In this document: one piece after another, positions 1 through 64,000 of the stretch
Numbering within the stretch: the first letter of the stretch is position 1
How the letters are laid out: each line of letters opens with the position of its first letter
Source: an uncultured Roseicyclus sp.
GTDB lineage: Bacteria; Pseudomonadota; Alphaproteobacteria; Rhodobacterales; Rhodobacteraceae
Length of the DNA stretch: 64,000 nucleotides
Assembly (NCBI GenBank): GCA_947491935.1
Contig: CANLLF010000003.1
Coordinates: 62,001-126,000, forward strand
Direction: 5' to 3'
Program-made: the position numbers and the translations under genes
Notes under the pieces: model-generated
Databases searched by the model: none
What the model saw: only the letters and a program-made list of their open reading frames with translations
Told to the model about the DNA's origin: nothing

Positions 1-1089
1 GTCATCGAACGATACTTCTGACGCTTGCAGCACCGCGTTGACCCGGAAGAGCGCGGGGCCAAGATTGCTCTGCACCGGGCCGATGATCTCGCTTTCATCA
101 TCGGCGAAGATGGCCTCTGCGGCCTCCGCGCCCAGATCGGTGCGGGAGACTTCGCCCAGATCGACATCGTCCAACGTCAGGTCGCGGTCTTCCACCAGCG
201 TGTCGAAATCCGTCTCGCCCGCGGCGATCGCATCATAGGCGGCCTGCGCGTCTTCCTCGGTGCCGAAAACAAGCCGTTCCAGAAGCCGCCGCTCGGGCTG
301 GATGTAGAGGCTTGCGCGATCGTTGTAGAGGTCGCGCAAGGCGTCCTCATCCACATCGACGCCGTCCATGATCTGCGCCGGTATGATCCACGCATAGGTG
401 ATTGCGCGGGCCTCGGGGCGGGTGAAGCGCTGTGGGTTGTCCTCGTAATAGGCGGCCAGGTCGTCGTCGGTGGGCTCCGGCAGCGGCTCGGTCAGTTCAT
501 TGCGCGTCACCGTCAGGCGGGTGAAATCGCGGGTCTCGCCCTGATAGGCCACGATGGCCTCGGCAAAGGCGTCGGGTGCCGACAGCCCCCCGATCACGGC
601 GCTTTGCAGGATCGCGCGGCTGACATCCTCGCGGGTATCGGCCTCGAACTCACGGGGCGATGCGCCCTGCTGCTGCAAGACAAATTCATAGGTCTCGCGG
701 TCGAACACGCCCGCGGTGCCCTGAAACGCGCTGATCTGCTGGATCTGGCGCGCGACCTCCTCGTCGCCCACGGAAATCCCCATCTGCGCCGCCTCGTTGG
801 AGAGCGCCGCGCGGGCCACCAGCCCGGCCAGCACCTGCTGGTCGATGCCGCGCGCGCGCAGGCTGGCGAAATTCACCGGCTCCCCGGTCTGGGCGATCTG
901 GGCCGTGATCTCGTTGTTGAGCGCGCGGAAATAATCCTCGGCCGTGATCTCCACATCACCCACGGCGCCCACCTGGCTGGCGCCGCCGCTGAACGATCCG
1001 ATGCCAAAGCCCGCGAGGGCGATGAACAACAGGCCCATCAGGATCCACACGAAGACGTTGGAGGCTTTCTTTGCCGCTGCTCTGGCCAT
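1..1089 (-). CDS. ppiD: Peptidyl-prolyl isomerase PpiD/SurA-type, partial (3' end beyond window)
   Basis: An open leftward frame of 363 codons starts at an ATG at 1089 and runs off the left edge without a stop. The N-terminus is basic (MARAAAKKASNVFVW) and is followed by one hydrophobic helix (ILMGLLFIALAGFGIG), then a soluble region with a SurA-N-like segment (NNEITAQIAQTG, GIDQQVLAGLVARAAL). This is the PpiD layout: an inner-membrane-anchored periplasmic chaperone with a parvulin domain further on, here only partly in view. PpiD helps outer-membrane and exported proteins fold. The family call is firm; the end of the protein cannot be judged. Confidence 0.85.
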   Translation of the reverse strand, partial: MARAAAKKASNVFVWILMGLLFIALAGFGIGSFSGGASQVGAVGDVEITAEDYFRALNNEITAQIAQTGEPVNFASLRARGIDQQVLAGLVARAALSNEAAQMGISVGDEEVARQIQQISAFQGTAGVFDRETYEFVLQQQGASPREFEADTREDVSRAILQSAVIGGLSAPDAFAEAIVAYQGETRDFTRLTVTRNELTEPLPEPTDDDLAAYYEDNPQRFTRPEARAITYAWIIPAQIMDGVDVDEDALRDLYNDRASLYIQPERRLLERLVFGTEEDAQAAYDAIAAGETDFDTLVEDRDLTLDDVDLGEVSRTDLGAEAAEAIFADDESEIIGPVQSNLGPALFRVNAVLQASEVSFDD

Positions 1090-1170
1090 TGATCCGGTCG
1101 CCCCTTGCGCGTGAAATTTCTTGCAGGAACCGATACGCAATCGCCCCAGCGGGGGCAAGGGGATGCGGGT

Positions 1171-2358
1171 CTATCCGGGCAGGTCCACCAGCCGTGTTAC
1201 AAGATCGTCAAGGCCGGCGCGGTCGGCATTGGCAAATGCGATGCGCAAGGTGGTCTCGGCCTGGCCGGTTCCGCCCCGGGCCTTCAGGGGGCCAAACATG
1301 GTGCCGGGCAGAACCAGCAGATGCGCCTGATCCACCAGATCCCTGGCCACCTGATCGGAGGGTGCGTCAAACGGGTGGCGGACATAGGCAAAATAGGCGC
1401 CACATCCCAGCACCTGCCACTCGGGCAGCCGCCCGAAGCCCTGCACGATCGCATCGCGCCGCGCGAGGATTTCCAGCCGTTCGCCGGCCAGCCACTGCCC
1501 CAGGTTCCGCATGCCCCACAGCGCGCCGATCTGGCCCACCTGCGGCGGGCAGATCGCGACCGTGTCGAGGAATTTCTCCACCTCCGCCAATCGCGCCGCA
1601 CTTGCCATGATCGCGCCCACCCGGTGCCCGGTCAGTCGGTAGGCCTTGGAGAAGGAATAGAGGTGGATGAAGGTCTCGTCCCAATCCGGATCGGTGAAGA
1701 GATCATGGGGCGCGGCCTCCGACGAATGGAAATCGCGATAGGTTTCATCGACGATCAGCGCCAGGCCATGGGCGCGTGCCAGATCGTAGAAGGCGCGCAG
1801 GAGGGCGGGCGGGTATTCCACGCCTGCCGGGTTGTTCGGCGAGACAAGGACAATGGCGCGCGTGCGGTCGGTGATCAGGCCCGCCGCCCGCTCCGGATCG
1901 GGCATCAGGTCATCACCCGTTGGCAGATACGCCGCCCGCACGCCTTGCATATCGAGCCACATCTGATGGTTGAAATAGAAGGGTAGGGGCAGGATCACTT
2001 CATCGCCGGCCGCCGCCAGCGTTGACATCACGGAGGTGAAGGCCTGGTTGCAGCCAGCCGTGATCGCCACCTGCGCCGGGCGCACCACGCCGCCATATTC
2101 GACCGACCATTGCGTGGCCAGTTCGCTGCGCAAATCCTCGCGGCCCAGAACCGGACCGTACAGATGCGCCGTCGGATCGCTCAGGATCGCATCGGCCATG
2201 GCCTGCATCAGCGGCTCGGGCGGCGGATCGACCGGTGCCGCCTGGCTCAGGTTCAAAAGGGGGCGATCCGCCCCGAACACCTTGCCGTCAATCCAGCGCC
2301 GGGCCACCATGACCGGTGGCGGGAAGGTTGCGACAAAATTCGGATTGGTCGGCTGCAT
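1171..2358 (-). CDS. PLP-dependent aminotransferase, class I/II fold
   Basis: A 395-residue protein with fold type I aminotransferase features: substrate-loop region around ITAGCNQAF, the VSPNNPAGV segment, VDETYRDF with the cofactor-binding Asp and Tyr, and the Schiff-base lysine in SFSKAYRLTGHRVG (about residue 237). It transfers an amino group between an amino acid and a 2-oxo acid in the cytoplasm; the sequence alone does not fix the substrate. The ATG at 2358 has a purine-rich AGGGGGG upstream. It lies 81 bases from the start of ppiD on the same strand, so co-transcription is possible. Confidence 0.88.
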   Translation of the reverse strand: MQPTNPNFVATFPPPVMVARRWIDGKVFGADRPLLNLSQAAPVDPPPEPLMQAMADAILSDPTAHLYGPVLGREDLRSELATQWSVEYGGVVRPAQVAITAGCNQAFTSVMSTLAAAGDEVILPLPFYFNHQMWLDMQGVRAAYLPTGDDLMPDPERAAGLITDRTRAIVLVSPNNPAGVEYPPALLRAFYDLARAHGLALIVDETYRDFHSSEAAPHDLFTDPDWDETFIHLYSFSKAYRLTGHRVGAIMASAARLAEVEKFLDTVAICPPQVGQIGALWGMRNLGQWLAGERLEILARRDAIVQGFGRLPEWQVLGCGAYFAYVRHPFDAPSDQVARDLVDQAHLLVLPGTMFGPLKARGGTGQAETTLRIAFANADRAGLDDLVTRLVDLPG

Positions 2359-2486
2359 GACGGCCCCCCTGGCATCGGGCGCGGGCGGGATCCCGCTCGC
2401 ATCCCTTCATCTACTACAAACGCCCCCGCCAGCGCGCCGACAGCCGCCGAGGCGGTTACCCGCGGTGGCGCGCCCCGGGCGTGGCC

Positions 2487-3002
2487 TCAGAACGGGATTT
2501 CATCGTCGAGATCTGAGCCACCGCCGCCACCGCCGCTGCCGCCGCCAAAGCCGCCGCGATCATCGGCCGGGCCGCCCATCGCACCGCGGTCGTCATAGCC
2601 ACCGCCGCCGCTGCTGCCACCACCGTAGCCGCCGCCACCGCCGCCGCCATCGCGACCGTCCAGCATGGTCATCACGCCATCAAAGCCCTGCAATACGATC
2701 TCTGTGGTATAGCGGTCCTGGCCGCTTTGATCTTGCCATTTGCGGGTCTGAAGCTTGCCCTCGATATACACCTTGGAGCCTTTGCGCAGGTATTGCTCGG
2801 CGATCCGCACGAGGCCTTCCTGAAAGATCGCGACCGAGTGCCACTCGGTGCGCTCGCGCCGCTCGCCGGTGTTCTTGTCTTTCCACGTCTCGGACGTGGC
2901 GATGCGCAGGTTGCACACTTTGCCGCCGTTCTGGAAACTGCGCACTTCCGGGTCGCGACCCAGATTTCCGATGATGATCACCTTGTTGACGGACCCTGCC
3001 AT
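2487..3002 (-). CDS. ssb: Single-stranded DNA-binding protein
   Basis: A 171-residue protein starting [19 protein letters not shown], the classic SSB OB-fold start. A long glycine-rich linker (about residues 118-160) follows, and it ends in the acidic tip DLDDEIPF used by bacterial SSBs to recruit replication and repair partners. It coats single-stranded DNA in replication, recombination and repair as a tetramer. The glycine-rich linker explains the repetitive codons near 2520-2650; these are not an independent repeat. The divergent gap to the transglycosylase holds the promoter, but I saw no convincing LexA box there. Confidence 0.97.
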
Positions 3003-3196
3003 CGCTCTTCCCCCATCTTGTCTCAGGGCGCGGTTCCGATTCCCCGGCGCTCCGCGCGTTTGCCCGGTTAGACCATCCCAACAGGGTTAATAAAAGCCTT
3101 ATCCGGCGCGCGAATGCGCCGCGCGGCGATGAAAACTGGAACAAACCGGCCAACCGCGCTAAAACATCTTGATTATCCACAGGCTCCGAGGATGCC

Positions 3197-3766
3197 GTGC
3201 GCTGTTTTCGTCTGCTGCCAGCCGCCATTTGCGGCGCTTTCCTGATGTCTCCTGCCTCGGCCCAGAGCGGCCTCGACCGGCTTGACCGGGCGATGGGTGT
3301 GCTCGATGGCCGGGCGGCCACGCAATACGAGTTCTCCTCGCGCCTGCGCCCCGAAAGCGAGGTGACACGCGGCGTGCCGGATTACGAGGGCGGATACGAT
3401 GGCCCGTTCCTGGCGGTCGCACAATCCGCCGCGCGCCGGCACGGCGTGCCGGAGGATCTGTTCCTGCGCCTGGTGCAGCAGGAATCGGGGTGGAATACCG
3501 AGGCGATCAGCCATGCAGGCGCCATTGGTCTGGCGCAGTTGATGCCCGATACGGCGACGCTTCTGGGCGTCGATCCGCAAGATCCCGTGGCCAATCTCGA
3601 TGGCGGGGCGCGCTATCTGGCGCAGCAATATCGCCGCTTCGGCACCTGGCGCCTTGCGCTGGCGGCCTACAATGCGGGCCCGGAGGCGGTGGAGCGCCAT
3701 GACGGCGTGCCGCCCTTCGACGAGACCCAGCATTACGTGCGCGTGATCCTTGGCACCTCAAGCTGA
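3197..3766 (+). CDS. Soluble lytic murein transglycosylase, SLT domain, exported
   Basis: A 189-residue protein with a signal peptide ([23 protein letters not shown]) and an SLT/GEWL domain. The catalytic Glu is in [13 protein letters not shown]; the conserved [13 protein letters not shown] and [15 protein letters not shown] blocks follow. It cleaves peptidoglycan glycan strands in the periplasm, leaving 1,6-anhydro ends. It is a short stand-alone version with no extra cell-wall-binding domain. The next gene begins at or just beyond its end on the same strand. Confidence 0.92.
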
Positions 3767-3812
3767 GGGCTCCGATCCAGATCTACCTGACCGTCCGCGC
3801 CTTGATGCCGCC

Positions 3813-4340
3813 ATGCGGCTGCTGGAAGGTGTGATCTTCTGCTGCCTTGCGGGGGTCATGCTGTATTGGATCGCGGACCGGCTGCGCAGTCTGGATTTCG
3901 AGCCGGTGGTTGTCACGCCTTGCGCCGGTGCGGCCTGCGCGCCCTATGCTGGCCCCGATGGCGGCCGCCCCTATGCCGTCTATACCGAAGCGATGGAATC
4001 TGACGGTGTGACAACGTTCTCCAGCAACAATCTGTGCCTCACGGCCGCGGACCTGCTACAAAGCCAGGGTGCGGAGGCCGAGGGGGTGGATCTGATCCTG
4101 ACCCATATGACCGCGCGGGGTGTCATCGCGTTTGTACAAGGGGATGGGGCCAGCGTTGCGATGATCCCGGGCGCACGCAATGACAGTTGGGACGATGTGC
4201 TGCGCGATGCGGTCCGCTTTGCCCCGTCGCGCGGATGTTTTCCGATGAATTACCGCCCTGTCGTCTGGCCGCTTCTGCTCAGCTGGCTCCTGCTGGCCTC
4301 CGTGCGGCTGTTTCGTGCCGGTGGGGCGATCCGGGGCTAG
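3813..4340 (+). CDS. Hypothetical membrane protein with two hydrophobic segments
   Basis: I chose the ATG at 3813 (175 residues); a TTG at 3750 in the same frame would add 21 residues and overlap the transglycosylase end. An N-terminal hydrophobic stretch (LLEGVIFCCLAGVMLYWIA) and a C-terminal one (VVWPLLLSWLLLASVRLF) flank a central soluble part that contains four cysteines. The central part would lie in the periplasm if both helices span the membrane. No family was recognised. It converges on the small reverse gene at 4337, overlapping it by four bases. Confidence 0.6.
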   Translation: MRLLEGVIFCCLAGVMLYWIADRLRSLDFEPVVVTPCAGAACAPYAGPDGGRPYAVYTEAMESDGVTTFSSNNLCLTAADLLQSQGAEAEGVDLILTHMTARGVIAFVQGDGASVAMIPGARNDSWDDVLRDAVRFAPSRGCFPMNYRPVVWPLLLSWLLLASVRLFRAGGAIRG

Positions 4341-4552
4341 CTTCTCTCCGCCCCGAGGGCGATCAGCCGGGTCTTCAGATCGGGCGCGCGGGGATCATTG
4401 GCCTCCAACGCGTGGACATAGGCGTGGGTCAGGTAGAAGGCTTCGCCGGAGCTGCCCTCGCGCGCCGCGCCGATATACGACGAGATCACATCCGCCCAAT
4501 CGCCGGTGCGCTCCGCTTCATCAATGGCGGCTTGCATGGCGGCATCATCCAT
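4337..4552 (-). CDS. Small hypothetical protein, 71 residues
   Basis: A 71-residue, mainly helical protein starting MDDAAMQAAIDEAERTGDW. The segment FYLTHAYVHALEANDPRA followed by LKTRLIALGAE resembles a single tetratricopeptide-like helical pair, which is only a resemblance. It sits nine bases downstream of the Rieske oxygenase on the same strand, so it is probably the last gene of that short operon. No function is assigned. Confidence 0.6.
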   Translation of the reverse strand: MDDAAMQAAIDEAERTGDWADVISSYIGAAREGSSGEAFYLTHAYVHALEANDPRAPDLKTRLIALGAERS

Positions 4553-4561
4553 CGGGCCCGC

Positions 4562-5707
4562 TTATGCCGAGACGGCCTCGATCCGCCCGGCGACCCAGGC
4601 GTGGAACAGATGCGTCGGCCCATCCATCGCCGGCGAAAACCGCCCGCCGTCAAAGCCCGATGCCGCGCGCCCGCGCTGCATGCCTTCGACCACGAAGACA
4701 TCCTCCACGAACACCCCTTCCCAGAGCGTGGCGTTCTTGGCCCGGAGCGCCTCCGACGTGTCGGGAGTAGGGTAGTAGATATGCACATGTTCGCGGGTTT
4801 TGTTATGGGCCACGGGCTCCAGAATGATCGCGTAGGCATGGTCCCGGTGTACACCCAGAAGCACGTTGGGGAAAAGCGAGATGTATTCCGCCCCGGTGTT
4901 CCAATGGTCGCTCAACCCCTCGAAATCCGGGAACATCGCCCCGTCGTCGCCCGTGAGTTGACGATAGACATAGGTGCCTTGCCCCGAGAATTGGCCCGGG
5001 GCTTCGATATGGTAGTGATCTTCCAGCCGCGAATAACTGTTCAGGCCCGGATGGACCCAGGGCAGGTGATAGCTTTCGCAGTAATTCTCCACCGCGAGCT
5101 TCCAGTTGGTGTCGACCTCCAGCATGAACGTGCTGTCCGGCCCCCCGTGATAGAGCGGTTTGTCGAACTCGGCCCATCGTTTCAGCAGTTCGGCATGCAC
5201 CTCTTCGAAGGCCGGCGCATCGCCTGATAGGTTGATGAAGACGATATCGCGCCAGATATGGCTGCGCACTTCGGCCAGCCCCAGCGTCTTGCGGTCGATA
5301 CCGTCATGGGTGTTTTGCCCCGGGCCGCCCACATGGGGCGTGGCGACCAGTCGCCCCGATTTGGAATAGCACCAGGAATGATAGGGGCATCGGATCGCCC
5401 CTTCGATCTTGCGCGGCTCGGAAACGAGGATCATGCCGCGATGGCGGCAGATGTTGAAAAACACCCGCACCGCGCCGTCATCGTCGCGCAGGAGCAGAAG
5501 CGGCTGGCCGAGAAACTCCATCGGTTTGGCATCGCCCGGTTCCGGCACATCGGCGCCAACGGCCAGCGCGGCCCAGGTTGTTTCCAGCACCGCATGGTTT
5601 TCCGCCGCGATGGTGGCGGGGTCGGTGTAGTGGGCATTGGGCAGGCCGTGGGCCCGGTCGATCGGGGCCATCACATCGGCAAGGGCATGCGTGAGATCGT
5701 CGGGCAT
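4562..5707 (-). CDS. Rieske aromatic-ring-hydroxylating-type oxygenase, alpha subunit
   Basis: Start set at the ATG at 5707, which has AAGGAG nine bases upstream; the longer frame to 5755 lacks this. The 381-residue protein has a Rieske [2Fe-2S] site (CRHRG then CPYHSW, 18-20 residues apart) and a mononuclear iron site in the catalytic half (ENYCESYHLPWVHP plus a later Asp). Family members hydroxylate or demethylate small organic molecules. The subfamily that includes choline, carnitine and betaine monooxygenases has a similar layout, but the substrate is not decided here. No reductase gene is adjacent, so a partner must be elsewhere. Confidence 0.88.
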   Translation of the reverse strand: MPDDLTHALADVMAPIDRAHGLPNAHYTDPATIAAENHAVLETTWAALAVGADVPEPGDAKPMEFLGQPLLLLRDDDGAVRVFFNICRHRGMILVSEPRKIEGAIRCPYHSWCYSKSGRLVATPHVGGPGQNTHDGIDRKTLGLAEVRSHIWRDIVFINLSGDAPAFEEVHAELLKRWAEFDKPLYHGGPDSTFMLEVDTNWKLAVENYCESYHLPWVHPGLNSYSRLEDHYHIEAPGQFSGQGTYVYRQLTGDDGAMFPDFEGLSDHWNTGAEYISLFPNVLLGVHRDHAYAIILEPVAHNKTREHVHIYYPTPDTSEALRAKNATLWEGVFVEDVFVVEGMQRGRAASGFDGGRFSPAMDGPTHLFHAWVAGRIEAVSA

Positions 5708-5815
5708 CGGGCCGGGCTCCTTCAGCAACGGGTCTGATCCCAGCGTGGGAGCCATGGGCCCGCCCGGTCTTGCCGGTTCGCGACAAAACTCGGTCTGCGG
5801 AAGACATGGGTGCCG

Positions 5816-6391
5816 TTAGACGCCGCCCAGAAGGTCGGTCACCGGCGCGCCGGGCGGCAGATCCAGCGCGGTGCGCAACGCGGCCCGGCCGCGCGCGAGC
5901 CGCGAGGTGACAGTGCCAAGCGGTAGGCCGGTATGCTGCGCGATATCGGCATAGCTGAGCCCGTCCACCGCCCGCAGCTTCAAGAGCACCTGTTGGTCCT
6001 CGGGCAGATCGGCCAGGGCGGCCAAAGCCTCGGCGCAGCCCAGGCGCGCGGCCGCGTCGGAGCCACGGGGGGCGGCGATGTCCTCGGGCTCGGTCTCGGA
6101 CGGGGTGGCGATGGAAAACCGCGCAAAGGCCCGGTGGCGCAAAGTGGCGAAGGCATAGGCGCGCAGATCTTCGATGGGTGCGGCGTCGCTTGTGCCGGTC
6201 GCGGCCATCGCCATGCGCGACCACACCCGCAGCAACGTTTCCTGTACAAGATCATCGGCATCCGCGCTGTCCCGCGTCAGCCGCCGGGCGGAGCGCCGGA
6301 GATCCGACAATAGGGCGCCGAAGATGCGGGTCTGGGGCAGGGGCGTGGCGGGCTGGGGCGGCGTCGGCGGGAACGGGATGGGGCGGGGCAT
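5816..6391 (-). CDS. ECF-family RNA polymerase sigma factor
   Basis: Start placed at the ATG at 6391, preceded by GAGGA at nine bases; an in-frame GTG at 6412 would add seven residues. The 191-residue protein has sigma region 2 (DLRRSARRLTRDSADADDLVQETLLRVW) and region 4 (LADLPEDQQVLLKLRAVDGLSYADIAQHTGLPLGTVTSRLARGRAAL, quoted in parts: LSYADIAQHTGLPLGTVTSR). It should direct transcription of a small regulon. No anti-sigma or sensor gene adjoins it; the divergent neighbour encodes an exported EF-hand protein. Confidence 0.9.
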   Translation of the reverse strand: MPRPIPFPPTPPQPATPLPQTRIFGALLSDLRRSARRLTRDSADADDLVQETLLRVWSRMAMAATGTSDAAPIEDLRAYAFATLRHRAFARFSIATPSETEPEDIAAPRGSDAAARLGCAEALAALADLPEDQQVLLKLRAVDGLSYADIAQHTGLPLGTVTSRLARGRAALRTALDLPPGAPVTDLLGGV

Positions 6392-6729
6392 GGTCAGACA
6401 TCCTCGGGGCACGGGGAAAGAAGGGGCAGGGTCCGTCAGTGCCCCTGACGCTGCGCTTGCGGGGCGGCCGCGGGCAAGGGCGCGGCGCGGCGGGCCGCGG
6501 CACTCAGCCCAAGGTCGCCGGTTGCGGGCAATCTATTGCCGACCCTCGGGCCCTTCGGCGGGACGTCGCACCGCGCGGATGGCCCGTTGGGCAGAGTGTC
6601 GCCGATTGTGGGGGCCCGACCACGTCGGAGGGACGAAACACCCCCCTGACCCCCTCTTCCCCTATAGGCACCGCGGCCAATCCCGGTCCGGTTGCCTGAC
6701 ACGCAAACCTTTATGGAGGGAATTCTCCC
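6392..6729. other. Divergent intergenic region between sigma factor and EF-hand gene
   Basis: 338 bases without a convincing gene. It should contain both divergent promoters. I could not pick out a clear -35/-10 pair or an ECF-type GGAAC/CGTT pair. A perfect inverted repeat GGCAAT-CT-ATTGCC lies at 6527-6540 and could be an operator or a small hairpin. A strong ribosome binding site (GGAGGG) lies just before the EF-hand ATG. Confidence 0.5.
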
Positions 6730-6999
6730 ATGCGATCCGAATTCAACAATCTGCGCCTCGGCGCCATCACTCTTGCAGCGTCCTGTGCGCTCCTCGTGAC
6801 TGGCGCAAGCCTTGCCATGGGGCAGGCCGAAAGCGTCGACACCGACGGCGACGGAATGGTCAGCTTCGCAGAGCTGCTCACCCTGATGCCGGCCCTGACG
6901 GAAGAGGAATATCAGGCGCTGGACGCTGACGCGGACGGACTTCTGAGTGCTGACGAAATCGGCGCGGCGGAAGAAGCCGGCCTTATTCCCGCCGGCTAA
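6730..6999 (+). CDS. Small exported EF-hand calcium-binding protein
   Basis: An 89-residue protein with a signal peptide (cleavage expected after SLAMGQA) and two canonical EF-hand loops: DTDGDGMVSFAE and DADADGLLSADE. Each has acidic residues at loop positions 1, 3 and 5 and the Glu at 12. It should bind Ca2+ in the periplasm. The start has GGAGGG nine bases upstream. It is divergent from the ECF sigma gene and ends in a perfect 12-bp hairpin, so it is probably transcribed alone. Confidence 0.85.
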   Translation: MRSEFNNLRLGAITLAASCALLVTGASLAMGQAESVDTDGDGMVSFAELLTLMPALTEEEYQALDADADGLLSADEIGAAEEAGLIPAG

Positions 7000-7014
7000 G
7001 CCACCGCGTTGCTT

Positions 7015-7041
7015 CAAGCCGTCCCGCCCCGGGACGGCTTG
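7015..7041 (+). terminator. Hairpin terminator after EF-hand gene
   Basis: A perfect 12-bp stem, CAAGCCGTCCCG with CGGGACGGCTTG, encloses a three-base CCC loop 15 bases after the stop codon. There is no T-run, so termination may be weak or the hairpin may act in mRNA stability. Confidence 0.6.
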
Positions 7042-7096
7042 AGGTGAGGCGCGGGGGTGGGGCAGACGACCCCCGCGTCTTCCACGGCATCACCCT

Positions 7097-7699
7097 CTAC
7101 GGGGCGGTGATGAAGGGATCCGGTACGGGCGCATAGCCCGGCAAACGGCCCCGGTTCTGTCCCCAGATCTGATCGAGATACGCGCCATCGGCGATGATCA
7201 CGCTGTCGAGCACCGCGTCATCTGCCGTGTCGTCCGACGCGTCGGTGAGCGGCTGGATGGCGACGAAGGAGATCACCGTGTCGCTGTCTTCGATTTCGTA
7301 GGCGAGGTAGTAGATGGCAAGGCCGATCTCCGGCAGGGCGGCGACCCGCCCCCGGTTTTCAAACACGATCCCCTCGGACCCGAAGAGCGCCTCGATATCC
7401 GCCCGTGTGCTGGTGCCGTAGGTCAGGCCCGGGATAGGGGAGGCGACAGATCCCTCCGGCGGATCACGCCACAATTCCAGATACAGAACGTCGCCCGTCG
7501 CCGCATCCGCGGTGGCCGACATCGCCAATCCATCGTCAAAATCCCAGACCGTGTAGGCGACCGGGGGGATGGTTTGCGTGGCGCGAGGTTCGGGAAGCCC
7601 GTCGGGGATGGGCTCACCCAGGTCCACCCCACGCAGGGACTGTGCACTGAGCGGCGCGGCGAGCGCCAGGCTCACCACCGCCGCTTGGATCAGGCGCAT
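7097..7699 (-). CDS. Exported hypothetical protein, last gene of the ilvBH operon (paralogue of 8315-8941)
   Basis: A 200-residue protein with a signal peptide (MRLIQAAVVSLALAAPLSAQ) and no recognised domain. It begins one base after the ilvH stop, so it is almost certainly translated from the same mRNA. It resembles the product of 8315-8941: both open the mature part with [S/D]-[L/F]-R-G, have a central L-x-[Y/I]-G block, a beta-rich stretch before it, and a late LDSVIIADGAYLD / LHSVSLTTRSFLD segment. The two look like diverged duplicates on either side of ilvH. Function unknown; periplasmic location inferred. Confidence 0.7.
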   Translation of the reverse strand: MRLIQAAVVSLALAAPLSAQSLRGVDLGEPIPDGLPEPRATQTIPPVAYTVWDFDDGLAMSATADAATGDVLYLELWRDPPEGSVASPIPGLTYGTSTRADIEALFGSEGIVFENRGRVAALPEIGLAIYYLAYEIEDSDTVISFVAIQPLTDASDDTADDAVLDSVIIADGAYLDQIWGQNRGRLPGYAPVPDPFITAP

Positions 7700-7700
7700 T

Positions 7701-8258
7701 TCAGGTGCCGCGCGCGATGGCCGCCACTCCGGTCCGCGCCAGCCGCACTTCGCCCAGGGGGCGCATCAATTCGCAAAACGCATCGATCTTGTCGGGCGTG
7801 CCGGTGATTTCGAACACGAAGCTTTCCAGCGTGGAATCCACCACATTGGCGCGGAAGATCTCGGCAATGCGGAGCGCTTCCACCCGGTGTTCGCCCTTGG
7901 CGATCACCTTGATCAGCGACAATTCGCGGCTGATGAACGGGCCTTCGACGGTCAGATCGGCAACCTCGTGGACCGGCACCATGCGTTCAAGCTGCATCTT
8001 GATCTGGTTGATGATCTGCGGTGTGCCGGAGGTTACGATCGTGATGCGGCTGCGGTGGCCGCCATGGTCAACCTCGGCGACGGTCAGGCTTTCGATATTG
8101 TAGCCGCGCCCTGAAAAGAGGCCGATCACCCGGGCGAGGACGCCCGGTTCGTTTTCGACCAGGATCGCCAATGTATGGGTCTCGATGGCATCGGAGAGAT
8201 GCGAGCGCAGATCATAGGCGGAATGGCTGGTGGAGCCTTGTTCGATGTTGAGGGCCAT
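7701..8258 (-). CDS. ilvH: Acetolactate synthase small (regulatory) subunit
   Basis: Start at the ATG at 8258, preceded by AAGGAG eight bases upstream; the frame to 8303 is an over-extension. The 185-residue protein has the N-terminal ACT domain (THTLAILVENEPGVLARVIGLFSGRGYNI) [split: LAILVENEPGVLARVIG, FSGRGYNIESL] and a C-terminal ALS_ss_C domain (KGEHRVEALRIAEIFRANVV). It binds valine and mediates feedback inhibition of the IlvB catalytic subunit, which carries out the first common step of branched-chain amino acid synthesis. Unusually, three unknown genes separate it from ilvB. Confidence 0.96.
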   Translation of the reverse strand: MALNIEQGSTSHSAYDLRSHLSDAIETHTLAILVENEPGVLARVIGLFSGRGYNIESLTVAEVDHGGHRSRITIVTSGTPQIINQIKMQLERMVPVHEVADLTVEGPFISRELSLIKVIAKGEHRVEALRIAEIFRANVVDSTLESFVFEITGTPDKIDAFCELMRPLGEVRLARTGVAAIARGT

Positions 8259-8314
8259 GGGCGGGTCTCCTTGTCGCGGCGGGTTTGCCGCTGCGCGGTC
8301 CAAAAGGCAAGGGG

Positions 8315-8941
8315 TCAGGGGATGAGCGAGGGGAAGGCTTCGTCAAGGGGCAACGGAAACGGCCTCGGGTCCCCGCTGGGGATGTCCGTCGGGCCGACGA
8401 GGTTAACCGGAGCATCCAAGAAGGATCGCGTCGTGAGACTGACCGAGTGCAGCGTTGGATCGTTTGCCGGGTTCTGGCGGTCGGATATGTCGGCGTCGTG
8501 GGACGGGAGAAAGGTCAAAATCACCAGAACGTCCGGGTCCGCACCATCGGAATAGACCAATTGCACTACGCCGCCATCCCCGGCGAAGGAGAGCAGCGGC
8601 GGCGTCACGGTGGGGGATACATCTTCCATGAGGTGCTGGAACACATCATCCAGTGCCATCTCGCCGATGCGCAGCCCGTCATTGGGTGGCGCGTCCGGTG
8701 CGCCCGCGGGCGCGGAGGTGTGAAGCCATGCGATGGTGCCGGACTGCTCATAGAGGACTTCAAGATATTGCTCGAACGGCAAAGGATAGGTCGCCAGCGT
8801 CGCGTCCTCGATATGATCAATGGCCATCGGCTCACCTAGGGGCCCTAGCGCCGCGGCATCCATCCCCGGGCGCAACCCCCGAAAATCCTGCGCGGCTGCG
8901 GGCAGGGCGGTCAGAAGAAGGACCAGAGCCAACCGGATCAT
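8315..8941 (-). CDS. Exported hypothetical protein inside the ilvBH operon
   Basis: A 208-residue protein with a clear signal peptide (MIRLALVLLLTALPAAAQ). Its ATG overlaps the stop of the upstream gene as ATGA, implying translational coupling. The mature part starts DFRGLRPGMDAAALGPLGEP and is beta-rich and acidic, with no cysteines or recognised domain. It is a likely distant paralogue of the protein at 7097-7699 beyond ilvH. It lies 56 bases before ilvH. Function unknown; the position suggests co-expression with acetolactate synthase but does not prove a shared role. Confidence 0.72.
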   Translation of the reverse strand: MIRLALVLLLTALPAAAQDFRGLRPGMDAAALGPLGEPMAIDHIEDATLATYPLPFEQYLEVLYEQSGTIAWLHTSAPAGAPDAPPNDGLRIGEMALDDVFQHLMEDVSPTVTPPLLSFAGDGGVVQLVYSDGADPDVLVILTFLPSHDADISDRQNPANDPTLHSVSLTTRSFLDAPVNLVGPTDIPSGDPRPFPLPLDEAFPSLIP

Positions 8942-9507
8942 GAGATCGGCACGCCGCAGGCGGGTTCCGGCGGAAGCTCGGGGAAATCGGCCTCGAAGCT
9001 CTCGAGGGTCTGGAACGGGTGTTCGGGCAGGATAAAGGGCGGCTCCCCGTCGCGCAGGCTATAGCGGTCGCCCGCAAAGACGCCACCTGCGACGACGGTC
9101 TCGAACAACTCCGCCTCCGAAAAGCAATGGAACCCACCCGGATCCAGCGGCCCGAACGCGCCCGGCCCATATTCGTAGCAGACCTGTGCGCCGAAGGACG
9201 GACCTTCCAAGATGTCCCGACCGTCAAGCCCACCATCGCGGCCGGTGTCGTCGGACCCGCCCGGCAGACGGTCCTGCACCTCTTGATTGGAATAGACGCC
9301 CCAGGTGCCCACGATCACGCCCGGCAGATCATGGAACCACAGATACGCGGTGCCGTCCCCGGCGGTGTATTCGATCTGGTTGCCGCTGAGGTCGTAGAAA
9401 TGGACTGTCCGCCCGCAGAGCAGATCGAACAGCGCATTGACGCCGGTTTGGGCGTTGGCAGGGGCGGCCCCCAGCACAACCAGACCAAGCGCGGCGACGC
9501 GTATCAC
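8938..9507 (-). CDS. Exported hypothetical protein inside the ilvBH operon
   Basis: I chose the GTG at 9507, which overlaps the preceding stop as GTGA and gives a normal signal peptide (VIRVAALGLVVLGAAPANAQ); the longest frame to 9723 would run into the neighbour. The 189-residue protein has a mature start TGVNALFDLLCGRTVHFYDL and several aromatic residues (TAYLWFHDLPGVIVGTWGVY). The repeated beta-strand-like segments suggest a small beta-barrel or lipocalin-like fold, which is only a guess. Four cysteines are spread over the mature part. No known family was recognised. Confidence 0.7.
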   Translation of the reverse strand: MIRVAALGLVVLGAAPANAQTGVNALFDLLCGRTVHFYDLSGNQIEYTAGDGTAYLWFHDLPGVIVGTWGVYSNQEVQDRLPGGSDDTGRDGGLDGRDILEGPSFGAQVCYEYGPGAFGPLDPGGFHCFSEAELFETVVAGGVFAGDRYSLRDGEPPFILPEHPFQTLESFEADFPELPPEPACGVPIS

Positions 9508-9953
9508 AGTTCGTACCCGCAGCGCGCCGCGCATCGAATGAAGAGGGTCCAGTTTTGGCGCGATGGCCCGGAGAGAGATTCGTTTGTGATGACGGCGTTC
9601 TCCGCAATGAATTCCATTCGATAGGCAAATAGCTCTATAAACGCGCTCTCCTCCAACGTGCCGTTCTGGATCAGAAATTCGCAATGCTCGAAGAACCCCA
9701 TGTAGTTTTCGACCGCGATCCATTCCGCTTCGGTCTGCGGTCCGTCACCGTTATCACTCCAATCTCCCGTCCGCATCGTGAGGTAGATCTCGTCATGATG
9801 AAACGACGCCTCTTCGATGCGGAGTAGAAAATCGCCATAGGCGATGCGTTTGGCGCGTCGATGATCTCGGAAGTGGATCAGCAAAGCGATCAGGGCGACG
9901 GGCACGCCAATTGCTGTCGCAATATCGCCAGCCGTCGCCCAAAACGCTGTCAC
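9504..9953 (-). CDS. Hypothetical membrane-anchored protein following ilvB
   Basis: A 149-residue protein. The first 25 residues form one hydrophobic helix (IATAIGVPVALIALLIHF), followed by basic residues (RDHRRAKR) that should stay in the cytoplasm, and then a soluble helical domain (ALSEFLLRI-type pattern, ENYMGFFEHCEFLIQNG). The layout resembles the DUF4760-like class of single-pass proteins, but this is uncertain. Its ATG at 9953 overlaps the ilvB stop as ATGA, so it is translationally coupled to ilvB. Confidence 0.7.
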   Translation of the reverse strand: MTAFWATAGDIATAIGVPVALIALLIHFRDHRRAKRIAYGDFLLRIEEASFHHDEIYLTMRTGDWSDNGDGPQTEAEWIAVENYMGFFEHCEFLIQNGTLEESAFIELFAYRMEFIAENAVITNESLSGPSRQNWTLFIRCAARCGYEL

Positions 9954-11707
9954 ACCAGCACACCGCCGCCCGCATCGATGACGCCCTGCGTCTCGGCTTC
10001 ACCCAGCAACATCTCGTTGTGCGCCTTGCCGGACGGGATCATCGGGAAGCAGTTCTCGTGCTTCTCAACGACGCAATCGAAAATCACTGGGCCGTCGTAA
10101 TTCAGCATCTCCATGATCGCATCGTCCAGATCCTTGGGATCGGAACAGAGGATGCCCTTAGCGCCGAACGCCTCGGCCAGCTTCACGAAATCGGGCAGGG
10201 CTTCGGACCAGCTCTCGGAATAGCGCTCGCCATGCAGCAATTCCTGCCATTGGCGGACCATGCCCAGACGCTCGTTGTTGAGGATGAATTGCTTCACCGG
10301 CAGGCGATACTGCACCGCAGTGCCCATTTCCTGCATGTTCATCAGCCAGGAGGCCTCACCGGCCACGTTGATCACCAGCGCGTCGGGATGGGCGACCTGC
10401 ACGCCAACCGAGGCCGGAAAGCCATAGCCCATTGTCCCCAGGCCGCCGGACGTCATCCAGCGGTTCGGTGCGTCGAAGCCCAGGAATTGCGCGGCCCACA
10501 TCTGGTGCTGGCCCACCTCGGTGCAGATGTAGCGATCCTTGTGGTCCTTGGTCAGGGCCTCCAGCCGCTCCAGCGCGTATTGCGGTTTGATCGTGGTTTC
10601 GGAATTCGCGTAGGTCAGGCAGCGGACCGCTTTCCAGACCTCCAGCTGTTGCCACCAGGTCTGCACCGCGGCCTTGTTGGTCTTGCGTCCGCGAGCCTTC
10701 CAGACCTTCAGCATATCCTCCAGCACATGGGCCACGTCGCCGATGATCGGGAAATCGGCATGGATCACCTTGTTGATCGAGGACGGGTCGATATCCACAT
10801 GGGCCTTCCGGGATCCGGGGCTGAAATCGGCGATGCGGCCGGTGATCCGGTCATCGAAGCGTGCGCCGATATTGATCATCAGATCGCAGCCATGCATGGC
10901 CAGATTGGCCTCGTAAGTACCGTGCATGCCCAACATACCGATCCATTTGTCACCCGAGGCCGGGTAGGCGCCCAGACCCATCAGGGTGGAGGTGATCGGG
11001 AAGCCGCTGGCCTCCACCAATTCGCGCAGGAGCGCACTGGCCTTGTCGCCGGAATTGATCACGCCGCCGCCGGTATAGAACAGCGGGCGTTCGGCGGTTT
11101 CCATCGCCTCGACCAAGGCGGTGATGATCTCGATATCGCCCTTCACCTTGGGTTGATAATGGCTGACCTTCGCCTTGGGTTTTGTCGTGTATGCGCCGGT
11201 GGCGAATTGCACATCCTTGGGGATATCGACCAGAACCGGGCCGGGGCGGCCTTCGGTGGCAATGTGGAACGCTTGGTGGATCGTGTCGGCCAGCGCGTCG
11301 GTTTCCTTGACCAGCCAGTTCATCTTGGTGCAGGGCCGCGTGATGCCGACCGTATCGGCCTCCTGAAACGCGTCCGAGCCGATCATGAACGTTGGCACCT
11401 GGCCCGTCAGGCACACGATCGGGATCGAGTCCATCAGCGCATCGGTCAGGCCGGTCACGGCGTTGGTGGCACCGGGGCCGGACGTGACCAGAACCACGCC
11501 CGGCTTGCCGGTGGAGCGCGCATAGCCTTCGGCGGCATGGACCGCGCCCTGTTCATGGCGCACCAGGATGTGCCGGATCGCGTTTTGCTGGAAGATCTCA
11601 TCGTAAATCGGAAGGACGGCGCCGCCGGGATAGCCAAATACCGTGTCGACACCCTGTTCCTTCAGGGCTTCGACGATCATCTTCGCTCCGGTCATTTGCT
11701 CTGACAT
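9950..11707 (-). CDS. ilvB: Acetolactate synthase large (catalytic) subunit
   Basis: Start at the ATG at 11707 with AAGGA nine bases upstream (585 residues); two earlier in-frame ATG/GTG codons exist but are less well placed. It is a ThDP enzyme: VDTVFGYPGGAVLPIYDEI at the start with the conserved active-site region RHEQGAVHAAEGYARSTGK, and the ThDP-binding GDG-type block appears as a divergent VAGEASWLMNMQEM. It condenses two pyruvates to acetolactate, or pyruvate with 2-oxobutyrate. It heads a leftward operon and is preceded by an attenuator with a leader peptide. The stop overlaps the next gene. Confidence 0.97.
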   Translation of the reverse strand: MSEQMTGAKMIVEALKEQGVDTVFGYPGGAVLPIYDEIFQQNAIRHILVRHEQGAVHAAEGYARSTGKPGVVLVTSGPGATNAVTGLTDALMDSIPIVCLTGQVPTFMIGSDAFQEADTVGITRPCTKMNWLVKETDALADTIHQAFHIATEGRPGPVLVDIPKDVQFATGAYTTKPKAKVSHYQPKVKGDIEIITALVEAMETAERPLFYTGGGVINSGDKASALLRELVEASGFPITSTLMGLGAYPASGDKWIGMLGMHGTYEANLAMHGCDLMINIGARFDDRITGRIADFSPGSRKAHVDIDPSSINKVIHADFPIIGDVAHVLEDMLKVWKARGRKTNKAAVQTWWQQLEVWKAVRCLTYANSETTIKPQYALERLEALTKDHKDRYICTEVGQHQMWAAQFLGFDAPNRWMTSGGLGTMGYGFPASVGVQVAHPDALVINVAGEASWLMNMQEMGTAVQYRLPVKQFILNNERLGMVRQWQELLHGERYSESWSEALPDFVKLAEAFGAKGILCSDPKDLDDAIMEMLNYDGPVIFDCVVEKHENCFPMIPSGKAHNEMLLGEAETQGVIDAGGGVLV

Positions 11708-11753
11708 TGCGCTTTGTCCTTCTTTTCGCGCTTCACTCATTCTCTTGCGACAC

Positions 11754-11782
11754 AAAAAAGCCCTCGGGGGTGATCCGAGGGC
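11754..11782 (-). terminator. Attenuator terminator in the ilvB leader
   Basis: Read leftward, the RNA has an 8-bp perfect stem GCCCTCGG/CCGAGGGC with a seven-base loop, followed at once by six U residues. It lies between the leader peptide stop and the ilvB start. A competing pairing is available: GCGCATGG (11815-11822, inside the last codons of the leader peptide) with CCATGCGC (11781-11788), which takes the first two bases of the terminator's 5' arm. A ribosome stalled at the Ile/Val/Leu codons would leave the competing helix free to form. Confidence 0.85.
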
Positions 11783-11806
11783 GCATGGTTTCCAATATGG
11801 ATGCCG

Positions 11807-11854
11807 TTACCGACCCATGCGCCTTTTTCCTACGAGTACGACAATACCGGACAT
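11807..11854 (-). CDS. ilv leader peptide, 15 residues (attenuator uORF)
   Basis: The peptide MSGIVVLVGKRRMGR is encoded from an ATG at 11854 to a TAA at 11807-11809. AGGAGG lies nine bases upstream (11864-11869). Five consecutive codons specify Ile-Val-Val-Leu-Val, the products of the pathway, just before a terminator hairpin and ilvB. This is the established design for ribosome-mediated transcription attenuation: scarcity of charged branched-chain tRNAs stalls the ribosome and lets transcription enter ilvB. It is too short for ordinary gene finding. Confidence 0.9.
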   Translation of the reverse strand: MSGIVVLVGKRRMGR

Positions 11855-11886
11855 TGGCCCGAGCCTCCTGTGATCGCGTGGGCGGG

Positions 11887-11915
11887 ACGATATGGATGGC
11901 CCTATGGGCCGTCAA
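11887..11915 (-). promoter_or_regulatory. Sigma-70 promoter of the ilvB operon
   Basis: Read leftward, TTGACG (11910-11915) and TATCGT (11887-11892) are separated by exactly 17 bases. Transcription would start near 11880, about 26 bases before the leader peptide ATG. The spacer holds a perfect inverted repeat GGCCC-ATA-GGGCC, which could be an operator. Confidence 0.7.
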
Positions 11916-12378
11916 CAGCGAATACCGATCCGCCATAAAGAAAATGTCGTTTGGGCGGGCTTTTGCGCAACTAATCTTTTCCGCCGCTATGTCGGAGGTA
12001 TCACGACGTTCCGGGTCGGGCAGCGGAAATGCATCAATGGACGGCCCGCCCTCTGAGTCGCCCAGGCCCGTCGAGCAGCCCACCCGGGGGTGATTTTTGC
12101 TGAGGTGAGCCCTTTCAGCCCTGTTTTTCGGGCCTTCAAGGCGGCTGCGACACTATTTCCAAACCCCGAACAGGTGTTAGCGCAAACACCCCATACCTCA
12201 AGGATGTAGCAAATCGCGAATGGTCAATATTGGTAAGAAAATTTTACAAAAAACACCCATTCAGACAAGAAAACCTGTTTTCGAGACCACCCCGTTTCGC
12301 TAACGTGCGCTCACTTCTACCCATCCGCGGCCCGAGGGGGGCCCCGGAGGAAGATCCAAACGGGAGGGAAATATACTC
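11916..12378. other. Divergent intergenic region between ilv promoter and TRAP operon
   Basis: About 460 bases without a convincing gene, becoming AT-richer toward the TRAP genes. It should contain the TRAP promoter. An imperfect operator-like sequence lies around 12230-12248 (GTAA and TTAC arms around an A/T-rich centre, with TGGT repeats just before), of the type bound by GntR- or LysR-class regulators. I could not decide on a promoter. Confidence 0.4.
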
Positions 12379-13464
12379 ATGGATCGTCGTTCTTTCTTGC
12401 GCACGTCTGCAGTTGGCGGGGCCGCAGCGGCCACAACAACGCTTGCGGCACCGGCCTATGCCCAGGGCAACCGCACGCTGACCATGGTCACGTCGGTGCC
12501 CGATGGCTTCGCCATTTTCGATGACGCCGCGCAGATGGCTGCGGATCGCATCACCGCGATGACCGATGGCCAGCTGACCATCAACAAGATGCCCGCCGGT
12601 TCGCTGGTTGGCGCCTTCGAGGTGTTCGATGCTGTGTCGTCCGGCCAGGCCGATCTCTATCACTCGGCTGATTACTACTTCCTCAACCAGCACCCGGCAT
12701 TTGCCTTCTTCACCTCGGTGCCGTTTGGCATGACCGGTCAGGAAATGGCGAACTGGTATTACCATCGCGGCGGCCATGATCACCACAACGAGCTGGCATC
12801 GCTGTTCAACCTCAAGTCGTTCATGTGCGGCTCCACGGCGATGCAGCCCGGCGGCTGGTACAACACCGAGATCACCTCGGCTGACGACCTGCAGGGCCTT
12901 CGCTTCCGGATGCCGGGCCAGGGTGGCCAGGTTCTCGGCCGCCTCGGCGCTTCGGTTCAGAACATTCCCGGCGGTGAGATCTATCAGGCGCTCGCGTCCG
13001 GCCAGATCGACGGTGCGGAGTGGATCGGCCCCTATGCGGACGAGCGCATGGGCTTCCAGGAAGTTACCAACACCTACTATACGTCCGGCTTCCACGAGCC
13101 CGGCTCGGCGCTGACGCTGTCGTTCAATCTCGAAGTCTACGAGTCCCTGACCGACCAGCAGAAGATCATCGTCGATACCGCAACCCGCGCTGTCTACTCC
13201 GACAACCTGTCGCTGTCGCTGGCCGAAAACGGCGCCGCTCTGACCCGTCTGCAGGCGGCTGGTGTTCAGGTTCGCGAATTCCCCGACGACGTCTGGGATG
13301 CCTTCGGCGCCGCGGCGGCCGAGGTGCGCGAAGAGAACATGGGTGATCCGATCTACGCCTCGATCGCCGAGAGCTATTTCTCGTCGCTCGAAGAATCCGC
13401 CAACTGGTTCGAAATCGGCGATGCCGAATACATGCGCCAGCGGAACCGTGTGAACGCGGGCTGA
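12379..13464 (+). CDS. TRAP transporter substrate-binding protein (DctP, TakP-like)
   Basis: A 361-residue protein with a twin-arginine-like start (MDRRSFLRTSAVGGAAAA) and signal cleavage after AAPAYAQ. The mature part matches the family of the Rhodobacter 2-oxoacid binder TakP: ALASGQIDGAEWIGPYADE holds the conserved Glu-Trp-x-Gly pair that positions a calcium-bound or carboxylate ligand, and the conserved arginine lies in GLRFRMPG. It captures an organic anion in the periplasm and delivers it to the two permeases that follow. The substrate is probably a 2-oxo or hydroxy acid, by family only. SD AGGGA precedes the ATG. Confidence 0.9.
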   Translation: MDRRSFLRTSAVGGAAAATTTLAAPAYAQGNRTLTMVTSVPDGFAIFDDAAQMAADRITAMTDGQLTINKMPAGSLVGAFEVFDAVSSGQADLYHSADYYFLNQHPAFAFFTSVPFGMTGQEMANWYYHRGGHDHHNELASLFNLKSFMCGSTAMQPGGWYNTEITSADDLQGLRFRMPGQGGQVLGRLGASVQNIPGGEIYQALASGQIDGAEWIGPYADERMGFQEVTNTYYTSGFHEPGSALTLSFNLEVYESLTDQQKIIVDTATRAVYSDNLSLSLAENGAALTRLQAAGVQVREFPDDVWDAFGAAAAEVREENMGDPIYASIAESYFSSLEESANWFEIGDAEYMRQRNRVNAG

Positions 13465-13580
13465 TCGACGTCTTCTAAAACAGCGGCGTCGCCCCGGCCA
13501 AACTCGGTGGGGGCGACGCCGATCAGTAAGGCGATGCGTTGCGCTTTCCCCCGATGGCGCAACAGGTAGCGGGGAATTCC

Positions 13581-14570
13581 ATGGAAAACGAGATCGCGTG
13601 TTCAGGCTTCTTCCGGCCAAGTGCGGAAGGAACCATATCGTGCCTTGATAAATTTCAGGACGGCAGCTTTTTCGGCTTCGTTGTCGGCAACTTCGTCGAA
13701 GCGCCGTACAACCTGATCGCCACGATCCTGAACCCGACCCAATGGCTGTTCTGGGAAAACCGCGAAGCGCTGGTGCGCTTCATCTATTACGGTGGCTCGG
13801 TCGAGTTTTTCTTCGTCGTCTTCACCACCTTCCTTGTGATCACCGCGCTCGGCATGGCCTGGAAGCGTCAGATCCTCTGGGCCTGCGTCCGCGGGCTGGA
13901 AGCGTTTGCCAATGGCGTCGGGCGGCTGGCCGCCTGGGCCGGCCTTCTGATGGTCCTGCAACAGGTGATGATCGTCTTTCTGCAGCGGATTTTCCGGGTG
14001 GCGGAGATCCAGCTTGGCCCCCTTGGCACCGCCTTCACCCAGGATCTGAGCTGGTGGGGCGAAGAGCTGAAGCTCTATAACGCGCTCGTCGTGTGCCTCT
14101 GTGCCAGCTACACCTTCGTGCAGGGCAGCCATGTGCGTGTTGACCTGGTCTATTCCGCCGTCAGCCATGGCACCAAGCGTATCATCGACATGTTCGGCAG
14201 CCTGTTCTTCATGATGCCCGCGATCGTGCTGACATACATGTATGCCTGGTTCTTCATGTGGCGCCATCTGGTTGTGCCCAACCCGTCGGCCACCGGCGAG
14301 TTGGACCGGATGCTGATGCAGGCCCGCGTCATGCGCTGGAACGTGGAAACCATCGGGTTCAGCCCCAACGGCTTCAACGCCTATTTCCTGTTCAAGGTCC
14401 TTCTGGTGGCGTTCTGCGTCATGATCTTCCTGCAGGCCATCGCGTTCTTCTGGCGCTCGTATCTGGAGTGGCTGGAGGGTGAGGGCAGCGCCGGGAAATA
14501 CGTCGACCGCGATGTGCTCGGCGACGAAGCCGAAGAACTCGAACATGCCATTCACTCAGGCTCGACCTGA
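13581..14570 (+). CDS. TRAP transporter small permease (DctQ), enlarged
   Basis: I placed the start at the ATG at 13581 (329 residues, GGGGA upstream) rather than 13539. At least four membrane segments are visible (WAGLLMVLQQVMIVFLQRIF, LYNALVVCLCASYTFV, FGSLFFMMPAIVLTYMYAWFF, FKVLLVAFCVMIFLQAIAFFW). The family motif around SHVRVDLVYSAV is present. Ordinary DctQ proteins have about 170 residues; this one has an extra N-terminal domain with further hydrophobic segments, as in the large-permease TakQ-type class. It works with the DctP and DctM of the same operon. Confidence 0.88.
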   Translation: MENEIACSGFFRPSAEGTISCLDKFQDGSFFGFVVGNFVEAPYNLIATILNPTQWLFWENREALVRFIYYGGSVEFFFVVFTTFLVITALGMAWKRQILWACVRGLEAFANGVGRLAAWAGLLMVLQQVMIVFLQRIFRVAEIQLGPLGTAFTQDLSWWGEELKLYNALVVCLCASYTFVQGSHVRVDLVYSAVSHGTKRIIDMFGSLFFMMPAIVLTYMYAWFFMWRHLVVPNPSATGELDRMLMQARVMRWNVETIGFSPNGFNAYFLFKVLLVAFCVMIFLQAIAFFWRSYLEWLEGEGSAGKYVDRDVLGDEAEELEHAIHSGST

Positions 14571-14615
14571 TCCAAACCACCGCCTCACGACGACGCGTGC
14601 AGCAAGGGGAATACT

Positions 14616-16973
14616 ATGATTTTCGGATTGGATGGGGTCGAGATCGGGTTGATCATCGTCTTCCTGACACTCTTCGCAGGGATCATGACCGGCTTTCCGG
14701 TGGCATTCGCCATCGGCGGCGCGGGCATCATCTCCTTCGCGATCATCGCCGCGCTCGATTCCGCGGGCATTCTCATACACCAGGCCATCGACACCTCGTC
14801 GCTTGAATACTCCGCCCTTGTGGCAGAGGGGGTGTCGCGGGAGGCGATATCCGTTTTCCGATACCCGGAATTACCGCGCATAGAGGAACATCTGTTCCCC
14901 GGCGGCTGGGAATTGGCGATGGATCGCAACCTGTCGTTCATCGTGAACCGCATGAACGAACGTGTAATTGCGGGCCAGAGCATCGAAACCCTGCTGGCGG
15001 TTCTGATGTTCGTCATGATGGGCATCACGCTGGAACGCTCCAAGATCGCCGAGGATCTGCTGACCACGATGGCGCGCGTCTTTGGCCCGCTGCCCGGCGG
15101 TCTGGCCGTGTCCATTGTGATCGTGGGCGCATTTCTCGCGGCCTCCACCGGTATCGTCGGCGCGACCGTGGTCACTATGGGCCTGTTGGCCCTGCCAACC
15201 ATGCTGCGCAACAATTACTCACCGGAACTGGCCACGGGTGTCATCGCCGCGTCGGGCACGCTGGGGCAGATCATTCCGCCGTCGATTGTGATCGTTCTGC
15301 TCGGCACGCTGGTGGGCGACCTCTATGCCACCGGGCAGGAGACGCGGGCGCAGCTGGCGGGCTGTTCCGATGCGCTGACCTTCCTGGGCGAGCCTGCGGT
15401 TCTGTCCGTAGGAACTCTGTTCCAGGCGGCCTTGCTGCCCGGCCTGTTCCTGGCCTTCCTCTACGGCGCATACGCCTTCGGCTTTGCGCTTTTGCGTCCG
15501 TCGGCGGCGCCGCCCGTGACGATTGAAGGCGGCGGCGGCGAAGTTGTGACCCGCTCCGAAGCGTTGACCTGGTACCTTGTGGCGCCCGTCGCGCTGATCG
15601 GCATCGTGGTGCTTGGCGCCTTCGGGGGGCTGGTGGGCAGCCAGACGGTGTTCGTGTCCGACTATGCCGAACGCGAAGCCGGCCCGGCCTTGCGCACCAA
15701 CGTGTCCGAGCAATGCCAGACTGCGATGATCGAGTTGCATGGCCAAAGCGCATGGGACGAAGCAGTGGCGCTGCGCGCGGCGCAGGCCGAGGCCGGCACC
15801 AACGCGGGCGACGCGCAGGAATTGACCGAAGAGGAGCTGGTCGACGCGCGCATCACGGCGGTCGATAACATTCCGCCCATTGGCTCGGGCGTGGCGGTGA
15901 TCTTCACGCTGCTCGGGCTGATCCTGATCGTGGCGCGCGGCGTGTCGCCGTCATCCGATCCGATGCCGCTGATTGTGGGGGGGATCGGTGTCGTCCTGGC
16001 CTTCATGGCCGATGTCGCGCTGATCTCACCGCTGACCGGGCCTGGATCGACCTTCATCATCCTTGCCATCCCGACGATCATCACCCTCTACGGCGTGCGG
16101 ATCGCGATGGGGCGGCTGTCGCAGAACGAGCTTCTCCGGGTGGTCTTCCCGCCGCTGGTTCTGATCGTGGCGGTGCTGGGTTCGATCCTTGGCGGCATAA
16201 CCAACCCGACGCCCGCAGCGGCTTTGGGTGCGGCCGGTGCCATCATGCTGGCGGCCTATCGCAAGCTGAAGGAAGAAAACGGCTGGTCGAAAATCATCAT
16301 CTGGTCGAGCTTCGCGCTTGTCATCATGATCCTTCTGGGGGTGAATTTCGATCTGCGCATTACGCGGGAAACGGTGCCGTTCGAGGATTGGGTCGCCTAT
16401 ATCCTCGCCCAGGCTGCCTATCACTTCGCCTTCTTCGGCCTGCTTTACGGCTGTTGGGTGCTGTTTCGATGCTCGGTCCTGTCACCTGTGGTGCGGGAGA
16501 CGGCGAAGGTGACCAGCATGGTCTTCACCATTCTGATCGGCTCGCAACTTCTGAACCTTGTGCTGATCTCGTTCGGCGGGGAGCATTACATCCAGCAATT
16601 CCTGCGCGCCTTCGACAATGAGATCGTGGTGTTCCTGCTGGTGATGCTGATCCTGTTCATCCTGGGCTTCGTGCTCGATTTCCTTGAGATCATCTACATC
16701 GTGATCCCGATTGTGGGGCCGGTGATCTATGGCGGCACCTTGGATCCGAAATGGGTGACGATCATGATCGCCGTGAACCTGCAGACCTCTTTCCTCACGC
16801 CACCGTTTGGATTTGCGCTGTTCTACCTGCGCGGCGTGGCGCCGAAATCGGTGACGACCGGCCACATCTATCGCGGCGTGATCCCGTTTGTGGGCATCCA
16901 GGTGGTGGGCCTTGCAATCCTGTGGATGTTCCCGGGGATCGTGACGATCGTCCCGGACCTGTTGCCGAACTAA
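14616..16973 (+). CDS. TRAP transporter large permease (DctM), long form
   Basis: A 785-residue polytopic protein, well above the usual 430. The family core is present: GIMTGFPVAFAIGGAGIISF at the start, ASTGIVGATVVTMGLLALP, GVIAASGTLGQIIPPSIVIV, and GFVLDFLEIIYIVIPIVGPV near the end. Extra material includes a soluble stretch at about residues 60-105, a hydrophilic loop at about 345-420 (rich in Glu and Ala, with a cysteine), and additional helices. It is the Na+ or H+ driven channel subunit. AAGGGG precedes the ATG and a strong terminator follows the stop. Confidence 0.9.
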   Translation: MIFGLDGVEIGLIIVFLTLFAGIMTGFPVAFAIGGAGIISFAIIAALDSAGILIHQAIDTSSLEYSALVAEGVSREAISVFRYPELPRIEEHLFPGGWELAMDRNLSFIVNRMNERVIAGQSIETLLAVLMFVMMGITLERSKIAEDLLTTMARVFGPLPGGLAVSIVIVGAFLAASTGIVGATVVTMGLLALPTMLRNNYSPELATGVIAASGTLGQIIPPSIVIVLLGTLVGDLYATGQETRAQLAGCSDALTFLGEPAVLSVGTLFQAALLPGLFLAFLYGAYAFGFALLRPSAAPPVTIEGGGGEVVTRSEALTWYLVAPVALIGIVVLGAFGGLVGSQTVFVSDYAEREAGPALRTNVSEQCQTAMIELHGQSAWDEAVALRAAQAEAGTNAGDAQELTEEELVDARITAVDNIPPIGSGVAVIFTLLGLILIVARGVSPSSDPMPLIVGGIGVVLAFMADVALISPLTGPGSTFIILAIPTIITLYGVRIAMGRLSQNELLRVVFPPLVLIVAVLGSILGGITNPTPAAALGAAGAIMLAAYRKLKEENGWSKIIIWSSFALVIMILLGVNFDLRITRETVPFEDWVAYILAQAAYHFAFFGLLYGCWVLFRCSVLSPVVRETAKVTSMVFTILIGSQLLNLVLISFGGEHYIQQFLRAFDNEIVVFLLVMLILFILGFVLDFLEIIYIVIPIVGPVIYGGTLDPKWVTIMIAVNLQTSFLTPPFGFALFYLRGVAPKSVTTGHIYRGVIPFVGIQVVGLAILWMFPGIVTIVPDLLPN

Positions 16974-16994
16974 CAGGTCGAGACGATGGACTTC

Positions 16995-17022
16995 AAAAGG
17001 GGGCCTTCGCGCCCCCCTTTTT
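16995..17022 (+). terminator. Intrinsic terminator of the TRAP operon
   Basis: AAAAGGGGG pairs with CCCCCTTTT around a GC-containing nine-base loop and is followed by T residues, 21 bases after the dctM stop. The A-run on the 5' side means it may also terminate leftward transcription from the VOC gene side. Confidence 0.85.
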
Positions 17023-17060
17023 CGTCCGGGCGGGGTCCCCGCGCTCCGTGCGCGCGCGGA

Positions 17061-17441
17061 TCAGCTGGCCGGTTCGATCAGATCCCACAGGTTTCCCCAC
17101 GGATCGCGCCATTGGGCGACCATGCCGTAGGGTTCATGCCGCGGTTCTTCGAGCAGATGCCCGCCCGCCGCGGTGATCTTCGCGCCGTCGCGGGTGAAAT
17201 TATCGGTTTGCAGGAAGAACCCCACGCGCCCGCCGGTCTGGTTTCCGATGGTGATCTTCTGCGCAGGCGTGCTGGCGCGGGCCAGCAGCACCGCGGGGCC
17301 CTCGGCATCCGGGGCCACGGTGACCCAGCGTTTGCGACCCTGATCCTCGTCCGCAAGGCAGGTCCAGCCCAGGCCGTCGACGAAGAACCGCAATGCCTCG
17401 CCATAATCCGGCACCAGTAGGGTAATGAGGGTCAGCCGCAT
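17061..17441 (-). CDS. VOC (glyoxalase/bleomycin-resistance fold) family protein
   Basis: A 126-residue protein starting MRLTLITLLVPDYGEALRFF; the longer frame back to 17585 would overlap bpt and was rejected. The two beta-alpha-beta-beta-beta modules of the vicinal-oxygen-chelate fold are visible, with WVTVAPDAEGPAVLLA in the first and RHEPYGMVAQWRDPWGNLWDLIEP in the second, including the Glu that usually ligates metal. The reaction is not known; VOC proteins include isomerases, dioxygenases and resistance proteins. It lies eight bases after bpt on the same strand. Confidence 0.85.
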   Translation of the reverse strand: MRLTLITLLVPDYGEALRFFVDGLGWTCLADEDQGRKRWVTVAPDAEGPAVLLARASTPAQKITIGNQTGGRVGFFLQTDNFTRDGAKITAAGGHLLEEPRHEPYGMVAQWRDPWGNLWDLIEPAS

Positions 17442-17448
17442 CCGCAGA

Positions 17449-18276
17449 TCAGAGATCACCGTCGCCGCGCAGATCGGGCAGGCTGATCTGGGCGACCTGC
17501 TGCGCAATCGGATCGGTGGAGAGCGGATGGGTTTGGGTGGAATACTCTTCAGGATCGCCCAGTTCCTGCCATTCGCCGCCGACATAAACCTCCAGCGCAG
17601 GGAAGGTGGCCTTGTACCCCATCTTGGCCGAGCCCGGCACCCAGTAGCCCAGGTAGACGTAAGGCAGCCCGGCCTCGCGCGCGAGGTCGATATGATCGAG
17701 GATCACGTAGGTGCCAAGGGAGTTCTTGCGCAGATCCGGGTGGAAGAAGGAATAGACGAGGCTGAGCCCGTCATCGAGGATATCGGTCAGGCAAACGGCG
17801 GCCAGTTCGTCCTCGGCCGCTTTGTCGCGATACTCGATCACGCGGGTTTTCACCGGCGTCTCTTCGATCATCGCGGCAAATTCGAACACGTCCATATCGG
17901 CCATACCGCCATCGGCGTGGCGGGCATCGAGATAGGCGCGGAACAGCGCGTATTGGTCTGACGTGGCCCAGGCCGACCGGGCCGTACGATCGAGATGCGC
18001 ATTGCGCCTGGCGATCCGTTTGTGGCTGCGTTTGGGCGCGAAATCCGCCACGCGAATACGCGCCGAAAGGCACGCCGAACACTCGCTGCACGATGGGCGG
18101 TAGAGCACATTCTGCGACCGGCGAAAGCCTTGCTTGGACAGCGAATTGTTCAGCTTTTCCGCCTGATCCCCCTGCAGCGCGGTGAACAACTTCCGCTCCC
18201 TGCGCCCGTCCAGATACGGGCAGGATTGGGGGGCCGTCACATAGAATTGCGGCGCAATCGGAAGCGTGTGGCGCAT
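17449..18276 (-). CDS. bpt: Aspartate/glutamate leucyl- (arginyl-) tRNA-protein transferase
   Basis: A 275-residue protein with the transferase signature: [13 protein letters not shown] at the start, [17 protein letters not shown], and a C-terminal [21 protein letters not shown]. It adds leucine or arginine from charged tRNA to the N-terminus of proteins starting with Asp or Glu, marking them for ClpS/ClpAP degradation (the bacterial N-end rule). The four Cys residues near the N-terminus are the conserved set. It is followed closely by the VOC gene. Confidence 0.94.
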
Positions 18277-18373
18277 GAAGCGTAAGGGTCCTGAGATCTC
18301 AGCTTGCAGCCTGCAACAGCCAAGCCCCGGGGGGCAACCGCTTTTTGATGAACGGGTTACCGCCCGGTTTGCG

Positions 18374-18823
18374 TCACTGGGGGCAGTTGATCATAACGCT
18401 GCCCACAAGCTCATCGGGCAGGGACCGATTGAACGGGCGTCCGATCATCATGCCGATCGACACAAGCTGGATCAGGAAGAAGAAGGCGAAGGCAAGGAAG
18501 CTGCCGGTGTGAAGCGCGGCTTCGGCAGGGGTGAGCGGCGCGCCACTGGGCCCCCGCAGCTCGATATTCATCACCCGCATCCCGAAGGTGGCCGAGCGAT
18601 TCTTGATCGTGGTCCAGCGGTAGAAGAAGGCAAGCGCCGCATGAACCGGTATCCACAGCATGAAGGCAATCCCCGCAGTGAAGATCGACAGCAGGATCAT
18701 GCAAGAGAAGATGAGCGCCGCATCGATGGCCCATGCAAAGAAGCGCTTGGGCAGCACACCGTCGTAATAGGCGGCATCATATTGCGGATCGGGCAGGCGC
18801 GTTGAGGTCATGGCAAGGGACAT
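18374..18823 (-). CDS. RDD family membrane protein
   Basis: A 149-residue protein with the family's RDD-like start ([20 protein letters not shown]) and four hydrophobic segments. The second conserved block is [26 protein letters not shown] proteins are small inner-membrane proteins, some of which act as Na+/H+ antiporters; most are uncharacterised. It is near the C-terminus-conserved DUF2852 pair, in the same leftward direction. Confidence 0.85.
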
Positions 18824-18915
18824 GGGGTTTGTTCCAGACGAAGAAAAGGGGAGAGTTGGCGCGGCCCCGAGGGGACAATTCGGGGCCGCGCAGAACCGAC
18901 CGGGGCGAGGGGGGC

Positions 18916-19374
18916 TTACACCACGGCCGGAGCCAGGGCCCGATCACGGGAGCGCGCCTCGGCACGGTCGTCCATGAACTGGTCAAACTCGAATGTGTCT
19001 TTCGCGTCGCGCAGGCGGGTGAGGAAGCCCTCGAATTCCGTCTGCTCCTTCTCGAGGCGGCCCAGAAGCTCGGCGCGGTAGGCGTCAAAGCTGGAATTGC
19101 CGCTGGATCTGGGGGCCGTATCGGTCACGTCGGGGCGCAGGAGGTCGACGGCCTCGTCCATCTTCATCCGGCCGCTGAGTGTCGGGATCCGGCTCCATTG
19201 CCAGGCGAAGAGCAGCGCCAGCAGCATGCCGATCTGCCCGAACATGGCCATGGCCACGATGGAGGAGGAGATCGCAAAGCCACCATAGGCAAGGATCGAC
19301 AGGATCTGCACCGAAACGGGGATCGCCCGGGAGGGATGTGCCGGATAGTCATGGGATGTGGTGTCGCGGGGCAT
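18916..19374 (-). CDS. DUF2852 family membrane protein (tandem copy 1)
   Basis: A 152-residue protein with two hydrophobic segments near the N-terminus (IPVSVQILSILAYGGFAI, VAMAMFGQIGMLLALLFAW), then a soluble helical tail. The tail matches the neighbouring gene's product closely: FDAYRAELLGRLEKEQTEFE and FLTRLRDAKDTFEFDQFMDD here against FDAYKADTLRRLEEEQGAFE and FLQRLRDAKDKSEFDQFMED there. This is the DUF2852 signature. Function unknown; the coiled tail probably lies in the cytoplasm. Confidence 0.85.
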   Translation of the reverse strand: MPRDTTSHDYPAHPSRAIPVSVQILSILAYGGFAISSSIVAMAMFGQIGMLLALLFAWQWSRIPTLSGRMKMDEAVDLLRPDVTDTAPRSSGNSSFDAYRAELLGRLEKEQTEFEGFLTRLRDAKDTFEFDQFMDDRAEARSRDRALAPAVV

Positions 19375-19455
19375 GGCTGCGTCCTTTCCTGTCAGAGTGT
19401 CTGGGTGGAGTATAACAGAACCGGGCCCCGATTTTCCGGGGCCCGGTTCGCGGCA

Positions 19456-19863
19456 TCACGCCGTTTGCTCGTCGTCTTTCGCGGCCTTGGCGCGATCTTC
19501 CATGAACTGGTCAAACTCGGACTTGTCCTTGGCGTCGCGAAGGCGCTGCAAGAAGCTCTCGAACGCGCCTTGCTCCTCTTCCAGGCGGCGCAGCGTGTCG
19601 GCCTTGTATGCGTCGAACGCGGTGTTGCCCGAGGTCCGGAATTTGCGCCCGTGGGTGCGGCGGGAAGAACACGATCCGTTGAACATGCGTTTGCTCCATA
19701 TCATATAGGCCAGAAGGGCGAGGCCGATCGGCCAGAAGAAGATGAACCCAAGCACCATGGCGGCGATCCAGGCGCCTTTGCCACGGGCGTCGAGCCAGCC
19801 TTCGGCCTTCGAAAACCAGCCTTGCGCCTCATGGGCGATGGCGGTGGTTGAGGTGGTTGTCAT
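19456..19863 (-). CDS. DUF2852 family membrane protein (tandem copy 2)
   Basis: A 135-residue protein with one clear hydrophobic hairpin (WIAAMVLGFIFFWPIGLALLAYMIW) [in parts: AAMVLGFIFFWPIGLALLAY] and a basic middle followed by the conserved coiled tail described for the neighbour. The order on the strand is copy 2, then copy 1, then the RDD gene, with gaps of about 80 and 90 bases. The two DUF2852 copies probably arose by duplication. Function unknown. Confidence 0.87.
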   Translation of the reverse strand: MTTTSTTAIAHEAQGWFSKAEGWLDARGKGAWIAAMVLGFIFFWPIGLALLAYMIWSKRMFNGSCSSRRTHGRKFRTSGNTAFDAYKADTLRRLEEEQGAFESFLQRLRDAKDKSEFDQFMEDRAKAAKDDEQTA

Positions 19864-19904
19864 CGGGTATGTCTCCTCTGTTTCCTGTTTCCGTGAATGT
19901 AAAT

Positions 19905-19919
19905 GTTAATCACATTAAC
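19905..19919. promoter_or_regulatory. Perfect palindrome upstream of DUF2852/ArsR genes
   Basis: GTTAAT-CAC-ATTAAC is a perfect 6+6 inverted repeat in the divergent gap between the DUF2852 gene and the ArsR-type regulator. It could be an operator for either gene. Confidence 0.45.
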
Positions 19920-19974
19920 TCATATGGGAGACTGCACGGTCGAGGCAAGGGGTTAAGTGAATCTTTTTTACATT

Positions 19975-20019
19975 TTGCAGTTTTTCGCTGAACGATGTAT
20001 ATAAAGAATCACTTATATA
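19975..20019 (+). promoter_or_regulatory. Promoter and putative autoregulatory operator of the ArsR-type gene
   Basis: TTGCAG (19975-19980) and TATATA (19998-20003) are 17 bases apart, a good sigma-70 promoter. A perfect inverted repeat TATATAA/TTATATA (19998-20004 and 20013-20019, eight-base spacer) overlaps the -10 element and the start region, the place where an ArsR-family repressor would act on its own gene. AAGGAG follows before the ATG at 20036. Confidence 0.6.
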
Positions 20020-20035
20020 AGGAGAAACATCCGCC

Positions 20036-20371
20036 ATGTCTGTGCTGGATCGTCGATTTGCGGCCCTGTCTGATCCGACGCGCCGCGCCATTCTCGAACG
20101 GCTGGGGCAGGGGGCCGCGACGGTGCAGGACCTCAGGGATATCGCACCGATCAGTCAGCCGGCCCTGTCGCACCACCTCAAGGTGCTGGAGGCGGCGGAT
20201 CTGATCGAAACCTCGATTGTCGCCCAGACCCGTCCGCGCCGCCTGAGACCCGCCGCGCTGGACGAGATGAATGCATGGCTGGCCCGCCTGCAGACGATCA
20301 TGGAGGGAAATTATCAGCGTCTCGACGCGCTGCTGGCCGACATGCCCGACACACCCGACCCCAAGGAGTAA
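20036..20371 (+). CDS. ArsR-family winged-helix transcriptional regulator
   Basis: A 111-residue protein with the typical start (RFAALSDPTRRAILERLGQG), a helix-turn-helix (VQDLRDIAPISQPALSHHLKVLE) [in parts: ISQPALSHHLKVLEAADLIE] and the wing. No metal-binding cysteine motif is present, so it is of the non-metal type. It is 6 bases upstream of an SRPBCC gene; this regulator/SRPBCC pairing is very common in bacteria and probably forms a self-regulated operon. A good promoter with an overlapping palindrome precedes it. Confidence 0.9.
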   Translation: MSVLDRRFAALSDPTRRAILERLGQGAATVQDLRDIAPISQPALSHHLKVLEAADLIETSIVAQTRPRRLRPAALDEMNAWLARLQTIMEGNYQRLDALLADMPDTPDPKE

Positions 20372-20377
20372 CCCGAC

Positions 20378-20872
20378 ATGCCCGATCCCGCCCACGTCGC
20401 CCGCGATACCGACCGCTCGGTGCTTGTCACCCGGCATTTCGATGCGCCGCCCGCCAAGGTCTGGCAGGCCTTCACCGATCCCGCCCTTCTGACGCGCTGG
20501 CTCCTCGGCCCCCCGGGATGGGAAATGCATGTATGCGAGATGGATGTGCGCACCGGTGGTTCTTATCGCTGGCGTTGGCGCAATGCCGAAACAGGGGAGG
20601 CGTTCGGCTTCACGGGCCAGTATACCCTCGTGGTGGAGGGCGAGCGGACGGAAGACACCCAGACGTTCGATCAGGGCAATCACGGGCAGCCGATGGGCGA
20701 TCCCACCACCAACATCGTCACGTTCGAGGGCACGCAAGATGGCACATGTGTGACCTCCCGGATGATCTTCGCGGCACCGGAGCAGATGGAGGGATTCCTG
20801 GCCCAGGGCGCGACGGACGGGATGGAGATGTCCTATGCCCGGCTGGATGCGTTGTTCGCCGACGAAGCTTAG
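20378..20872 (+). CDS. SRPBCC (AHSA1/START-like) domain protein
   Basis: A 164-residue protein with the activator-of-Hsp90-ATPase-1-like pattern: VTRHFDAPPAKVWQAFTDPA at the start, LLTRWLLGPPGWEMHVCEMD, GSYRWRWRNAETGEAFGFTG, and an end helix GMEMSYARLDALFADE. The fold forms a deep cavity for a hydrophobic ligand. The function is unknown, but pairing with the ArsR-type regulator suggests a ligand-linked response. An intrinsic terminator follows. Confidence 0.88.
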   Translation: MPDPAHVARDTDRSVLVTRHFDAPPAKVWQAFTDPALLTRWLLGPPGWEMHVCEMDVRTGGSYRWRWRNAETGEAFGFTGQYTLVVEGERTEDTQTFDQGNHGQPMGDPTTNIVTFEGTQDGTCVTSRMIFAAPEQMEGFLAQGATDGMEMSYARLDALFADEA

Positions 20873-20889
20873 GCCAGCCCCCAAAGAAA

Positions 20890-20915
20890 AACGCCCCGCT
20901 CGATAACGGGGCGTT
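20890..20915 (+). terminator. Intrinsic terminator after ArsR/SRPBCC operon
   Basis: AACGCCCCG pairs perfectly with CGGGGCGTT over an eight-base loop, 17 bases after the stop; TTCT follows. A-runs precede it, so it could also serve leftward transcription. Confidence 0.8.
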
Positions 20916-21069
20916 CTCTGACACGATGGGCCGCGATCCGGGGCTGCATGTACGAGGTGCACCTTCTATATGCTGCGCACTGGATCGTTGAAGCGGACAT
21001 ATCTTGGAGTGTCTGGCGTCAATGTGCCACATTTTGGCAACAAATAGAAGAAAAACAAATCGTGCAGTT

Positions 21070-21945
21070 TCAGGTGCTTCGGTCCCGTGATTCGAACCGC
21101 GGCAACATGGCGGAAAAGTCGCGGCCCCGACCATCTTCGTGTTCCACGAATTGGCGATAGAGATCGAGCGCGGCCGCGCCCATCGGCGTGTCGGCATTCG
21201 CGGCCTCCGCCGCGGCCTGCGCCAGGCCCAGATCCTTCATCATCAATTCCGCCGCGAAGCCGGGCATGTAATCATTGTCCGCGGGGCTTTTCGGGCCAAT
21301 GCCGGGCGCCGGGCAATAGGCGTTCATGCTCCACGAATACCCGCTGGAGGTGGAAACCACGTCGAACATGCTCTGTCGGCTCAACCCCAGCTTGTCGGCC
21401 ATAGCAAAGGCTTCACACGTGGCGATCATGGTGACGCCCAAGATCATGTTGTTGCAGATCTTGGCGGCCTGTCCGTTTCCCGCAGGCCCGCACAGAACGG
21501 CCTTCTGGCCCATGATGTCGAATAGCGGATAGACCGTCTCGAACGCGGCGGGTTCACCGCCGACCATGAAGGTGAGCGTTCCGCCCGCCGCCCCGCCGAC
21601 GCCTCCAGACACCGGCGCGTCGAGCCAGCCAAGCTCCGCTGCCGCGGCCTGCGCCGCCACCGCGCGCGCTGCGTCCACCTCCACGGTGGAGCAATCCACG
21701 AACACGGCGCCCTTTTGCATCGCCGGGATCAGCTCGTCGGCCACCGCGCGCAGGATCGCGCCATTGGGCAGCATGGTGATGACCACATCCGCGCCCGACA
21801 CGGCTTCCGCCGCCGACCCTGCCTGCATCACTCCGTCCGGGGCGTCCGCCACCGTGTCAAACCCGGCGACGGCGTGGCCCGCCGCCGCCAGGTTGGCCGC
21901 CATCGGCGCGCCCATGTTCCCCAACCCGATAAACCCGATCTTCAT
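21070..21945 (-). CDS. mmsB: 3-hydroxyisobutyrate dehydrogenase
   Basis: A 291-residue protein with an N-terminal NAD-binding motif (GFIGLGNMGAPMAANLAAAG), the family signature DAPVSGGVGGAAGGTLTFMV, and the catalytic lysine in GNGQAAKICNNMILG. It oxidises 3-hydroxyisobutyrate to methylmalonate semialdehyde in valine degradation. Its upstream partners on the same strand are the HIBCH-like hydrolase and an acyl-CoA dehydrogenase; the next step's mmsA is 7 kb away. The usual family length is about 295. Confidence 0.93.
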   Translation of the reverse strand: MKIGFIGLGNMGAPMAANLAAAGHAVAGFDTVADAPDGVMQAGSAAEAVSGADVVITMLPNGAILRAVADELIPAMQKGAVFVDCSTVEVDAARAVAAQAAAAELGWLDAPVSGGVGGAAGGTLTFMVGGEPAAFETVYPLFDIMGQKAVLCGPAGNGQAAKICNNMILGVTMIATCEAFAMADKLGLSRQSMFDVVSTSSGYSWSMNAYCPAPGIGPKSPADNDYMPGFAAELMMKDLGLAQAAAEAANADTPMGAAALDLYRQFVEHEDGRGRDFSAMLPRFESRDRST

Positions 21946-21963
21946 CGCCTATTTCCCCTCGTC

Positions 21964-22998
21964 TCAGATCTTCAATTCCTGCGCCCCAAGCGGCTGCAAC
22001 ATCCGGGCCACCTCCATCGGAGTGACGTCCTCGGCCGCGCCGTGCCGCCAGTTGGGCGACCGGTCCTTGTCGATGATCGCGGCACGGATCCCTTCCAGGA
22101 AGTCGCCATGTTCCATCGACCGCGCCGTGAACCGGTATTCCTGGGTCAGGGCGCGCACGATGTCGTCGCTCGCCCGTGCGCGGTGCACCAGTTCGATCGC
22201 GCAGGCCATCGACAGGGGCGCGTTTCGCGCCATCATCGTCTCGGCCTCGCGGGCAAACGCGCTGTCACTATGGCGAAGATCAACCATCACATCCCGCAGG
22301 CTTTCTCCGCTGAACAGGCGATCGATCTCGTCCTGACGACCCGCCAACGGGCTATCCGGCGGCCTCTGAGTCCCACGGTCCACCGCCTCCCAATCCCCGT
22401 TTTCCACAAGATCGGCCTTCAACGCGTCCCATTCCGCCTCGGGCAGGTAGTAATCGGCAAACCCCGCATGGATTGCATCCCCGGGGCCCATCCGCGCGGC
22501 CGTTACGCCCAGATACTCGCCCAACCGCCCCGGCGCGCGCGCCAGCAGGAGCGACCCTCCCACATCGGGCACCAGCCCGATGCCGACCTCCGGCATCGCG
22601 ATCTGCGCGCTGTCACAGACAATCCTGTGTGACCCGTGGCAACCGACGCCGACGCCACCGCCCATCGTGAACCCCTGCAGGAATGTCACCACCGGCTTAG
22701 GGAACCGGAACATCTTGGCGTTCATCCGGTATTCATCGGCCCAGAACCGTCGGCCATAGGCGAAATCGCCCGCTGTGCCGGTGTCATACATCTCCTGTAT
22801 ATCGCCGCCCGCGCTGAAGGCCCGGTCTCCCGCAGCGTCGATTAGCACCAGCGCCACGGCGTCATCCGCGGCCCAATCATCCAGCGCCGATTCGATCGCC
22901 AGGCACATCGGGTACGTCACCGCGTTCAGCGCCTTGGGCCGGTTCAGCGTGATCCGGCCCGCCCGGCCCTCGACACGGATGTGGATGTCGTCACTCAT
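21964..22998 (-). CDS. 3-hydroxyisobutyryl-CoA hydrolase-like enoyl-CoA hydratase/isomerase family protein
   Basis: Start at the ATG at 22998 (344 residues); an in-frame GTG at 23010 is nearly coincident with the ribosome binding site and less likely. The crotonase fold is clear (AFSAGGDIQEMYDTG, GFTMGGGVGVGCHGSHRIVC, MPEVGIGLVPDVGGS), and the C-terminal extension (to 344 residues) matches the HIBCH subfamily rather than ordinary enoyl-CoA hydratases. It would release CoA from 3-hydroxyisobutyryl-CoA to feed mmsB, 18 bases downstream. Confidence 0.88.
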   Translation of the reverse strand: MSDDIHIRVEGRAGRITLNRPKALNAVTYPMCLAIESALDDWAADDAVALVLIDAAGDRAFSAGGDIQEMYDTGTAGDFAYGRRFWADEYRMNAKMFRFPKPVVTFLQGFTMGGGVGVGCHGSHRIVCDSAQIAMPEVGIGLVPDVGGSLLLARAPGRLGEYLGVTAARMGPGDAIHAGFADYYLPEAEWDALKADLVENGDWEAVDRGTQRPPDSPLAGRQDEIDRLFSGESLRDVMVDLRHSDSAFAREAETMMARNAPLSMACAIELVHRARASDDIVRALTQEYRFTARSMEHGDFLEGIRAAIIDKDRSPNWRHGAAEDVTPMEVARMLQPLGAQELKI

Positions 22999-23010
22999 CT
23001 GGGCGCGCAC

Positions 23011-23049
23011 TCCTGTTCATCTTGGCCAAAAAACTCCCGCCGGAGGCAT
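23011..23049 (-). repeat. Rhodobacteraceae-type intergenic motif (copy 1)
   Basis: Read leftward: a GC-rich stem GCCTCCGGCGGGAG, a T-run, then GGCCAAGATGAACAGGAG. The same arrangement (GAGnnTATTTT-like core, then CnAnGAnGA) is seen at 34899-34942, 57891-57920 and 58030-58060. Here the element also supplies the ribosome binding site of the HIBCH-like gene. Confidence 0.5.
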
Positions 23050-23091
23050 CCGAATGTCGCGATCCGCACGGCGATCAGCGGTTCAGGCACC

Positions 23092-24237
23092 TCATCCACG
23101 TTCCGCCAACATCTGACGCGCCACGATCATCCGCATGATCTCGTTCGTGCCCTCCAGGATCTGATGCACCCGCAGATCGCGCACGATTTTCTCGATCCCG
23201 TAATCCGCCAGATATCCGTAGCCGCCATGAAGCTGCAGGCATTGATCCGCGATCCGGCTACCGGCCTCGGTGCAGAATTTCTTGGCCATCGCGCAGGCCT
23301 TGGTCGCATCCGGCGCGCCGGTATCGAGCTTCCAGGCCGCCTGGCGCAGGAAGACGCGGGCGGCCTCCAGCTCGATCTCCATATCCGCGAGCCGGAATTG
23401 CAGCGCCTGGAACTGGTCGATGCTCTGCCCAAACGCCTTGCGCTCGCCCATGTAATCCAGCGTGGCCTTCAGGGCCGCCGTCGCCGCACCAAGCGAGCAG
23501 GCCGCGATGTTCAGCCGCCCGCCGTCAAGCCCGGCCATGGCGTAGCGAAACCCCTTGCCCTCCTCGCCAAGCAGATTGCCCGCGGGCACGGCGCAGGCAT
23601 CCAGCTGCACCGCGCGGGTGGGCTGGGATCGCCAGCCCATCTTGTCCTCGAGCCCGCCAAAGCTGAGCCCCTCGGCCCCATCCTCGACGATCATCGCGGA
23701 GATGCCGCGCGGGCCGTCCTCCCCGGTGCGGCACATCACGATATAGGCGTCGGAATATCCGCCGCCCGAGATGAACGCCTTGGTTCCGGTCAGTGTGTAG
23801 CCGTCATTGGTCCGCTCCGCGCGGGTCTTCAGGGCCGCGGCATCCGACCCGCTGCCGGGTTCCGTGAGGCAATAGGAAAAGACCGTCTCCATGCTGAGGG
23901 CGGCGGGCAGGAACCGGGCCTTCACCTCATCCGAGCCGAACATCTCGATCATCTTGGCGCACATGTTGTGGATCGACAGGAACGCGGCAACCGAGGCGCA
24001 GGCCTCCGACAGCGCCTCGAAGACCAGCGTCGCCTCCAACCGGCTGAGGCCCGATCCGCCATTCTCTTCGCTCACGTAAAGCCCCGCAAAGCCAAGCTCC
24101 GCCAGTTTCGGCCACAACGTCTTGGGGATCGTGCCCTCCCGCTCCCAATCGCGCGCATGGGGCGCAATCTCGGCGTCACCAAAGGCGCGCGCCATGTCGA
24201 GGATGGCCTCCGCCTCGTCGCTCAATGCGAAATTCAT
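23092..24237 (-). CDS. Acyl-CoA dehydrogenase (probable isobutyryl-CoA dehydrogenase)
   Basis: Start at the ATG at 24237 with AGGGAG eight bases upstream (381 residues). It has the acyl-CoA dehydrogenase FAD- and substrate-binding blocks: YCLTEPGSGSDAAALKTRAE, AFISGGGYSDAYIVMCRTG and the C-terminal LHGGYGYLADYGIEKIVRDL followed by QILEGTNEIMRMIVARQML. In the valine degradation context (HIBCH-like, mmsB) it most likely oxidises isobutyryl-CoA to methacrylyl-CoA. An enoyl-CoA hydratase for the intervening step is not seen next to it. Confidence 0.9.
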   Translation of the reverse strand: MNFALSDEAEAILDMARAFGDAEIAPHARDWEREGTIPKTLWPKLAELGFAGLYVSEENGGSGLSRLEATLVFEALSEACASVAAFLSIHNMCAKMIEMFGSDEVKARFLPAALSMETVFSYCLTEPGSGSDAAALKTRAERTNDGYTLTGTKAFISGGGYSDAYIVMCRTGEDGPRGISAMIVEDGAEGLSFGGLEDKMGWRSQPTRAVQLDACAVPAGNLLGEEGKGFRYAMAGLDGGRLNIAACSLGAATAALKATLDYMGERKAFGQSIDQFQALQFRLADMEIELEAARVFLRQAAWKLDTGAPDATKACAMAKKFCTEAGSRIADQCLQLHGGYGYLADYGIEKIVRDLRVHQILEGTNEIMRMIVARQMLAERG

Positions 24238-24467
24238 CCCCAATACTCCCTATGAGAAACGCCAACCAAGATTACGGGAACTGCAACGCCGAGCGGCCGA
24301 ACGTGCCGCCGGCCAAGGTTGCACCATAGCTGGAAGCCGAGCGGGGCCCGGAAGGACATCCAGCCGCGATACGCCTTGGCATGGTCTTCGTCACGAAAGT
24401 TCAAAGCAAGCAAAACGACGAACCCTCCAAAGGCAAGGAAAACTAGGAGCAGATCAAGGCCAGCCAC
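24234..24467 (-). CDS. Possible small membrane protein coupled to the acyl-CoA dehydrogenase gene
   Basis: From a GTG at 24467 (GGGAGG six bases upstream) the frame gives 77 residues, ending in a TGA that overlaps the dehydrogenase ATG as ATGA. A TTG at 24482 would be an alternative start. One hydrophobic helix (LDLLLVFLAFGGFVVLLALNF) is followed by RDEDHAKAYRGWMSFRAPL. The helix, the ribosome binding site and the stop/start overlap argue for a real gene; the rest of the sequence is not obviously protein-like and no family was recognised. Confidence 0.45.
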   Translation of the reverse strand: MAGLDLLLVFLAFGGFVVLLALNFRDEDHAKAYRGWMSFRAPLGFQLWCNLGRRHVRPLGVAVPVILVGVSHREYWG

Positions 24468-24799
24468 GTATCCCTCCCGCAAGAATTGAACGCTTGTTTA
24501 ATTAACGAGTCTTTCAGCAATGTTTCAAGCTGATTGCAGTGACTGATCCCAAGTTCGTTGGCTTGAGCCTCCCCTAGACTGCGCGTCTTGCCGCGAATCC
24601 GTGTCGATTTGGCTCCCAAACCGCTCCTGAGGTGAAACAGAGGCGGCGATTGTCGCTGTTTTGTTCACAAAACAGGGGTCAATACATGTCCTTTTGGACA
24701 GGTTCGTAGCAAGGGGCTTGTGGCGAAAATGTGGCAGACGCTAATATATAGAGCTTGGAAGTACTTTGTTCGGCGCTTGAGCGCTGTGGGTGGATGATA
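24468..24799. other. Intergenic region upstream of the VPLPA-CTERM gene with two palindromes
   Basis: About 330 bases of relatively low GC with no further gene. Two perfect inverted repeats are present: CTGTTTTG-TTCA-CAAAACAG at 24656-24675 and TGTCC-TTTT-GGACA at 24687-24700. The first could be a hairpin, and the second, 100 bases before the gene, is an operator candidate. I saw no convincing sigma-54 site, although PEP-CTERM genes in some bacteria use one. Confidence 0.5.
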
Positions 24800-25453
24800 A
24801 TGAGACTACTTTTTGCTGCTGCTTTGAGCGTTGGAATAATGGCATCTGGGGCCGTCAATGCTGTTACATTTGGTGTTATCGGTGTCAGTTCGTCCAACAC
24901 GACCGCGACAATCGATTTTTCCTACGACGGTGTGGATACGCTCACGATCGGGATCCTTAACACCGCGTCCAACTCGACAGACCCTCGGATTACGGGCTTC
25001 GCGTTCAATGCGCCGACAATCGTGACCGGCGTTGCCGCATTTTCCGCGAGTGGCACGCAGAACGATGGCGATTGGGGGGCAGACTTCGATCCTGACGGTG
25101 TAAACACGCCGGGATCCAAGGGCTCTTTTGACGTCGGTGGGATCACAGGACCTAGTCTTAACGGAGGCTCCCCAAATTCGGGCATTGCCGTTAACACCAC
25201 CGGCACGTTCACGTTCAAGCTTTTGGGTGACGCGGGCCTGCTGGCCTCCCTGACCGAAAGCAGCTTTCTCGACCTCGTTTCACAAGGGGGTAACAACTCC
25301 TGGCCATTCGCGGTCCGGTTTCAGCGTCTTGACGATGGCAATGTGACGAGCGACGTCGCGTTCGGCGGCCCCACCCCGGTGCCGCTGCCCGCCGCTGGCT
25401 GGATGTTGGTTTTGGGGCTTGGCGGCTTGATCGCTCTGCGTAAGCGCCGCTAG
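24800..25453 (+). CDS. VPLPA-CTERM sorting-domain exported protein
   Basis: Start at the ATG at 24800 (217 residues, GTGGG nine bases upstream); the frame opens earlier at 24755. It has a signal peptide (MRLLFAAALSVGIMASGAVNA), a beta-rich Ser/Thr/Asn/Gly-rich mature part, and a C-terminal tripartite sorting signal: VPLPAAGW, a hydrophobic helix (MLVLGLGGLIAL) and a basic tail RKRR. In the PEP-CTERM/exosortase system this signal is cut and the protein is exported, often to a biofilm matrix. The exosortase is not in this window. Confidence 0.85.
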   Translation: MRLLFAAALSVGIMASGAVNAVTFGVIGVSSSNTTATIDFSYDGVDTLTIGILNTASNSTDPRITGFAFNAPTIVTGVAAFSASGTQNDGDWGADFDPDGVNTPGSKGSFDVGGITGPSLNGGSPNSGIAVNTTGTFTFKLLGDAGLLASLTESSFLDLVSQGGNNSWPFAVRFQRLDDGNVTSDVAFGGPTPVPLPAAGWMLVLGLGGLIALRKRR

Positions 25454-25827
25454 GCCTTTCGGCGGCTGGCCAGGACAAGCAAAATCAGCCCAACGGCAGC
25501 GGGCAGGGTCTGCACAACCATGATCCGTGGCGAGACGGTAATCGCCCCGAAGATCCCGGCGACTGCCACGAAAATCAGGAAACACGCGCCTACATTGATC
25601 CGCCATGTCGTGTCGCGGATCAGCAGGGACCAGATCAGACCCGCCGCAAGAAACGCGTTGTAGATCCCCTGATTGGCCGCCAGAGCAATTGTCGGCTCGA
25701 ACAGGTCCTCCGGGAAGGAGGAAAAGACAACCGGCCCCCGTGTGGTCCAGGCGAAGATCTCGAACCACGCGATGTAAAGGTGAAGAACGGCGACAAGCGC
25801 GATCACGATGGCAGCGGCACGATACAT
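25450..25827 (-). CDS. DUF1304 family membrane protein
   Basis: Start at the ATG at 25827 with AGGAG seven bases upstream; the frame extends to 26013 only through the neighbour. The 125-residue protein has four hydrophobic segments (AAAIVIALVAVLHLYIAWF, TIALAANQGIYNAFLAAG, GACFLIFVAVAGIFGA, VVQTLPAAVGLILLVLA) and the DUF1304 pattern NQGIYNAFLAAG. Function unknown. It converges on the VPLPA gene, overlapping its end by four bases. Confidence 0.85.
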   Translation of the reverse strand: MYRAAAIVIALVAVLHLYIAWFEIFAWTTRGPVVFSSFPEDLFEPTIALAANQGIYNAFLAAGLIWSLLIRDTTWRINVGACFLIFVAVAGIFGAITVSPRIMVVQTLPAAVGLILLVLASRRKA

Positions 25828-25852
25828 CCTGGCTCTCCTGGAAAGGGGGGGC

Positions 25853-26989
25853 TCATAAATCGACGTGGAATTCATCAATGAGGTGCTGCACAACCGACCG
25901 CATGGCCGCGCCGTGGTCGCCGCCCGCCTCTCGTGTGCCGTCATAGACTGTGCGTTGGCGATCCGCACTGGTCTCCGTCGCCATCTCGCGCAACCGCGCG
26001 ATCTCGGCCTCACATCCCAGCGCCTCGGCGTCTTCCGCGGTCAGGGCGATCAACTCGTCGACCAGTTCAGGGATCGGCACAACCGCGCCCCTCCCGAAAT
26101 CGATCAACCCCTCGGTGACGCCATAACGCTGCGCCCGCCAGCGGTTTTCATTGACCAAAAACCGGTCGTAGACCCGCCAGCGCTGGTTCACCTGGCGCAA
26201 CCGCATCAACATCCGCGTCAGGCACTGGATCAGTGCCGCAAGCGACAGGGCGTGTTCCAAGCGGGGTGAGACATCGCAAATCCGCGTCTCCAGCGTGGGG
26301 AAGCTGTGGGAGGGGCGCAGATCCCACCAGATCTTCGATGTATCCTCGATCAGCCCCAGCCCGATCAGCACGTCGACCGAACGCCGGTATTCCGAGAACG
26401 ACACCAGATCAGGCGGCAGGCCGGTACGGGGCAGATTGTCAAACACCGTCAGGCGGTAGGAGGCCAACCCGGTGTCACGCCCCTGCCAGAACGGCGACGA
26501 GGCCGACAGCGCCAGAAGGTGGGGCAGGAAATAGGTCATCTGCCGCATCACATCCACGCGCACATCATCATCGGGCAGGCCGACATGGACATGGGCGCCG
26601 CAGATCAGCATGCGCTGGCCGACCCCGCCCAGATCGCGGGCCAGCTGCCTGTAGCGGTCGCGGTCCGTATGCGGCTGATCTTTCCAATCGGCGAAGGGGT
26701 GGCAAGAGACGGCGATCGGCGCAAGGCCGAACCCGTCCGCACATTCCGCCACCGTGGCGCGCAGGCGGCGCAGATCCTCCCGCGCATCCGCGATCCGGGG
26801 GCAGATGCCCGTGCCCACCTCGATCTGGCATTTCAGGAATTCCGGGCTCACCTGATCCGACAGCTTGCCCTTGCAGGCCTCCATCAGGTCCTCCGGGGCC
26901 TCAGCCAGATCAAAGGTCTCCCGGTTGACCAGAAGGTACTCCTCCTCAAGGCCAAGGGTGAAGTGATCGTCGCTGAATGTGGTCGCCAT
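25853..26989 (-). CDS. Carboxylate-amine ligase, YbdK / glutamate-cysteine ligase 2 family
   Basis: Start at the ATG at 26989 (378 residues) with GGGAGG nine bases upstream; an in-frame TTG at 27043 is less plausible. The GCS2 signature is present: [12 protein letters not shown] near the start, the HVHVGLPD segment, and [21 protein letters not shown]. Family members make an ATP-dependent bond between a carboxylate and an amine, as in gamma-glutamylcysteine synthesis, but most YbdK-type members have no confirmed substrate. It lies 25 bases upstream of the DUF1304 gene. Confidence 0.9.
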
Positions 26990-27245
26990 GATATCGGCCC
27001 TCCCCGTGGCCCCAGCGTGGTCCGGGGCGGGGGGATTTGGCAAGGGCCGGGACGGTCAGGGGCGAGAATACCGCGCGACCCCGCTGCCATTGGGCAACCG
27101 AGCGGCGGCCTTGCGCGGCTCTCATGGCAAGCTGAACAGCTCCCATGCCGCGGAGCGCGGATGAGCCGAAGGTAGGGTTTCCCGCAGTCGCGCCGCAGCG
27201 CCGGGTGGCGTAAGGTTAGTCCAACATGACCAAGGACCCATCGCC

Positions 27246-27410
27246 ATGCTGATCCGCTCGATCCTAACCATCGCCGTCCTTGGCAGCTTTGTCTTTGGCG
27301 CCGCCGCACAGGCCACCGAACAGCGCCCCGAAAACACCCGGTTTGATGGCGGCCTGACCGCCCAAATCGATGGCGTCGCTCCGCCCGGAACTCCCTGGGC
27401 CAGCCGCTAA
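27246..27410 (+). CDS. Small exported peptide, 54 residues
   Basis: An ATG at 27246 (AAGGA nine bases upstream) opens a 54-codon frame with a classic signal peptide (MLIRSILTIAVLGSFVFGAA) and cleavage near AQA-TEQ. The mature part is about 32 residues, hydrophilic, with a Pro-Gly-Thr-Pro-Trp end and no cysteine. A strong intrinsic terminator follows 30 bases after the stop, so it is an independently transcribed unit. No family recognised; it was missed by length cut-offs. Confidence 0.7.
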   Translation: MLIRSILTIAVLGSFVFGAAAQATEQRPENTRFDGGLTAQIDGVAPPGTPWASR

Positions 27411-27439
27411 CCTTACGACCCTCCCTCCCTGTTGGACTT

Positions 27440-27471
27440 GCCCCCGGACCTCCCTCCGGGGGCTCTTTTTT
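27440..27471 (+). terminator. Strong intrinsic terminator after the 54-residue peptide gene
   Basis: GCCCCCGGA pairs perfectly with TCCGGGGGC over a six-base loop and is followed by TCTTTTTTT. It is among the best terminators in the window. Confidence 0.9.
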
Positions 27472-27612
27472 GCCCGGACAGCCCGCAAACCAACGTGTCC
27501 GGACACGAAATCTGTCCCGTCGGGGCGCGAATGGGCCTATGTTGGAGGCGGTGGCGCGGTCAGCCTGATCTGACCGACCCCGCCCTGCCGTTCGTGAAGA
27601 AGGCCGCATGCC

Positions 27613-28404
27613 ATGTCCAAGAAGACCGAAAGCATCGAAATCCGCGTCTCGCCCGAGTTGAAATCCGCCCTGTCGCGGGTCAGCGATGGCAAGGGGCGCA
27701 CGATGTCCGAAACGGTGCGCGACCTGATCGAAGGGGAAGTGGCGGGGCGGGTTTCACCCCCAACCCCCGGAGATACGATCATGCTCAAAGCCACTTCAGC
27801 CCGCCTTTGGCGCGGCGCCATCATTGCCCTGCCGATCATCGCGCTGGCCTTCGTCTACCTGCTTTCGGCCCAATCCACGGCAACGGCCAGCGCCGAGATC
27901 CGCATTTTCTTTGCCGAGGTCGACGCCGATGGCGACGACCAGATCACAGGCCCGGAAATCGAAGCCTTCGCCGCCGCTGACGGATGGCGCGCGGAGCCGG
28001 ATTGTGCGGCAATGTCCGAACCCTGCACGCTGGCCGCCTTTGCGGCCGAGCAACTCGGCCGCGCCGATTCCGATGGCTCCGGTGCCGTCTCCTACCCGGA
28101 ATTCGAGGCCATCATGTTGCGGGATCGGGCCGAGGAATTCCTCGATGCCGATCTCGACGAGAACGGCATGCTGACCGTCGACGAGATTGTGGGGGCGGAG
28201 CTTTACTGGCTGTCCCAGGATGCGGAGGCGATGGCCGAGGAAGAGCTCACCCTGAGCGCCGCCTGCCTGGCCCAGTTAGAGGCTGAAGCGCTTCCCGGCA
28301 TCGCGGTGACCTGCGGGTTCGAGGCCGCGGGCCGCGCTGAATTGGCGCAATACGATATCGACCGGTCCGGCAGCGTCAGCTTGCTGGAATACCTGAGCCA
28401 CTAG
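27613..28404 (+). CDS. Ribbon-helix-helix / membrane-helix / EF-hand fusion protein
   Basis: A 263-residue protein in three parts. Residues 6-46 look like a ribbon-helix-helix DNA-binding domain (ESIEIRVSPELKSALSRVSD, then RTMSETVRDLIEG). Residues 67-87 form one membrane helix (WRGAIIALPIIALAFVYLLS). Residues 95-263 carry four EF-hand loops with canonical D-x-D-x-[DNS]-G-type ligands at 104-115, 152-163, 180-191 and 248-259, plus four cysteines. The basic side puts the N-terminal domain in the cytoplasm and the EF-hands in the periplasm. An internal ATG at residue 57 with GGAG nine bases upstream could give a shorter product without the DNA-binding part. Function unknown. Confidence 0.8.
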   Translation: MSKKTESIEIRVSPELKSALSRVSDGKGRTMSETVRDLIEGEVAGRVSPPTPGDTIMLKATSARLWRGAIIALPIIALAFVYLLSAQSTATASAEIRIFFAEVDADGDDQITGPEIEAFAAADGWRAEPDCAAMSEPCTLAAFAAEQLGRADSDGSGAVSYPEFEAIMLRDRAEEFLDADLDENGMLTVDEIVGAELYWLSQDAEAMAEEELTLSAACLAQLEAEALPGIAVTCGFEAAGRAELAQYDIDRSGSVSLLEYLSH

Positions 28405-28436
28405 GTCGTAAAACGAGATCGGCCCCCTGGGGCCGG

Positions 28437-28862
28437 TCACTCCTCGGCAACGCGGCGTTTGAGATCGGCGATCCGCGCCTCGGAACAGCCGACCAGGCCC
28501 AGGGCCTCCGCCTCATCGGCCACCACGGCCAAGGCGATATCCCCCACGCCATTCCAACTGCGGTAGGCCATGTTCGCCATTTTTTGGGAGATCGGCGTGG
28601 GCGCGTAGTAGACCAACATCGCTGGCATGACGGGTTGCCCCACCGCGCCGGCCGCGCGCGCCTGAAACGCCATCAGGCGCAGAAAATCCTGCTCCACATC
28701 CGTTACACGGGACAGGTCCAGCAGGTGTTTCTGCCCCGGCGCCGCATCGGGATGGGCCGCGTATTGGGCGAAGACTTCGCCGGTCTCGGCGATGCCCGCC
28801 ACCCCGGAATAGGTGATCACGGCCAGGCCGCGCTTGGGAAAAATCTCGAATGAAAGCGGCAT
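28437..28862 (-). CDS. Hypothetical protein, possible STAS/SpoIIAA-like fold
   Basis: A 141-residue cytoplasmic protein. It begins MPLSFEIFPKRGLAVITYSG and has an alternating strand/helix pattern (VTDVEQDFLRLMAFQARAAG, VMPAMLVYYAPTPISQKMAN, ALAVVADEAEALGLVGC). This resembles the SpoIIAA-like STAS group, which is inferred from the pattern only. It converges with the EF-hand gene, and a small GC hairpin lies between the stops (around 28420-28435). No operon partner. Confidence 0.6.
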   Translation of the reverse strand: MPLSFEIFPKRGLAVITYSGVAGIAETGEVFAQYAAHPDAAPGQKHLLDLSRVTDVEQDFLRLMAFQARAAGAVGQPVMPAMLVYYAPTPISQKMANMAYRSWNGVGDIALAVVADEAEALGLVGCSEARIADLKRRVAEE

Positions 28863-28921
28863 GATACCTCAGCAGATGGACCGGGGGCGGACGATGGCCG
28901 CCTCACCCCCGAATAACCTGC

Positions 28922-30418
28922 TTATTCCATCACCGGTATGGTGAATTCGCCGCCTTCCTTGATGCCCGAGGGCCAGCGGGAGGTGACGGTTTTCGTCTTC
29001 GTGTAGAAACGGAATGCATCCGGCCCGTGCTGGTTCAGGTCGCCAAAGGCCGATTTCTTCCAGCCGCCGAACGTGTGATAGGCCAGCGGCACCGGGATCG
29101 GTACGTTGATGCCCACCATGCCCACGTTCACACGCGCCGCAAAATCGCGCGCGGCATCGCCGTCGCGGGTGAAGATCGCGGTACCGTTGCCATATTGGTT
29201 GTCCATGGCCAGTTTCAGCGCTTCCTCATAGGAGCCCGCGCGCACGGTGCTGAGGACCGGGCCAAAAATCTCCTGCTGGTAGATGTCCATGTCCGGTGTG
29301 ACCCGGTCGAACAGATGCGGCCCCACGAAGAAGCCATCCTCATAGCCTTGGAGCGAGAAATTGCGGCCATCCACGACCAGCTCCGCGCCCTGATCCACGC
29401 CCGTCTGCACCAGCCGTAGGATGTTCTCCTTCGCCATCGGCGTGACGACGGGGCCGTAATCCACATCGTCGCCAGACGTGTAGGGGCCGACTTTCAGGGC
29501 CTCGATCTTCGGCACCAGCTTCTCGATCAGGCGATCCGCCGTCTCTTCACCCACCGGAACGGCCACCGAGATCGCCATGCAGCGTTCACCCGCCGCACCG
29601 TACCCCGCGCCCACCAGCGCGTCGGCGGCCTGATCCAGATCCGCGTCGGGCATGATGATCATGTGGTTCTTGGCCCCGCCGAAGCATTGCACCCGCTTCC
29701 CGTTGGCGCAGCCGCGGCTGTAGATGTATTCGGCGATCGGCGTGGAGCCGACGAAGCCGATGCCCGAGATCGTGTCGTTATCCAGGATCGCATCGACGCT
29801 TTCCTTGTCGCCGTTGATCACTTGCAGGACGCCATCGGGCAGGCCCGCCTCTTGCAGCAGCTCCGCGAGCATCATCGGAACGGACGGATCGCGTTCGGAC
29901 GGCTTGAGGATAAACGCGTTGCCGCAGACCAGCGCCGGGGCCATCTTCCACATCGGGATCATCGCCGGGAAGTTGAACGGCGTGATCCCTGCCGCCACGC
30001 CAATCGGCTGGCGCATGGAATACATGTCGATGCCGGGGCCCGCGCTGTCGGTGAACTCGCCTTTCAGGTGATGCGGCGCGCCGATGCAGAATTCCACAAC
30101 TTCAAGGCCGCGCTGCACGTCGCCTTTGGCGTCGGGGATCGTCTTGCCGTGTTCCCGGCTGAGCGCTTCGGCCAGCTTGTCCATGTCGCGGTGCAGCAGG
30201 TCGACGAATTTCATCATCACGCGGGCGCGGCGCTGCGGGTTCATCGCGGCCCATGCGGGTTGTGCCGCAGCGGCGTCGGCCACGGCCTGATCCAGCTCGG
30301 CTTTGGAGGCCAGCGCCACCTGCGCCTGCACCTCGCCCGTGGCCGGGTTCCATACATCCGCCGTCCGGCCCGCGCCCGCGACGTGTTTGCCGTTAATCCA
30401 ATGTCCGATCTGCTGCAT
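28922..30418 (-). CDS. mmsA: CoA-acylating methylmalonate-semialdehyde dehydrogenase
   Basis: Start at the ATG at 30418 with GGGAG eight bases upstream (498 residues). It has the family's features: GVAAGITPFNFPAMIPMWKM, KPSERDPSVPMMLAEL, and the catalytic cysteine in AAGERCMAISVAVPVGEE, plus QEIFGPVLSTVRAGSYEEAL. It converts methylmalonate semialdehyde to propionyl-CoA and CO2, the last specific step of valine degradation begun by the acd/HIBCH/mmsB cluster. A LysR-type regulator is divergent from it. Confidence 0.95.
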   Translation of the reverse strand: MQQIGHWINGKHVAGAGRTADVWNPATGEVQAQVALASKAELDQAVADAAAAQPAWAAMNPQRRARVMMKFVDLLHRDMDKLAEALSREHGKTIPDAKGDVQRGLEVVEFCIGAPHHLKGEFTDSAGPGIDMYSMRQPIGVAAGITPFNFPAMIPMWKMAPALVCGNAFILKPSERDPSVPMMLAELLQEAGLPDGVLQVINGDKESVDAILDNDTISGIGFVGSTPIAEYIYSRGCANGKRVQCFGGAKNHMIIMPDADLDQAADALVGAGYGAAGERCMAISVAVPVGEETADRLIEKLVPKIEALKVGPYTSGDDVDYGPVVTPMAKENILRLVQTGVDQGAELVVDGRNFSLQGYEDGFFVGPHLFDRVTPDMDIYQQEIFGPVLSTVRAGSYEEALKLAMDNQYGNGTAIFTRDGDAARDFAARVNVGMVGINVPIPVPLAYHTFGGWKKSAFGDLNQHGPDAFRFYTKTKTVTSRWPSGIKEGGEFTIPVME

Positions 30419-30502
30419 CTTGCGCTCTCCCAAGGGCGGTGACTGTCGCGCCGGACAATAGCCTTGCAAATGTGCCGGGAAAAGAGACAGGTTCGCAGGA
30501 TC

Positions 30503-30517
30503 ATTTTGCGAAAATGC
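30503..30517. promoter_or_regulatory. Palindrome in the mmsA/LysR divergent gap
   Basis: CATTTT-GCG-AAAATG is a perfect inverted repeat 15 bases upstream of the LysR-gene ATG, in a 113-base divergent gap. It is a good candidate for the LysR-type regulator's own binding site. Confidence 0.45.
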
Positions 30518-30531
30518 AAGGATAGGGTCGT

Positions 30532-31425
30532 ATGAACTGGGATGATCTGCGCATTTTCCTCGCCACGGCGCGGGCCGAAAGCCTGACGGCAGCGCGCGGG
30601 TCCCTGCGGATGGATCCGGCGACGATTGCGCGGCGGATCACTCGGTTGGAGGAGGATGCGGGCGCGTCTCTGTTCCTGAAATCGCCTCAAGGCTACCGCT
30701 TGACCGAAGCGGGCCAGCGCCTCTTGACCCATGCTGAGGAGGCGGAGGCGGCTTTGAGTCGCGGCCTCGGCGCGCTGACCGGCGCGGGCGAAAGCCTGTC
30801 CGGCCCGATCCGTATCGGCGCGCCGGACGGCTGCGCCACCTACCTTCTGCCGCAGGTCTGTGCCCGCATCGCGGACCAGCACCCCGATCTCGACCTGCAA
30901 ATCCTGGCCCTGCCGCGCATCGTCAACCTGTCGCGACGCGAGGCGGATCTGGCGATCAGCGTCTCACGCCCCCAGACCGACCGCCTTCTGGCCGAGAAGC
31001 TCAGCGATTATCGCCTGTCGCTCGCAGCCTCCCGTGACTGGCTCGCGACACACGGTGCCCCAAGCAGCCTGTCGGACCTGAAAGGCGCGCGGATGATCGG
31101 CTACATCCCCGACATGATTTTCGATGCGGAGCTTGATTACCTGTCAGAGCTTGGCGTGACCCGGGTTCCGATGGCGTCGACGTCGATCTCCGTCCAACTC
31201 CAGATGGCGCGGGCCGGGGGCGGCCTGGCCGTAGTGCACGATTTTGCCTTGCCTGCCGCACCGGAACTGGCCCGTGTGCTGCCCGATGCCGTGGCGCTGA
31301 CGCGCACCTTCTGGCTCACCCGCCATGCCGGGCAACGCGATGCGCGGCTGGACCGGGTGACGCATCTTCTGCGTGACGGCATACGGGCCGAGATCGCGCG
31401 GCTTGAAGCACTCAGTTGCCGATAA
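30532..31425 (+). CDS. LysR-family transcriptional regulator
   Basis: A 297-residue protein with an N-terminal winged helix-turn-helix (MNWDDLRIFLATARAESLTA, then RMDPATIARRITRLEEDAGA) and a periplasmic-binding-type effector domain (GPIRIGAPDGCATYLLPQVC onward). It is divergent from mmsA and is the obvious candidate regulator of that gene, by the usual LysR arrangement; the effector could be a valine-pathway intermediate. This is inference from position. Confidence 0.92.
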   Translation: MNWDDLRIFLATARAESLTAARGSLRMDPATIARRITRLEEDAGASLFLKSPQGYRLTEAGQRLLTHAEEAEAALSRGLGALTGAGESLSGPIRIGAPDGCATYLLPQVCARIADQHPDLDLQILALPRIVNLSRREADLAISVSRPQTDRLLAEKLSDYRLSLAASRDWLATHGAPSSLSDLKGARMIGYIPDMIFDAELDYLSELGVTRVPMASTSISVQLQMARAGGGLAVVHDFALPAAPELARVLPDAVALTRTFWLTRHAGQRDARLDRVTHLLRDGIRAEIARLEALSCR

Positions 31426-31505
31426 ACCCGCGGACAACTTGACAGAACGCCCATCGCAGGGAACGCTTGGCACACACGCCAAGACAACAACCAAGGAGCG
31501 CGCCT

Positions 31506-31940
31506 ATGCTGGTTCAACAAATCCTCAAGGATAAGACCGGTGACGGCGTGGTCTCGGTGGCACCGGGGTCCAGCGTGGGGGACGCGGCCAAACTGCTCTC
31601 CTCCCGCCGTATCGGCGCGGTCGTGATCTCGCCCGATGGCAAGGCGATGAACGGCATCTTGTCGGAACGCGATATCGTGCGGACCATCGGCGCGAACGGC
31701 CCGGGTTGCCTGGCCGACCCGGTCGAAACCCTGATGACCTCCAGGATCATTTCGGCCACGCGCAACGAAACGGTCGATAGCGTCCTGGCCAAGATGACGG
31801 AGGGCCGGTTCCGCCATATGCCCGTGATGGACGGGGACGAGATGATCGGCCTGATCTCCATCGGCGACGTGGTCAAGGCGCAGCTGGCCGAGCTTTCCAT
31901 GGAAAAGGAAGCGCTGGAAGGCATGATCAAGGGCTTCTGA
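31506..31940 (+). CDS. CBS-domain protein (tandem CBS pair)
   Basis: Start at the ATG at 31506 with AAGGAG seven bases upstream (144 residues). Two CBS domains are visible: VQQILKDKTGDGVVSVAPGS through SEDIVRTIGANG-type end (RDIVRTIGANG), and MTSRIISATRNETVDSVLAK through VMDGDEMIGLISIGDVVKAQ. Such stand-alone pairs bind adenosine nucleotides and can regulate partner enzymes. The partner is not obvious here. It is followed by coaD after about 100 bases. Confidence 0.9.
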   Translation: MLVQQILKDKTGDGVVSVAPGSSVGDAAKLLSSRRIGAVVISPDGKAMNGILSERDIVRTIGANGPGCLADPVETLMTSRIISATRNETVDSVLAKMTEGRFRHMPVMDGDEMIGLISIGDVVKAQLAELSMEKEALEGMIKGF

Positions 31941-32043
31941 CCGCCCGGGACGCCGCGCGCCACGCGATCCGGTTGCAACCGGGCCGTCTTCGTGTTTGCG
32001 TCTGCGCCCAGAACACGACCCAAGATTCCGGGGGGAGGCGGCC

Positions 32044-32538
32044 ATGCGCACCGGGCTATATCCAGGCACATTCGATCCGATCACCTTGGGTCATGTCGAT
32101 ATCATCAAACGGGCCTGCAAACTGGTCGACAAGCTGGTGATCGGCGTGGCGATCAACCGTGACAAGGGGCCGCTCTTCTCGCTGGAAGAACGTGTCGCGA
32201 TGGTCGAGGCCGAATGCGCCAAGATGACGGACGCCTTCGGCACCGAGATCGTGGCCCATCCGTTCGAAAACCTGCTGATCAATTGCGCGCGCGATGTCGG
32301 TGCCGGGTTCATCATTCGCGGCCTGCGGGCCGTGGCGGATTTTGAATATGAATACCAGATGGTGGGGATGAACCGAAAACTCGATGCGGAGATCACCACC
32401 GTCTTCCTGATGGCCGAGGCCGAGCACCAGGCGATCGCCTCGAAGCTGGTCAAGGAAATCGCCCGCCTCAACGGCGACGTTTCGCAATTCGTGACGCCCA
32501 GGGTGCGTGACGCCCTATATGAAAAATATCCCCGCTGA
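32044..32538 (+). CDS. coaD: Phosphopantetheine adenylyltransferase
   Basis: Start at the ATG at 32044 with GGGAGG five bases upstream; the frame to 31996 adds only unlikely residues. The 164-residue protein has the nucleotidyltransferase HxGH-type motif (YPGTFDPITLGHVDII) and the conserved GLRAVADFEYEYQMVGMN and ISSxxVREI-like region (IASKLVKEIARLNGDV). It makes dephospho-CoA from 4'-phosphopantetheine and ATP, the penultimate step of coenzyme A synthesis. Confidence 0.97.
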   Translation: MRTGLYPGTFDPITLGHVDIIKRACKLVDKLVIGVAINRDKGPLFSLEERVAMVEAECAKMTDAFGTEIVAHPFENLLINCARDVGAGFIIRGLRAVADFEYEYQMVGMNRKLDAEITTVFLMAEAEHQAIASKLVKEIARLNGDVSQFVTPRVRDALYEKYPR

Positions 32539-32572
32539 GGCGGGCCAGATCCGATCAAAAAGGAGAGCCGAA

Positions 32573-33073
32573 TTGGCCGATATCAAAGATCCCGAAAACA
32601 CCATCCTGATGGAGCTGAAGGGCGGCACCGTCACCATCGAGCTTCTGCCCGACGTGGCGCCCGAGCATACCAATCGGATGAAGGAGCTCGCCCGCGACGG
32701 CGCCTATGACGGCGTGATCTTCCACCGCGTGATCGAGGGTTTCATGGCCCAGACCGGCGACGTGCAGCATGGCAAGCCCGGCGGCAATGCGCGGATGGCG
32801 GGCACCGGCGGCTCCGACAAGCCGGACCTTCCGGCCGAATTCTCCAAACTGCCCCATGATCGCGGCACGTTGGGCGCGGCACGCTCCTCCAACCCCAACT
32901 CGGCCAACAGCCAGTTCTTCATCAACTTCTCCGACAACAACTTCCTGAACGGCCAATACACCGTCTATGGCCGTGTCATCGAAGGCATGGAGCATGTGGA
33001 TGCAATCGCGCGGGGCGAGCCGCCTGCCGATCCCGATGCGATGATCTCGGTGAAAGTGGCCGCCGATGCGTAA
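32573..33073 (+). CDS. Cyclophilin-type peptidyl-prolyl isomerase, cytoplasmic
   Basis: I chose the TTG at 32573 because AGGAG lies eight to nine bases upstream and the longer frame overlaps coaD. The 166-residue protein has the cyclophilin core (GVIFHRVIEGFMAQTGDVQH, NSANSQFFINFSDNNFLNGQ, GRVIEGMEHVDAIARGEPP) with the catalytic Arg in FHRVI. It has no signal peptide, so it acts in the cytoplasm. It overlaps the exported cyclophilin that follows by eight bases. Confidence 0.9.
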   Translation: MADIKDPENTILMELKGGTVTIELLPDVAPEHTNRMKELARDGAYDGVIFHRVIEGFMAQTGDVQHGKPGGNARMAGTGGSDKPDLPAEFSKLPHDRGTLGAARSSNPNSANSQFFINFSDNNFLNGQYTVYGRVIEGMEHVDAIARGEPPADPDAMISVKVAADA

Positions 33074-33671
33074 GGCGCTGCTGGCCGCGGCGCTGGCGGT
33101 GGCCCCGATGGCCGCCGGGGCGACGGGCCTTGAGATCGATGTGGCGGGTGACGCCGAGGGCACGATCATCATCGACCTTTTCGAAGAGGTCGCACCGCTC
33201 CATGTGGAGCGGATCGTGACGCTGGTCGAGGAGGGCGCTTACGATGACGTCGTCTTTCATCGTGTGATCGATGGCTTCATGGCGCAGACCGGCGATGTGG
33301 AGTTCGGCCGTCTGGGCCAGGACATGCGCTATGCCGGGCGCGGCGGATCACAATATGAGGATCTTCCGGCGGAGTTTTCCGATCTGCCCTTCGAGCGTGG
33401 CGCGTTGGGCATGGCCCGCGGGCAGCGCCCCGATACGGCCAACAGCCAGTTTTTCATCATGTTCGCACCCGCGCCACATCTGGATGGTGGCTACACGCTG
33501 TTTGGTCAGGTCGTGGAAGGCATGGAGATCGTGGATCTGATCCGCAGGGGCCGGGGCCGCAATGGCGCCGTTGTCGGGGAGCCGGACCGGATGGTCGCCC
33601 TACGCATCCGCGAGGATGATCCGGTGCCACCGCCGCCCGAAGAGGAAGACGCCGAGGCTGAGACAGAGTAA
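33066..33671 (+). CDS. Cyclophilin-type peptidyl-prolyl isomerase, exported
   Basis: A 201-residue protein with a signal peptide (MRKALLAAALAVAPMAAGAT) and a cyclophilin domain very like its neighbour's: VVFHRVIDGFMAQTGDVEFG, NSQFFIMFAPAPHLDGGYTL. It ends in an acidic, proline-rich tail (PPPPEEEDAEAETE). It should act in the periplasm. The ATG lies inside the last codons of the cytoplasmic cyclophilin gene, so the two products are made together. Confidence 0.92.
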   Translation: MRKALLAAALAVAPMAAGATGLEIDVAGDAEGTIIIDLFEEVAPLHVERIVTLVEEGAYDDVVFHRVIDGFMAQTGDVEFGRLGQDMRYAGRGGSQYEDLPAEFSDLPFERGALGMARGQRPDTANSQFFIMFAPAPHLDGGYTLFGQVVEGMEIVDLIRRGRGRNGAVVGEPDRMVALRIREDDPVPPPPEEEDAEAETE

Positions 33672-33734
33672 CCTCGCGCGGCCGCACATCTGCGTGAGAG
33701 GGGCTGTGACGGCCCGCTATCTCCTGACATCTTG

Positions 33735-33768
33735 AACGGGCGCGCCGGAGCCAACGGCGCGCCCGTTT
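33735..33768 (+). terminator. Intrinsic terminator after cyclophilin pair
   Basis: AACGGGCGCGCCG pairs perfectly with CGGCGCGCCCGTT over a seven-base loop (13-bp stem), followed by TT, 64 bases after the stop. The T-run is short. Confidence 0.75.
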
Positions 33769-33789
33769 GCATCAGGGAGGGGACATGTC

Positions 33790-34758
33790 ATGCGACATCT
33801 TCTGCACGCAACACTGGCCGCGATGGTCATCGCCGCGCCGGTCGGAGCCCAGGGCATCGACCTCACGGCGGGCTGGCCCAATACCGATTTCTCGACGGCT
33901 ACAGTCGACCTGTCCGAGGTCCGATCCGGTGGTGTGCCCCGCGACGGCATTCCGGCGCTCGACGCGCCACGCATGATACCGGCGGCGCGGGAGGACGGAT
34001 TGGACGGCGCGGAACCGGTCCTGACCGTCGCCTTCGAGGGCACCGCGGCGCGCGCCTACCCGCTGCGCTACCTGACCTGGCATGAGATCGTGAATGATGA
34101 GGTCGGCGGCTTTCCCTTCGCGGTCACCTATTGCCCGCTGTGCAATTCCGCGATGGTGTTTGACCGGCGCGTCGGCGATCAGGTGCTGAGCTTCGGCGTG
34201 TCCGGCAATCTGCGCCATTCCGACATGATCATGTTCGACCGCGAGACGGAAAGCTGGTGGCAGCAAGCGGTTGGGGAGGGAATTGTCGGGGTTCACGCGG
34301 GCATGGATCTGGTGGAACTGCCGGGATGGCTGGAATCGTGGGACTCATTCCGCGCGGCCTATCCCGACGGTCTGGTGATGGCGGAGCCCCGGGGCTACCG
34401 CCGCCCCTATGGCCGTAATCCCTATGTGGGCTATGACACATCCGGCTGGCCGTTCCTCTATTCCGGCGAGGAGCCACCCCACGGGATCGACCCGCTGGCC
34501 CGCGTCGTGCGGTATGAAGACCACGCATGGACCCTCGAGCGCCTGGCCCGGGAAGGCAGCGTGACCGAAGCCGGGGTGACAATCACGTGGCAGGCCGGTG
34601 TTGCCTCGGCCCTCGATGCGCCGCAGGTGGCGGCGGGCCGCGATGTGGGCCAGATCCGGGTGCGGAACGCGGCCGGGCAGGACCTGCCCCATGACGTGAT
34701 GTTTGCCTTTGCCTTTCACGCCTTCTGGCCGGACGGGACGTGGATGTTGGGCCGCTGA
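33790..34758 (+). CDS. DUF3179 domain protein, exported
   Basis: A 322-residue protein with a signal peptide (MRHLLHATLAAMVIAAPVGA) and the DUF3179 hallmark TYCPLCNSAMVFDR, followed by SGNLRHSDMIMFDRETESWW. Function unknown; some annotations place such proteins near cobalamin or oxygenase genes, but nothing here supports that. The ATG at 33790 has GGGAGGGGA upstream. It stands alone after the cyclophilin terminator. Confidence 0.88.
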   Translation: MRHLLHATLAAMVIAAPVGAQGIDLTAGWPNTDFSTATVDLSEVRSGGVPRDGIPALDAPRMIPAAREDGLDGAEPVLTVAFEGTAARAYPLRYLTWHEIVNDEVGGFPFAVTYCPLCNSAMVFDRRVGDQVLSFGVSGNLRHSDMIMFDRETESWWQQAVGEGIVGVHAGMDLVELPGWLESWDSFRAAYPDGLVMAEPRGYRRPYGRNPYVGYDTSGWPFLYSGEEPPHGIDPLARVVRYEDHAWTLERLAREGSVTEAGVTITWQAGVASALDAPQVAAGRDVGQIRVRNAAGQDLPHDVMFAFAFHAFWPDGTWMLGR

Positions 34759-34983
34759 GGGATCGCGCCGCCTTCGGCACCGCCGGGGGCCTCGCGCTAC
34801 GCGCTCGGCGCGAAACGGCCGGGCTCGGGCCCCACCGGGGCCGTCGCCCACCCGTGCTGCCGCGGACCCCGATAACATGCGGCTGGGTGGTCGAGTTTGG
34901 GGGACGCCTTCGGCGAGGGTATTTGGACCCAGTGGAAGACAGGATCGCTTGATTATCCTGGCCATCTCCCTTAGCTGGCAGCC
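34759..34983. repeat. Intergenic region with palindromic modules and Rhodobacteraceae motif (copy 2)
   Basis: 225 bases without a gene. It opens with a GC-rich palindromic block (GCCGGGGGCCTCGCGC then GCGCTCGGC), whose first part also occurs at about 50334-50364. At 34899-34942 is a second copy of the TATTT motif (ACGCCTTCGGCGAGGGTATT, then TGGACCCAGTGGAAGACAGG). The whole region looks like decayed repeat material. Confidence 0.5.
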
Positions 34984-36795
34984 ATGGCCCGTCCCCCCCT
35001 TTTGCAGCTCAACGATATTGCGCTCACCTTTGGCGGTGATCCGGTGTTCTCCTCGCTCGATCTTGTGGTGCAGGCGGGTGATCGGCTGGCACTTGTCGGG
35101 CGCAACGGATCCGGCAAATCGACCCTGATGAAGGTGATGGGGGGGCTGGTGGAGGCCGATGCCGGCAGCCGTGTCCTGCCCGATGGCACCTCCGTCGGGT
35201 ATCTGGAGCAAGACCCTGACTTTTCGGGCTTTTCCACGCTGGGGGATTTTGCGCTGGCCAATCTGGGCCCTGCGGAAGCGTGGCGGGTGGAGGCGGCGGC
35301 GGAGGGGCTGAAGCTGCGCCTAGATGCGTCGGTTGAGGCCGCGTCCGGCGGCGAGCGGCGCCGCGCAGCCCTGGCGCGCCTTCTGGCAGAAGCGCCTGAC
35401 CTGATGCTGCTTGATGAGCCGACCAACCACCTCGATATCGAGGCCATCGAATGGCTGGAAGGAGAACTGTCCGGCACCAAGGCTGGCTTCATCCTGATCT
35501 CCCACGACAGGGCGTTTCTCAAGGCTTTGGCGCGCGGGACGTTGTGGCTCGACCGCGGCGTCGTCCGGCGGCAGGATCGCGGTTTCGAGCGGTTCGAGGA
35601 ATGGCGCGATACGATCTGGGCCGAAGAAGACCTCGCCCGCCACAAGCTCGACCGCAAGATCAAGGCCGAGACGCGGTGGGCCGTGGAGGGCATCAGCGCG
35701 CGGCGCAAGCGTAATATGGGCCGGGTGCGCGCGCTTGGGGAGTTGCGCGATGAACGCGCCGCGATGATCCGGCGGCAGGGGGCGGCGGCCATGGCGCTGG
35801 AGGCGGGCACCCAATCCGGCAAGCGGGTGATCGAGGCGCGGGGCATCTCAAAAAGCTACGGGGACACCGTGATCCTGCGGCCCTTCGATCTGCGCGTGTT
35901 GCGCGGGGATCGGATCGCCTTTGTCGGGCCGAATGGCGCCGGCAAGACCACGCTTCTGAAGATCCTGACCGGCGAATTGGACCCGGACGAGGGCACGGTT
36001 GTCCACGGAACCGGCATCGAGATGGCGGTGTTCGATCAGGCACGTTCCGCGCTCGATCCCAACGCAACCCTTTGGGAGAGCCTTACAAATGACCCAACCA
36101 TCGGCGTCTCCGGCCGCTCGGATCAGGTTCTGGTGCGCGGGGCGCCGCGCCATGTGGTGGGCTATCTCAAGGATTTCCTGTTCGACGAGGCCCAGGCCCG
36201 CGCACCGGTGCGCTCGCTCAGCGGTGGCGAAAAGGCCCGCCTGCTGCTGGCGCGCATCATGGCCCGGGAAAGCAATCTGCTGGTCCTCGACGAGCCCACA
36301 AACGATCTGGATGTCGAAACGCTCGATCTTCTGCAAGATCTGCTGGGGGAATACCCCGGAACGGTCCTGCTGGTCTCCCACGACCGGGATTTCCTGGATC
36401 GCGTGGCGTCCGTGACCGTGGCGCTTGAGGGCCATGGACGGGCCGTTGTCTATGCTGGCGGCTGGACGGATATGGTCGCGCAGCGGGGGGAAATGCAGCG
36501 CCCGAACACTGAGCAGGTCTCAAAAAAGAAGATGAAGATCGCGCCAGAACAGGCTGAAAAAGAAAATAAATCCGGCCTGTCCTTCACGGAGAAGCACCGG
36601 CTGGAAGAATTGCCAAAGCTCATCGAAAAACTGGAAGCGGAGATTGCGAAACTCTCCGATCTTCTATCAGATCCGGCGATCTACACGACCCAGGCCGTCA
36701 AGGCGCAGAAAGCAACGGATGCTCTCGCCGAACGCCAAACCATGCTCGAGGCGGCGGAACTCGAATGGATGACGCTTGAGGAAAAGGCCGGTTAA
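34984..36795 (+). CDS. uup: ABC-F family ATPase (Uup-like)
   Basis: A 603-residue soluble protein with two ATPase domains: Walker A GRNGSGKST and GPNGAGKT, signatures ASGGERRR and LSGGEKAR, and Walker B LLLDEPTNHL-type and LVLDEPTNDL. A C-terminal coiled coil (KKKMKIAPEQ through EKLEAEIAKLSDLL) is the typical Uup DNA/ribosome-interacting tail. ABC-F proteins act on the ribosome or in genome stability, not in transport. The start at 34984 follows the repeat region. Confidence 0.92.
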   Translation: MARPPLLQLNDIALTFGGDPVFSSLDLVVQAGDRLALVGRNGSGKSTLMKVMGGLVEADAGSRVLPDGTSVGYLEQDPDFSGFSTLGDFALANLGPAEAWRVEAAAEGLKLRLDASVEAASGGERRRAALARLLAEAPDLMLLDEPTNHLDIEAIEWLEGELSGTKAGFILISHDRAFLKALARGTLWLDRGVVRRQDRGFERFEEWRDTIWAEEDLARHKLDRKIKAETRWAVEGISARRKRNMGRVRALGELRDERAAMIRRQGAAAMALEAGTQSGKRVIEARGISKSYGDTVILRPFDLRVLRGDRIAFVGPNGAGKTTLLKILTGELDPDEGTVVHGTGIEMAVFDQARSALDPNATLWESLTNDPTIGVSGRSDQVLVRGAPRHVVGYLKDFLFDEAQARAPVRSLSGGEKARLLLARIMARESNLLVLDEPTNDLDVETLDLLQDLLGEYPGTVLLVSHDRDFLDRVASVTVALEGHGRAVVYAGGWTDMVAQRGEMQRPNTEQVSKKKMKIAPEQAEKENKSGLSFTEKHRLEELPKLIEKLEAEIAKLSDLLSDPAIYTTQAVKAQKATDALAERQTMLEAAELEWMTLEEKAG

Positions 36796-37241
36796 CGCGC
36801 CGCGCCCATCTGCGTGATCGCAACACCCAGCGTCATGACGGCAATCCCCGCCAGCCGCAGGCCGGTGACGGGGTTCACCTGGGCGCCAAAGAGCCCGAAA
36901 TGGTCGATCGCCGCAGAACTGGCCAACTGGCCCAGAAGCACGAAAAACACCGCATTCCCCACCCCGAACGTCGGCGCGACATAGGTGATGCTGAGCACGT
37001 AAAACGCCACCAGAAGCCCGGCCAGAAACAGGTGCTTGGGCTGGCCTGGTATGGCTCGCAGGGCGTCGGCGTCGGCGCCGGTCAGCACCATCGTGACCGC
37101 CGCCGCCATCAGCGCCACTAGAAACAGCACCGTCGCCGCCGCGGCGGGGGAGCCGATATTGGCGCCAAGCCGGGCATTCAGCGCCGCCAGAAGCGGAATG
37201 CCGATGCCGGCGGCAAACATGATCAGGGCTTGGGTGGGCAT
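36792..37241 (-). CDS. DMT-family transporter, YdcZ/DUF606 type
   Basis: A 149-residue protein with five hydrophobic segments (LIMFAAGIGIPLLAALNARLG at the start, GNAVFFVLLGQLASSAAIDHFG with the conserved GQ, and RLAGIAVMTLGVAITQM at the end). This half-size EamA/DUF606 pattern is that of small inner-membrane transporters that dimerise. The substrate is unknown. It overlaps the uup stop by four bases in the convergent direction. Confidence 0.87.
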   Translation of the reverse strand: MPTQALIMFAAGIGIPLLAALNARLGANIGSPAAAATVLFLVALMAAAVTMVLTGADADALRAIPGQPKHLFLAGLLVAFYVLSITYVAPTFGVGNAVFFVLLGQLASSAAIDHFGLFGAQVNPVTGLRLAGIAVMTLGVAITQMGAAR

Positions 37242-37257
37242 GTTGGTAAGCCTTTGG

Positions 37258-37944
37258 TCAGGAACAGATGCCCGCGATGGGGGCGTCTTCCCACGGCAGG
37301 TAGATGGGGGTGCTGTCCGCCCGGGTCCGCAGCGGCGTGACGGGCATCGCCTGGCCGATCAGTGCCTCCAGCCGGGCCGTGCGCGCCCCGTTCGGGTCCG
37401 TCGCCCGGCAGCAGACGTACTCCTCAACCAGCGAGGCCTGCTGCTCGTAGCCATAGCTCAAGAACGGGCGCGGGTCGTCGTTGGAAAACAAATACGGATC
37501 CGCGATGCGGGCATGTTCGGCGAAGGCGCGGAACGGGTGGTAGCCGGTGATCTCGCGGTTCTGCCATTGCCAGATATGCGTCATCTCGTGGGCAAAGAAC
37601 ATCGCGGCGACAAGGCTCCGCGTGCCGTCGGAAAACTGCGTGTAGTCATCCAGCACCAGATCCTCGCGCAGATGCAGCGTGTTGAAAAAGGCGATGCCGG
37701 CGGTCTGGGCGCTGATGACATCCCCCTCGGGCGGCGGGAAGATCCGTTCGCGGCAGGTGGTGGGCGGGCGCGCCGGGTAGGTCTGGGTAAAGACACCGAC
37801 CAGCGGATTGCGGGTGATCCGGATCGGTGCCGGGTCGAATGTGTCGCCCTGCAACTCGGCCATATAGGCCGCCTCCGCCTCGGTCAGCGGCCGACCGCAG
37901 GCGATCAGAAAAAGGCACAAAAACATCGTGATCAGCATCCGCAT
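37258..37944 (-). CDS. Lipoprotein with zinc-metallopeptidase-like HEMTH motif
   Basis: Start set at the ATG at 37944 (228 residues), which gives a lipoprotein signal (MRMLITMFLCLFLIAC) with the lipobox Leu-Ile-Ala-Cys. The frame to 38073 has no such signal. The motif FFAHEMTHIWQWQ has the HExxH metal site of gluzincin-like peptidases, with a later Glu in EEYVCCR as a candidate third ligand. Function unknown; it is anchored in a membrane facing the periplasm. It is divergent from the cytochrome pair. Confidence 0.75.
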   Translation of the reverse strand: MRMLITMFLCLFLIACGRPLTEAEAAYMAELQGDTFDPAPIRITRNPLVGVFTQTYPARPPTTCRERIFPPPEGDVISAQTAGIAFFNTLHLREDLVLDDYTQFSDGTRSLVAAMFFAHEMTHIWQWQNREITGYHPFRAFAEHARIADPYLFSNDDPRPFLSYGYEQQASLVEEYVCCRATDPNGARTARLEALIGQAMPVTPLRTRADSTPIYLPWEDAPIAGICS

Positions 37945-37996
37945 GGGGCGCAGCTTAGGGCGGTTCTCGGGGAAGGAGAAGCCCGGGAACGACCGC

Positions 37997-38010
37997 TTGA
38001 CGCGGATCAA
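37997..38010 (+). promoter_or_regulatory. Fnr-type operator upstream of cytochrome c pair
   Basis: TTGACGCGGATCAA matches the Fnr/FnrL box TTGA-N6-TCAA exactly, 49 bases before the cytochrome c ATG at 38060. Low-oxygen activation of these cytochromes would fit. Confidence 0.65.
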
Positions 38011-38059
38011 GGTGCGGCTTTTGGGATTACGCCAAAGTGGGGCCAGAGGAGGGACCGAT

Positions 38060-38464
38060 ATGAACCATCTCACATCCGTTTCACTCGCCCTGGCGATGGC
38101 ATTACCTGCCCCTGCGCTCCATGCCCAAGACGCGACCGATGGCGCCGCGCTCTACGGTGATTATTGCATCATGTGCCACGGCGCCGACGCGCGCGGTGAC
38201 GGGCCGATGGCCGGGGCGCTCACCATCGCGCCCGCCGATCTCACGATGCTGTCGCAGGGCGGCCCATTTCCGACGCTCGATGTGGTGCGCCGCATCGACG
38301 GGCGCGATCCGCTCCTGTCCCATGGCGGCGAGATGCCGATTTTCGGCCGGTTCTTTCAGGGCGACGGGGCGGATGTCGCGCTGGCGGGGCCGGGCGGGCA
38401 ACCGATCCTAGTCAGCCGCCCAATTGCCGATCTGGTTGCGTTCCTGATGGAGGTTCAACAATGA
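38060..38464 (+). CDS. Monoheme c-type cytochrome (tandem copy 1)
   Basis: Start at the ATG at 38060 with AGGAGGG upstream. The 134-residue protein has a signal peptide (MNHLTSVSLALAMALPAPALHA) and one heme-binding CIMCHG motif, with the later Met ligand expected in GGEMPIFG. It should carry electrons in the periplasm. It overlaps the next cytochrome gene as ATGA. An Fnr-type box lies upstream. Confidence 0.9.
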   Translation: MNHLTSVSLALAMALPAPALHAQDATDGAALYGDYCIMCHGADARGDGPMAGALTIAPADLTMLSQGGPFPTLDVVRRIDGRDPLLSHGGEMPIFGRFFQGDGADVALAGPGGQPILVSRPIADLVAFLMEVQQ

Positions 38465-38856
38465 AGTATGTGTCCCTGATTGCGCTGACCCTGGCTTTCG
38501 CCCCTCCGGCCATGGCGCAGGATCTGGTTCGCGGCGCCCGGATCTATGCCGAGAATTGCGCCGTCTGCCATGGCGTGGATCACCGGGGCACCGGGCCGAT
38601 GGCCGAGATCCTGGTGATCCCGCCGCCGGACCTCACCCAGATCGCCGCGCGGTATCGTGGTATCTTTCCGCGGGTGGGCGTGGCCTGGATGATCGATGGG
38701 CGCGATCCGCTGGTCGCCCATGGGGGCGAGATGCCGGTCTTTGGGCACATCCTCGATGACATGTCGGAGGTCATGACCTCGCCGGGCGGACAGACCATCA
38801 TCACCAGCCCCGAAATGGTGGACCTGGTGCTCTATCTGGAGTCGATCCAGGACTAG
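38461..38856 (+). CDS. Monoheme c-type cytochrome (tandem copy 2)
   Basis: A 131-residue protein with a signal peptide (MKYVSLIALTLAFAPPAMAQ), heme motif CAVCHG, and a late Met in GGEMPVFG. It shares the spacing around the heme motif and the GGEMP[IV]FG block with copy 1, so the pair arose by duplication. The ATG overlaps the previous stop. Both are probably co-regulated by the Fnr-type box. Confidence 0.9.
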   Translation: MKYVSLIALTLAFAPPAMAQDLVRGARIYAENCAVCHGVDHRGTGPMAEILVIPPPDLTQIAARYRGIFPRVGVAWMIDGRDPLVAHGGEMPVFGHILDDMSEVMTSPGGQTIITSPEMVDLVLYLESIQD

Positions 38857-38860
38857 CGCG

Positions 38861-39265
38861 TCAGGGCAGGGCGAGTGTGGCGGTGGCCGTGGCGACCGGC
38901 TTGCCACTCTCTTCCGCCGTCAGGTCGGCCCGGGCGAAGGCCAGGGATTTGCCAGCGCGGATGATCGTGGCGCGGCACAGGATCGCGGCGCCGGTGCCGG
39001 GGCGCAGGAATTGCGTGTCGAGCGTGACGGTGCCGGCCGGCACGAAATCCCCCACATAGCCGGCCAGCGCCAGAACCATCGTGGTATCGGCCTGCGCCGT
39101 CAACGCCTGGCCCGACACGATGCCGCCCACCCGCGCCAGTCGTGGCGAGAGCGGCATGCGGCTGGTCGTGTGCGCCTCGGTGATCTCGGTGACCGAAAGG
39201 TTCAGGTCGAGCACCCAGGGCGCGAAATGATCCGTCAGCGCGGTCTGGGCCTCGGCGGGGGTCAT
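38861..39265 (-). CDS. PaaI-type hotdog-fold thioesterase
   Basis: A 134-residue protein. The hotdog-fold pattern is visible: RVGGIVSGQALTAQADTTMV (helix with a conserved Gly and Asp/Asn region) and GTVTLDTQFLRPGTGAAILC. Thioesterases of this family hydrolyse acyl-CoA esters; the substrate is not fixed. Its ATG at 39265 overlaps the upstream gene's stop as ATGA. It converges with the cytochrome gene. Confidence 0.85.
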   Translation of the reverse strand: MTPAEAQTALTDHFAPWVLDLNLSVTEITEAHTTSRMPLSPRLARVGGIVSGQALTAQADTTMVLALAGYVGDFVPAGTVTLDTQFLRPGTGAAILCRATIIRAGKSLAFARADLTAEESGKPVATATATLALP

Positions 39266-39693
39266 TGGGTGGCGAGGAGGTGATACATGTCGCGGGTCAG
39301 GAGGAGCTGATCGCCGACAACCTCCCACACATGCATGTAGCGCGTCACGAAGCCGGTCTCGCCGACCTGCACCACGGTTTCGCCGGTGGCGACGGCCATG
39401 ATCTCGGACGGGCGGATATCGAGGGTCACGAATTGCACGTCCCTGGCTCCGGCGGCGATGGCATCGGCGTAGTGCTGCACGATCGCGTCGCGCCCGAGGA
39501 TGGCGGGCTCGCCGGGCGGGAACAGGGCGGCCTCGGGGTGATAGATCGCGCCGATGGCCTGCAGGTCGCCTGCATTGTAGGCGGCCACGAGGTCGGCGAT
39601 GCGGGCGACGATGGGGTTGGAGGTGTCGTTGGTCTGGGCCGGGACGGCGGCGGGCAGGAGGGTGAGCAGCAGGGTCAGGGCAAGGGCGCGCAT
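39262..39693 (-). CDS. Exported NTF2-like (SnoaL/DUF4440-type) protein
   Basis: Start at the ATG at 39693 (143 residues), giving a signal peptide (MRALALTLLLTLLPAAVPAQ). The mature part has the cone-shaped NTF2-like pattern: IADLVAAYNAGDLQAIGAIY, FPPGEPAILGRDAIVQHYAD, and VTRYMHVWEVVGDQLLLTRD. Function unknown; such folds bind small molecules or act as enzymes. It is coupled to the thioesterase gene. Confidence 0.75.
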   Translation of the reverse strand: MRALALTLLLTLLPAAVPAQTNDTSNPIVARIADLVAAYNAGDLQAIGAIYHPEAALFPPGEPAILGRDAIVQHYADAIAAGARDVQFVTLDIRPSEIMAVATGETVVQVGETGFVTRYMHVWEVVGDQLLLTRDMYHLLATQ

Positions 39694-39976
39694 AGAGGGG
39701 GCCTTCCGTTGGGGCGTCGGGGGCGAGTGTGCGCGGAGGCGGTGGGGGGAGGCAAGGGGGTGGGTTTGTGCACGCTTGCACAAGGGGGTTAAGGTGTTGG
39801 TTTTGTTTAGAAAAGGGAATTTTGTTTACGATTTGTTAAGGTTTCTGGCCGTCGAGTCGCGCCGGGACTCCCCGAGCTTTCACACCGAATTCACGTTGGT
39901 ATCGAGGGCGCCATGGTACCCTGCGCGTGGCACATCGTGAACATGACCGGCTCGGTCTATCCTGGGGAGGTATCAC

Positions 39977-40477
39977 ATGAATTGGAAAGAGATATCAGCC
40001 GGTATTATCGGCGCGGTCGTCGGCGCAGGGCTTCTGACATTGTTTGGGTTCATGGGCGGCTGGATCGGCGGCGAATTGAATGACGAGCAGGTGGAACAGG
40101 TCGCGAGCGCGCTGGTGAGCCAGGATGAGCGACGGCGGGTCTTGCTCGACCGGATGGTGGAAGACGGCCGGTTCCTGGGGCCGCGCGGCCAGCAAGGCGA
40201 TCAAGGGGATCGCGGAGAGCAGGGCGCATCCGGCCCGGCCCCGAGCCCGACCTTGCGCTTCTTCAGCTTGAGTTCCGCCCGCGACACGCCCGCGCCGGAA
40301 AACGCATCGCTGGGGCAGCACCAATTCTGCACCCTGACGCGCGTGCACCTGCCCCATGCCAGCCAGGCCTGTGGCTGCATCCTGGATCAGACCGGCGGGG
40401 ACTGGACGCTGGACCTTGCCACCGATCCCAATGCGCGCGGCGCCTGCCGCTGCACGGCGATGTGCGTGGATTGGTGA
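39977..40477 (+). CDS. Membrane-anchored collagen-like protein with Cys-rich tail
   Basis: A 166-residue protein. One N-terminal hydrophobic helix (IIGAVVGAGLLTLFGFMGGW) is followed by a short coiled stretch, then seven uninterrupted Gly-X-Y triplets at residues 68-88 (GPRGQQGDQGDRGEQGASGPA), and a C-terminal domain with six cysteines (QFC, ACGC, GACRC, MC). Gly-X-Y repeats can form a collagen triple helix in bacteria. GGGAGG lies six bases before the ATG. No close family recognised. Confidence 0.75.
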   Translation: MNWKEISAGIIGAVVGAGLLTLFGFMGGWIGGELNDEQVEQVASALVSQDERRRVLLDRMVEDGRFLGPRGQQGDQGDRGEQGASGPAPSPTLRFFSLSSARDTPAPENASLGQHQFCTLTRVHLPHASQACGCILDQTGGDWTLDLATDPNARGACRCTAMCVDW

Positions 40478-40860
40478 AGGGCCCCCGGTTCACCGGTGAG
40501 GTTTGAGCCCGAGCCCGGAATCAAGCGCGCAGCGCGCCGGGCCAGTGCCGACCTCAGCGCGCTTTTGCGCGCTGAACCGGCAGCGCTTGCTTGCAAGCGC
40601 GAGAGGTGCCCCTTGCCGGACGGTGGATGGGAGATTTCGGGCCGGGAACAGCACCGAAGGTGCCCGTGGCCAGCGCCGACCCGCCCCAATGGGGCGGCGC
40701 TTTGGGGAGGTTGGGTGTGAGGCGGATGGCTGGGAGGGGCTTGGCGGGGATAAAGTGCACCTATCGGGCGTTGCAGCGCCGTCCCACGGGCAGGCGCTGG
40801 CGCGGCGGTTAACGTTGCATTTTATTGGTGCTAAACGCTGGGTGTTAGCCATCAGACTTT
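40478..40860. repeat. Modular palindromic intergenic repeat, element A
   Basis: 383 bases without a gene. Two copies of a module ending GCCA[GC]xGCCGACC lie at 40513-40553 and about 40640-40687, each preceded by a hairpin (the first CGCGC-AG-CGCGC-like, the second GCACC-GAA-GGTGC). The right part to 40800 matches element B (52005-52140) at GGCTTGGCGGGGATAAAGTG and beyond. The right element is bounded by CCAGCGCC (40670-40677) and GGCGCTGG (40793-40800), a perfect terminal inverted repeat. Confidence 0.65.
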
Positions 40861-41553
40861 TTAGTCAGGTTTTGGCAGTCTCTTAGGGTCTTCGTTCTTC
40901 TCTAGTCGTGCGTAGCCTTCTACACGTTTTTGCGTTTTAGTGCGGGCCTTCTCAACCGCGTCGGCAAGCGGCTGAACATCTTTACCAAACTGTTTGACCA
41001 ATCCGCTTGCCTCAAATGCAGCTGCAAGAAATGCAGCGTATCCAGCCTTTTCTTTGAAGAGTTCGCTTTCAGCCTTAGCAATGCGCAGGCAAATTCTACG
41101 TATCTGTTCTGCGGGAAGCACCAATGAGTTTCGAGCAATTTCACGAGCGTCATCCAAGTGTTTCGCTATGGTTATCTTGTCATCTTCTGACAGAGCGGCT
41201 TCGTCGAAGTCCTTTTGATCGTCCTCCGCAAGAAAGTGATCCTGCAGGTTCGTTGTTAGAAAAGCTTCAAACACTTGCGAAAACCGTTGACCGACTTGCG
41301 CCATCGTTTCCGTAAGGACAAGTTGCAATCGTTCGCCCGCAAGCGAGCGGAATTCTGCATCACTATGCCTTTCCGCACTAGCGCGGGCAATTTTGAGCGT
41401 TACGAATAAGTCGTTGTAGATTGCAAAGTTCGATTTCTTTACGTCTTCAATTTTTGCGTTTCCAGCGCCGCAGCGAGCAATTCCGTGTGCCAGCGCAAGT
41501 TCAAGCGCTGCGGACGGATCGCGGGGTAACTCATCAATTTTCAATGGTTTCAT
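40861..41553 (-). CDS. Hypothetical helical protein, lower GC than its neighbours
   Basis: A 230-residue, strongly helical, charged protein with no signal peptide or membrane segment and no recognised domain. It starts MKPLKIDELPRDPSAALELA and ends in a basic tail. The codons use more A and T at third positions than the surrounding genes. It lies directly beside repeat element A. This suggests recent arrival by transfer, though a slow-evolving native gene is possible. Confidence 0.7.
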   Translation of the reverse strand: MKPLKIDELPRDPSAALELALAHGIARCGAGNAKIEDVKKSNFAIYNDLFVTLKIARASAERHSDAEFRSLAGERLQLVLTETMAQVGQRFSQVFEAFLTTNLQDHFLAEDDQKDFDEAALSEDDKITIAKHLDDAREIARNSLVLPAEQIRRICLRIAKAESELFKEKAGYAAFLAAAFEASGLVKQFGKDVQPLADAVEKARTKTQKRVEGYARLEKNEDPKRLPKPD

Positions 41554-41607
41554 TCAAATCCTCATTGGACTGGACATTCAAGGAAGCATCAGGACGCGCA
41601 GCCCCCC

Positions 41608-42042
41608 TCAACTTACCTGCAAATCAAAGATCTCCCCGTCGGTCGTCTCACAGACCCCGATCGCGTTGATCTGCACGCCGGTATAGCGGAATTCGCAGCG
41701 CATGGAGCGGCCGCCGTCTGACGTCAAAATCGCCGTGCCGAACCCGGCCTCGGTTCCCGACAGGACCTCGGCGGTGGAGCGCAGGATGGAGCCGCGGCCA
41801 TAGGATTGCAGCAATTCGAGGCCCTGATTGGCGCCCTCACGCACGGCAACCCAGCGGCCCGTGAAGGTCTCATAGCGGGTCTCGATCCGCATATCGCCGG
41901 AATTGCGCAGGACGCCCGCCGTGATCTCCCCCGTGCCGGTGAGGCCGGTCCGGCGGCTCATGATCAGGGTTTCGGGGCCGGTGCCGCAGGCGGTGAGGGT
42001 GAGCGCGGCGCAAAGCGCCAGTGCGGTCAGGCCGTTAGACAT
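41608..42042 (-). CDS. Small lipoprotein
   Basis: A 144-residue protein with a lipoprotein signal (MSNGLTALALCAALTLTACG; lipobox Leu-Thr-Ala-Cys). The mature part is beta-rich with two further cysteines (MRCEFRYTG and GVCETTDGE). No family recognised. It overlaps the parE stop by eight bases on the same strand and is probably co-transcribed with it. Confidence 0.78.
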   Translation of the reverse strand: MSNGLTALALCAALTLTACGTGPETLIMSRRTGLTGTGEITAGVLRNSGDMRIETRYETFTGRWVAVREGANQGLELLQSYGRGSILRSTAEVLSGTEAGFGTAILTSDGGRSMRCEFRYTGVQINAIGVCETTDGEIFDLQVS

Positions 42043-43996
42043 CCAACTCCTCCACGAACCGCGCGTTTTCCTGGATATACTGGAACCGCAGCTCGGGCTT
42101 CTTGCCCATCAGGCGCTCGACCAGATCGGCGGTCTCGCCCGGGACATCGTCGTTCACGCTCACTCGGATCAGCTTGCGGGTGGAGACGTCCATGGTGGTT
42201 TCCTTGAGGTCCTTGGCGTCCATCTCGCCCAGGCCCTTGAAGCGGGAGACGTCGATCTTGCCTTTCCCGCCCAGGCCTTTGGCCAGCCATTCGTCACGCT
42301 CGGCCTCGTCGAGGCAATAGACGCGTTTGGCGCCCTGGGTGAGCCGGAAGAGCGGCGGGCAGGCGAGGTAGAGGTGGCCCTGGTCGATCATCGGGCGCAT
42401 CTGGCTGAAGAAGAACGTCATCAGGAGCGCCGCGATATGGGCGCCGTCGACATCGGCGTCGGTCATGATGATGACCTTGTCATACCGCAGATCGTCGATG
42501 TTGAATTTCGTGCCCATGCCCACGCCAAGCGCCTGACACAGATCGGAAATCTCGGCATTGGAGGTGAGCTTGCCCGACGCCGCGCCGAGCACGTTGAGGA
42601 TCTTGCCCCGCAGCGGAAGCAGCGCCTGAAGCTTGCGGTCGCGGGCCATCTTGGCCGATCCGCCCGCTGAATCCCCCTCCACAATGAACAATTCGGTGCC
42701 GTCGCGCGTTGCAGTCGAGCAATCCACCAGTTTGCCGGGAAGGCGGAGTTTCTTAGTGGCGGATTTGCGTTGTGTTTCCTTCTCGGCTCTCCTGCGCAGC
42801 CGTTCTTCGGCGCGCAGGACGAGGAAATCCAGGATCGCCCCGGCTTCCCTGGTGTTGGATCCCAGCCAATTGTCGAAATGGTCGCGCACGGCGTGTTCCA
42901 CCAGGCGCTGCGCGTCGCTTGTGGCGAGGCGGTCCTTGGTCTGGCCGACGAATTCGGGCTCGCGGATGAAGCAGCTGACCAGCGCGCAGGCGCCCGAGGA
43001 CAGATCGTCGCCGCGGATATGCACGGCCTTCTTGTTGCCCGCCAACTCGCCATAGGCGCGGATGCCCTTGAGGATCGCGGCCCAGAACCCGCCTTCGTGC
43101 GTGCCGCCTTCGGGCGTGGGGACGGTGTTGCAGTAGGACTGGATGAACCCGTCGCGCGCGGGCGTCCACGAGATCGCCCATTCGACGGAGCCCGGCACGT
43201 TGAAGCGGGGCTGGAACTCGACTTTGCCCGCGAAGGGTTTGTCGGTGTAGGTGGCGGCGTTGCCGAGCGTCTCCATCAGGTAGTCGGAGAGGCCGCCGGG
43301 GAAGTGGAAAATGGCCTCGGTCGGGGTTTCGCCATCGTCGATCGCGGTTTTCCAGCGGATCTCGACCCCGGAGAAGAGGTAGGCCTTGGAGCGGACCATC
43401 TTCATCAGGCGGGCGGGTTTGAAGCGGTGGGAGCCGAAGATCTGCTCATCGGCGTGGAAGGTGATGGTGGTGCCGCGCCGGTTGGGCGTGGTGCCGACGG
43501 CCTGGACCGGCCCTTGCGGGATGCCGCGCGAGAATTCCTGAGCGAAGAGCTCGCGGTTGCGGGCGACTTCGACGCGCACATGATCCGAGAGCGCGTTGAC
43601 CACCGAGATGCCGACGCCGTGCAGGCCGCCGGACGTCTGGTAGGCCTTGCCGGAGAACTTGCCGCCCGCGTGGAGGGTGCAGAGGATAACCTCGAGGGCG
43701 GATTTGTCGGGGAATTTCGGGTGCGGATCCACGGGGATGCCGCGGCCATTGTCGGTGATGGTCACGGAGTGGTCGGCGTTCAGCGTGACCTCGATGCGGG
43801 TGGCGTGGCCCGCGACGGCCTCGTCCATCGAATTGTCGAGCACTTCGGCCACCAGGTGATGCAGCGCGCGTTCGTCGGTGCCGCCGATATACATGCCGGG
43901 CCGTTTGCGCACCGGTTCCAGCCCCTCAAGCACCTCGATGGAGGAGGCGTCATAGGCGGAAGGGTCCGGGGTGCCGGAAAGGAGGTCGTCGGCCAT
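42035..43996 (-). CDS. parE: DNA topoisomerase IV subunit B
   Basis: A 653-residue protein with the GHKL ATPase domain (VLDNSMDEAVAGHATRIEVT, ITDNGRGIPVDPHPKFPDKS, GGLHGVGISVVNALS), the transducer domain, and the TOPRIM site (IVEGDSAGGSAKMARDRKLQ, IMTDADVDGAHIAALLMTFF). ParE, not GyrB, is indicated by the smaller C-terminal region. It supplies ATP-driven energy for decatenation with ParC. A MFS-type exporter gene lies upstream. Confidence 0.95.
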   Translation of the reverse strand: MADDLLSGTPDPSAYDASSIEVLEGLEPVRKRPGMYIGGTDERALHHLVAEVLDNSMDEAVAGHATRIEVTLNADHSVTITDNGRGIPVDPHPKFPDKSALEVILCTLHAGGKFSGKAYQTSGGLHGVGISVVNALSDHVRVEVARNRELFAQEFSRGIPQGPVQAVGTTPNRRGTTITFHADEQIFGSHRFKPARLMKMVRSKAYLFSGVEIRWKTAIDDGETPTEAIFHFPGGLSDYLMETLGNAATYTDKPFAGKVEFQPRFNVPGSVEWAISWTPARDGFIQSYCNTVPTPEGGTHEGGFWAAILKGIRAYGELAGNKKAVHIRGDDLSSGACALVSCFIREPEFVGQTKDRLATSDAQRLVEHAVRDHFDNWLGSNTREAGAILDFLVLRAEERLRRRAEKETQRKSATKKLRLPGKLVDCSTATRDGTELFIVEGDSAGGSAKMARDRKLQALLPLRGKILNVLGAASGKLTSNAEISDLCQALGVGMGTKFNIDDLRYDKVIIMTDADVDGAHIAALLMTFFFSQMRPMIDQGHLYLACPPLFRLTQGAKRVYCLDEAERDEWLAKGLGGKGKIDVSRFKGLGEMDAKDLKETTMDVSTRKLIRVSVNDDVPGETADLVERLMGKKPELRFQYIQENARFVEELDV

Positions 43997-44128
43997 GGCT
44001 CTGCTCTATCTTGTGTGCCGTTTGCCCAATAATGGCAGGTTTGGGGGGGAGGGGGAAGGGTGCGCGGCGCGGTTATCCACCGGCTTTGCGGGGCACGAAG
44101 CCGCGCGTGGCGGGGGGGCTGGCGGGGA

Positions 44129-45295
44129 TCAGGCCGCATGCGGGGCGGATCGCGCGGCGAGGCCCGCCACCAGCCCCGCGGCGGACGCGGCGAGCATCAG
44201 GATCAGCAGGAGGGACGGGGAGGGTGTGACCGAGACGAACGCGCCGGTCAGCGCCGTCAGCGCGGCGCCGGTTCCGACAGTCAGCGCGCCCATGACGCCC
44301 GCGGCGGTTCCGGCCAGCTCGGGCCTCACGGACAGGGCGCCGGAATTGCTGGACGGCATGGTCAGGCCGTTGCCGAGCCCCACGAAAATGGTGGCGCCGA
44401 AAAACGTCCAGGGGGTGAGGATACCGGACCACAGGACCACGAGGCCCAGGGTCAGGCCCAGGCAGGCGGTGCCGCGGCCGATCAGGATCATGCGGGTCAG
44501 GCCAAGGCGCGGGGCGGCGCGGGTGGTGATGAACGAGCCGGTCATGTAGCCCGCCGTGATGGAGCCGATGGCCACGCCGATCCCGGCGGCACTGATGCCG
44601 AATTCCGCATCGGCCACCAGCGGCGCACCGGTGATGAAGATGTAGAACGCCCCGGTCGAAAACGCGGTGCAGAGCGCAAAGGCCCAGAACCGGGGCAGGC
44701 TGAGCAGGGCGGCGTAGGGGGCGGGGGCGGATGCGCCATCGGCCCGGGCGGCGGTTTCGCCCAGATCCCGCCAGCACCACACCAGCATCACCGCGCCGGC
44801 CAGCGCGTAGGCGCCGAAGCTGGCGCGCCAGCCCAACCACGTGTCGATGACCCCGCCCAGAACCGGGCCCAACATCGGGGCCACGGCCATGAACATGGCA
44901 ATCGTGGCGATGCGCGCGGCGGCGGCCTCGGGCGCCGTTGTGTCGCGGGTGATGGCCAGCGACATCGCATAGCCCGCCGTTATCGCGCTTTGCGCCAGAC
45001 GCGCGGCCAGAAACACCCAGATCGATTGCGCGCAGGCGCAGATCACCGAGGCCACCACGAAGATTGCCAACCCGCCCAAGACGACCGGCCGCCGCCCGAT
45101 CCGGTCGGAGAGCGGGCCGACCACAAGCTGCGTCACCGCCGTTGCCGCCAGATAACCCGCGATCGACAGGGACACGAGGGCATAATCGGCCCCCAGATCG
45201 CGCGCGATGGCGGGCAGGGAGGGCAGGAACATGTTGAGCGTCAGGGTCGTCAGACCGCTCAGCAGGATCAGGGTGAGGAGGCGGGGCGATGTCAT
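44129..45295 (-). CDS. Bcr/CflA-type multidrug exporter (MFS)
   Basis: Start at the ATG at 45295 (388 residues). It has 12 expected membrane segments and the MFS loop motif GPLSDRIGRRPVVLGGLAIF; the early LTLNMFLPSLPAIARDLGAD is the Bcr/CflA/Emr start, placing it in the drug-exporter subfamily. It moves small molecules (drugs, or for some members sulfur-containing amino acids) out of the cell using the proton gradient. A 16-residue leader peptide and a terminator hairpin lie immediately upstream, suggesting attenuation. Confidence 0.9.
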   Translation of the reverse strand: MTSPRLLTLILLSGLTTLTLNMFLPSLPAIARDLGADYALVSLSIAGYLAATAVTQLVVGPLSDRIGRRPVVLGGLAIFVVASVICACAQSIWVFLAARLAQSAITAGYAMSLAITRDTTAPEAAAARIATIAMFMAVAPMLGPVLGGVIDTWLGWRASFGAYALAGAVMLVWCWRDLGETAARADGASAPAPYAALLSLPRFWAFALCTAFSTGAFYIFITGAPLVADAEFGISAAGIGVAIGSITAGYMTGSFITTRAAPRLGLTRMILIGRGTACLGLTLGLVVLWSGILTPWTFFGATIFVGLGNGLTMPSSNSGALSVRPELAGTAAGVMGALTVGTGAALTALTGAFVSVTPSPSLLLILMLAASAAGLVAGLAARSAPHAA

Positions 45296-45327
45296 CGTGG
45301 GCTTTCGACAAGAGAGTGTCAGGCAAT

Positions 45328-45347
45328 AAAAAACCCCCGACCGGGGG
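45328..45347 (-). terminator. Attenuator-like terminator upstream of the Bcr/CflA gene
   Basis: Read leftward, CCCCC pairs with GGGGG over a four-base loop (GGUC) and is followed by six U residues, between the leader peptide stop and the exporter ATG. A possible competing pairing joins GGGUGUGUG (last leader codons) with CAUGCACCC just before this hairpin. Confidence 0.65.
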
Positions 45348-45381
45348 GCGGGGGGTGCATGGGCCGGCGAAACGGATGCCG

Positions 45382-45432
45382 CTAACGGTCCACACACCCG
45401 GTGCATACGAATACGGTGGTGAGGTGTGGCAT
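45382..45432 (-). CDS. Leader peptide of the Bcr/CflA gene, 16 residues
   Basis: The peptide MPHLTTVFVCTGCVDR runs from an ATG at 45432 to a TAG at 45382-45384, with AAGGAG seven bases upstream. It has Thr-Thr, then Val-Phe-Val-Cys-Thr-Gly-Cys-Val. The strong ribosome binding site and its place just before a U-run hairpin and an exporter gene suggest a ribosome-stalling attenuator; the amino acid or drug sensed is unknown. It is too short for standard gene finding. Confidence 0.65.
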   Translation of the reverse strand: MPHLTTVFVCTGCVDR

Positions 45433-45526
45433 CTGCGATCTCCTTGGTGGCCACGCTAGGCGGTTCAAAGGCCCCGGGCAAGGGACATGATCGGGCCCCG
45501 GGCGGAGACTGCCCGCCAGCCGTGGT

Positions 45527-45540
45527 TTGACTTGGCTCAA
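45527..45540 (+). promoter_or_regulatory. Fnr-like operator upstream of ppk2
   Basis: TTGACTTGGCTCAA fits TTGA-N6-TCAA but has C where Fnr consensus has A at the start of the right half. It lies 60 bases before the ppk2 ATG and in the divergent gap shared with the Bcr/CflA leader. Confidence 0.45.
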
Positions 45541-45600
45541 AGCCCGCGACGCCAAAATGTGCGAGACTCCCGCATCCATAAAAAAACACGAGGGATGTGT

Positions 45601-46542
45601 ATGATGAAGGACCTGTCAACTCAGCAGGGCAACGCGGCGCGAAAAGAGGCGCCCGTCACCACACCGGACCCGGCGCCCAAGCCGGTGCCCACGCAAACCG
45701 AGATCCGACAGGCCTTCGAGACCGGTGAATACCCGTATTCGGATCGGTTCAGCCGCCGGGATTACGAGGCCCAGAAGGCGCAATTGCAGGCCGAGCTTCT
45801 GAAGGTGCAGAAATGGGTGGGCGAGACCGGCGAGCGCATCGTGATGTTGTTCGAGGGCCGTGATGCGGCGGGCAAGGGCGGCACGATCAAGCGCTTTAAC
45901 GAGCATCTCAACCCGCGGGAGGCGCGCGTGGTCGCGCTCAACAAACCCACCGACGAGGAGCGCGGGCAATGGTATTACCAGCGTTACGTGCAGCATCTGC
46001 CGACGGCGGGCGAAATGGTGTTTTACGACCGCTCCTGGTACAACCGCGCGGGTGTGGAGCGGGTGATGGGCTTTTGCGAGCCGGGCGAATACCTGGAATT
46101 CATGCGCCAGACCCCGGAATTCGAGCGGATGCTGACGCGCTCGGGCATCCGGCTCTACAAATACTGGTTCTCGGTGACGCAAGACGAGCAGAAGCGCCGC
46201 TTCGCCAGCCGCGAAACCGACCCGCTGAAGCGCTGGAAGCTGTCGCCCATCGACAAGGCGAGCCTTGATAAATGGGATGAGTACACGGAAGCCAAGGAGG
46301 CGATGTTCTTCTACACCGACACCGCCGATGCGCCGTGGACGGTGATCAAGTCAGACGACAAGAAACGCGCCCGGATCAATTGCATGCTGCATTTCCTGGC
46401 GAGCCTGGATTACCCGGACAAGGATCCGGACGTGGCGATTGAGCCCGATCCGCTGATCGTGGGCCAGGCGGGCCATGTGATCCACCGCACCGACCACATA
46501 TTGGGGGCGGCCCTGCATCCCCGATCCCGGCGCGGCGGCTGA
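45601..46542 (+). CDS. ppk2: Polyphosphate kinase 2
   Basis: Start at the ATG at 45601, with GAGGG upstream (313 residues); another ATG follows at once. It has the PPK2 Walker A (GRDAAGKGGT, residues 86-95), a lid region, and Walker B-like MVFYDRSWYNR (about 139-149), plus RHxxR-like downstream residues. It makes or uses polyphosphate with nucleotides as phosphate donors and acceptors. A 40-residue N-terminal extension precedes the domain. An Fnr-like box is upstream; the family is often stress-linked. Confidence 0.92.
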   Translation: MMKDLSTQQGNAARKEAPVTTPDPAPKPVPTQTEIRQAFETGEYPYSDRFSRRDYEAQKAQLQAELLKVQKWVGETGERIVMLFEGRDAAGKGGTIKRFNEHLNPREARVVALNKPTDEERGQWYYQRYVQHLPTAGEMVFYDRSWYNRAGVERVMGFCEPGEYLEFMRQTPEFERMLTRSGIRLYKYWFSVTQDEQKRRFASRETDPLKRWKLSPIDKASLDKWDEYTEAKEAMFFYTDTADAPWTVIKSDDKKRARINCMLHFLASLDYPDKDPDVAIEPDPLIVGQAGHVIHRTDHILGAALHPRSRRGG

Positions 46543-46570
46543 TCGGCGAAGGTCGTCAACAACAGCAAAA

Positions 46571-46592
46571 GGCGCGGCAGCGATGCCGCGCC
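46571..46592 (-). terminator. Hairpin between convergent ppk2 and Flp-like genes
   Basis: GGCGCGGCA pairs perfectly with TGCCGCGCC over a GCGA loop. On the leftward strand it is followed by four U residues, so it mainly serves the Flp-like gene. Confidence 0.65.
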
Positions 46593-46623
46593 GGACGCGC
46601 CGATGCCAAAGGCGTGTGTGCGT

Positions 46624-47130
46624 TTATTGCGTGGGGGGCGGCGGCACCAAGCCCGCTGTCGCGTAATATGGCTCTGATCCGCCGAAGCCGAAATAGTAAT
46701 CCAACACGGCGTCATCGACGACGTTGCGCTGATGGGCGACGGAGGCGATGGCGATGAGATCCACCAATTGTTCCGACGTCAACGTGCCTTCCTCCAACAG
46801 TTCGATACCACTGGCGAGGGCATCGATCAGATCGTGGTTCATCAGCGGGGTGGCGGCATCGTAGGCGGCCTCGGCCTCTTCTTGTGTCAGGGTGCCGCTC
46901 TGCAAGATATCTTCGAAGTGTTCCTCGGAGAAAAGGACCCAATCGTCCGACATGGAGCGGGAGCGCAACTCGGCATCCATGATGCCGGACACGCCGTCGA
47001 ATGTATTGGTCAGAGCCGCGGTGAGTGCGATTGCCAGGCCGACGGCCGCGGCGGACAGGACGGTCCAGTCGACGGTGATCGCGCCGGTTTCATCGGCAAG
47101 GAATTGAAGCGGCTTGAATTCTACAGACAC
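46624..47130 (-). CDS. Flp-pilin-like membrane protein with acidic tail
   Basis: Start at the GTG at 47130 with GAGGA eight bases upstream (168 residues); the frame to 47184 is over-extended. The segment FLADETGAITVDWTVLSAAA followed by VGLAIALTAALT is like the Flp/TadE pilin N-terminal helix of this bacterial group. The rest is acidic and helical (EEAEAAYDAATPLMN, LIDALASGIELLEEGTLTSE), not pilin-like. It may be a single-pass membrane protein. Function unknown; there is no tad locus near it. Confidence 0.65.
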   Translation of the reverse strand: MSVEFKPLQFLADETGAITVDWTVLSAAAVGLAIALTAALTNTFDGVSGIMDAELRSRSMSDDWVLFSEEHFEDILQSGTLTQEEAEAAYDAATPLMNHDLIDALASGIELLEEGTLTSEQLVDLIAIASVAHQRNVVDDAVLDYYFGFGGSEPYYATAGLVPPPPTQ

Positions 47131-47297
47131 GGATTTCGTCCTCGTAATACGATCCTCCTGTTTTGGGCTTGAAACCGGGCGCAAATAAGGCCGATTAGCG
47201 CCGAAATGCGGACAATCGCCTTCGGTTTTGGCAACAATCCGCGGCCGGGGCGGGCAATCGGCTTGCTCGTCGGGGGCAAAGCGACAATATCACCGCC

Positions 47298-47948
47298 ATG
47301 ATCCGCCCGCGTCTTTCCCTTGTGCCCGTCCTGTGCCTTGCGCTCTGGCCGACCGCGCCCGCGGCGCATCCGCATATCTTCATCGATGCGGGCCTGCGCC
47401 TTGTGATCGAGGACGGGCAGGTGACGGCGGTGGAGGTGACCTGGTTGTATGACGAGCTTTACACGTTGATATTGCTGGAAGATTACGGCCTGGACCCCGA
47501 TTTCGACATGGCGCTGACCGAGGCCGAGATCGGCGCGACCCTGGGATTTGACCTGAACTGGAACAGCGGGTTCGAGGGCGGATTGACCCTGTCGCGCGGC
47601 GAGGCGGCACTGGCGGTGGGGGCGCCCGAGCCGGTGTCGCTGGCGCTGACCGAGGGCGGTCAGCTGACCACCACCCATCGCCGTCCGGTGACCGATCCCG
47701 GCGGGGCCGCGCCCATCGAGGCGCAGATCTATGACGCGGAGTTCTACATCGCCTTCGAGATGACGGGTGAGATGGCGAGCGACGGCGCGCCCTGTGATGT
47801 CACGCTTGTACGCGCCGATCTGGACGCGGCCTATGCGACGCTGGAGGCGGCCATCGAAGAGATCGGCGGCGCGGTGTCGGCGGAGGACAATTTCCCCGCC
47901 GTGGGCGCCTATTTCGCGGATCGTGTGGTGTTTGAATGCGCTGGCTGA
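47298..47948 (+). CDS. DUF1007 family exported protein, partner of the NicO-type exporter
   Basis: A 216-residue protein with a signal peptide (MIRPRLSLVPVLCLALWPTA) and HPHIFIDAGLRLVIEDGQVT, the DUF1007 start with histidines that could bind metal. It is fused in the reading direction to a NicO/RcnA-type transporter gene overlapping by 13 bases. DUF1007 proteins accompany nickel/cobalt exporters, so a periplasmic metal-binding role is likely by association. Confidence 0.85.
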   Translation: MIRPRLSLVPVLCLALWPTAPAAHPHIFIDAGLRLVIEDGQVTAVEVTWLYDELYTLILLEDYGLDPDFDMALTEAEIGATLGFDLNWNSGFEGGLTLSRGEAALAVGAPEPVSLALTEGGQLTTTHRRPVTDPGGAAPIEAQIYDAEFYIAFEMTGEMASDGAPCDVTLVRADLDAAYATLEAAIEEIGGAVSAEDNFPAVGAYFADRVVFECAG

Positions 47949-48835
47949 TTGTCGGCATTGCCGTGGCGTGCCTGGCGGCGATCCTTGGGCTGTGGCTGGC
48001 CGGGGCGGACCGGGTGGTCGGCGCCTGGGCGCTGGACGGCCAGCGCGAGGCGCAGGGCGCCATGGCGGGGGCCTTGCGGCAGCTCAGATCCGGGGACAGT
48101 ACCGCCGTTCTGGCCCTGATGGCGATCTCGTTCGGATACGGCTTTTTCCACGCGGTCGGGCCAGGGCATGGCAAGCTTCTGATCGGCGGCTATGGCGTGG
48201 CGCGGGCCATCGGGGCCGGGCGGCTCTCCGCCGTGGCACTGGCCGCGAGCCTCGGGCAGGCGGTGACGGCCATCGTGCTGGTGGGGGCGGGCCTGTGGCT
48301 GATCGGCTGGGGGCGGGAGCAGATGACCGACATGGCTGACCGCCTGTTCGCGCCGCTCAGCTTTGCCGCGATTGCGCTGGTCGGCCTCTGGCTGGTCTGG
48401 CGCGGGGCGCGCGGGCTGTGGCGGATCGGCCAGGTGCCGGACCACGACCATACGGGACACGACCACGCCTGTTCCACCTGCGGCCATGCCCATGCCCCCG
48501 ATCCTGCCGCGCTGGCCCGGGCGCAGAGCCCGCGTGAGGTTGCGGTCCTGATCGGCGCCGTGGCGATCCGGCCCTGCACCGGGGCGCTGTTCGTGCTGAT
48601 CCTGACGGCGCAGATGGGCGTGTTCTGGGCCGGGATCCTTGGCACGCTGGCCATGGCGCTGGGCACCGCATCCGTCACCATCGCCGTGGCCGTCGCCTCC
48701 GTCACAATGCGCCGGGGCGTCCTGGCGGGGTGGAGCGACAGCGTTGTTCTTGCGCGCGCGCAGCCGATCCTGGAACTGGCCATCGGCGCGCTGATCGCGG
48801 CGCTGGCCACGCAACTGGCGCTGGCGGCGCTTTAG
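47936..48835 (+). CDS. Nickel/cobalt exporter, NicO/RcnA family
   Basis: A 299-residue protein with at least six membrane segments, the family motif GYGFFHAVGPGHGKLLIGGY, and a histidine-rich loop (PDHDHTGHDHACSTCGHAHA) between segments. It should export Ni2+ or Co2+ (or related metals) across the inner membrane. The gene overlaps DUF1007 by 13 bases and converges with the MATE gene, sharing four bases. Confidence 0.9.
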   Translation: MRWLIVGIAVACLAAILGLWLAGADRVVGAWALDGQREAQGAMAGALRQLRSGDSTAVLALMAISFGYGFFHAVGPGHGKLLIGGYGVARAIGAGRLSAVALAASLGQAVTAIVLVGAGLWLIGWGREQMTDMADRLFAPLSFAAIALVGLWLVWRGARGLWRIGQVPDHDHTGHDHACSTCGHAHAPDPAALARAQSPREVAVLIGAVAIRPCTGALFVLILTAQMGVFWAGILGTLAMALGTASVTIAVAVASVTMRRGVLAGWSDSVVLARAQPILELAIGALIAALATQLALAAL

Positions 48836-50184
48836 GCCGGTACCGCCGCGCGCCGGGCGATCCGCACGAACCGGGTGATCAAGAGCACACCGGCGATCCC
48901 GAGCCCGATCACCAGACCGGCCCAGATCCCTTCCCCATCCCAGCCAAGCGGCAGGCCCAGAAGATAGGCGCAGGGCACCCCGATCAGCCAATAGCTGATG
49001 AAGGCATAGATCATCGGGATGGTGGTATCCTTCACCCCGCGCAGCAGGCCAAGCGCCATGACCTGCGCCGCATCGGCCAGCTGGAAGATCGCGGCCACCA
49101 CCAGAAGGCTGGCGCCGACGGTGATGATCTGATCGCGCAGCGGGTCGGTCGGATCCACGAAGAGGCCCACAAGGGGCGCGGCGAGGGAGACGAAAAAGAT
49201 GATCGTCGCGGTCACCATCAGGCCGGAGAGCAACAGGGCGGCGCGCGCGGCCTGCGCCAGCCCGTCGGCATCGCCCTTGCTCCAGGCCCGCCCGGCGCGG
49301 ATCGTGGCCGCCGAGCTGAGCCCGATATGGACCATGAACGTGGCCGAAGTGATCTGCAGCGCGATACCATGGGCCGCCAGCTCCAGCGTGCCGATCCAGC
49401 CCATCATGATCATCGTCGCCATGAACAGACCCGACTCGGCCAGAAGCGTCAGGGCGATGGGCCAGCCAAGGCGGAACACTTCGGCCAAGGCGCCGGGATC
49501 GGGCCGCCAGAACCGCGCGAAGAGATCATAGTCGCGCAGGCCCTCGGCCCGTGCCGCATAGACCGCCAGCACCGCGAAGATCAGCAGATGGGTGCCAAGC
49601 GAGGCGATGGCCGCGCCGCGGATCCCCAGCTCCGGCGCGCCGAGATTGCCGAAGATCAACACCCAGTTGAGCGCGATATTCAGGACGAAACCGCCAAGCC
49701 ACGCCCAGAGCACGATATTGGGCCGGTCCAGCGCCGAGAGATGCGAGCGCAACACCGTGAGCAAGACGCCCGGCCAGATCGCCCACCCCGCGATCATCAG
49801 GTAGGTGCCCGCATCCCGGGCAATCTGGGGCGTCTGGCCCATCGCGAGAAGCAGCGCTTCGGAATACCAGAATATCGGCATTGACAGCGCGGCAAAGCCG
49901 GCCCCGATCCAGAGGCCCATCCGCGTGACACGCCGCACCTGCCGCGTATCATCGAGCGCAAAGGCCGCCGCCACCATCGGCATCACGGCAAGGCCGAACC
50001 CCATGCCAAGGATCAGGATCAGATGGAAGAACGACGCGCCAAGCGCCACGGCGGCCAGCTCCTCCACCCCGTACCAGCCCATCATCACCGTGTCGGTCAG
50101 GCCGATGGCCGTCTGCGCCAACTGGCCCCCGATCAGCGGCAGGCCAAGCTTGAGCGTGGCGCGGATATGATCGGTGAAGGTCAT
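48832..50184 (-). CDS. MATE-family multidrug/toxin exporter
   Basis: A 450-residue protein with 12 predicted helices and the MATE pattern of two six-helix halves: TLKLGLPLIGGQLAQTAIGL near the start, GWPIALTLLAESGLFMATMI at the start of the second half, and conserved Glu and Gln in the helices. It exports cationic compounds using sodium or proton gradients. It converges with the nickel/cobalt exporter and has repeat-containing DNA on its upstream side. Confidence 0.93.
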   Translation of the reverse strand: MTFTDHIRATLKLGLPLIGGQLAQTAIGLTDTVMMGWYGVEELAAVALGASFFHLILILGMGFGLAVMPMVAAAFALDDTRQVRRVTRMGLWIGAGFAALSMPIFWYSEALLLAMGQTPQIARDAGTYLMIAGWAIWPGVLLTVLRSHLSALDRPNIVLWAWLGGFVLNIALNWVLIFGNLGAPELGIRGAAIASLGTHLLIFAVLAVYAARAEGLRDYDLFARFWRPDPGALAEVFRLGWPIALTLLAESGLFMATMIMMGWIGTLELAAHGIALQITSATFMVHIGLSSAATIRAGRAWSKGDADGLAQAARAALLLSGLMVTATIIFFVSLAAPLVGLFVDPTDPLRDQIITVGASLLVVAAIFQLADAAQVMALGLLRGVKDTTIPMIYAFISYWLIGVPCAYLLGLPLGWDGEGIWAGLVIGLGIAGVLLITRFVRIARRAAVPA

Positions 50185-50515
50185 GGATCGCGCTTACGCC
50201 CGGGGACAGATGGGGGCAAGCGTCAGGCACGCCCGGGGGTCAGATTGTCACCCGCCGATGGTCGTGGGCGGATCGCGTGTTTGCGCCCGCTGACGCGGTC
50301 GGTTCGTTTGGGGTTTGCGCCCGCTAACGCGGTCGCCGGGGGCCTCGCGCCCTGCGGGCGCTCGGCAAAGTGGCCCTGCCGGGCGCGTGCGGGGCTGCGC
50401 CACTGGCCCCATGTACCATCGGGTTTGAGGGAGCGCAGCCGCGCCGGGCCCCGGCCCGGCGCCACCGCCGTCGCGGGGCGCAAATGTGCGTCAGCACATG
50501 AGCACGCGCGGCAGG
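50185..50515. repeat. Intergenic region with direct and palindromic repeats
   Basis: About 330 bases without a gene. A 23-base direct repeat (GTTTGCGCCCGCTGACGCGG, and TCG) occurs at 50279-50301 and 50313-50335 with one mismatch. Next to it is the GCCGGGGGCCTCGCGC block shared with 34759-34800, and later a self-complementary run GCCGGGCCCCGGCCCGGC at about 50452-50469. It looks like degenerate intergenic repeat material of the element A/B kind. Confidence 0.55.
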
Positions 50516-51889
50516 TCAGCTGGCGAGCCCGCCGAGGATCCGCGCCCAGGACCGGATGCCGTGATGAAAGCTCGACAGGTCGTATTTCTCGTTCGGCGAA
50601 TGGATCGCATCATCATCCTTGCCGAAGCCCGCCAGGATCGAATCCATGCCGAGGATGTCCTTGAAATACCCGGCCACCGGGATCGATCCGCCGGAGCCGA
50701 TAAACGCCGCCTCATTGGGCCATTCATCGCTGAGCGCCTGCCGCGTGACCTGAAAGGCGGGGTGGGAGATGTCCATCTGGCTGGCGGGCGAGGCACCGTG
50801 GCCCTCGAAGCTGACGCTGCAATCGGCGGGCAATTGCGCCTCCACCCAGGCGCGGAAGCTCTTGCGCAGGACGTGCGGGTCCTGTCCCGCCACCAGGCGG
50901 AAGGAGATCTTGGCATGGGCCTGGCTTGGCAGCACCGTCTTGAACCCGGCGCCGGTATAGCCGCCCCAGATCCCGTTCACTTCCGCCGTGGGCCGCGACC
51001 AGATCATCTCCAGCGGCGTGCGGTCGGCCTCGCCCGCGGGCACGCTGAGCCCGACCGGCCCGAGGAATCCCTCCACATCAAAGCCGAGCCCGTCCCATTG
51101 GGCGCGCAACTCATCGCTCAGCTCCGGAATGCCATCGTAGAAACCGGGCACCTGGATCACGCCGTTGTCGTCATGCAGGCCCGCCAGGATGCGGCTCAGC
51201 ACCCGGATCGGGTTCATCGCAACGCCGCCGAACATGCCGGAATGCAGGTCGAGCGACGGGCCGGTGATGGTGATCTCTTCCCCCAGAAGGCCGCGCAGCT
51301 GGGTGGTGATGCCCGGCACCCCGTCGGCGAAGAGGCCGGTATCGCAGATCAGGGCCACCTCGGCTTTCAGCTCCTCGGCATTGGCCTCAAGGAACGGCAC
51401 GAGGGAGGGGGAGCCGGATTCCTCCTCCCCCTCGAAGAAGATCGTCACCTTGGCGGGCAGCTTGCCCGTAACGGCCTTCCACGCGCGGCAGGCCTCCACA
51501 AAGGTCATCAACTGGCCCTTGTCATCGGAGGCACCCCGGCCCCGGATCACCTTCACGCCGTTCTGGTCTTCGATCGCCGGGTCGAACGGGTCGCGGTGCC
51601 AGAGCTCGAGCGGGTCGACCGGCTGGACGTCATAATGGCCGTAGAACAGCACATGGGGGCCGTCATCGGAGCCGTGGGCCACGACCATCGGGTGGCCCGT
51701 GGTGTCACGCACCGAGGCATCGAAGCCGATGCTGGCCAGATCCGCCGCCAGCCAGTCCGCGGCCCTGGCCACCTCGGCATCGAAGGCCGGGTCGGTCGAG
51801 ATCGACTGGATGCGCAGAAGCTCCATCAGGCGGTCGGTCGATTGGTCGAGATCGGCATCGATGCGGGCAAGGACGGCGTCGAGGGACAT
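50516..51889 (-). CDS. M20-family dipeptidase/carboxypeptidase
   Basis: Start at the ATG at 51889, AGGAG five bases upstream; the frame to 52150 is over-extended. The 457-residue protein has the M20 metal-site motifs GHYDVQPVDPLELW, RGASDDKGQLMTF, and FFEGEEESGSPSL, plus the dimerisation domain (LDLHSGMFGGVAMNP) and the last histidine region. It cleaves dipeptides or small amide bonds with two zinc ions in the cytoplasm; the substrate is not known. Confidence 0.93.
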   Translation of the reverse strand: MSLDAVLARIDADLDQSTDRLMELLRIQSISTDPAFDAEVARAADWLAADLASIGFDASVRDTTGHPMVVAHGSDDGPHVLFYGHYDVQPVDPLELWHRDPFDPAIEDQNGVKVIRGRGASDDKGQLMTFVEACRAWKAVTGKLPAKVTIFFEGEEESGSPSLVPFLEANAEELKAEVALICDTGLFADGVPGITTQLRGLLGEEITITGPSLDLHSGMFGGVAMNPIRVLSRILAGLHDDNGVIQVPGFYDGIPELSDELRAQWDGLGFDVEGFLGPVGLSVPAGEADRTPLEMIWSRPTAEVNGIWGGYTGAGFKTVLPSQAHAKISFRLVAGQDPHVLRKSFRAWVEAQLPADCSVSFEGHGASPASQMDISHPAFQVTRQALSDEWPNEAAFIGSGGSIPVAGYFKDILGMDSILAGFGKDDDAIHSPNEKYDLSSFHHGIRSWARILGGLAS

Positions 51890-52283
51890 GTTGGCTCCTG
51901 CGGGTTGGGGGCGTGGTGCGGATATAGTGGAGAGGTGGGCCGGGGGGTGCAAGGTGGGGCGGGCCTCGCCCAAGGGACCGGAGTCAAGGCCGCAGGCCGC
52001 CGGTCCATCGCCGACCCGCCCCCCCCCCCCGGGTTGGCGATTTGGTTGGGCTTGGCGCGTCACAGGGCCGTCGCAAAGGCTTGGCCGGGATAAAGTGCCA
52101 TGCTTGGCCGTTGGATCGCCATCCCGCGGGTCGGCGATGAACCGGCTCATCTCCTCCCCCCAACTCCCGCCTTTGTGATCGGTGGTGAGTTTCTTTTCTC
52201 AACACCCTTGGTCTACCGTTGCGCCTACACGTCGCCCCAAGGACGGGGCGAAAGGGACAACAAAATCAACAGGGACACCCGTT
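51890..52283. repeat. Intergenic region carrying repeat element B
   Basis: 394 bases without a gene. Element B covers about 51975-52145: a hairpin (GGCC-GCA-GGCC inside GGACCGG/CCGGTCC), then CATCGCCGACCCGC at 52006-52019 and its perfect complement GCGGGTCGGCGATG at 52126-52139 as terminal inverted repeats, enclosing a 12-13 base C-run and the ataaagtgc core shared with element A. The promoter of the following gene must lie in 52146-52283. Confidence 0.65.
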
Positions 52284-52865
52284 ATGACCACCCGCCTACT
52301 TCTTTCCGCCGCCGCCGCCATGGCGCTCAGCGCCGGGGCCGCCCAGGCCCAGGATTGCACCTTCGAGGCCGAGATCCCCGATTTCACCCAGGAGCAGATC
52401 GACGCGCTTTATGAGTGCGTCCGCGATGATCTGCTGGCCAATTACACCGCCGGCGACAACGAGGCGGCGGCCGTCTACCGCGAGTGGGGCCAGGCCCAGA
52501 CCGGCCCGGCGGCCCCCGGTTTCCATGGCGGGCGGTTCCTGAACACGTTTGTTAACGAGGTCGGCTATGACGCCTATATCCAGTACGAAGAGGATGACGA
52601 GACCTTCGAGATGCCCGTGGGCACGGTGATCGCCAAGGAAAGCTATACGCTGCGCGACAACGCCCCACGCCGCGGCCCGCTTTTCATCATGACGCGCGTG
52701 GCCACTGACGATTCCCCCGATACCGATGGCTGGGTCTATTCCGCGGTGCAGCCCAACGGCAATCCGATGGGGATTTCGCAAAGCTTCTGCCACGATTGCC
52801 ATGGCGGCTTCGAATTCTCCGACAGCCTCGGCTATCCCGCCGTTGAGGTGCGTCTGGGCCAGTAA
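52284..52865 (+). CDS. Exported P460-like protein with a CHDCH motif
   Basis: Start at the ATG at 52284 (193 residues), with AGGGA eight bases upstream. A signal peptide (MTTRLLLSAAAAMALSAGAA) precedes the mature part. Near the C-terminus SFCHDCHGGFEFSD holds a C-x-x-C-H heme-binding motif, and the beta-rich middle (GTVIAKESYTLRDNAPRRG) is like cytochrome P460-type proteins. It would carry one heme c in the periplasm. This is inferred from the pattern. No partner genes are adjacent. Confidence 0.72.
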   Translation: MTTRLLLSAAAAMALSAGAAQAQDCTFEAEIPDFTQEQIDALYECVRDDLLANYTAGDNEAAAVYREWGQAQTGPAAPGFHGGRFLNTFVNEVGYDAYIQYEEDDETFEMPVGTVIAKESYTLRDNAPRRGPLFIMTRVATDDSPDTDGWVYSAVQPNGNPMGISQSFCHDCHGGFEFSDSLGYPAVEVRLGQ

Positions 52866-52939
52866 ACCAAGGCGTTCCGGCCCCCGCGCGTACCGCGAGG
52901 GGGCCGATCTGCGGGTCCCGGGCGGATTGACGTCACGTC

Positions 52940-52953
52940 TTGACCCAGATCAA
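52940..52953 (+). promoter_or_regulatory. Fnr-type operator upstream of hemA
   Basis: TTGACCCAGATCAA matches TTGA-N6-TCAA, with the start of the right half ATCAA as in the Fnr consensus. It lies about 135 bases before the hemA start. Fnr-type control of hemA is established in Rhodobacter species, so this position is expected. Confidence 0.7.
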
Positions 52954-53087
52954 GGCCCCCATCGCGGCATTTTGTAACTTGGCCAAACCGGCGCTCGCGC
53001 CATATGTCAGGCCAATCGCGGGGGCGACTCCGCCAAAGCCAGCGTTCTTACGGGGTGGATTGCCGCCCCCGGAAGGGAGAACCGCCA

Positions 53088-54311
53088 GTGAATTACGAGA
53101 CCGCGCTCGACGCCGCCCTGGGCAAATTGCACGAGGAAGGCCGTTACCGGACGTTCATCGATATCGAACGCCGCAAGGGGCAATTCCCCCACGCCGTCTG
53201 GAAAAAGCCCGACGGGTCGGAGCAGGAGATCACCGTCTGGTGCGGCAACGATTATCTGGGCATGGGCCAGCACCCGGTTGTGCTCGACGCCATGCACGAG
53301 GCGCTGGAAGCGACCGGCGCGGGGTCCGGCGGGACGCGGAATATCTCGGGCACGACGGTGTATCACAAGGCGCTTGAGGCGGAGCTGAGCGATCTGCACG
53401 CCAAAGAAGCGGCGCTGATCTTCACCAGCGCCTATATCGCCAATGACGCCACTTTAAGTACGCTGCCTAAACTCTTCCCCGGCCTCATTATTTACTCCGA
53501 TGCACTCAACCATGCCTCGATGATCGAAGGCGTGCGGCGCAATGGCGGGGCGAAGCGGATCTTCCGCCACAACGACGTCGCCCACCTGCGCGAATTGCTG
53601 GAGGCCGACGATCCCGAGGCGCCGAAGCTGATCGCCTTCGAATCGATCTATTCGATGGATGGCGATTTCGGTCCGATCGAGGCGATCTGTGATCTGGCCG
53701 ATGAATTCGGCGCGCTGACCTATCTCGACGAGGTCCATGCCGTGGGCATGTACGGCGCGCGCGGGGCCGGGGTGGCGGAGCGCGACGGGTTGATGGATCG
53801 GATCGACATCATCAACGGCACGCTTGGCAAGGCGTTCGGCGTGCATGGCGGCTATATCGCGGCATCCGATAAAATGTGTGACGCCGTAAGGTCTTACGCG
53901 CCGGGCTTCATCTTCACCACATCGATCCCGCCCGCGGTTGCGGCAGGTGCCGCGGCCTCTGTCCGCTGGCTGAAGAATCACCCCGAACTCCGCGACCTGC
54001 AACAGGAGCGCGCCGCCGCGCTCAAGCTGCGGCTCAAGGGCCTTGGCCTGCCAATCATCGATCACGGCTCCCATATCGTGCCGGTCATGGTGGGCGATCC
54101 GGTGCACACCAAGGCGATCTCCGACATGCTGCTGGAGGATTTCGGTATCTACGTGCAGCCGATCAACTACCCCACCGTGCCGCGCGGCACCGAGCGGCTG
54201 CGCTTCACACCGTCGCCGGTGCATGACCCCAAGATGCTGGACGGGCTGGTGCAGGCGATGGACGGGCTGTGGTCGCACTGTGCGCTCAATCGGCAGGAAC
54301 TGGCGGGCTAG
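53088..54311 (+). CDS. hemA: 5-aminolevulinate synthase
   Basis: I use the GTG at 53088 (GGGAGA seven bases upstream; 407 residues, the usual size) over longer in-frame starts. It is a fold type I PLP enzyme with [13 protein letters not shown]-like substrate loop ([16 protein letters not shown]), the cofactor Asp in [12 protein letters not shown], and the Schiff-base lysine K248 in [14 protein letters not shown]. It joins glycine and succinyl-CoA to start tetrapyrrole synthesis. The upstream Fnr-type box suggests oxygen control. Confidence 0.97.
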
Positions 54312-54333
54312 ACCCCCAGCATTTGCGGGGTCT
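54310..54333 (+). terminator. Hairpin at the end of hemA
   Basis: AGACCCC pairs with GGGGTCT over a ten-base loop; the stem begins inside the hemA stop. There is no T-run, so it may act as a weak terminator or a 3'-end stabiliser. Confidence 0.5.
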
Positions 54334-54551
54334 GCGCCCCTGAACCCGCCGCGCCCCCGCGCGCAATTGGCGCGGTTTTGGGCAGGTCCCTGAAATTCCG
54401 TTAAAATCGTGGGCTGAAACACGCCGAAAGCGCGCGCGGAAGTGTTCAAAAGGGTGCAACACCCCCAAAACCCGTGATACCCACGATAAAAGTCTGCGGA
54501 GATCCTTTGGGAATCATCCGTTATGGGGTAACATCTAGGGACAGAAGGGCA

Positions 54552-54574
54552 GGCCACCACTAGGCATGGTGGCC
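54552..54574 (+). other. Hairpin in the leader region of the RodZ-like gene
   Basis: GGCCACCA pairs perfectly with TGGTGGCC over a seven-base loop, 26 bases before the start codon. It is the only structured element in the 289-base gap after hemA besides that gene's terminator hairpin; the promoter was not identified. Confidence 0.45.
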
Positions 54575-54600
54575 GAACCCATAGAATCGGGGCAGGCCAT

Positions 54601-56040
54601 ATGGGCCAGGATAATGCTCAGCATTGGGACAGCGACGATCAGGATCGGGCCCGCGCCTTCGATCCGGTCGATATTCCTGTGTCCACGCCCCCGCCAGCTT
54701 TCGACGGATATGACCTTCTAGATGTGCCGCTGGGGGATCTGCTCCGCGGCGAGCGGGCGACCCTTGGAAAATCCCTGCTGGATGTCGAGCGCGAGCTTCG
54801 GATTCGCGCCACCTATATCGCGGCCATCGAAAACGGCGATGTCGGCGCGTTCCAGTCCCAGGGTTTCATCGCGGGCTACGTGCGCTCCTACGCCAAATAT
54901 CTCGGGATCGAACCGGAATGGACGTTCCGCCGCTTCTGCGACGAAACCGGTTTTCGCGGCATCCATGGCAGCGCGGGCGGGCAGGCGGCGGACGTCAAAC
55001 GCTCGATTTCCGATGCGCCCCGGCGGCTTGATCCCAACGAGGTCATGTCGACCACCCGGATCTCCTATGCCCCTGTAGACAATAGCATCTTTGCCCGGGT
55101 CGAGCCCGGCGCGCTTGGCTCCATCGCGGTGCTGCTCGTGCTGGCCGTGGGCATCGGCTACGGCGCCTGGGCGATCCTGAACGATATTCAGCGGCTCAAC
55201 ATCGCCCCGATCGATGAGGCCCCCTCCGTGCCATTGGCGCAGCTGGACCCGCTGGCGGGCGCCACCGAAGGCGCGTTCGACGTGGCCCAGGGCTTCGACA
55301 TCGCCGTGCCGGGCCCCGAAAGCGTGGACCGGCTCTACCGCCCGCAAGCGCTTGAAGCGCCGGTCCTGACACCGCGCGACGGCGCCCTGGCGACGCTTGA
55401 TCCCAACGAGGTGGGCGCGCTGAACGTACAGGGCACAACTCCTCGCGCCGCGCCGCAACTGGCCGCCAACGGGCAAGCCACGGCGGGCGTTCAGGTGACG
55501 CAGGCCCCCGATCAGGTCCTGATCTTTGCAACCCGCCCCACTTGGGTGCGGGTGACCTCGGCCAGCGGCGATACGATTGACGAAATGACGCTGAATGCGG
55601 GCGACAGCTATGTGGTTGCGGAAACCGGCACGCCCCCGCTTTTGCGGACCGGCAATGCGGGATCGCTATATTTTGCCGTCAATGGCGTGGCGCTTGGCCC
55701 GGCGGGTGAGGGCGCCTCCATCGTTCGGGATATCGAGCTTACGGCGGATGCGCTGACGACCAATTTCGCAATTGCCGATACCAGCGCCGATCCCGACCTG
55801 CCGGAAATCGCCTCCCTCGTGCTCGACGCCGCGGCGCTGCCCGCCGCACCGGTTGTGGTGCCGGAGCAGCAGCAGGCGGGAGTGGTCTACAACCCCACCG
55901 GGGCGGGAACCGATGGGCCGCAGCCGCTCTTCCCCGATCTGCCCGCCGATGTCGCCGCCGCCGTCATTGCCAGCAATGCGCTGCCCGTGGTGGTGCTAAC
56001 GCCCGGCCCCGACGATATGCGCCCGCTTCAGCGGCCGTAG
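54601..56040 (+). CDS. RodZ-like membrane protein with HTH and DUF4115 domains
   Basis: A 479-residue protein. The N-terminal HTH domain (DLLRGERATLGKSLLDVERE, LRIRATYIAAIENGDVGAF) is followed by a basic stretch, one membrane helix (LGSIAVLLVLAVGIGYGAWA, about residue 177), a long Pro/Ala-rich linker, and a periplasmic DUF4115-type beta-domain (PTWVRVTSASGDTIDEMTLN, AGDSYVVAETGTPPLLRTGN). This matches RodZ, which connects MreB to the cell-shape machinery. The C-terminal extension is long. Start at 54601 ATG, preceded by GGGGCAGG. Confidence 0.82.
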   Translation: MGQDNAQHWDSDDQDRARAFDPVDIPVSTPPPAFDGYDLLDVPLGDLLRGERATLGKSLLDVERELRIRATYIAAIENGDVGAFQSQGFIAGYVRSYAKYLGIEPEWTFRRFCDETGFRGIHGSAGGQAADVKRSISDAPRRLDPNEVMSTTRISYAPVDNSIFARVEPGALGSIAVLLVLAVGIGYGAWAILNDIQRLNIAPIDEAPSVPLAQLDPLAGATEGAFDVAQGFDIAVPGPESVDRLYRPQALEAPVLTPRDGALATLDPNEVGALNVQGTTPRAAPQLAANGQATAGVQVTQAPDQVLIFATRPTWVRVTSASGDTIDEMTLNAGDSYVVAETGTPPLLRTGNAGSLYFAVNGVALGPAGEGASIVRDIELTADALTTNFAIADTSADPDLPEIASLVLDAAALPAAPVVVPEQQQAGVVYNPTGAGTDGPQPLFPDLPADVAAAVIASNALPVVVLTPGPDDMRPLQRP

Positions 56041-56187
56041 CAGCGTCACCACGTCCCGATTGCTCGGCGGTTTGGCCCGCGCCTGGCCAAAGCCGGGCCG
56101 GGCATTTTGCAGCACCCGCCCGCCGCACATTGTTCCGCCCGCGTGACAGGTCTATCTTACAGGCAATCGGTGCGAAGAGGCCCCTGC

Positions 56188-57321
56188 ATGTCCCACAATC
56201 CCATCCGCCCCTGGCGCAACATCGACCGTCGCAAGAGCCGCCAGATCATGGTGGGCGACGTGCCGGTGGGGGGCGACGCGCCGATCTCTGTCCAGACGAT
56301 GACCAACACGCTGACCACCGACGCCCGGGCCACCATCGCGCAGGTGGTTGCGGCGGCGGAGGCTGGGGCGGATATCGTGCGGGTCTCGGTGCCCGATGAG
56401 GCGTCGTCCCGGGCGCTCCACGAGATCGTCCGCGAAAGCCCGGTGCCGATCGTGGCGGATATCCATTTCCACTACAAACGCGGGATCGAGGCGGCGGAGG
56501 CCGGCGCGGCCTGCCTGCGGATCAACCCTGGCAATATCGGGGATGAGAGCCGCGTGAAGGAGGTGATCCGGGCCGCGCGCGACAACAATTGCTCCATCCG
56601 GATCGGCGTGAATGCGGGGTCGCTGGAAAAGCATCTGCTGGAGAAATATGGCGAGCCGTGCCCCGATGCGATGGTCGAAAGCGGGCTGCACCATATCAAG
56701 ATCCTTGAAGACAACGACTTTCACGAATTCAAGATCTCGATGAAAGCGTCGGACATCTTCATGACGGCGGCGGCCTATCAACAGCTAGCCGAACAGACCG
56801 ACGCCCCGTTCCATATGGGCATCACCGAGGCGGGCGGGTTCGTCGGCGGCACGGTGAAATCCGCGATTGGCCTGGGCAATCTGCTCTGGGCCGGGATCGG
56901 CGATACGATGCGTGTGAGCCTGAGCGCGGACCCGGTGGAAGAGGTGAAGATCGGCTTCGAGATCCTGAAATCTCTGGGGCTGCGGCACCGGGGCGTCAAC
57001 ATCATCTCCTGCCCGTCCTGTGCGCGGCAGGGCTTCGACGTGATCAAGACGGTCGAGGTGCTGGAGCAGCGGCTGGAACATATCAAGACGCCGATGAGCC
57101 TTTCGATCATTGGCTGCGTCGTCAACGGACCCGGTGAGGCGCTGATGACCGATGTCGGCTTCACCGGCGGTGGGGCCGGCAGCGGCATGGTCTATCTCGC
57201 GGGCAAGCAGAGCCACAAGATGAGCAATGACCAGATGGTCGACCACATCGTCGAACAGGTCGAGAAGAAGGCGGCGCAGATCGAGGCCGAGAAGGCCGCT
57301 TCAGAACAGGCCGCCGAATAG
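56188..57321 (+). CDS. ispG: 4-hydroxy-3-methylbut-2-enyl diphosphate synthase (flavodoxin)
   Basis: Start at the ATG at 56188, preceded by AAGAGG (377 residues). It has the TIM-barrel part ([37 protein letters not shown]) and the [4Fe-4S] domain with cysteines 275, 278 and 310 (SCPSCARQ and [11 protein letters not shown], with the conserved Glu317). It reduces cyclic MEcPP to HMBPP in the MEP isoprenoid pathway. A rhodanese gene follows on the same strand after 24 bases. Confidence 0.96.
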
Positions 57322-57345
57322 GGCCGGCCGAATGGGGAGAGACCG

Positions 57346-57723
57346 ATGAAGACTGCCAAGGATTACATGGAGGCCGCCAATGCCTCCGTCCCGAAACTGT
57401 CCGCCGAGGACGCCATCGCCAGGCACGCGAGCGGGCAAGGCACGTTCATCGATGTGCGCGACAGTTCTGACCTCAAACAAAGCGGCACGATCAAGGGCGC
57501 CCACCACATCCCGCGCGGCATGATCGAGTTCCGCGCCGATCCCGCCGTGGAGGCGCTTTACGATCCGGTCTTTCAGAAGGACGCCGAGATTTACCTGATC
57601 TGCGGCGCGGGCGGCCAGGCGGCGCTGGCGGGCAAGACCCTGCAGGATATGGGGTTTACAAATGTCACAAATATCGGCGGCTTCCCGGCCTGGAAAGAGG
57701 CCGGCGGCCCGACCGAGGCCTGA
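57346..57723 (+). CDS. Rhodanese-like domain protein
   Basis: A 125-residue single-domain protein with a rhodanese fold: FIDVRDSSDLKQSGTIKGAH and the active-loop cysteine Cys86 in YLICGAGGQAALAGK, followed by NIGGFPAWKEAGGP. It lacks a signal peptide, so it acts in the cytoplasm in sulfur transfer or persulfide handling. It follows ispG closely; a role in iron-sulfur supply is only a guess. Confidence 0.88.
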   Translation: MKTAKDYMEAANASVPKLSAEDAIARHASGQGTFIDVRDSSDLKQSGTIKGAHHIPRGMIEFRADPAVEALYDPVFQKDAEIYLICGAGGQAALAGKTLQDMGFTNVTNIGGFPAWKEAGGPTEA

Positions 57724-58220
57724 CCGCAGCGCCTGGCCGGCAAGCCGGGCGCTCCCGTGATCGCCGCCACCCGCTGACGCGGGATGTTGGCGATCTTTGG
57801 GCCGGGCGGGCGTGCCCGTTGGCCTGCGGCCAAGAGGGCACACCCGCGGCAGCGCGTTGACCGGGTCGTTGCGACAGGGTCGGGATGTTCCGAATGGATA
57901 TTTTAAAAACGAGGACATGAGGGTCAGCCCCCAGACGGAGCCGGGGGCCTTCCTCGTTTGCGGTCATCGGCTTCCCAGCCTGTACCGCATACCCAGTCTC
58001 TCTGCTTATGGTTAACAACCGGTTACGGGCCCCTTCCTTGTTTTGAAAATATCCCGGGGGGATTGGGGGGCTGGCCCCCCGAATGCGATTGGTTTGCCAA
58101 ATCGGGGTACGGTTCGGTTTAGGGCGGCCCGTCACTGCACGGTTACGGTCGGGCAGTGGCCTTGAGGCGCAGATGCGGCCCTGTTAGCGTCTCGCCCATC
58201 GGGAGAAGGAAGCGACCCAC
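57724..58220. repeat. Intergenic region with a long inverted repeat (Rhodobacteraceae motif, copies 3 and 4)
   Basis: About 500 bases without a gene. GATATTTTAAAAACGAGGA at 57897-57915 and TCCTTGTTTTGAAAATATC at 58035-58053 are complementary at 17 of 19 bases and enclose 119 bases. They are two inverted copies of the motif also found at 23011-23049 and 34899-34942. The flanks have GC-rich palindromes (GGGGGGCTGGCCCCCC around 58065). The following gene's promoter lies between about 58055 and 58200. Confidence 0.65.
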
Positions 58221-59633
58221 ATGGCCCTGTTGGCTGATCTGCCGCGCAACGAGGACGGTATTGCCACTGCGATCGGCGTTTTAACCCAGCGGCTCGGCCC
58301 GCGGGTGGAAACCGGGCAGGCGCTCCGGGAACAGCACGGGCATACGACCACCTGGCTGCGCAACCAGCCGCCCGACGCGGTGATCTTTCCGCAATCGACC
58401 GAGGAAGTGCAGGAGATCGTGCGCATCTGCGCCACCCACCGCGTGCCGATCATTCCGTTCGGCACCGGCACCTCGCTGGAGGGCCATGTGAATGCGCCCG
58501 CTGGGGGGATTTCGCTCGATTTCAGCCAGATGAACGCGATCCTTGAGGTCCATGCCGAGGATATGGATGTGGTGATCCAGCCCGGCGTGACGCGCAAGGC
58601 GCTCAATACGCATCTGCGCGACACCGGCCTGTTCTTTCCCATCGATCCTGGCGCGGATGCCTCGCTTGGCGGGATGGCCGCGACCAGTGCCAGCGGCACC
58701 TGCGCCGTGCGCTACGGGACGATGAAGGACAATATCCTGGCCCTGAAGGCGGTTCTGCCCTCGGGTGAGGTGGTGAAGACCGCGGCGCGGGCGCGCAAGA
58801 CCTCTGCGGGCTATGACCTGACCCGCCTGATCGTGGGCTCCGAAGGTACTCTGGGCCTGATCACGGAACTGACCCTGAAGCTGCAAGGCATCCCGGAGGC
58901 AACCTCGGCGGCCATCTGTTCCTTTCCAAGTGTCGAGGCGGCCTGTAACGCCGTCATCACCAGCTTTCAGTTCGGCCTGCCGGTGGCGCGGATCGAGCTT
59001 CTGGATGCGCTGCAGGTGAAGGCCTGCAACGCCTATTCCAGGCTCTCCCTGCCGGAAACGCCGCTGTTGCTGCTGGAATTTCATGGCTCGGAGACCGGTG
59101 TGACGGAACAGGCCGAAACGTTCGGCGAGATCGCGGCGGACCATGGCGGCACCGGCTTCACCTTCACGACGCGGGAAGAGGAACGCACGGCGCTGTGGCA
59201 GGCCCGCCACGATGCCTATTGGGCGGCGCTGCAACTCAGGCCCGGGGCGCAGGGCCTGTCGACAGATGTCTGCGTCCCCATCAGTCGCCTGGCCGATTGC
59301 GTGACCAGCGCGCAGGACAAGCTGACCGAGCTTGGCGTCACCGCGCCTGTCGTGGGCCATGTCGGCGACGGGAATTTCCACACGCTGCTCCTGATCGACA
59401 CGGACAATCCCGATGAGATGGCCAAGGCCGAAGGATTTGTCGGCTGGCTCAACGATCTGGCGATTTCGATGGACGGGACCTGCACCGGTGAACACGGGAT
59501 CGGGCAGGGCAAGGCCAAGTATCTGGAGCGGGAACTGGGCCCCGGCGCTGCGGCGATGATGGCCGCCATCAAGCGGGGCGTGGACCCGCACAACATCTTC
59601 AATCCCGGCAAGATGCATCTGCCCCATGGCTGA
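58221..59633 (+). CDS. FAD-linked oxidase (GlcD/D-lactate dehydrogenase type)
   Basis: A 470-residue protein with an FAD_binding_4 domain (PIIPFGTGTSLEGHVNAPAG, GADASLGGMAATSASGTCAV) and an FAD-oxidase C domain (GHVGDGNFHTLLLIDTDNPD, GTCTGEHGIGQGKAKYLE). It oxidises a 2-hydroxy acid such as D-lactate or glycolate and passes electrons to the respiratory chain. No GlcE/GlcF partners are adjacent, so it is a single-subunit type. It overlaps the VIT gene by eight bases. Confidence 0.91.
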   Translation: MALLADLPRNEDGIATAIGVLTQRLGPRVETGQALREQHGHTTTWLRNQPPDAVIFPQSTEEVQEIVRICATHRVPIIPFGTGTSLEGHVNAPAGGISLDFSQMNAILEVHAEDMDVVIQPGVTRKALNTHLRDTGLFFPIDPGADASLGGMAATSASGTCAVRYGTMKDNILALKAVLPSGEVVKTAARARKTSAGYDLTRLIVGSEGTLGLITELTLKLQGIPEATSAAICSFPSVEAACNAVITSFQFGLPVARIELLDALQVKACNAYSRLSLPETPLLLLEFHGSETGVTEQAETFGEIAADHGGTGFTFTTREEERTALWQARHDAYWAALQLRPGAQGLSTDVCVPISRLADCVTSAQDKLTELGVTAPVVGHVGDGNFHTLLLIDTDNPDEMAKAEGFVGWLNDLAISMDGTCTGEHGIGQGKAKYLERELGPGAAAMMAAIKRGVDPHNIFNPGKMHLPHG

Positions 59634-60351
59634 ACACCGCCCGCAGAATTTCGGGGTGCCGTCGGCCCATGTGGAGCCGCATCTGTCCGGCCGGGCGGGC
59701 TGGCTTCGCGCCGCCGTGATGGGGGCCAACGACGGGATCCTGTCGACGGCCTCCCTGATTGCGGGGGTGGCGGCGGGATCCGGGGACAAGGCCACGATCA
59801 TCCTGGCCGGGCTGGCGGGGATGGTGGCGGGCGCGCTGTCGATGGCGGCGGGGGAATACGTGTCCGTCTCGTCGCAGGCCGATGCCGAGCGCGCCGATGT
59901 GGCCCGCGAAAAGGCGGAGCTTGCGGGCAACCCGGACGGTGAACTGGCGGAGCTGACGGCGATCTATGAGGGCCGCGGCCTGAGCCCGGAGCTGGCGGCG
60001 CAGGTATCGCGCGAATTGACCGAGAAGGATGCGCTGTCCGCCCATCTGCGCGATGAGATCGGGTTGACGGACCTGTCCCCCCCGCGCCCGGTGCAGGCGG
60101 CTGTGGTCTCGGCGCTGACCTTTGCCGTTGGGGCGGCGGTGCCGCTTGGCGTGGCCTTTGCCGCGCCGCTCGGGGCGCTTGTATGGTGGGTGGGGGCGGG
60201 CACGTTGGCCGCCCTTGGCTCGCTCGGCGCGCTTGGGGCCCAGGCCGGGGGCGCACCACGGGGCCGGGCGGCGGTGCGGGTGATGATCTGGGGTGCCTTG
60301 GCCATGGCCGCGACAAGCGCCATTGGTGGGTTGGTGGGCCAGTCAATCTGA
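59626..60351 (+). CDS. VIT1/CCC1-family iron/manganese transporter
   Basis: A 241-residue protein with two N-terminal membrane segments (RAAVMGANDGILSTASLIAG, IILAGLAGMVAGALSMAAGE), a cytoplasmic helical hub (EYVSVSSQADAERADVAREK, cytosolic metal-binding region with several Glu), and three C-terminal membrane segments. The GANDGI and MAAGEYVSVS motifs are characteristic. It is expected to export Fe2+ or Mn2+. The start overlaps the FAD-linked oxidase gene. It converges with nagA. Confidence 0.9.
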   Translation: MAEHRPQNFGVPSAHVEPHLSGRAGWLRAAVMGANDGILSTASLIAGVAAGSGDKATIILAGLAGMVAGALSMAAGEYVSVSSQADAERADVAREKAELAGNPDGELAELTAIYEGRGLSPELAAQVSRELTEKDALSAHLRDEIGLTDLSPPRPVQAAVVSALTFAVGAAVPLGVAFAAPLGALVWWVGAGTLAALGSLGALGAQAGGAPRGRAAVRVMIWGALAMAATSAIGGLVGQSI

Positions 60352-60369
60352 GGCACGGCCGCTATTGCG

Positions 60370-61497
60370 TCAGCCGAGCGGCGGCTGATCGGTCCAGCCA
60401 TTGGGCAGGTGCAGGCGCGGTTTGCCCTTGTTGGGCCAGGCCTGAAACACCGCCCGGCGCCCGAGGGTCAGCCCCTTGGGCAGCCCCAGGATCGCGGCGG
60501 GCACCTGAGTGGCCATTAAGATCACCTCAAGCCGGGGCAGGCGGCTGGCCCTGGTCATGACCTCCACCGCGCGGGCCAGCGTCAGGTCCGCGCCCGCCAG
60601 CGTGTCATCCTCCAGCGTCAGGCGGCCGTCGCGCCGTTCGATCCGGCGGCCGTTCAGGTGGAACTGGTCGAGATCCGTGCCCGCCACCGCCATCGCGTCG
60701 CTGATCAGAAACGCCCCGGAATGATGCCGCCCGGCCAGGCGCAGCATATCGGGATGCACATGGATGCCATCGGCGATCAGGCCGAATGTGCCGCGCGTCA
60801 GCGCCGCCGCGGCGAGGCCCGGATGGCGGTGATCGAGGCCCGACATCGCATTGAACAGATGGGTGGCACACTGTGCGCCCGCGTCGAACGCCGCCCAGGC
60901 CGTTTCACTGTCGCACTCGCTGTGGCCGAGGGCCACGATGATGCCCGCGCGGGTCAATTCGGCGATGGTCTCTACCGGCACAAGCTCGGGCGCGAGGGTG
61001 ATCATCAGGCGCCCGACCTTGGCCGCGATCTCGCGGTAGAGCGCCAGATCGGCCATCTCCAGCGGGCGGAACATATCCGGGTCGTGGGCCCCGGCGCGGG
61101 TCAGGTGCGGCCCTTCCAGATGCAGGCCCTGGATCTGCCACAGGCCGTCGCGCCGGGCCGCGGCGACGAGTTCGGCGATGCGGATGATCTGCTCTTCGGT
61201 GTCGCTGATCAGGGTGGGCAGGATATGGGCGACGCCGTCGGATTGATGCGCATCCACGATCTGCCGAAGGTCCTCCACATTCTGGCACTCCCCCAGCATC
61301 AGGCCGCCGCCGCCATTGACCTGCAGATCGCACATCGGCGGGGTCACCAACTGGCCGTGCAGATCCATCGTCTTGCGCGCCCGCTGCTCCTCGCCCGACG
61401 GGTAGAGCGCCGCGATCCGCCCGTCGCGCACATGGATGTCGCGGGCTTCGAGGCCCTGCGGGGTCATCACCGCGGCGTTGAGATAGAGGATCGTCAT
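60370..61497 (-). CDS. nagA: N-acetylglucosamine-6-phosphate deacetylase
   Basis: A 375-residue amidohydrolase-superfamily protein with metal-site histidines and acids in HLEGPHLTRAGAHDPDMF, IVALGHSECDSETAWAAFDA, CATHLFNAMSGLDHRHPGLA, and the catalytic Asp in AFLISDAMAVAG. It removes acetate from GlcNAc-6-phosphate to give glucosamine-6-phosphate. It overlaps the GlcNAc kinase gene by four bases on the same strand, forming the core of an amino-sugar operon. Confidence 0.94.
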   Translation of the reverse strand: MTILYLNAAVMTPQGLEARDIHVRDGRIAALYPSGEEQRARKTMDLHGQLVTPPMCDLQVNGGGGLMLGECQNVEDLRQIVDAHQSDGVAHILPTLISDTEEQIIRIAELVAAARRDGLWQIQGLHLEGPHLTRAGAHDPDMFRPLEMADLALYREIAAKVGRLMITLAPELVPVETIAELTRAGIIVALGHSECDSETAWAAFDAGAQCATHLFNAMSGLDHRHPGLAAAALTRGTFGLIADGIHVHPDMLRLAGRHHSGAFLISDAMAVAGTDLDQFHLNGRRIERRDGRLTLEDDTLAGADLTLARAVEVMTRASRLPRLEVILMATQVPAAILGLPKGLTLGRRAVFQAWPNKGKPRLHLPNGWTDQPPLG

Positions 61498-62339
61498 GGC
61501 AGGGCCCGGGCCATCGCCAGGGCGCCGTGCAGGGCGGAGGCGGCGGGCTCGACCCGTGTGCGCGCCAGCGCGGCGGGCAGGTGCGGCACCACGAATGGCC
61601 CCAGCCCCCCCGTCAAGGCCCAGGCCGCGCCGGGCGGATGGGCCAGTTGCTCAAGCGCGTCTTCCACCACGCCGGCACATTCCTTCAATAGATCCGTTGC
61701 CATCGGGCTTGCCGTTTCCGTCACGCGGCGCCCCAGGGCCGCGTAGTCCGCCGGTCGCGCAGTTTGCGCCCACACCACCGGATGTGTTGGCAGGAAGTCC
61801 AGCAGAAACGCGACAAGCGGGTCGTCCGGCAGGCGACCATCGCAAGCGCGCAACGCCCATTGTAGGGCCCGCCGCCCGAGCCACGCCGCCGAGCCTTCAT
61901 CCCCGAGGTGAAAGCCCCAGCCGCCGTGATGCACCAGATCAGCGCCCGATTTACGGATGAAGAAGGATCCGGTGCCCAGGCTGACCAGGCTGCCATCGGC
62001 GCCACCCAACGCGCCCTCAAGCGCCGTCACGCTGTCGTCGGTGACATAGGCCAGATAGGGCAGGCGCATCGCGAAGTCATCGGCCGTGCCGGGCAGGCGG
62101 CACCCGGCCAGCCCCGCCACGATGCGCGCGCCGGCAAGGTTCTCCATGGTCAGGCCAAGCTGCGCCAGCGCATCCGTCAGGGCCAGGCGCAGGGCCGCCT
62201 CGGCGGCGGCGGGATCACTGGTGACATTGGCAGGCCCGCCCTCGGCGCGGGCCTCGGCCCCGCCCCGGCACACCACGACGCGGCAGCCGGTGCCGCCGCC
62301 ATCCATGCCGATATCGATGCGCTCCTCCATGGCGCGCAT
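61494..62339 (-). CDS. N-acetylglucosamine kinase (BadF/BcrA ATPase family)
   Basis: A 281-residue protein with the ASKHA-fold phosphate loops: DIGMDGGGTGCRVVVCRGGA at the start and GADGSLVSLGTGSFFIRKSG, HHGGWGFHLGDEGSAAWLGR. This is the BadF/BcrA-type sugar kinase family containing GlcNAc kinases. Next to nagA it should phosphorylate GlcNAc to GlcNAc-6-phosphate, the substrate of nagA. Start ATG 62339; ATG at 62330 is a possible alternative. Confidence 0.88.
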   Translation of the reverse strand: MRAMEERIDIGMDGGGTGCRVVVCRGGAEARAEGGPANVTSDPAAAEAALRLALTDALAQLGLTMENLAGARIVAGLAGCRLPGTADDFAMRLPYLAYVTDDSVTALEGALGGADGSLVSLGTGSFFIRKSGADLVHHGGWGFHLGDEGSAAWLGRRALQWALRACDGRLPDDPLVAFLLDFLPTHPVVWAQTARPADYAALGRRVTETASPMATDLLKECAGVVEDALEQLAHPPGAAWALTGGLGPFVVPHLPAALARTRVEPAASALHGALAMARALP

Positions 62340-62352
62340 CTTACGCCCCGGC

Positions 62353-63441
62353 CTAGATCAAGGAAACCGCTTGACCGGAGATCGCGGCCTCCTGCGCCGC
62401 CAGCCCCATGCGCACCGCCGCCGCCCCGTCGGCCAGCGTCACCTCGGGTGTGCGGCCTTTGCGCACCACCTCAAGGAACCGCACATGCTGATAATAGGTG
62501 GAGCCGTGGTGATCCCCAGCCGTCAGAAGATCCTTGTCGACGGGGCAGTCATGGACAACCTTGCCGGTTGTCGGATTGCGCGGGCTGACGATCACCTTGG
62601 GCATCGGCGCGGGGCCGATATCGAAGTTCCAGAATCGGGTGGGGCCGGGGACCTTGGCCTCGATCTTGCCCGCCGGGCCCACGGCGCTGATTTCTTCCTG
62701 ATATTCGCTGCCCTCGGCAAACATGCACAAGTCCAGCAGGGCGCGGGCACCGCCGGCAAAATCCACGATCACATAGCCGCAATCCCAGATATCGGGCACC
62801 TGCCCGCCATATTGCTCATCAAGGTGGTTCACGGCCTGGCCCGCGCTGGCCATCACGCGGATCGGCTCGTCACGCAGGATCAGTCGCATGAGATCGAAGA
62901 AGTGGCAGCATTTCTCGACCAGAGTACCACCGCTATTTGCGTTAAAGCGGTTCCAGTTGCCGACCTTTTCCAGAAACGGAAAGCGGTGTTCGCGGATCGA
63001 GAGCATCTTGATCCCGCCGGTGGAGGGATCCACCAGCTCACGGAATTTCGCGACCGGCGGCATGTAGCGATATTCCATCGCCACCCAGACCGGCGCGGCG
63101 TAGCTTTTGGCGAAGGCCGTCACCGCCCCCAGATCGCGCGGATCGGTGAAGAGCGGCTTTTCACACAGGATCGGCAGGGCGCGCCGCGCGGCAATCTGGT
63201 GGAGCACCTCCACATGAGTGTGGTTGGGCGACGCGATGACAAGCGCATCCACATCGTCGCGCGCCACCAGCGTGTCGAGATCGGCACACCGGGCCGCGCC
63301 GGGCGTTGTCGCCTGCGCACGGGCCGCCATCTCGTCGTCGGGTTCCAGATACGCGGTGACGGCGGTGTTCGCCAAAAGCGCGATGTTGCGCATATGCTCC
63401 TGGCCCATCATGCCGGCGCCCACGAGGCCGTATCGCGTCAT
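62353..63441 (-). CDS. Gfo/Idh/MocA-family oxidoreductase
   Basis: Start at the ATG at 63441 (362 residues) with AGGA eight bases upstream; the frame to 63564 is over-extended. It has the N-terminal NAD(P)-binding motif (TRYGLVGAGMMGQEHMRNIA) and the EKPLFTD substrate-domain motif (ALPILCEKPLFTDPRDLGAV) that marks the family. These enzymes oxidise or reduce sugars. In this amino-sugar operon it may act on a GlcNAc-derived sugar, which is inferred from position only. Confidence 0.92.
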   Translation of the reverse strand: MTRYGLVGAGMMGQEHMRNIALLANTAVTAYLEPDDEMAARAQATTPGAARCADLDTLVARDDVDALVIASPNHTHVEVLHQIAARRALPILCEKPLFTDPRDLGAVTAFAKSYAAPVWVAMEYRYMPPVAKFRELVDPSTGGIKMLSIREHRFPFLEKVGNWNRFNANSGGTLVEKCCHFFDLMRLILRDEPIRVMASAGQAVNHLDEQYGGQVPDIWDCGYVIVDFAGGARALLDLCMFAEGSEYQEEISAVGPAGKIEAKVPGPTRFWNFDIGPAPMPKVIVSPRNPTTGKVVHDCPVDKDLLTAGDHHGSTYYQHVRFLEVVRKGRTPEVTLADGAAAVRMGLAAQEAAISGQAVSLI

Positions 63442-63466
63442 CTTGGTGATCCTGCTGCTGAAAGTG

Positions 63467-64000
63467 TCATGGGACCCTGGCGTAATACTGGGCGCGGCCT
63501 GGGTCATACCACGTCCAGGAGGCCTCGCACGGCTCGCCATATTGGTCATAGGCGCGGCGTTCAATGCGGATCATGCGCGTGCCCGGGGCGATGCCGAATT
63601 CGTCGGGGGACCAATCGGGCAGGTCGCCCGCGCCGATCACATCTTCGGCCTCGCGGATCTTCAGGCCAAGGCGGTCGGCATAGGTGCGATAGAGTGATTC
63701 CGAGATTGTGCGCGGGTTCAGGCCGTTGTCGTCATGCCAGCGCAGGTCGAGCCAGATCTCCTCAACTGCAACGGGCAGGTCGGCGAGGTAGCGCAGGCGC
63801 CGGATGCGGATCCCGGTATCGAAGGTCTTGCCGATATTCGGCAGGTCGGCGGGCTTCTTGGTTTTCGTCAGGTCCAGCAGCCGCGCGGTGGGCAGCCCGC
63901 CGCCCACACCGGCCAGCTCCAACCGGAAGAGTGCGTAGGTTCCGACATTGGCCTTGCCGCCGAGCACATAATTGCCCGAGCCCTGCCGCCGCTCGATCAG
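63467..64000 (-). CDS. GntR-family regulator with UTRA domain, partial (5' end beyond window)
   Basis: An open leftward frame with 177 residues to its stop, entering from the right edge. The visible part ends the HTH wing (LIERRQGSGNYVLGGKANVG) and the UTRA effector domain (GKTFDTGIRIRRLRYLADLP, EIWLDLRWHDDNGLNPRTIS, ESLYRTYADRLGLKI). This is the HutC/NagR group, which usually binds a sugar phosphate. It lies beside the nagA operon, so GlcNAc-6-phosphate or a similar ligand is a sensible guess. Confidence 0.9.
   Translation of the reverse strand: MIERRQGSGNYVLGGKANVGTYALFRLELAGVGGGLPTARLLDLTKTKKPADLPNIGKTFDTGIRIRRLRYLADLPVAVEEIWLDLRWHDDNGLNPRTISESLYRTYADRLGLKIREAEDVIGAGDLPDWSPDEFGIAPGTRMIRIERRAYDQYGEPCEASWTWYDPGRAQYYARVP

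Follow-up and report, generated by a model that had tools for sequence, protein, structure and literature searches.

One-component regulators of the ToxR/CadC type carry, in a single polypeptide chain, a cytoplasmic DNA-binding domain, a membrane helix, and a sensor that is exposed outside the cytoplasm. Among ribbon-helix-helix (RHH) proteins, NikR is a soluble, nickel-responsive repressor equipped with an ACT-like nickel domain, while CopG, Arc, AmrZ and MatP are soluble and devoid of EF-hands, Arc and CopG making use of small symmetric operators. EF-hand calcium proteins are also known from the bacterial periplasm, Pseudomonas EfhP and calsymin being two examples. A census of transmembrane one-component regulators recorded over a hundred DNA-binding domains, with the helix-turn-helix leading; the terms 'ribbon', 'RHH' and 'EF-hand' are absent from its main text, and its supplementary domain tables may list RHH cases (PMC10269533). 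In Caulobacter, the Sec-dependent periplasmic EF-hand calcium protein CaBP, of 133 amino acids, is tied to gene regulation and to the sigma factor SigV, and the available part of that report describes no DNA-binding domain for it (PMC13171946). Searches of the open-licence literature for an RHH domain together with EF-hands, calcium binding or membrane-anchored autoregulation, and for the CopG family together with EF-hands, found none.

The locus that is the subject of this work lies within a 64-kb window (the whole stretch of DNA that was analysed), where an open reading frame at 27613-28404 on the plus strand encodes a protein of 263 amino acids. Its product is organized, from the N- to the C-terminus, into a predicted RHH domain (residues 1-46), a linker (about 47-66), a hydrophobic helix (68-86), and an EF-hand domain (about 95-263). 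A first-pass annotation had read this frame as an RHH domain joined to one membrane helix and four EF-hands, and had known of no established family with such a layout. The reading has held up, and the open-licence literature offers no description that names an RHH domain along with EF-hands. The full layout recurs in relatives at 28-65% identity, which exceeds what chance would provide, and the order characteristic of ToxR/CadC-type proteins, namely DNA-binding domain, helix and outside sensor in one chain, is seen in the window protein and in 22 relatives, the membrane side being a prediction. By sequence comparison, therefore, the layout is that of a conserved family kept across genera and orders, and not of a chance fusion. 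In a full-length AlphaFold model (pLDDT 80, pTM 0.58) the linker and helix are poor, with block means of pLDDT of 38-67 over residues 51-90, and the EF part matches calmodulins in a fold search (best E 2.6e-6). We would put at about even the chance that this one gene encodes an autoregulator that is tethered to the membrane and has its EF-hand domain in the periplasm, as a rule accompanied by a short, secreted EF-hand form.

Full-length copies were detected in 6 of the 13 genomes of the genus Roseicyclus. Searches that scored a few top candidates in each genome recovered such copies in 10 of 394 genomes drawn from the bacterial family and 5 of 385 drawn from the class; the genus and class counts include the genome of the window itself. 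The 17 named loci (one truncated) include uncultured Roseicyclus, uncultured Pelagimonas, Cochlodiniinecator piscidefendens, Nitratireductor sp. XY-223, a Pelagibius MAG and a Sneathiellales MAG. When the RHH profile alone was run against the 394 family genomes, 10 of its 12 matches were the RHH-EF fusion, and the remaining two (L116 and L117) were weak matches to different RHH-like proteins. Homologues devoid of the N-terminal part had been named beforehand as a finding that would count against the proposed layout; the full-length homologues keep the RHH part. The loci compared are related, and the family counts given here and below are therefore not independent.

A truncated copy is found at a contig end of the MAG NORP323 (G006), where a single locus bears the labels L074, L008 and L012. 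It retains an exact candidate operator and an open RHH frame, its S32, otherwise invariant, is changed, its frame ends at 82 amino acids, and its EF region is not intact; it may represent decay or an assembly fault. This copy is counted among the 24 operator loci, among the 23 half-site loci and in the synonymous-shuffle test of the internal Shine-Dalgarno (SD) sequence, and is left out of the counts of relatives (22) and of intact proteins (23), as well as of alignments A1 to A4; L060 and L071, being near copies, do not enter A3 and A4.

The putative DNA-binding domain is encoded at 27613-27750 on the plus strand. A Pfam search with the whole window protein gave no RHH match at E values up to 1, and the first 50 residues gave weak matches to TacA1 (0.02), RelB (0.028) and RHH_1 (0.031, below cut-off). 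Across the family, RHH_1 was matched by 11 of 14 members (best 4.3e-5) and the NikA-like profile by 9 of 14 (best 4.2e-7); a profile search of PDB sequences returned nothing significant, the best entry (0.044) being an antitoxin. AlphaFold, supplied with 15 aligned sequences, models residues 1-52 as an extended N-terminus followed by helices at 14-26 and 31-43 (pLDDT 84). A Foldseek search of this model against the PDB gave no match at E 0.001 or better; among the best 50 of 135 matches, with E values of 0.1-1.6 and probabilities mostly of 0.7-0.99, CopASO, Arc, MatP and AmrZ come first and CopG and NikR lower down, all of which we take to be RHH proteins. The strand and two consecutive helices that typify the RHH superfamily are present in the model, together with the family profile matches and the top-ranking PDB folds, and on these grounds residues 1-46 are predicted to fold as an RHH domain, in agreement with the initial assignment. 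Ten residues (K3, K4, T5, E9, R11, P14, E15, K17, S32 and R36) are invariant in all 23 intact proteins, that is, the window protein and 22 relatives, and positions 9 and 11 presumably face the DNA, by analogy to Arc.

Whether this domain is made at all can be judged from its codons, whose dN/dS is 0.02-0.19 in ten pairs and whose dN is the lowest of the three segments in every one of them; the dN/dS itself is not always the lowest, the EF part having lower values in L061/L062 and L061/L006. From these values, the comparison of coding sequences indicates that the RHH domain is translated. It could be argued that, given a good internal ribosome site, only an EF-hand protein starting at the ATG at 27781 is produced and that the RHH reading is an accident of the frame, but the low dN and dN/dS of the RHH codons and the ten invariant residues make this exceedingly improbable. 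Both an accidental fusion and a wrong start were rejected on the conservation of the RHH part and the selection acting upon it. Translation from the internal ATG only, which the first-pass annotation had regarded as fatal to its own proposal, is likewise hard to square with purifying selection on the RHH part and with a relative (L079) that lacks the internal methionine. As a separate observation, in four of five within-genus pairs (L061, L062, L006) the dS of the RHH codons (0.39-0.60; 27613-27750) is much lower than the dS of the EF part (1.26-2.64), and the gap is small in L001/L007 and L064/L065; a low dS over the RHH codons may be a sign of an additional signal in the RNA.

The C-terminal domain matches EF-hand_1 of Pfam at 5.9e-12 and carries four loops on the plus strand, identified by Pfam and a loop pattern: DADGDDQITGPE (residues 104-115; 27922-27957), DSDGSGAVSYPE (residues 152-163; 28066-28101), DLDENGMLTVDE (residues 180-191; 28150-28185) and DIDRSGSVSLLE (residues 248-259; 28354-28389). 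Each comprises 12 residues with D at position 1, D or N at 3, D, N or S at 5, and E at 12, so that the four EF-hands with complete ligand sets claimed at the outset are indeed there. One loop pattern recovers all four 12-residue loops in 22 of the 23 family proteins and three of the four in L080; position 1 is D in every loop of all 23 proteins, and position 12 is E throughout, save for a D in loop 1 of L080. The NCBIfam models for XopAW and lanmodulin show EF similarity over residues 84-195 (E 7.4e-8) and 77-192 (E 9.3e-7), respectively, and neither assignment was retained, the scores being 32.5 bits against a cut-off of 120 for XopAW and 29 bits against 135 for the lanmodulin equivalog; the proline at loop position 2, which we take to be the hallmark of lanmodulin, is absent from the window protein. 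Elsewhere in the window, a small, exported-looking protein of 89 amino acids with two EF-hand-like loops (6730-6999, plus strand) represents an EF-only relative.

Between the two domains, a hydrophobic stretch at residues 68-86 (27814-27870, plus strand) corresponds to the single membrane-type helix that had been placed at 67-87. Its mean hydropathy is 2.4, as measured in L060, where the residues are identical, and the relatives carry one to four K/R within the preceding 15 residues and one or two within the 15 that follow. Either a type II signal anchor or a cleavable signal peptide would fit this helix; the folded RHH domain in front would make an anchor the more likely for the long form, and the short one would be well served by a plain signal peptide. 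Cysteines following the helix number two or four in 22 of 23 proteins (none in L080), an even number that suits disulfides outside the cytoplasm, and these sequence features support a periplasmic location for the EF-hand domain. Directly behind the helix, AxA sites ending at residues 92 and 94 (in ...TASA, followed by EIR; 27883-27894, plus strand) conform to what we take to be the signal-peptidase-I motif, and the loose pattern [AVSTG]xA, for which there is no chance control, occurs after the helix in all 22 relatives examined. These sites leave room for cleavage of the full-length protein, which may release the EF-hand domain and, if so, would break a one-piece sensor. A helix with signal-peptidase-like sites directly between both domains, together with the single self-operator described below, would also suit an export monitor, in which the RHH domain senses not calcium but the translocation, folding or cutting of the EF domain and tunes synthesis to export capacity. 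The conservation of D1 in all loops of the 23 proteins, and of E12 in all but one loop of L080, points instead to a metal role, and we consider an export monitor improbable.

The gene is flanked by opposite-strand genes, with a GCS2 ligase on one side and, on the other, an aldehyde dehydrogenase and a gene whose weak STAS match stays below cut-off. Just upstream, on the plus strand, an open reading frame for 54 amino acids (27246-27410) has a signal-peptide-like start (MLIRSILTIAVLGSFVFGAAAQA...) and no Pfam match at E 0.01, and a strong terminator-like hairpin comes after it at 27440-27463; to judge by eye, other genomes of the genus have a similar hairpin ahead of the gene. At a greater distance, a protein encoded at 24755-25453 (plus strand) ends in VPLPAAGWMLVLGLGGLIALRKRR, presumably a PEP/VPLPA-CTERM sorting signal, and likewise has no Pfam match at E 0.01. 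In a comparison of 13 loci, neighbours are common to L060-L065; among the matches listed, L066 has one open reading frame in common with L063-L065, at about 34% identity, and L067-L076 have no neighbours in common with the rest except antisense readings of the gene and a weak L073-L065 match. An operon partner was rejected, neighbours being hardly common between L060-L065 and L066-L076 in these 13 loci and the matches listed. A type II toxin-antitoxin pair was also set aside, as no toxin-like gene is adjacent in the window (GCS2, the weak STAS match, Aldedh and the 54-residue frame), and so was a mobile origin, since 72,556 plasmid and 50,697 phage records contained no match.

The region upstream of the gene contains a candidate operator, TGTCCGGACACGAA, which consists of the palindrome TGTCCGGACA plus CGAA (27496-27509, plus strand). 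Of 24 family loci (window and truncated copy included), 23 have the pattern TGTCNNGACACGAA in their upstream region with no more than two mismatches, the 24 regions comprising 17 with an exact match, five with one mismatch, one with two and one with three. For the 23 loci, none of 100 shuffles each and no control window from the same locus did as well; the remaining locus, L079, has three mismatches, no better than its controls, and the palindrome TGTCCGGACA is still present there. The centre is CCGG in most loci and CATG in L022 and L080, which carry TGTCATGACACGAA, a version altered on both sides of the centre with the palindrome preserved; the site of L007 is an imperfect palindrome, GTTCGGACACGAA. 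A second half-site, GGGCGCGAA (27523-27531, plus strand), with two mismatches to GGACACGAA, follows 22 bp after the first, and a GGACACGAA-like half-site (at most two mismatches) is found at exactly this spacing in 13 of 23 loci and at 21 bp in a further locus; of 586 control windows, only 17 contain at least two half-sites of this kind. On the minus strand of the window, the palindrome is also scored as a weak terminator-like hairpin, and no standard sigma-70 promoter was found in 27200-28500.

The exact 14-mer occurs at 16 sites in 15 of the 394 family genomes. Seven of these sites lie 99-164 bases before the gene start (first base to ATG), and the nine others, one of which is a second site in the window's genome, have no RHH-EF gene within 700 bases; the exact site is thus present at the gene in 7 of 10 gene-bearing genomes, versus anywhere in 8 of 384 others. 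With up to one mismatch, eight gene-bearing genomes (the seven that carry the exact site, plus G010) yielded 14 sites, of which eight lie at the gene and six in other places, and the reversed control yielded 10 matches. Neither the exact search of the 394 family genomes nor the one-mismatch search of the eight chosen genomes revealed copies above chance outside the gene, and a wider output of the regulator is accordingly not seen. When EF-only and RHH-EF loci were put through one test, 0 or 1 mismatch was found at 0 of 52 EF-only loci versus 14 of 16 RHH-EF loci; two mismatches were found at 7 of the 52, anywhere in roughly 2-3.5 kb. The bare 10-mer TGTCCGGACA is present in 11 of 13 genus genomes, no more frequently than its reversed control, and is therefore uninformative by itself; its literature occurrences, among the matches listed, are in eukaryotic contexts, p53 above all. 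The palindrome is the probable self-operator of the RHH protein, and the simplest reading of these counts is that the protein would bind this candidate site and little else. Alternatively, the palindrome could be the site of another regulator, with the RHH domain serving as an antitoxin-like or dimerization module: RHH domains are common in antitoxins, TacA1, RelB and FitA-like profiles are among the weak matches, and the RHH domain is a putative binder of the palindrome. The exact site, however, tracks the gene in the proportions given above, and no toxin-like gene stands beside the RHH-EF gene in the window; we accord this alternative little likelihood.

A second start within the frame, at the ATG of residue 57 with GGAG upstream, had been suggested by the first-pass annotation and is plausible, the ATG being present at 27781 and the GGAG at 27769-27772 (plus strand). 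The probable short product (27781-28404, plus strand), deduced from sequence comparison, would possess a signal-peptide-like N-terminus and the EF-hand domain. In most relatives, a methionine at residue 57 directly precedes the helix, and an SD-like core lies ahead of it in 20 of 22; the exceptions are L079, without the internal methionine, and L080, with the methionine and without the SD, both of which keep the fusion. Glycine codons located two to five places before the internal methionine are GGA in 19 of 20 cases versus 23 of 339 at other positions of these genes, and in L062 and L076, which have no glycine there, GGAG or AGGA is built from other residues; this bias and these cores point to selection on the RNA. 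Furthermore, an SD core of four or more precedes 24 of 26 internal methionines versus 55 of 137 other methionines, and the duplex energies of the two groups differ (Mann-Whitney p 5e-5). Synonymous shuffling of the internal SD gave fractions of 0.056-0.758 in 22 loci, none below 0.05. As the shuffle is not significant by locus, the internal SD rests on the comparison with other methionines and on the GGA codon count, by which an internal start is supported. Since L079 lacks the methionine and L080 the SD, only the long form would be expected in all relatives, and the short form seems to be usual.

The existence of such a start evokes the idea of a fused operon that operates without transmembrane signalling, where a cleavable signal peptide delivers a secreted EF calcium buffer that stems for the most part from the internal start, and the RHH domain is a built-in autorepressor of the same message. 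The AxA-like sites of all 22 relatives, the internal SD plus ATG of 20 of the 22, and a self-operator with no visible regulon are all in keeping with it. Yet the RHH frame continues into the EF frame with no stop in 23 of 23 intact proteins, L079 and L080 keep the fusion without the internal start signal, and a separate autorepressor frame, to be expected in some genomes, has no close representative among the 394 examined, which contain only the weak L116 and L117. A fused operon of this kind thus appears unlikely, albeit well worth consideration.

Conservation of the fusion, of the EF loops and of the promoter site is evident across the aligned loci, and we infer from the whole a scheme of site binding, repression, metal control and a role for the short form. 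In the membrane-tethered autoregulator that we favour, the cytoplasmic RHH domain would bind, as tandem dimers, to TGTCCGGACACGAA and to the second half-site 22 bp further on, in its own promoter, which it would most likely repress, and the helix would bring the domain with four EF-hands and disulfides into the periplasm. Once the EF domain is loaded with metal, calcium being the likely one, the dimer state or the stability of the protein would change and, with it, repression. In most relatives, the second start before the helix would generate a shorter form with a signal-peptide N-terminus and the EF domain but no RHH domain, which could act as a periplasmic calcium binder, as a diluter of regulator dimers, or as both. 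L080, with one canonical loop missing and no cysteines beyond the helix, speaks against the autoregulator. The one-component calcium sensor-regulator originally proposed is upheld in its architecture, namely predicted fold, fusion, helix and EF-hands, to which a candidate operator can be added; its other half, an effect of calcium on DNA binding, is a deduction, and the AxA sites allow for cleavage. That these proteins form an alphaproteobacterial class of membrane-spanning RHH-EF calcium repressors, each acting on its own gene only through one palindrome, with the secreted EF form from the internal start closing the loop, is a tentative proposal, possible and yet one that we would sooner doubt than expect to hold.

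If the scheme is correct, it would describe a very small calcium-responsive regulator that fits the sensor, the passage through the membrane, the DNA-binding domain, the operator and perhaps a second product into about 0.9 kb, with implications for the sensing of external calcium by bacteria in the absence of a two-component system; the RHH-EF family supplies a concrete candidate DNA site and a set of proteins to test. With CopG, Arc, AmrZ and MatP, the protein shares the predicted fold of its RHH part. NikR (PDB match 2hza, rank 28 among the best 50 of 135 Foldseek matches) resembles it in joining an RHH and a metal-binding domain in one chain, and differs in that the RHH-EF protein has a membrane helix and EF-hands. 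The ToxR/CadC-type regulators likewise combine, in one chain, a DNA-binding domain in the cytoplasm, a membrane helix and a sensor on the outside, whereas the RHH-EF protein employs an RHH domain and outside EF-hands, and would thus be a regulator built from RHH instead of the usual helix-turn-helix. The nearest case found is that of Caulobacter CaBP-SigV, where, according to the available part of the report, a periplasmic EF-hand protein is linked to regulation (PMC13171946).
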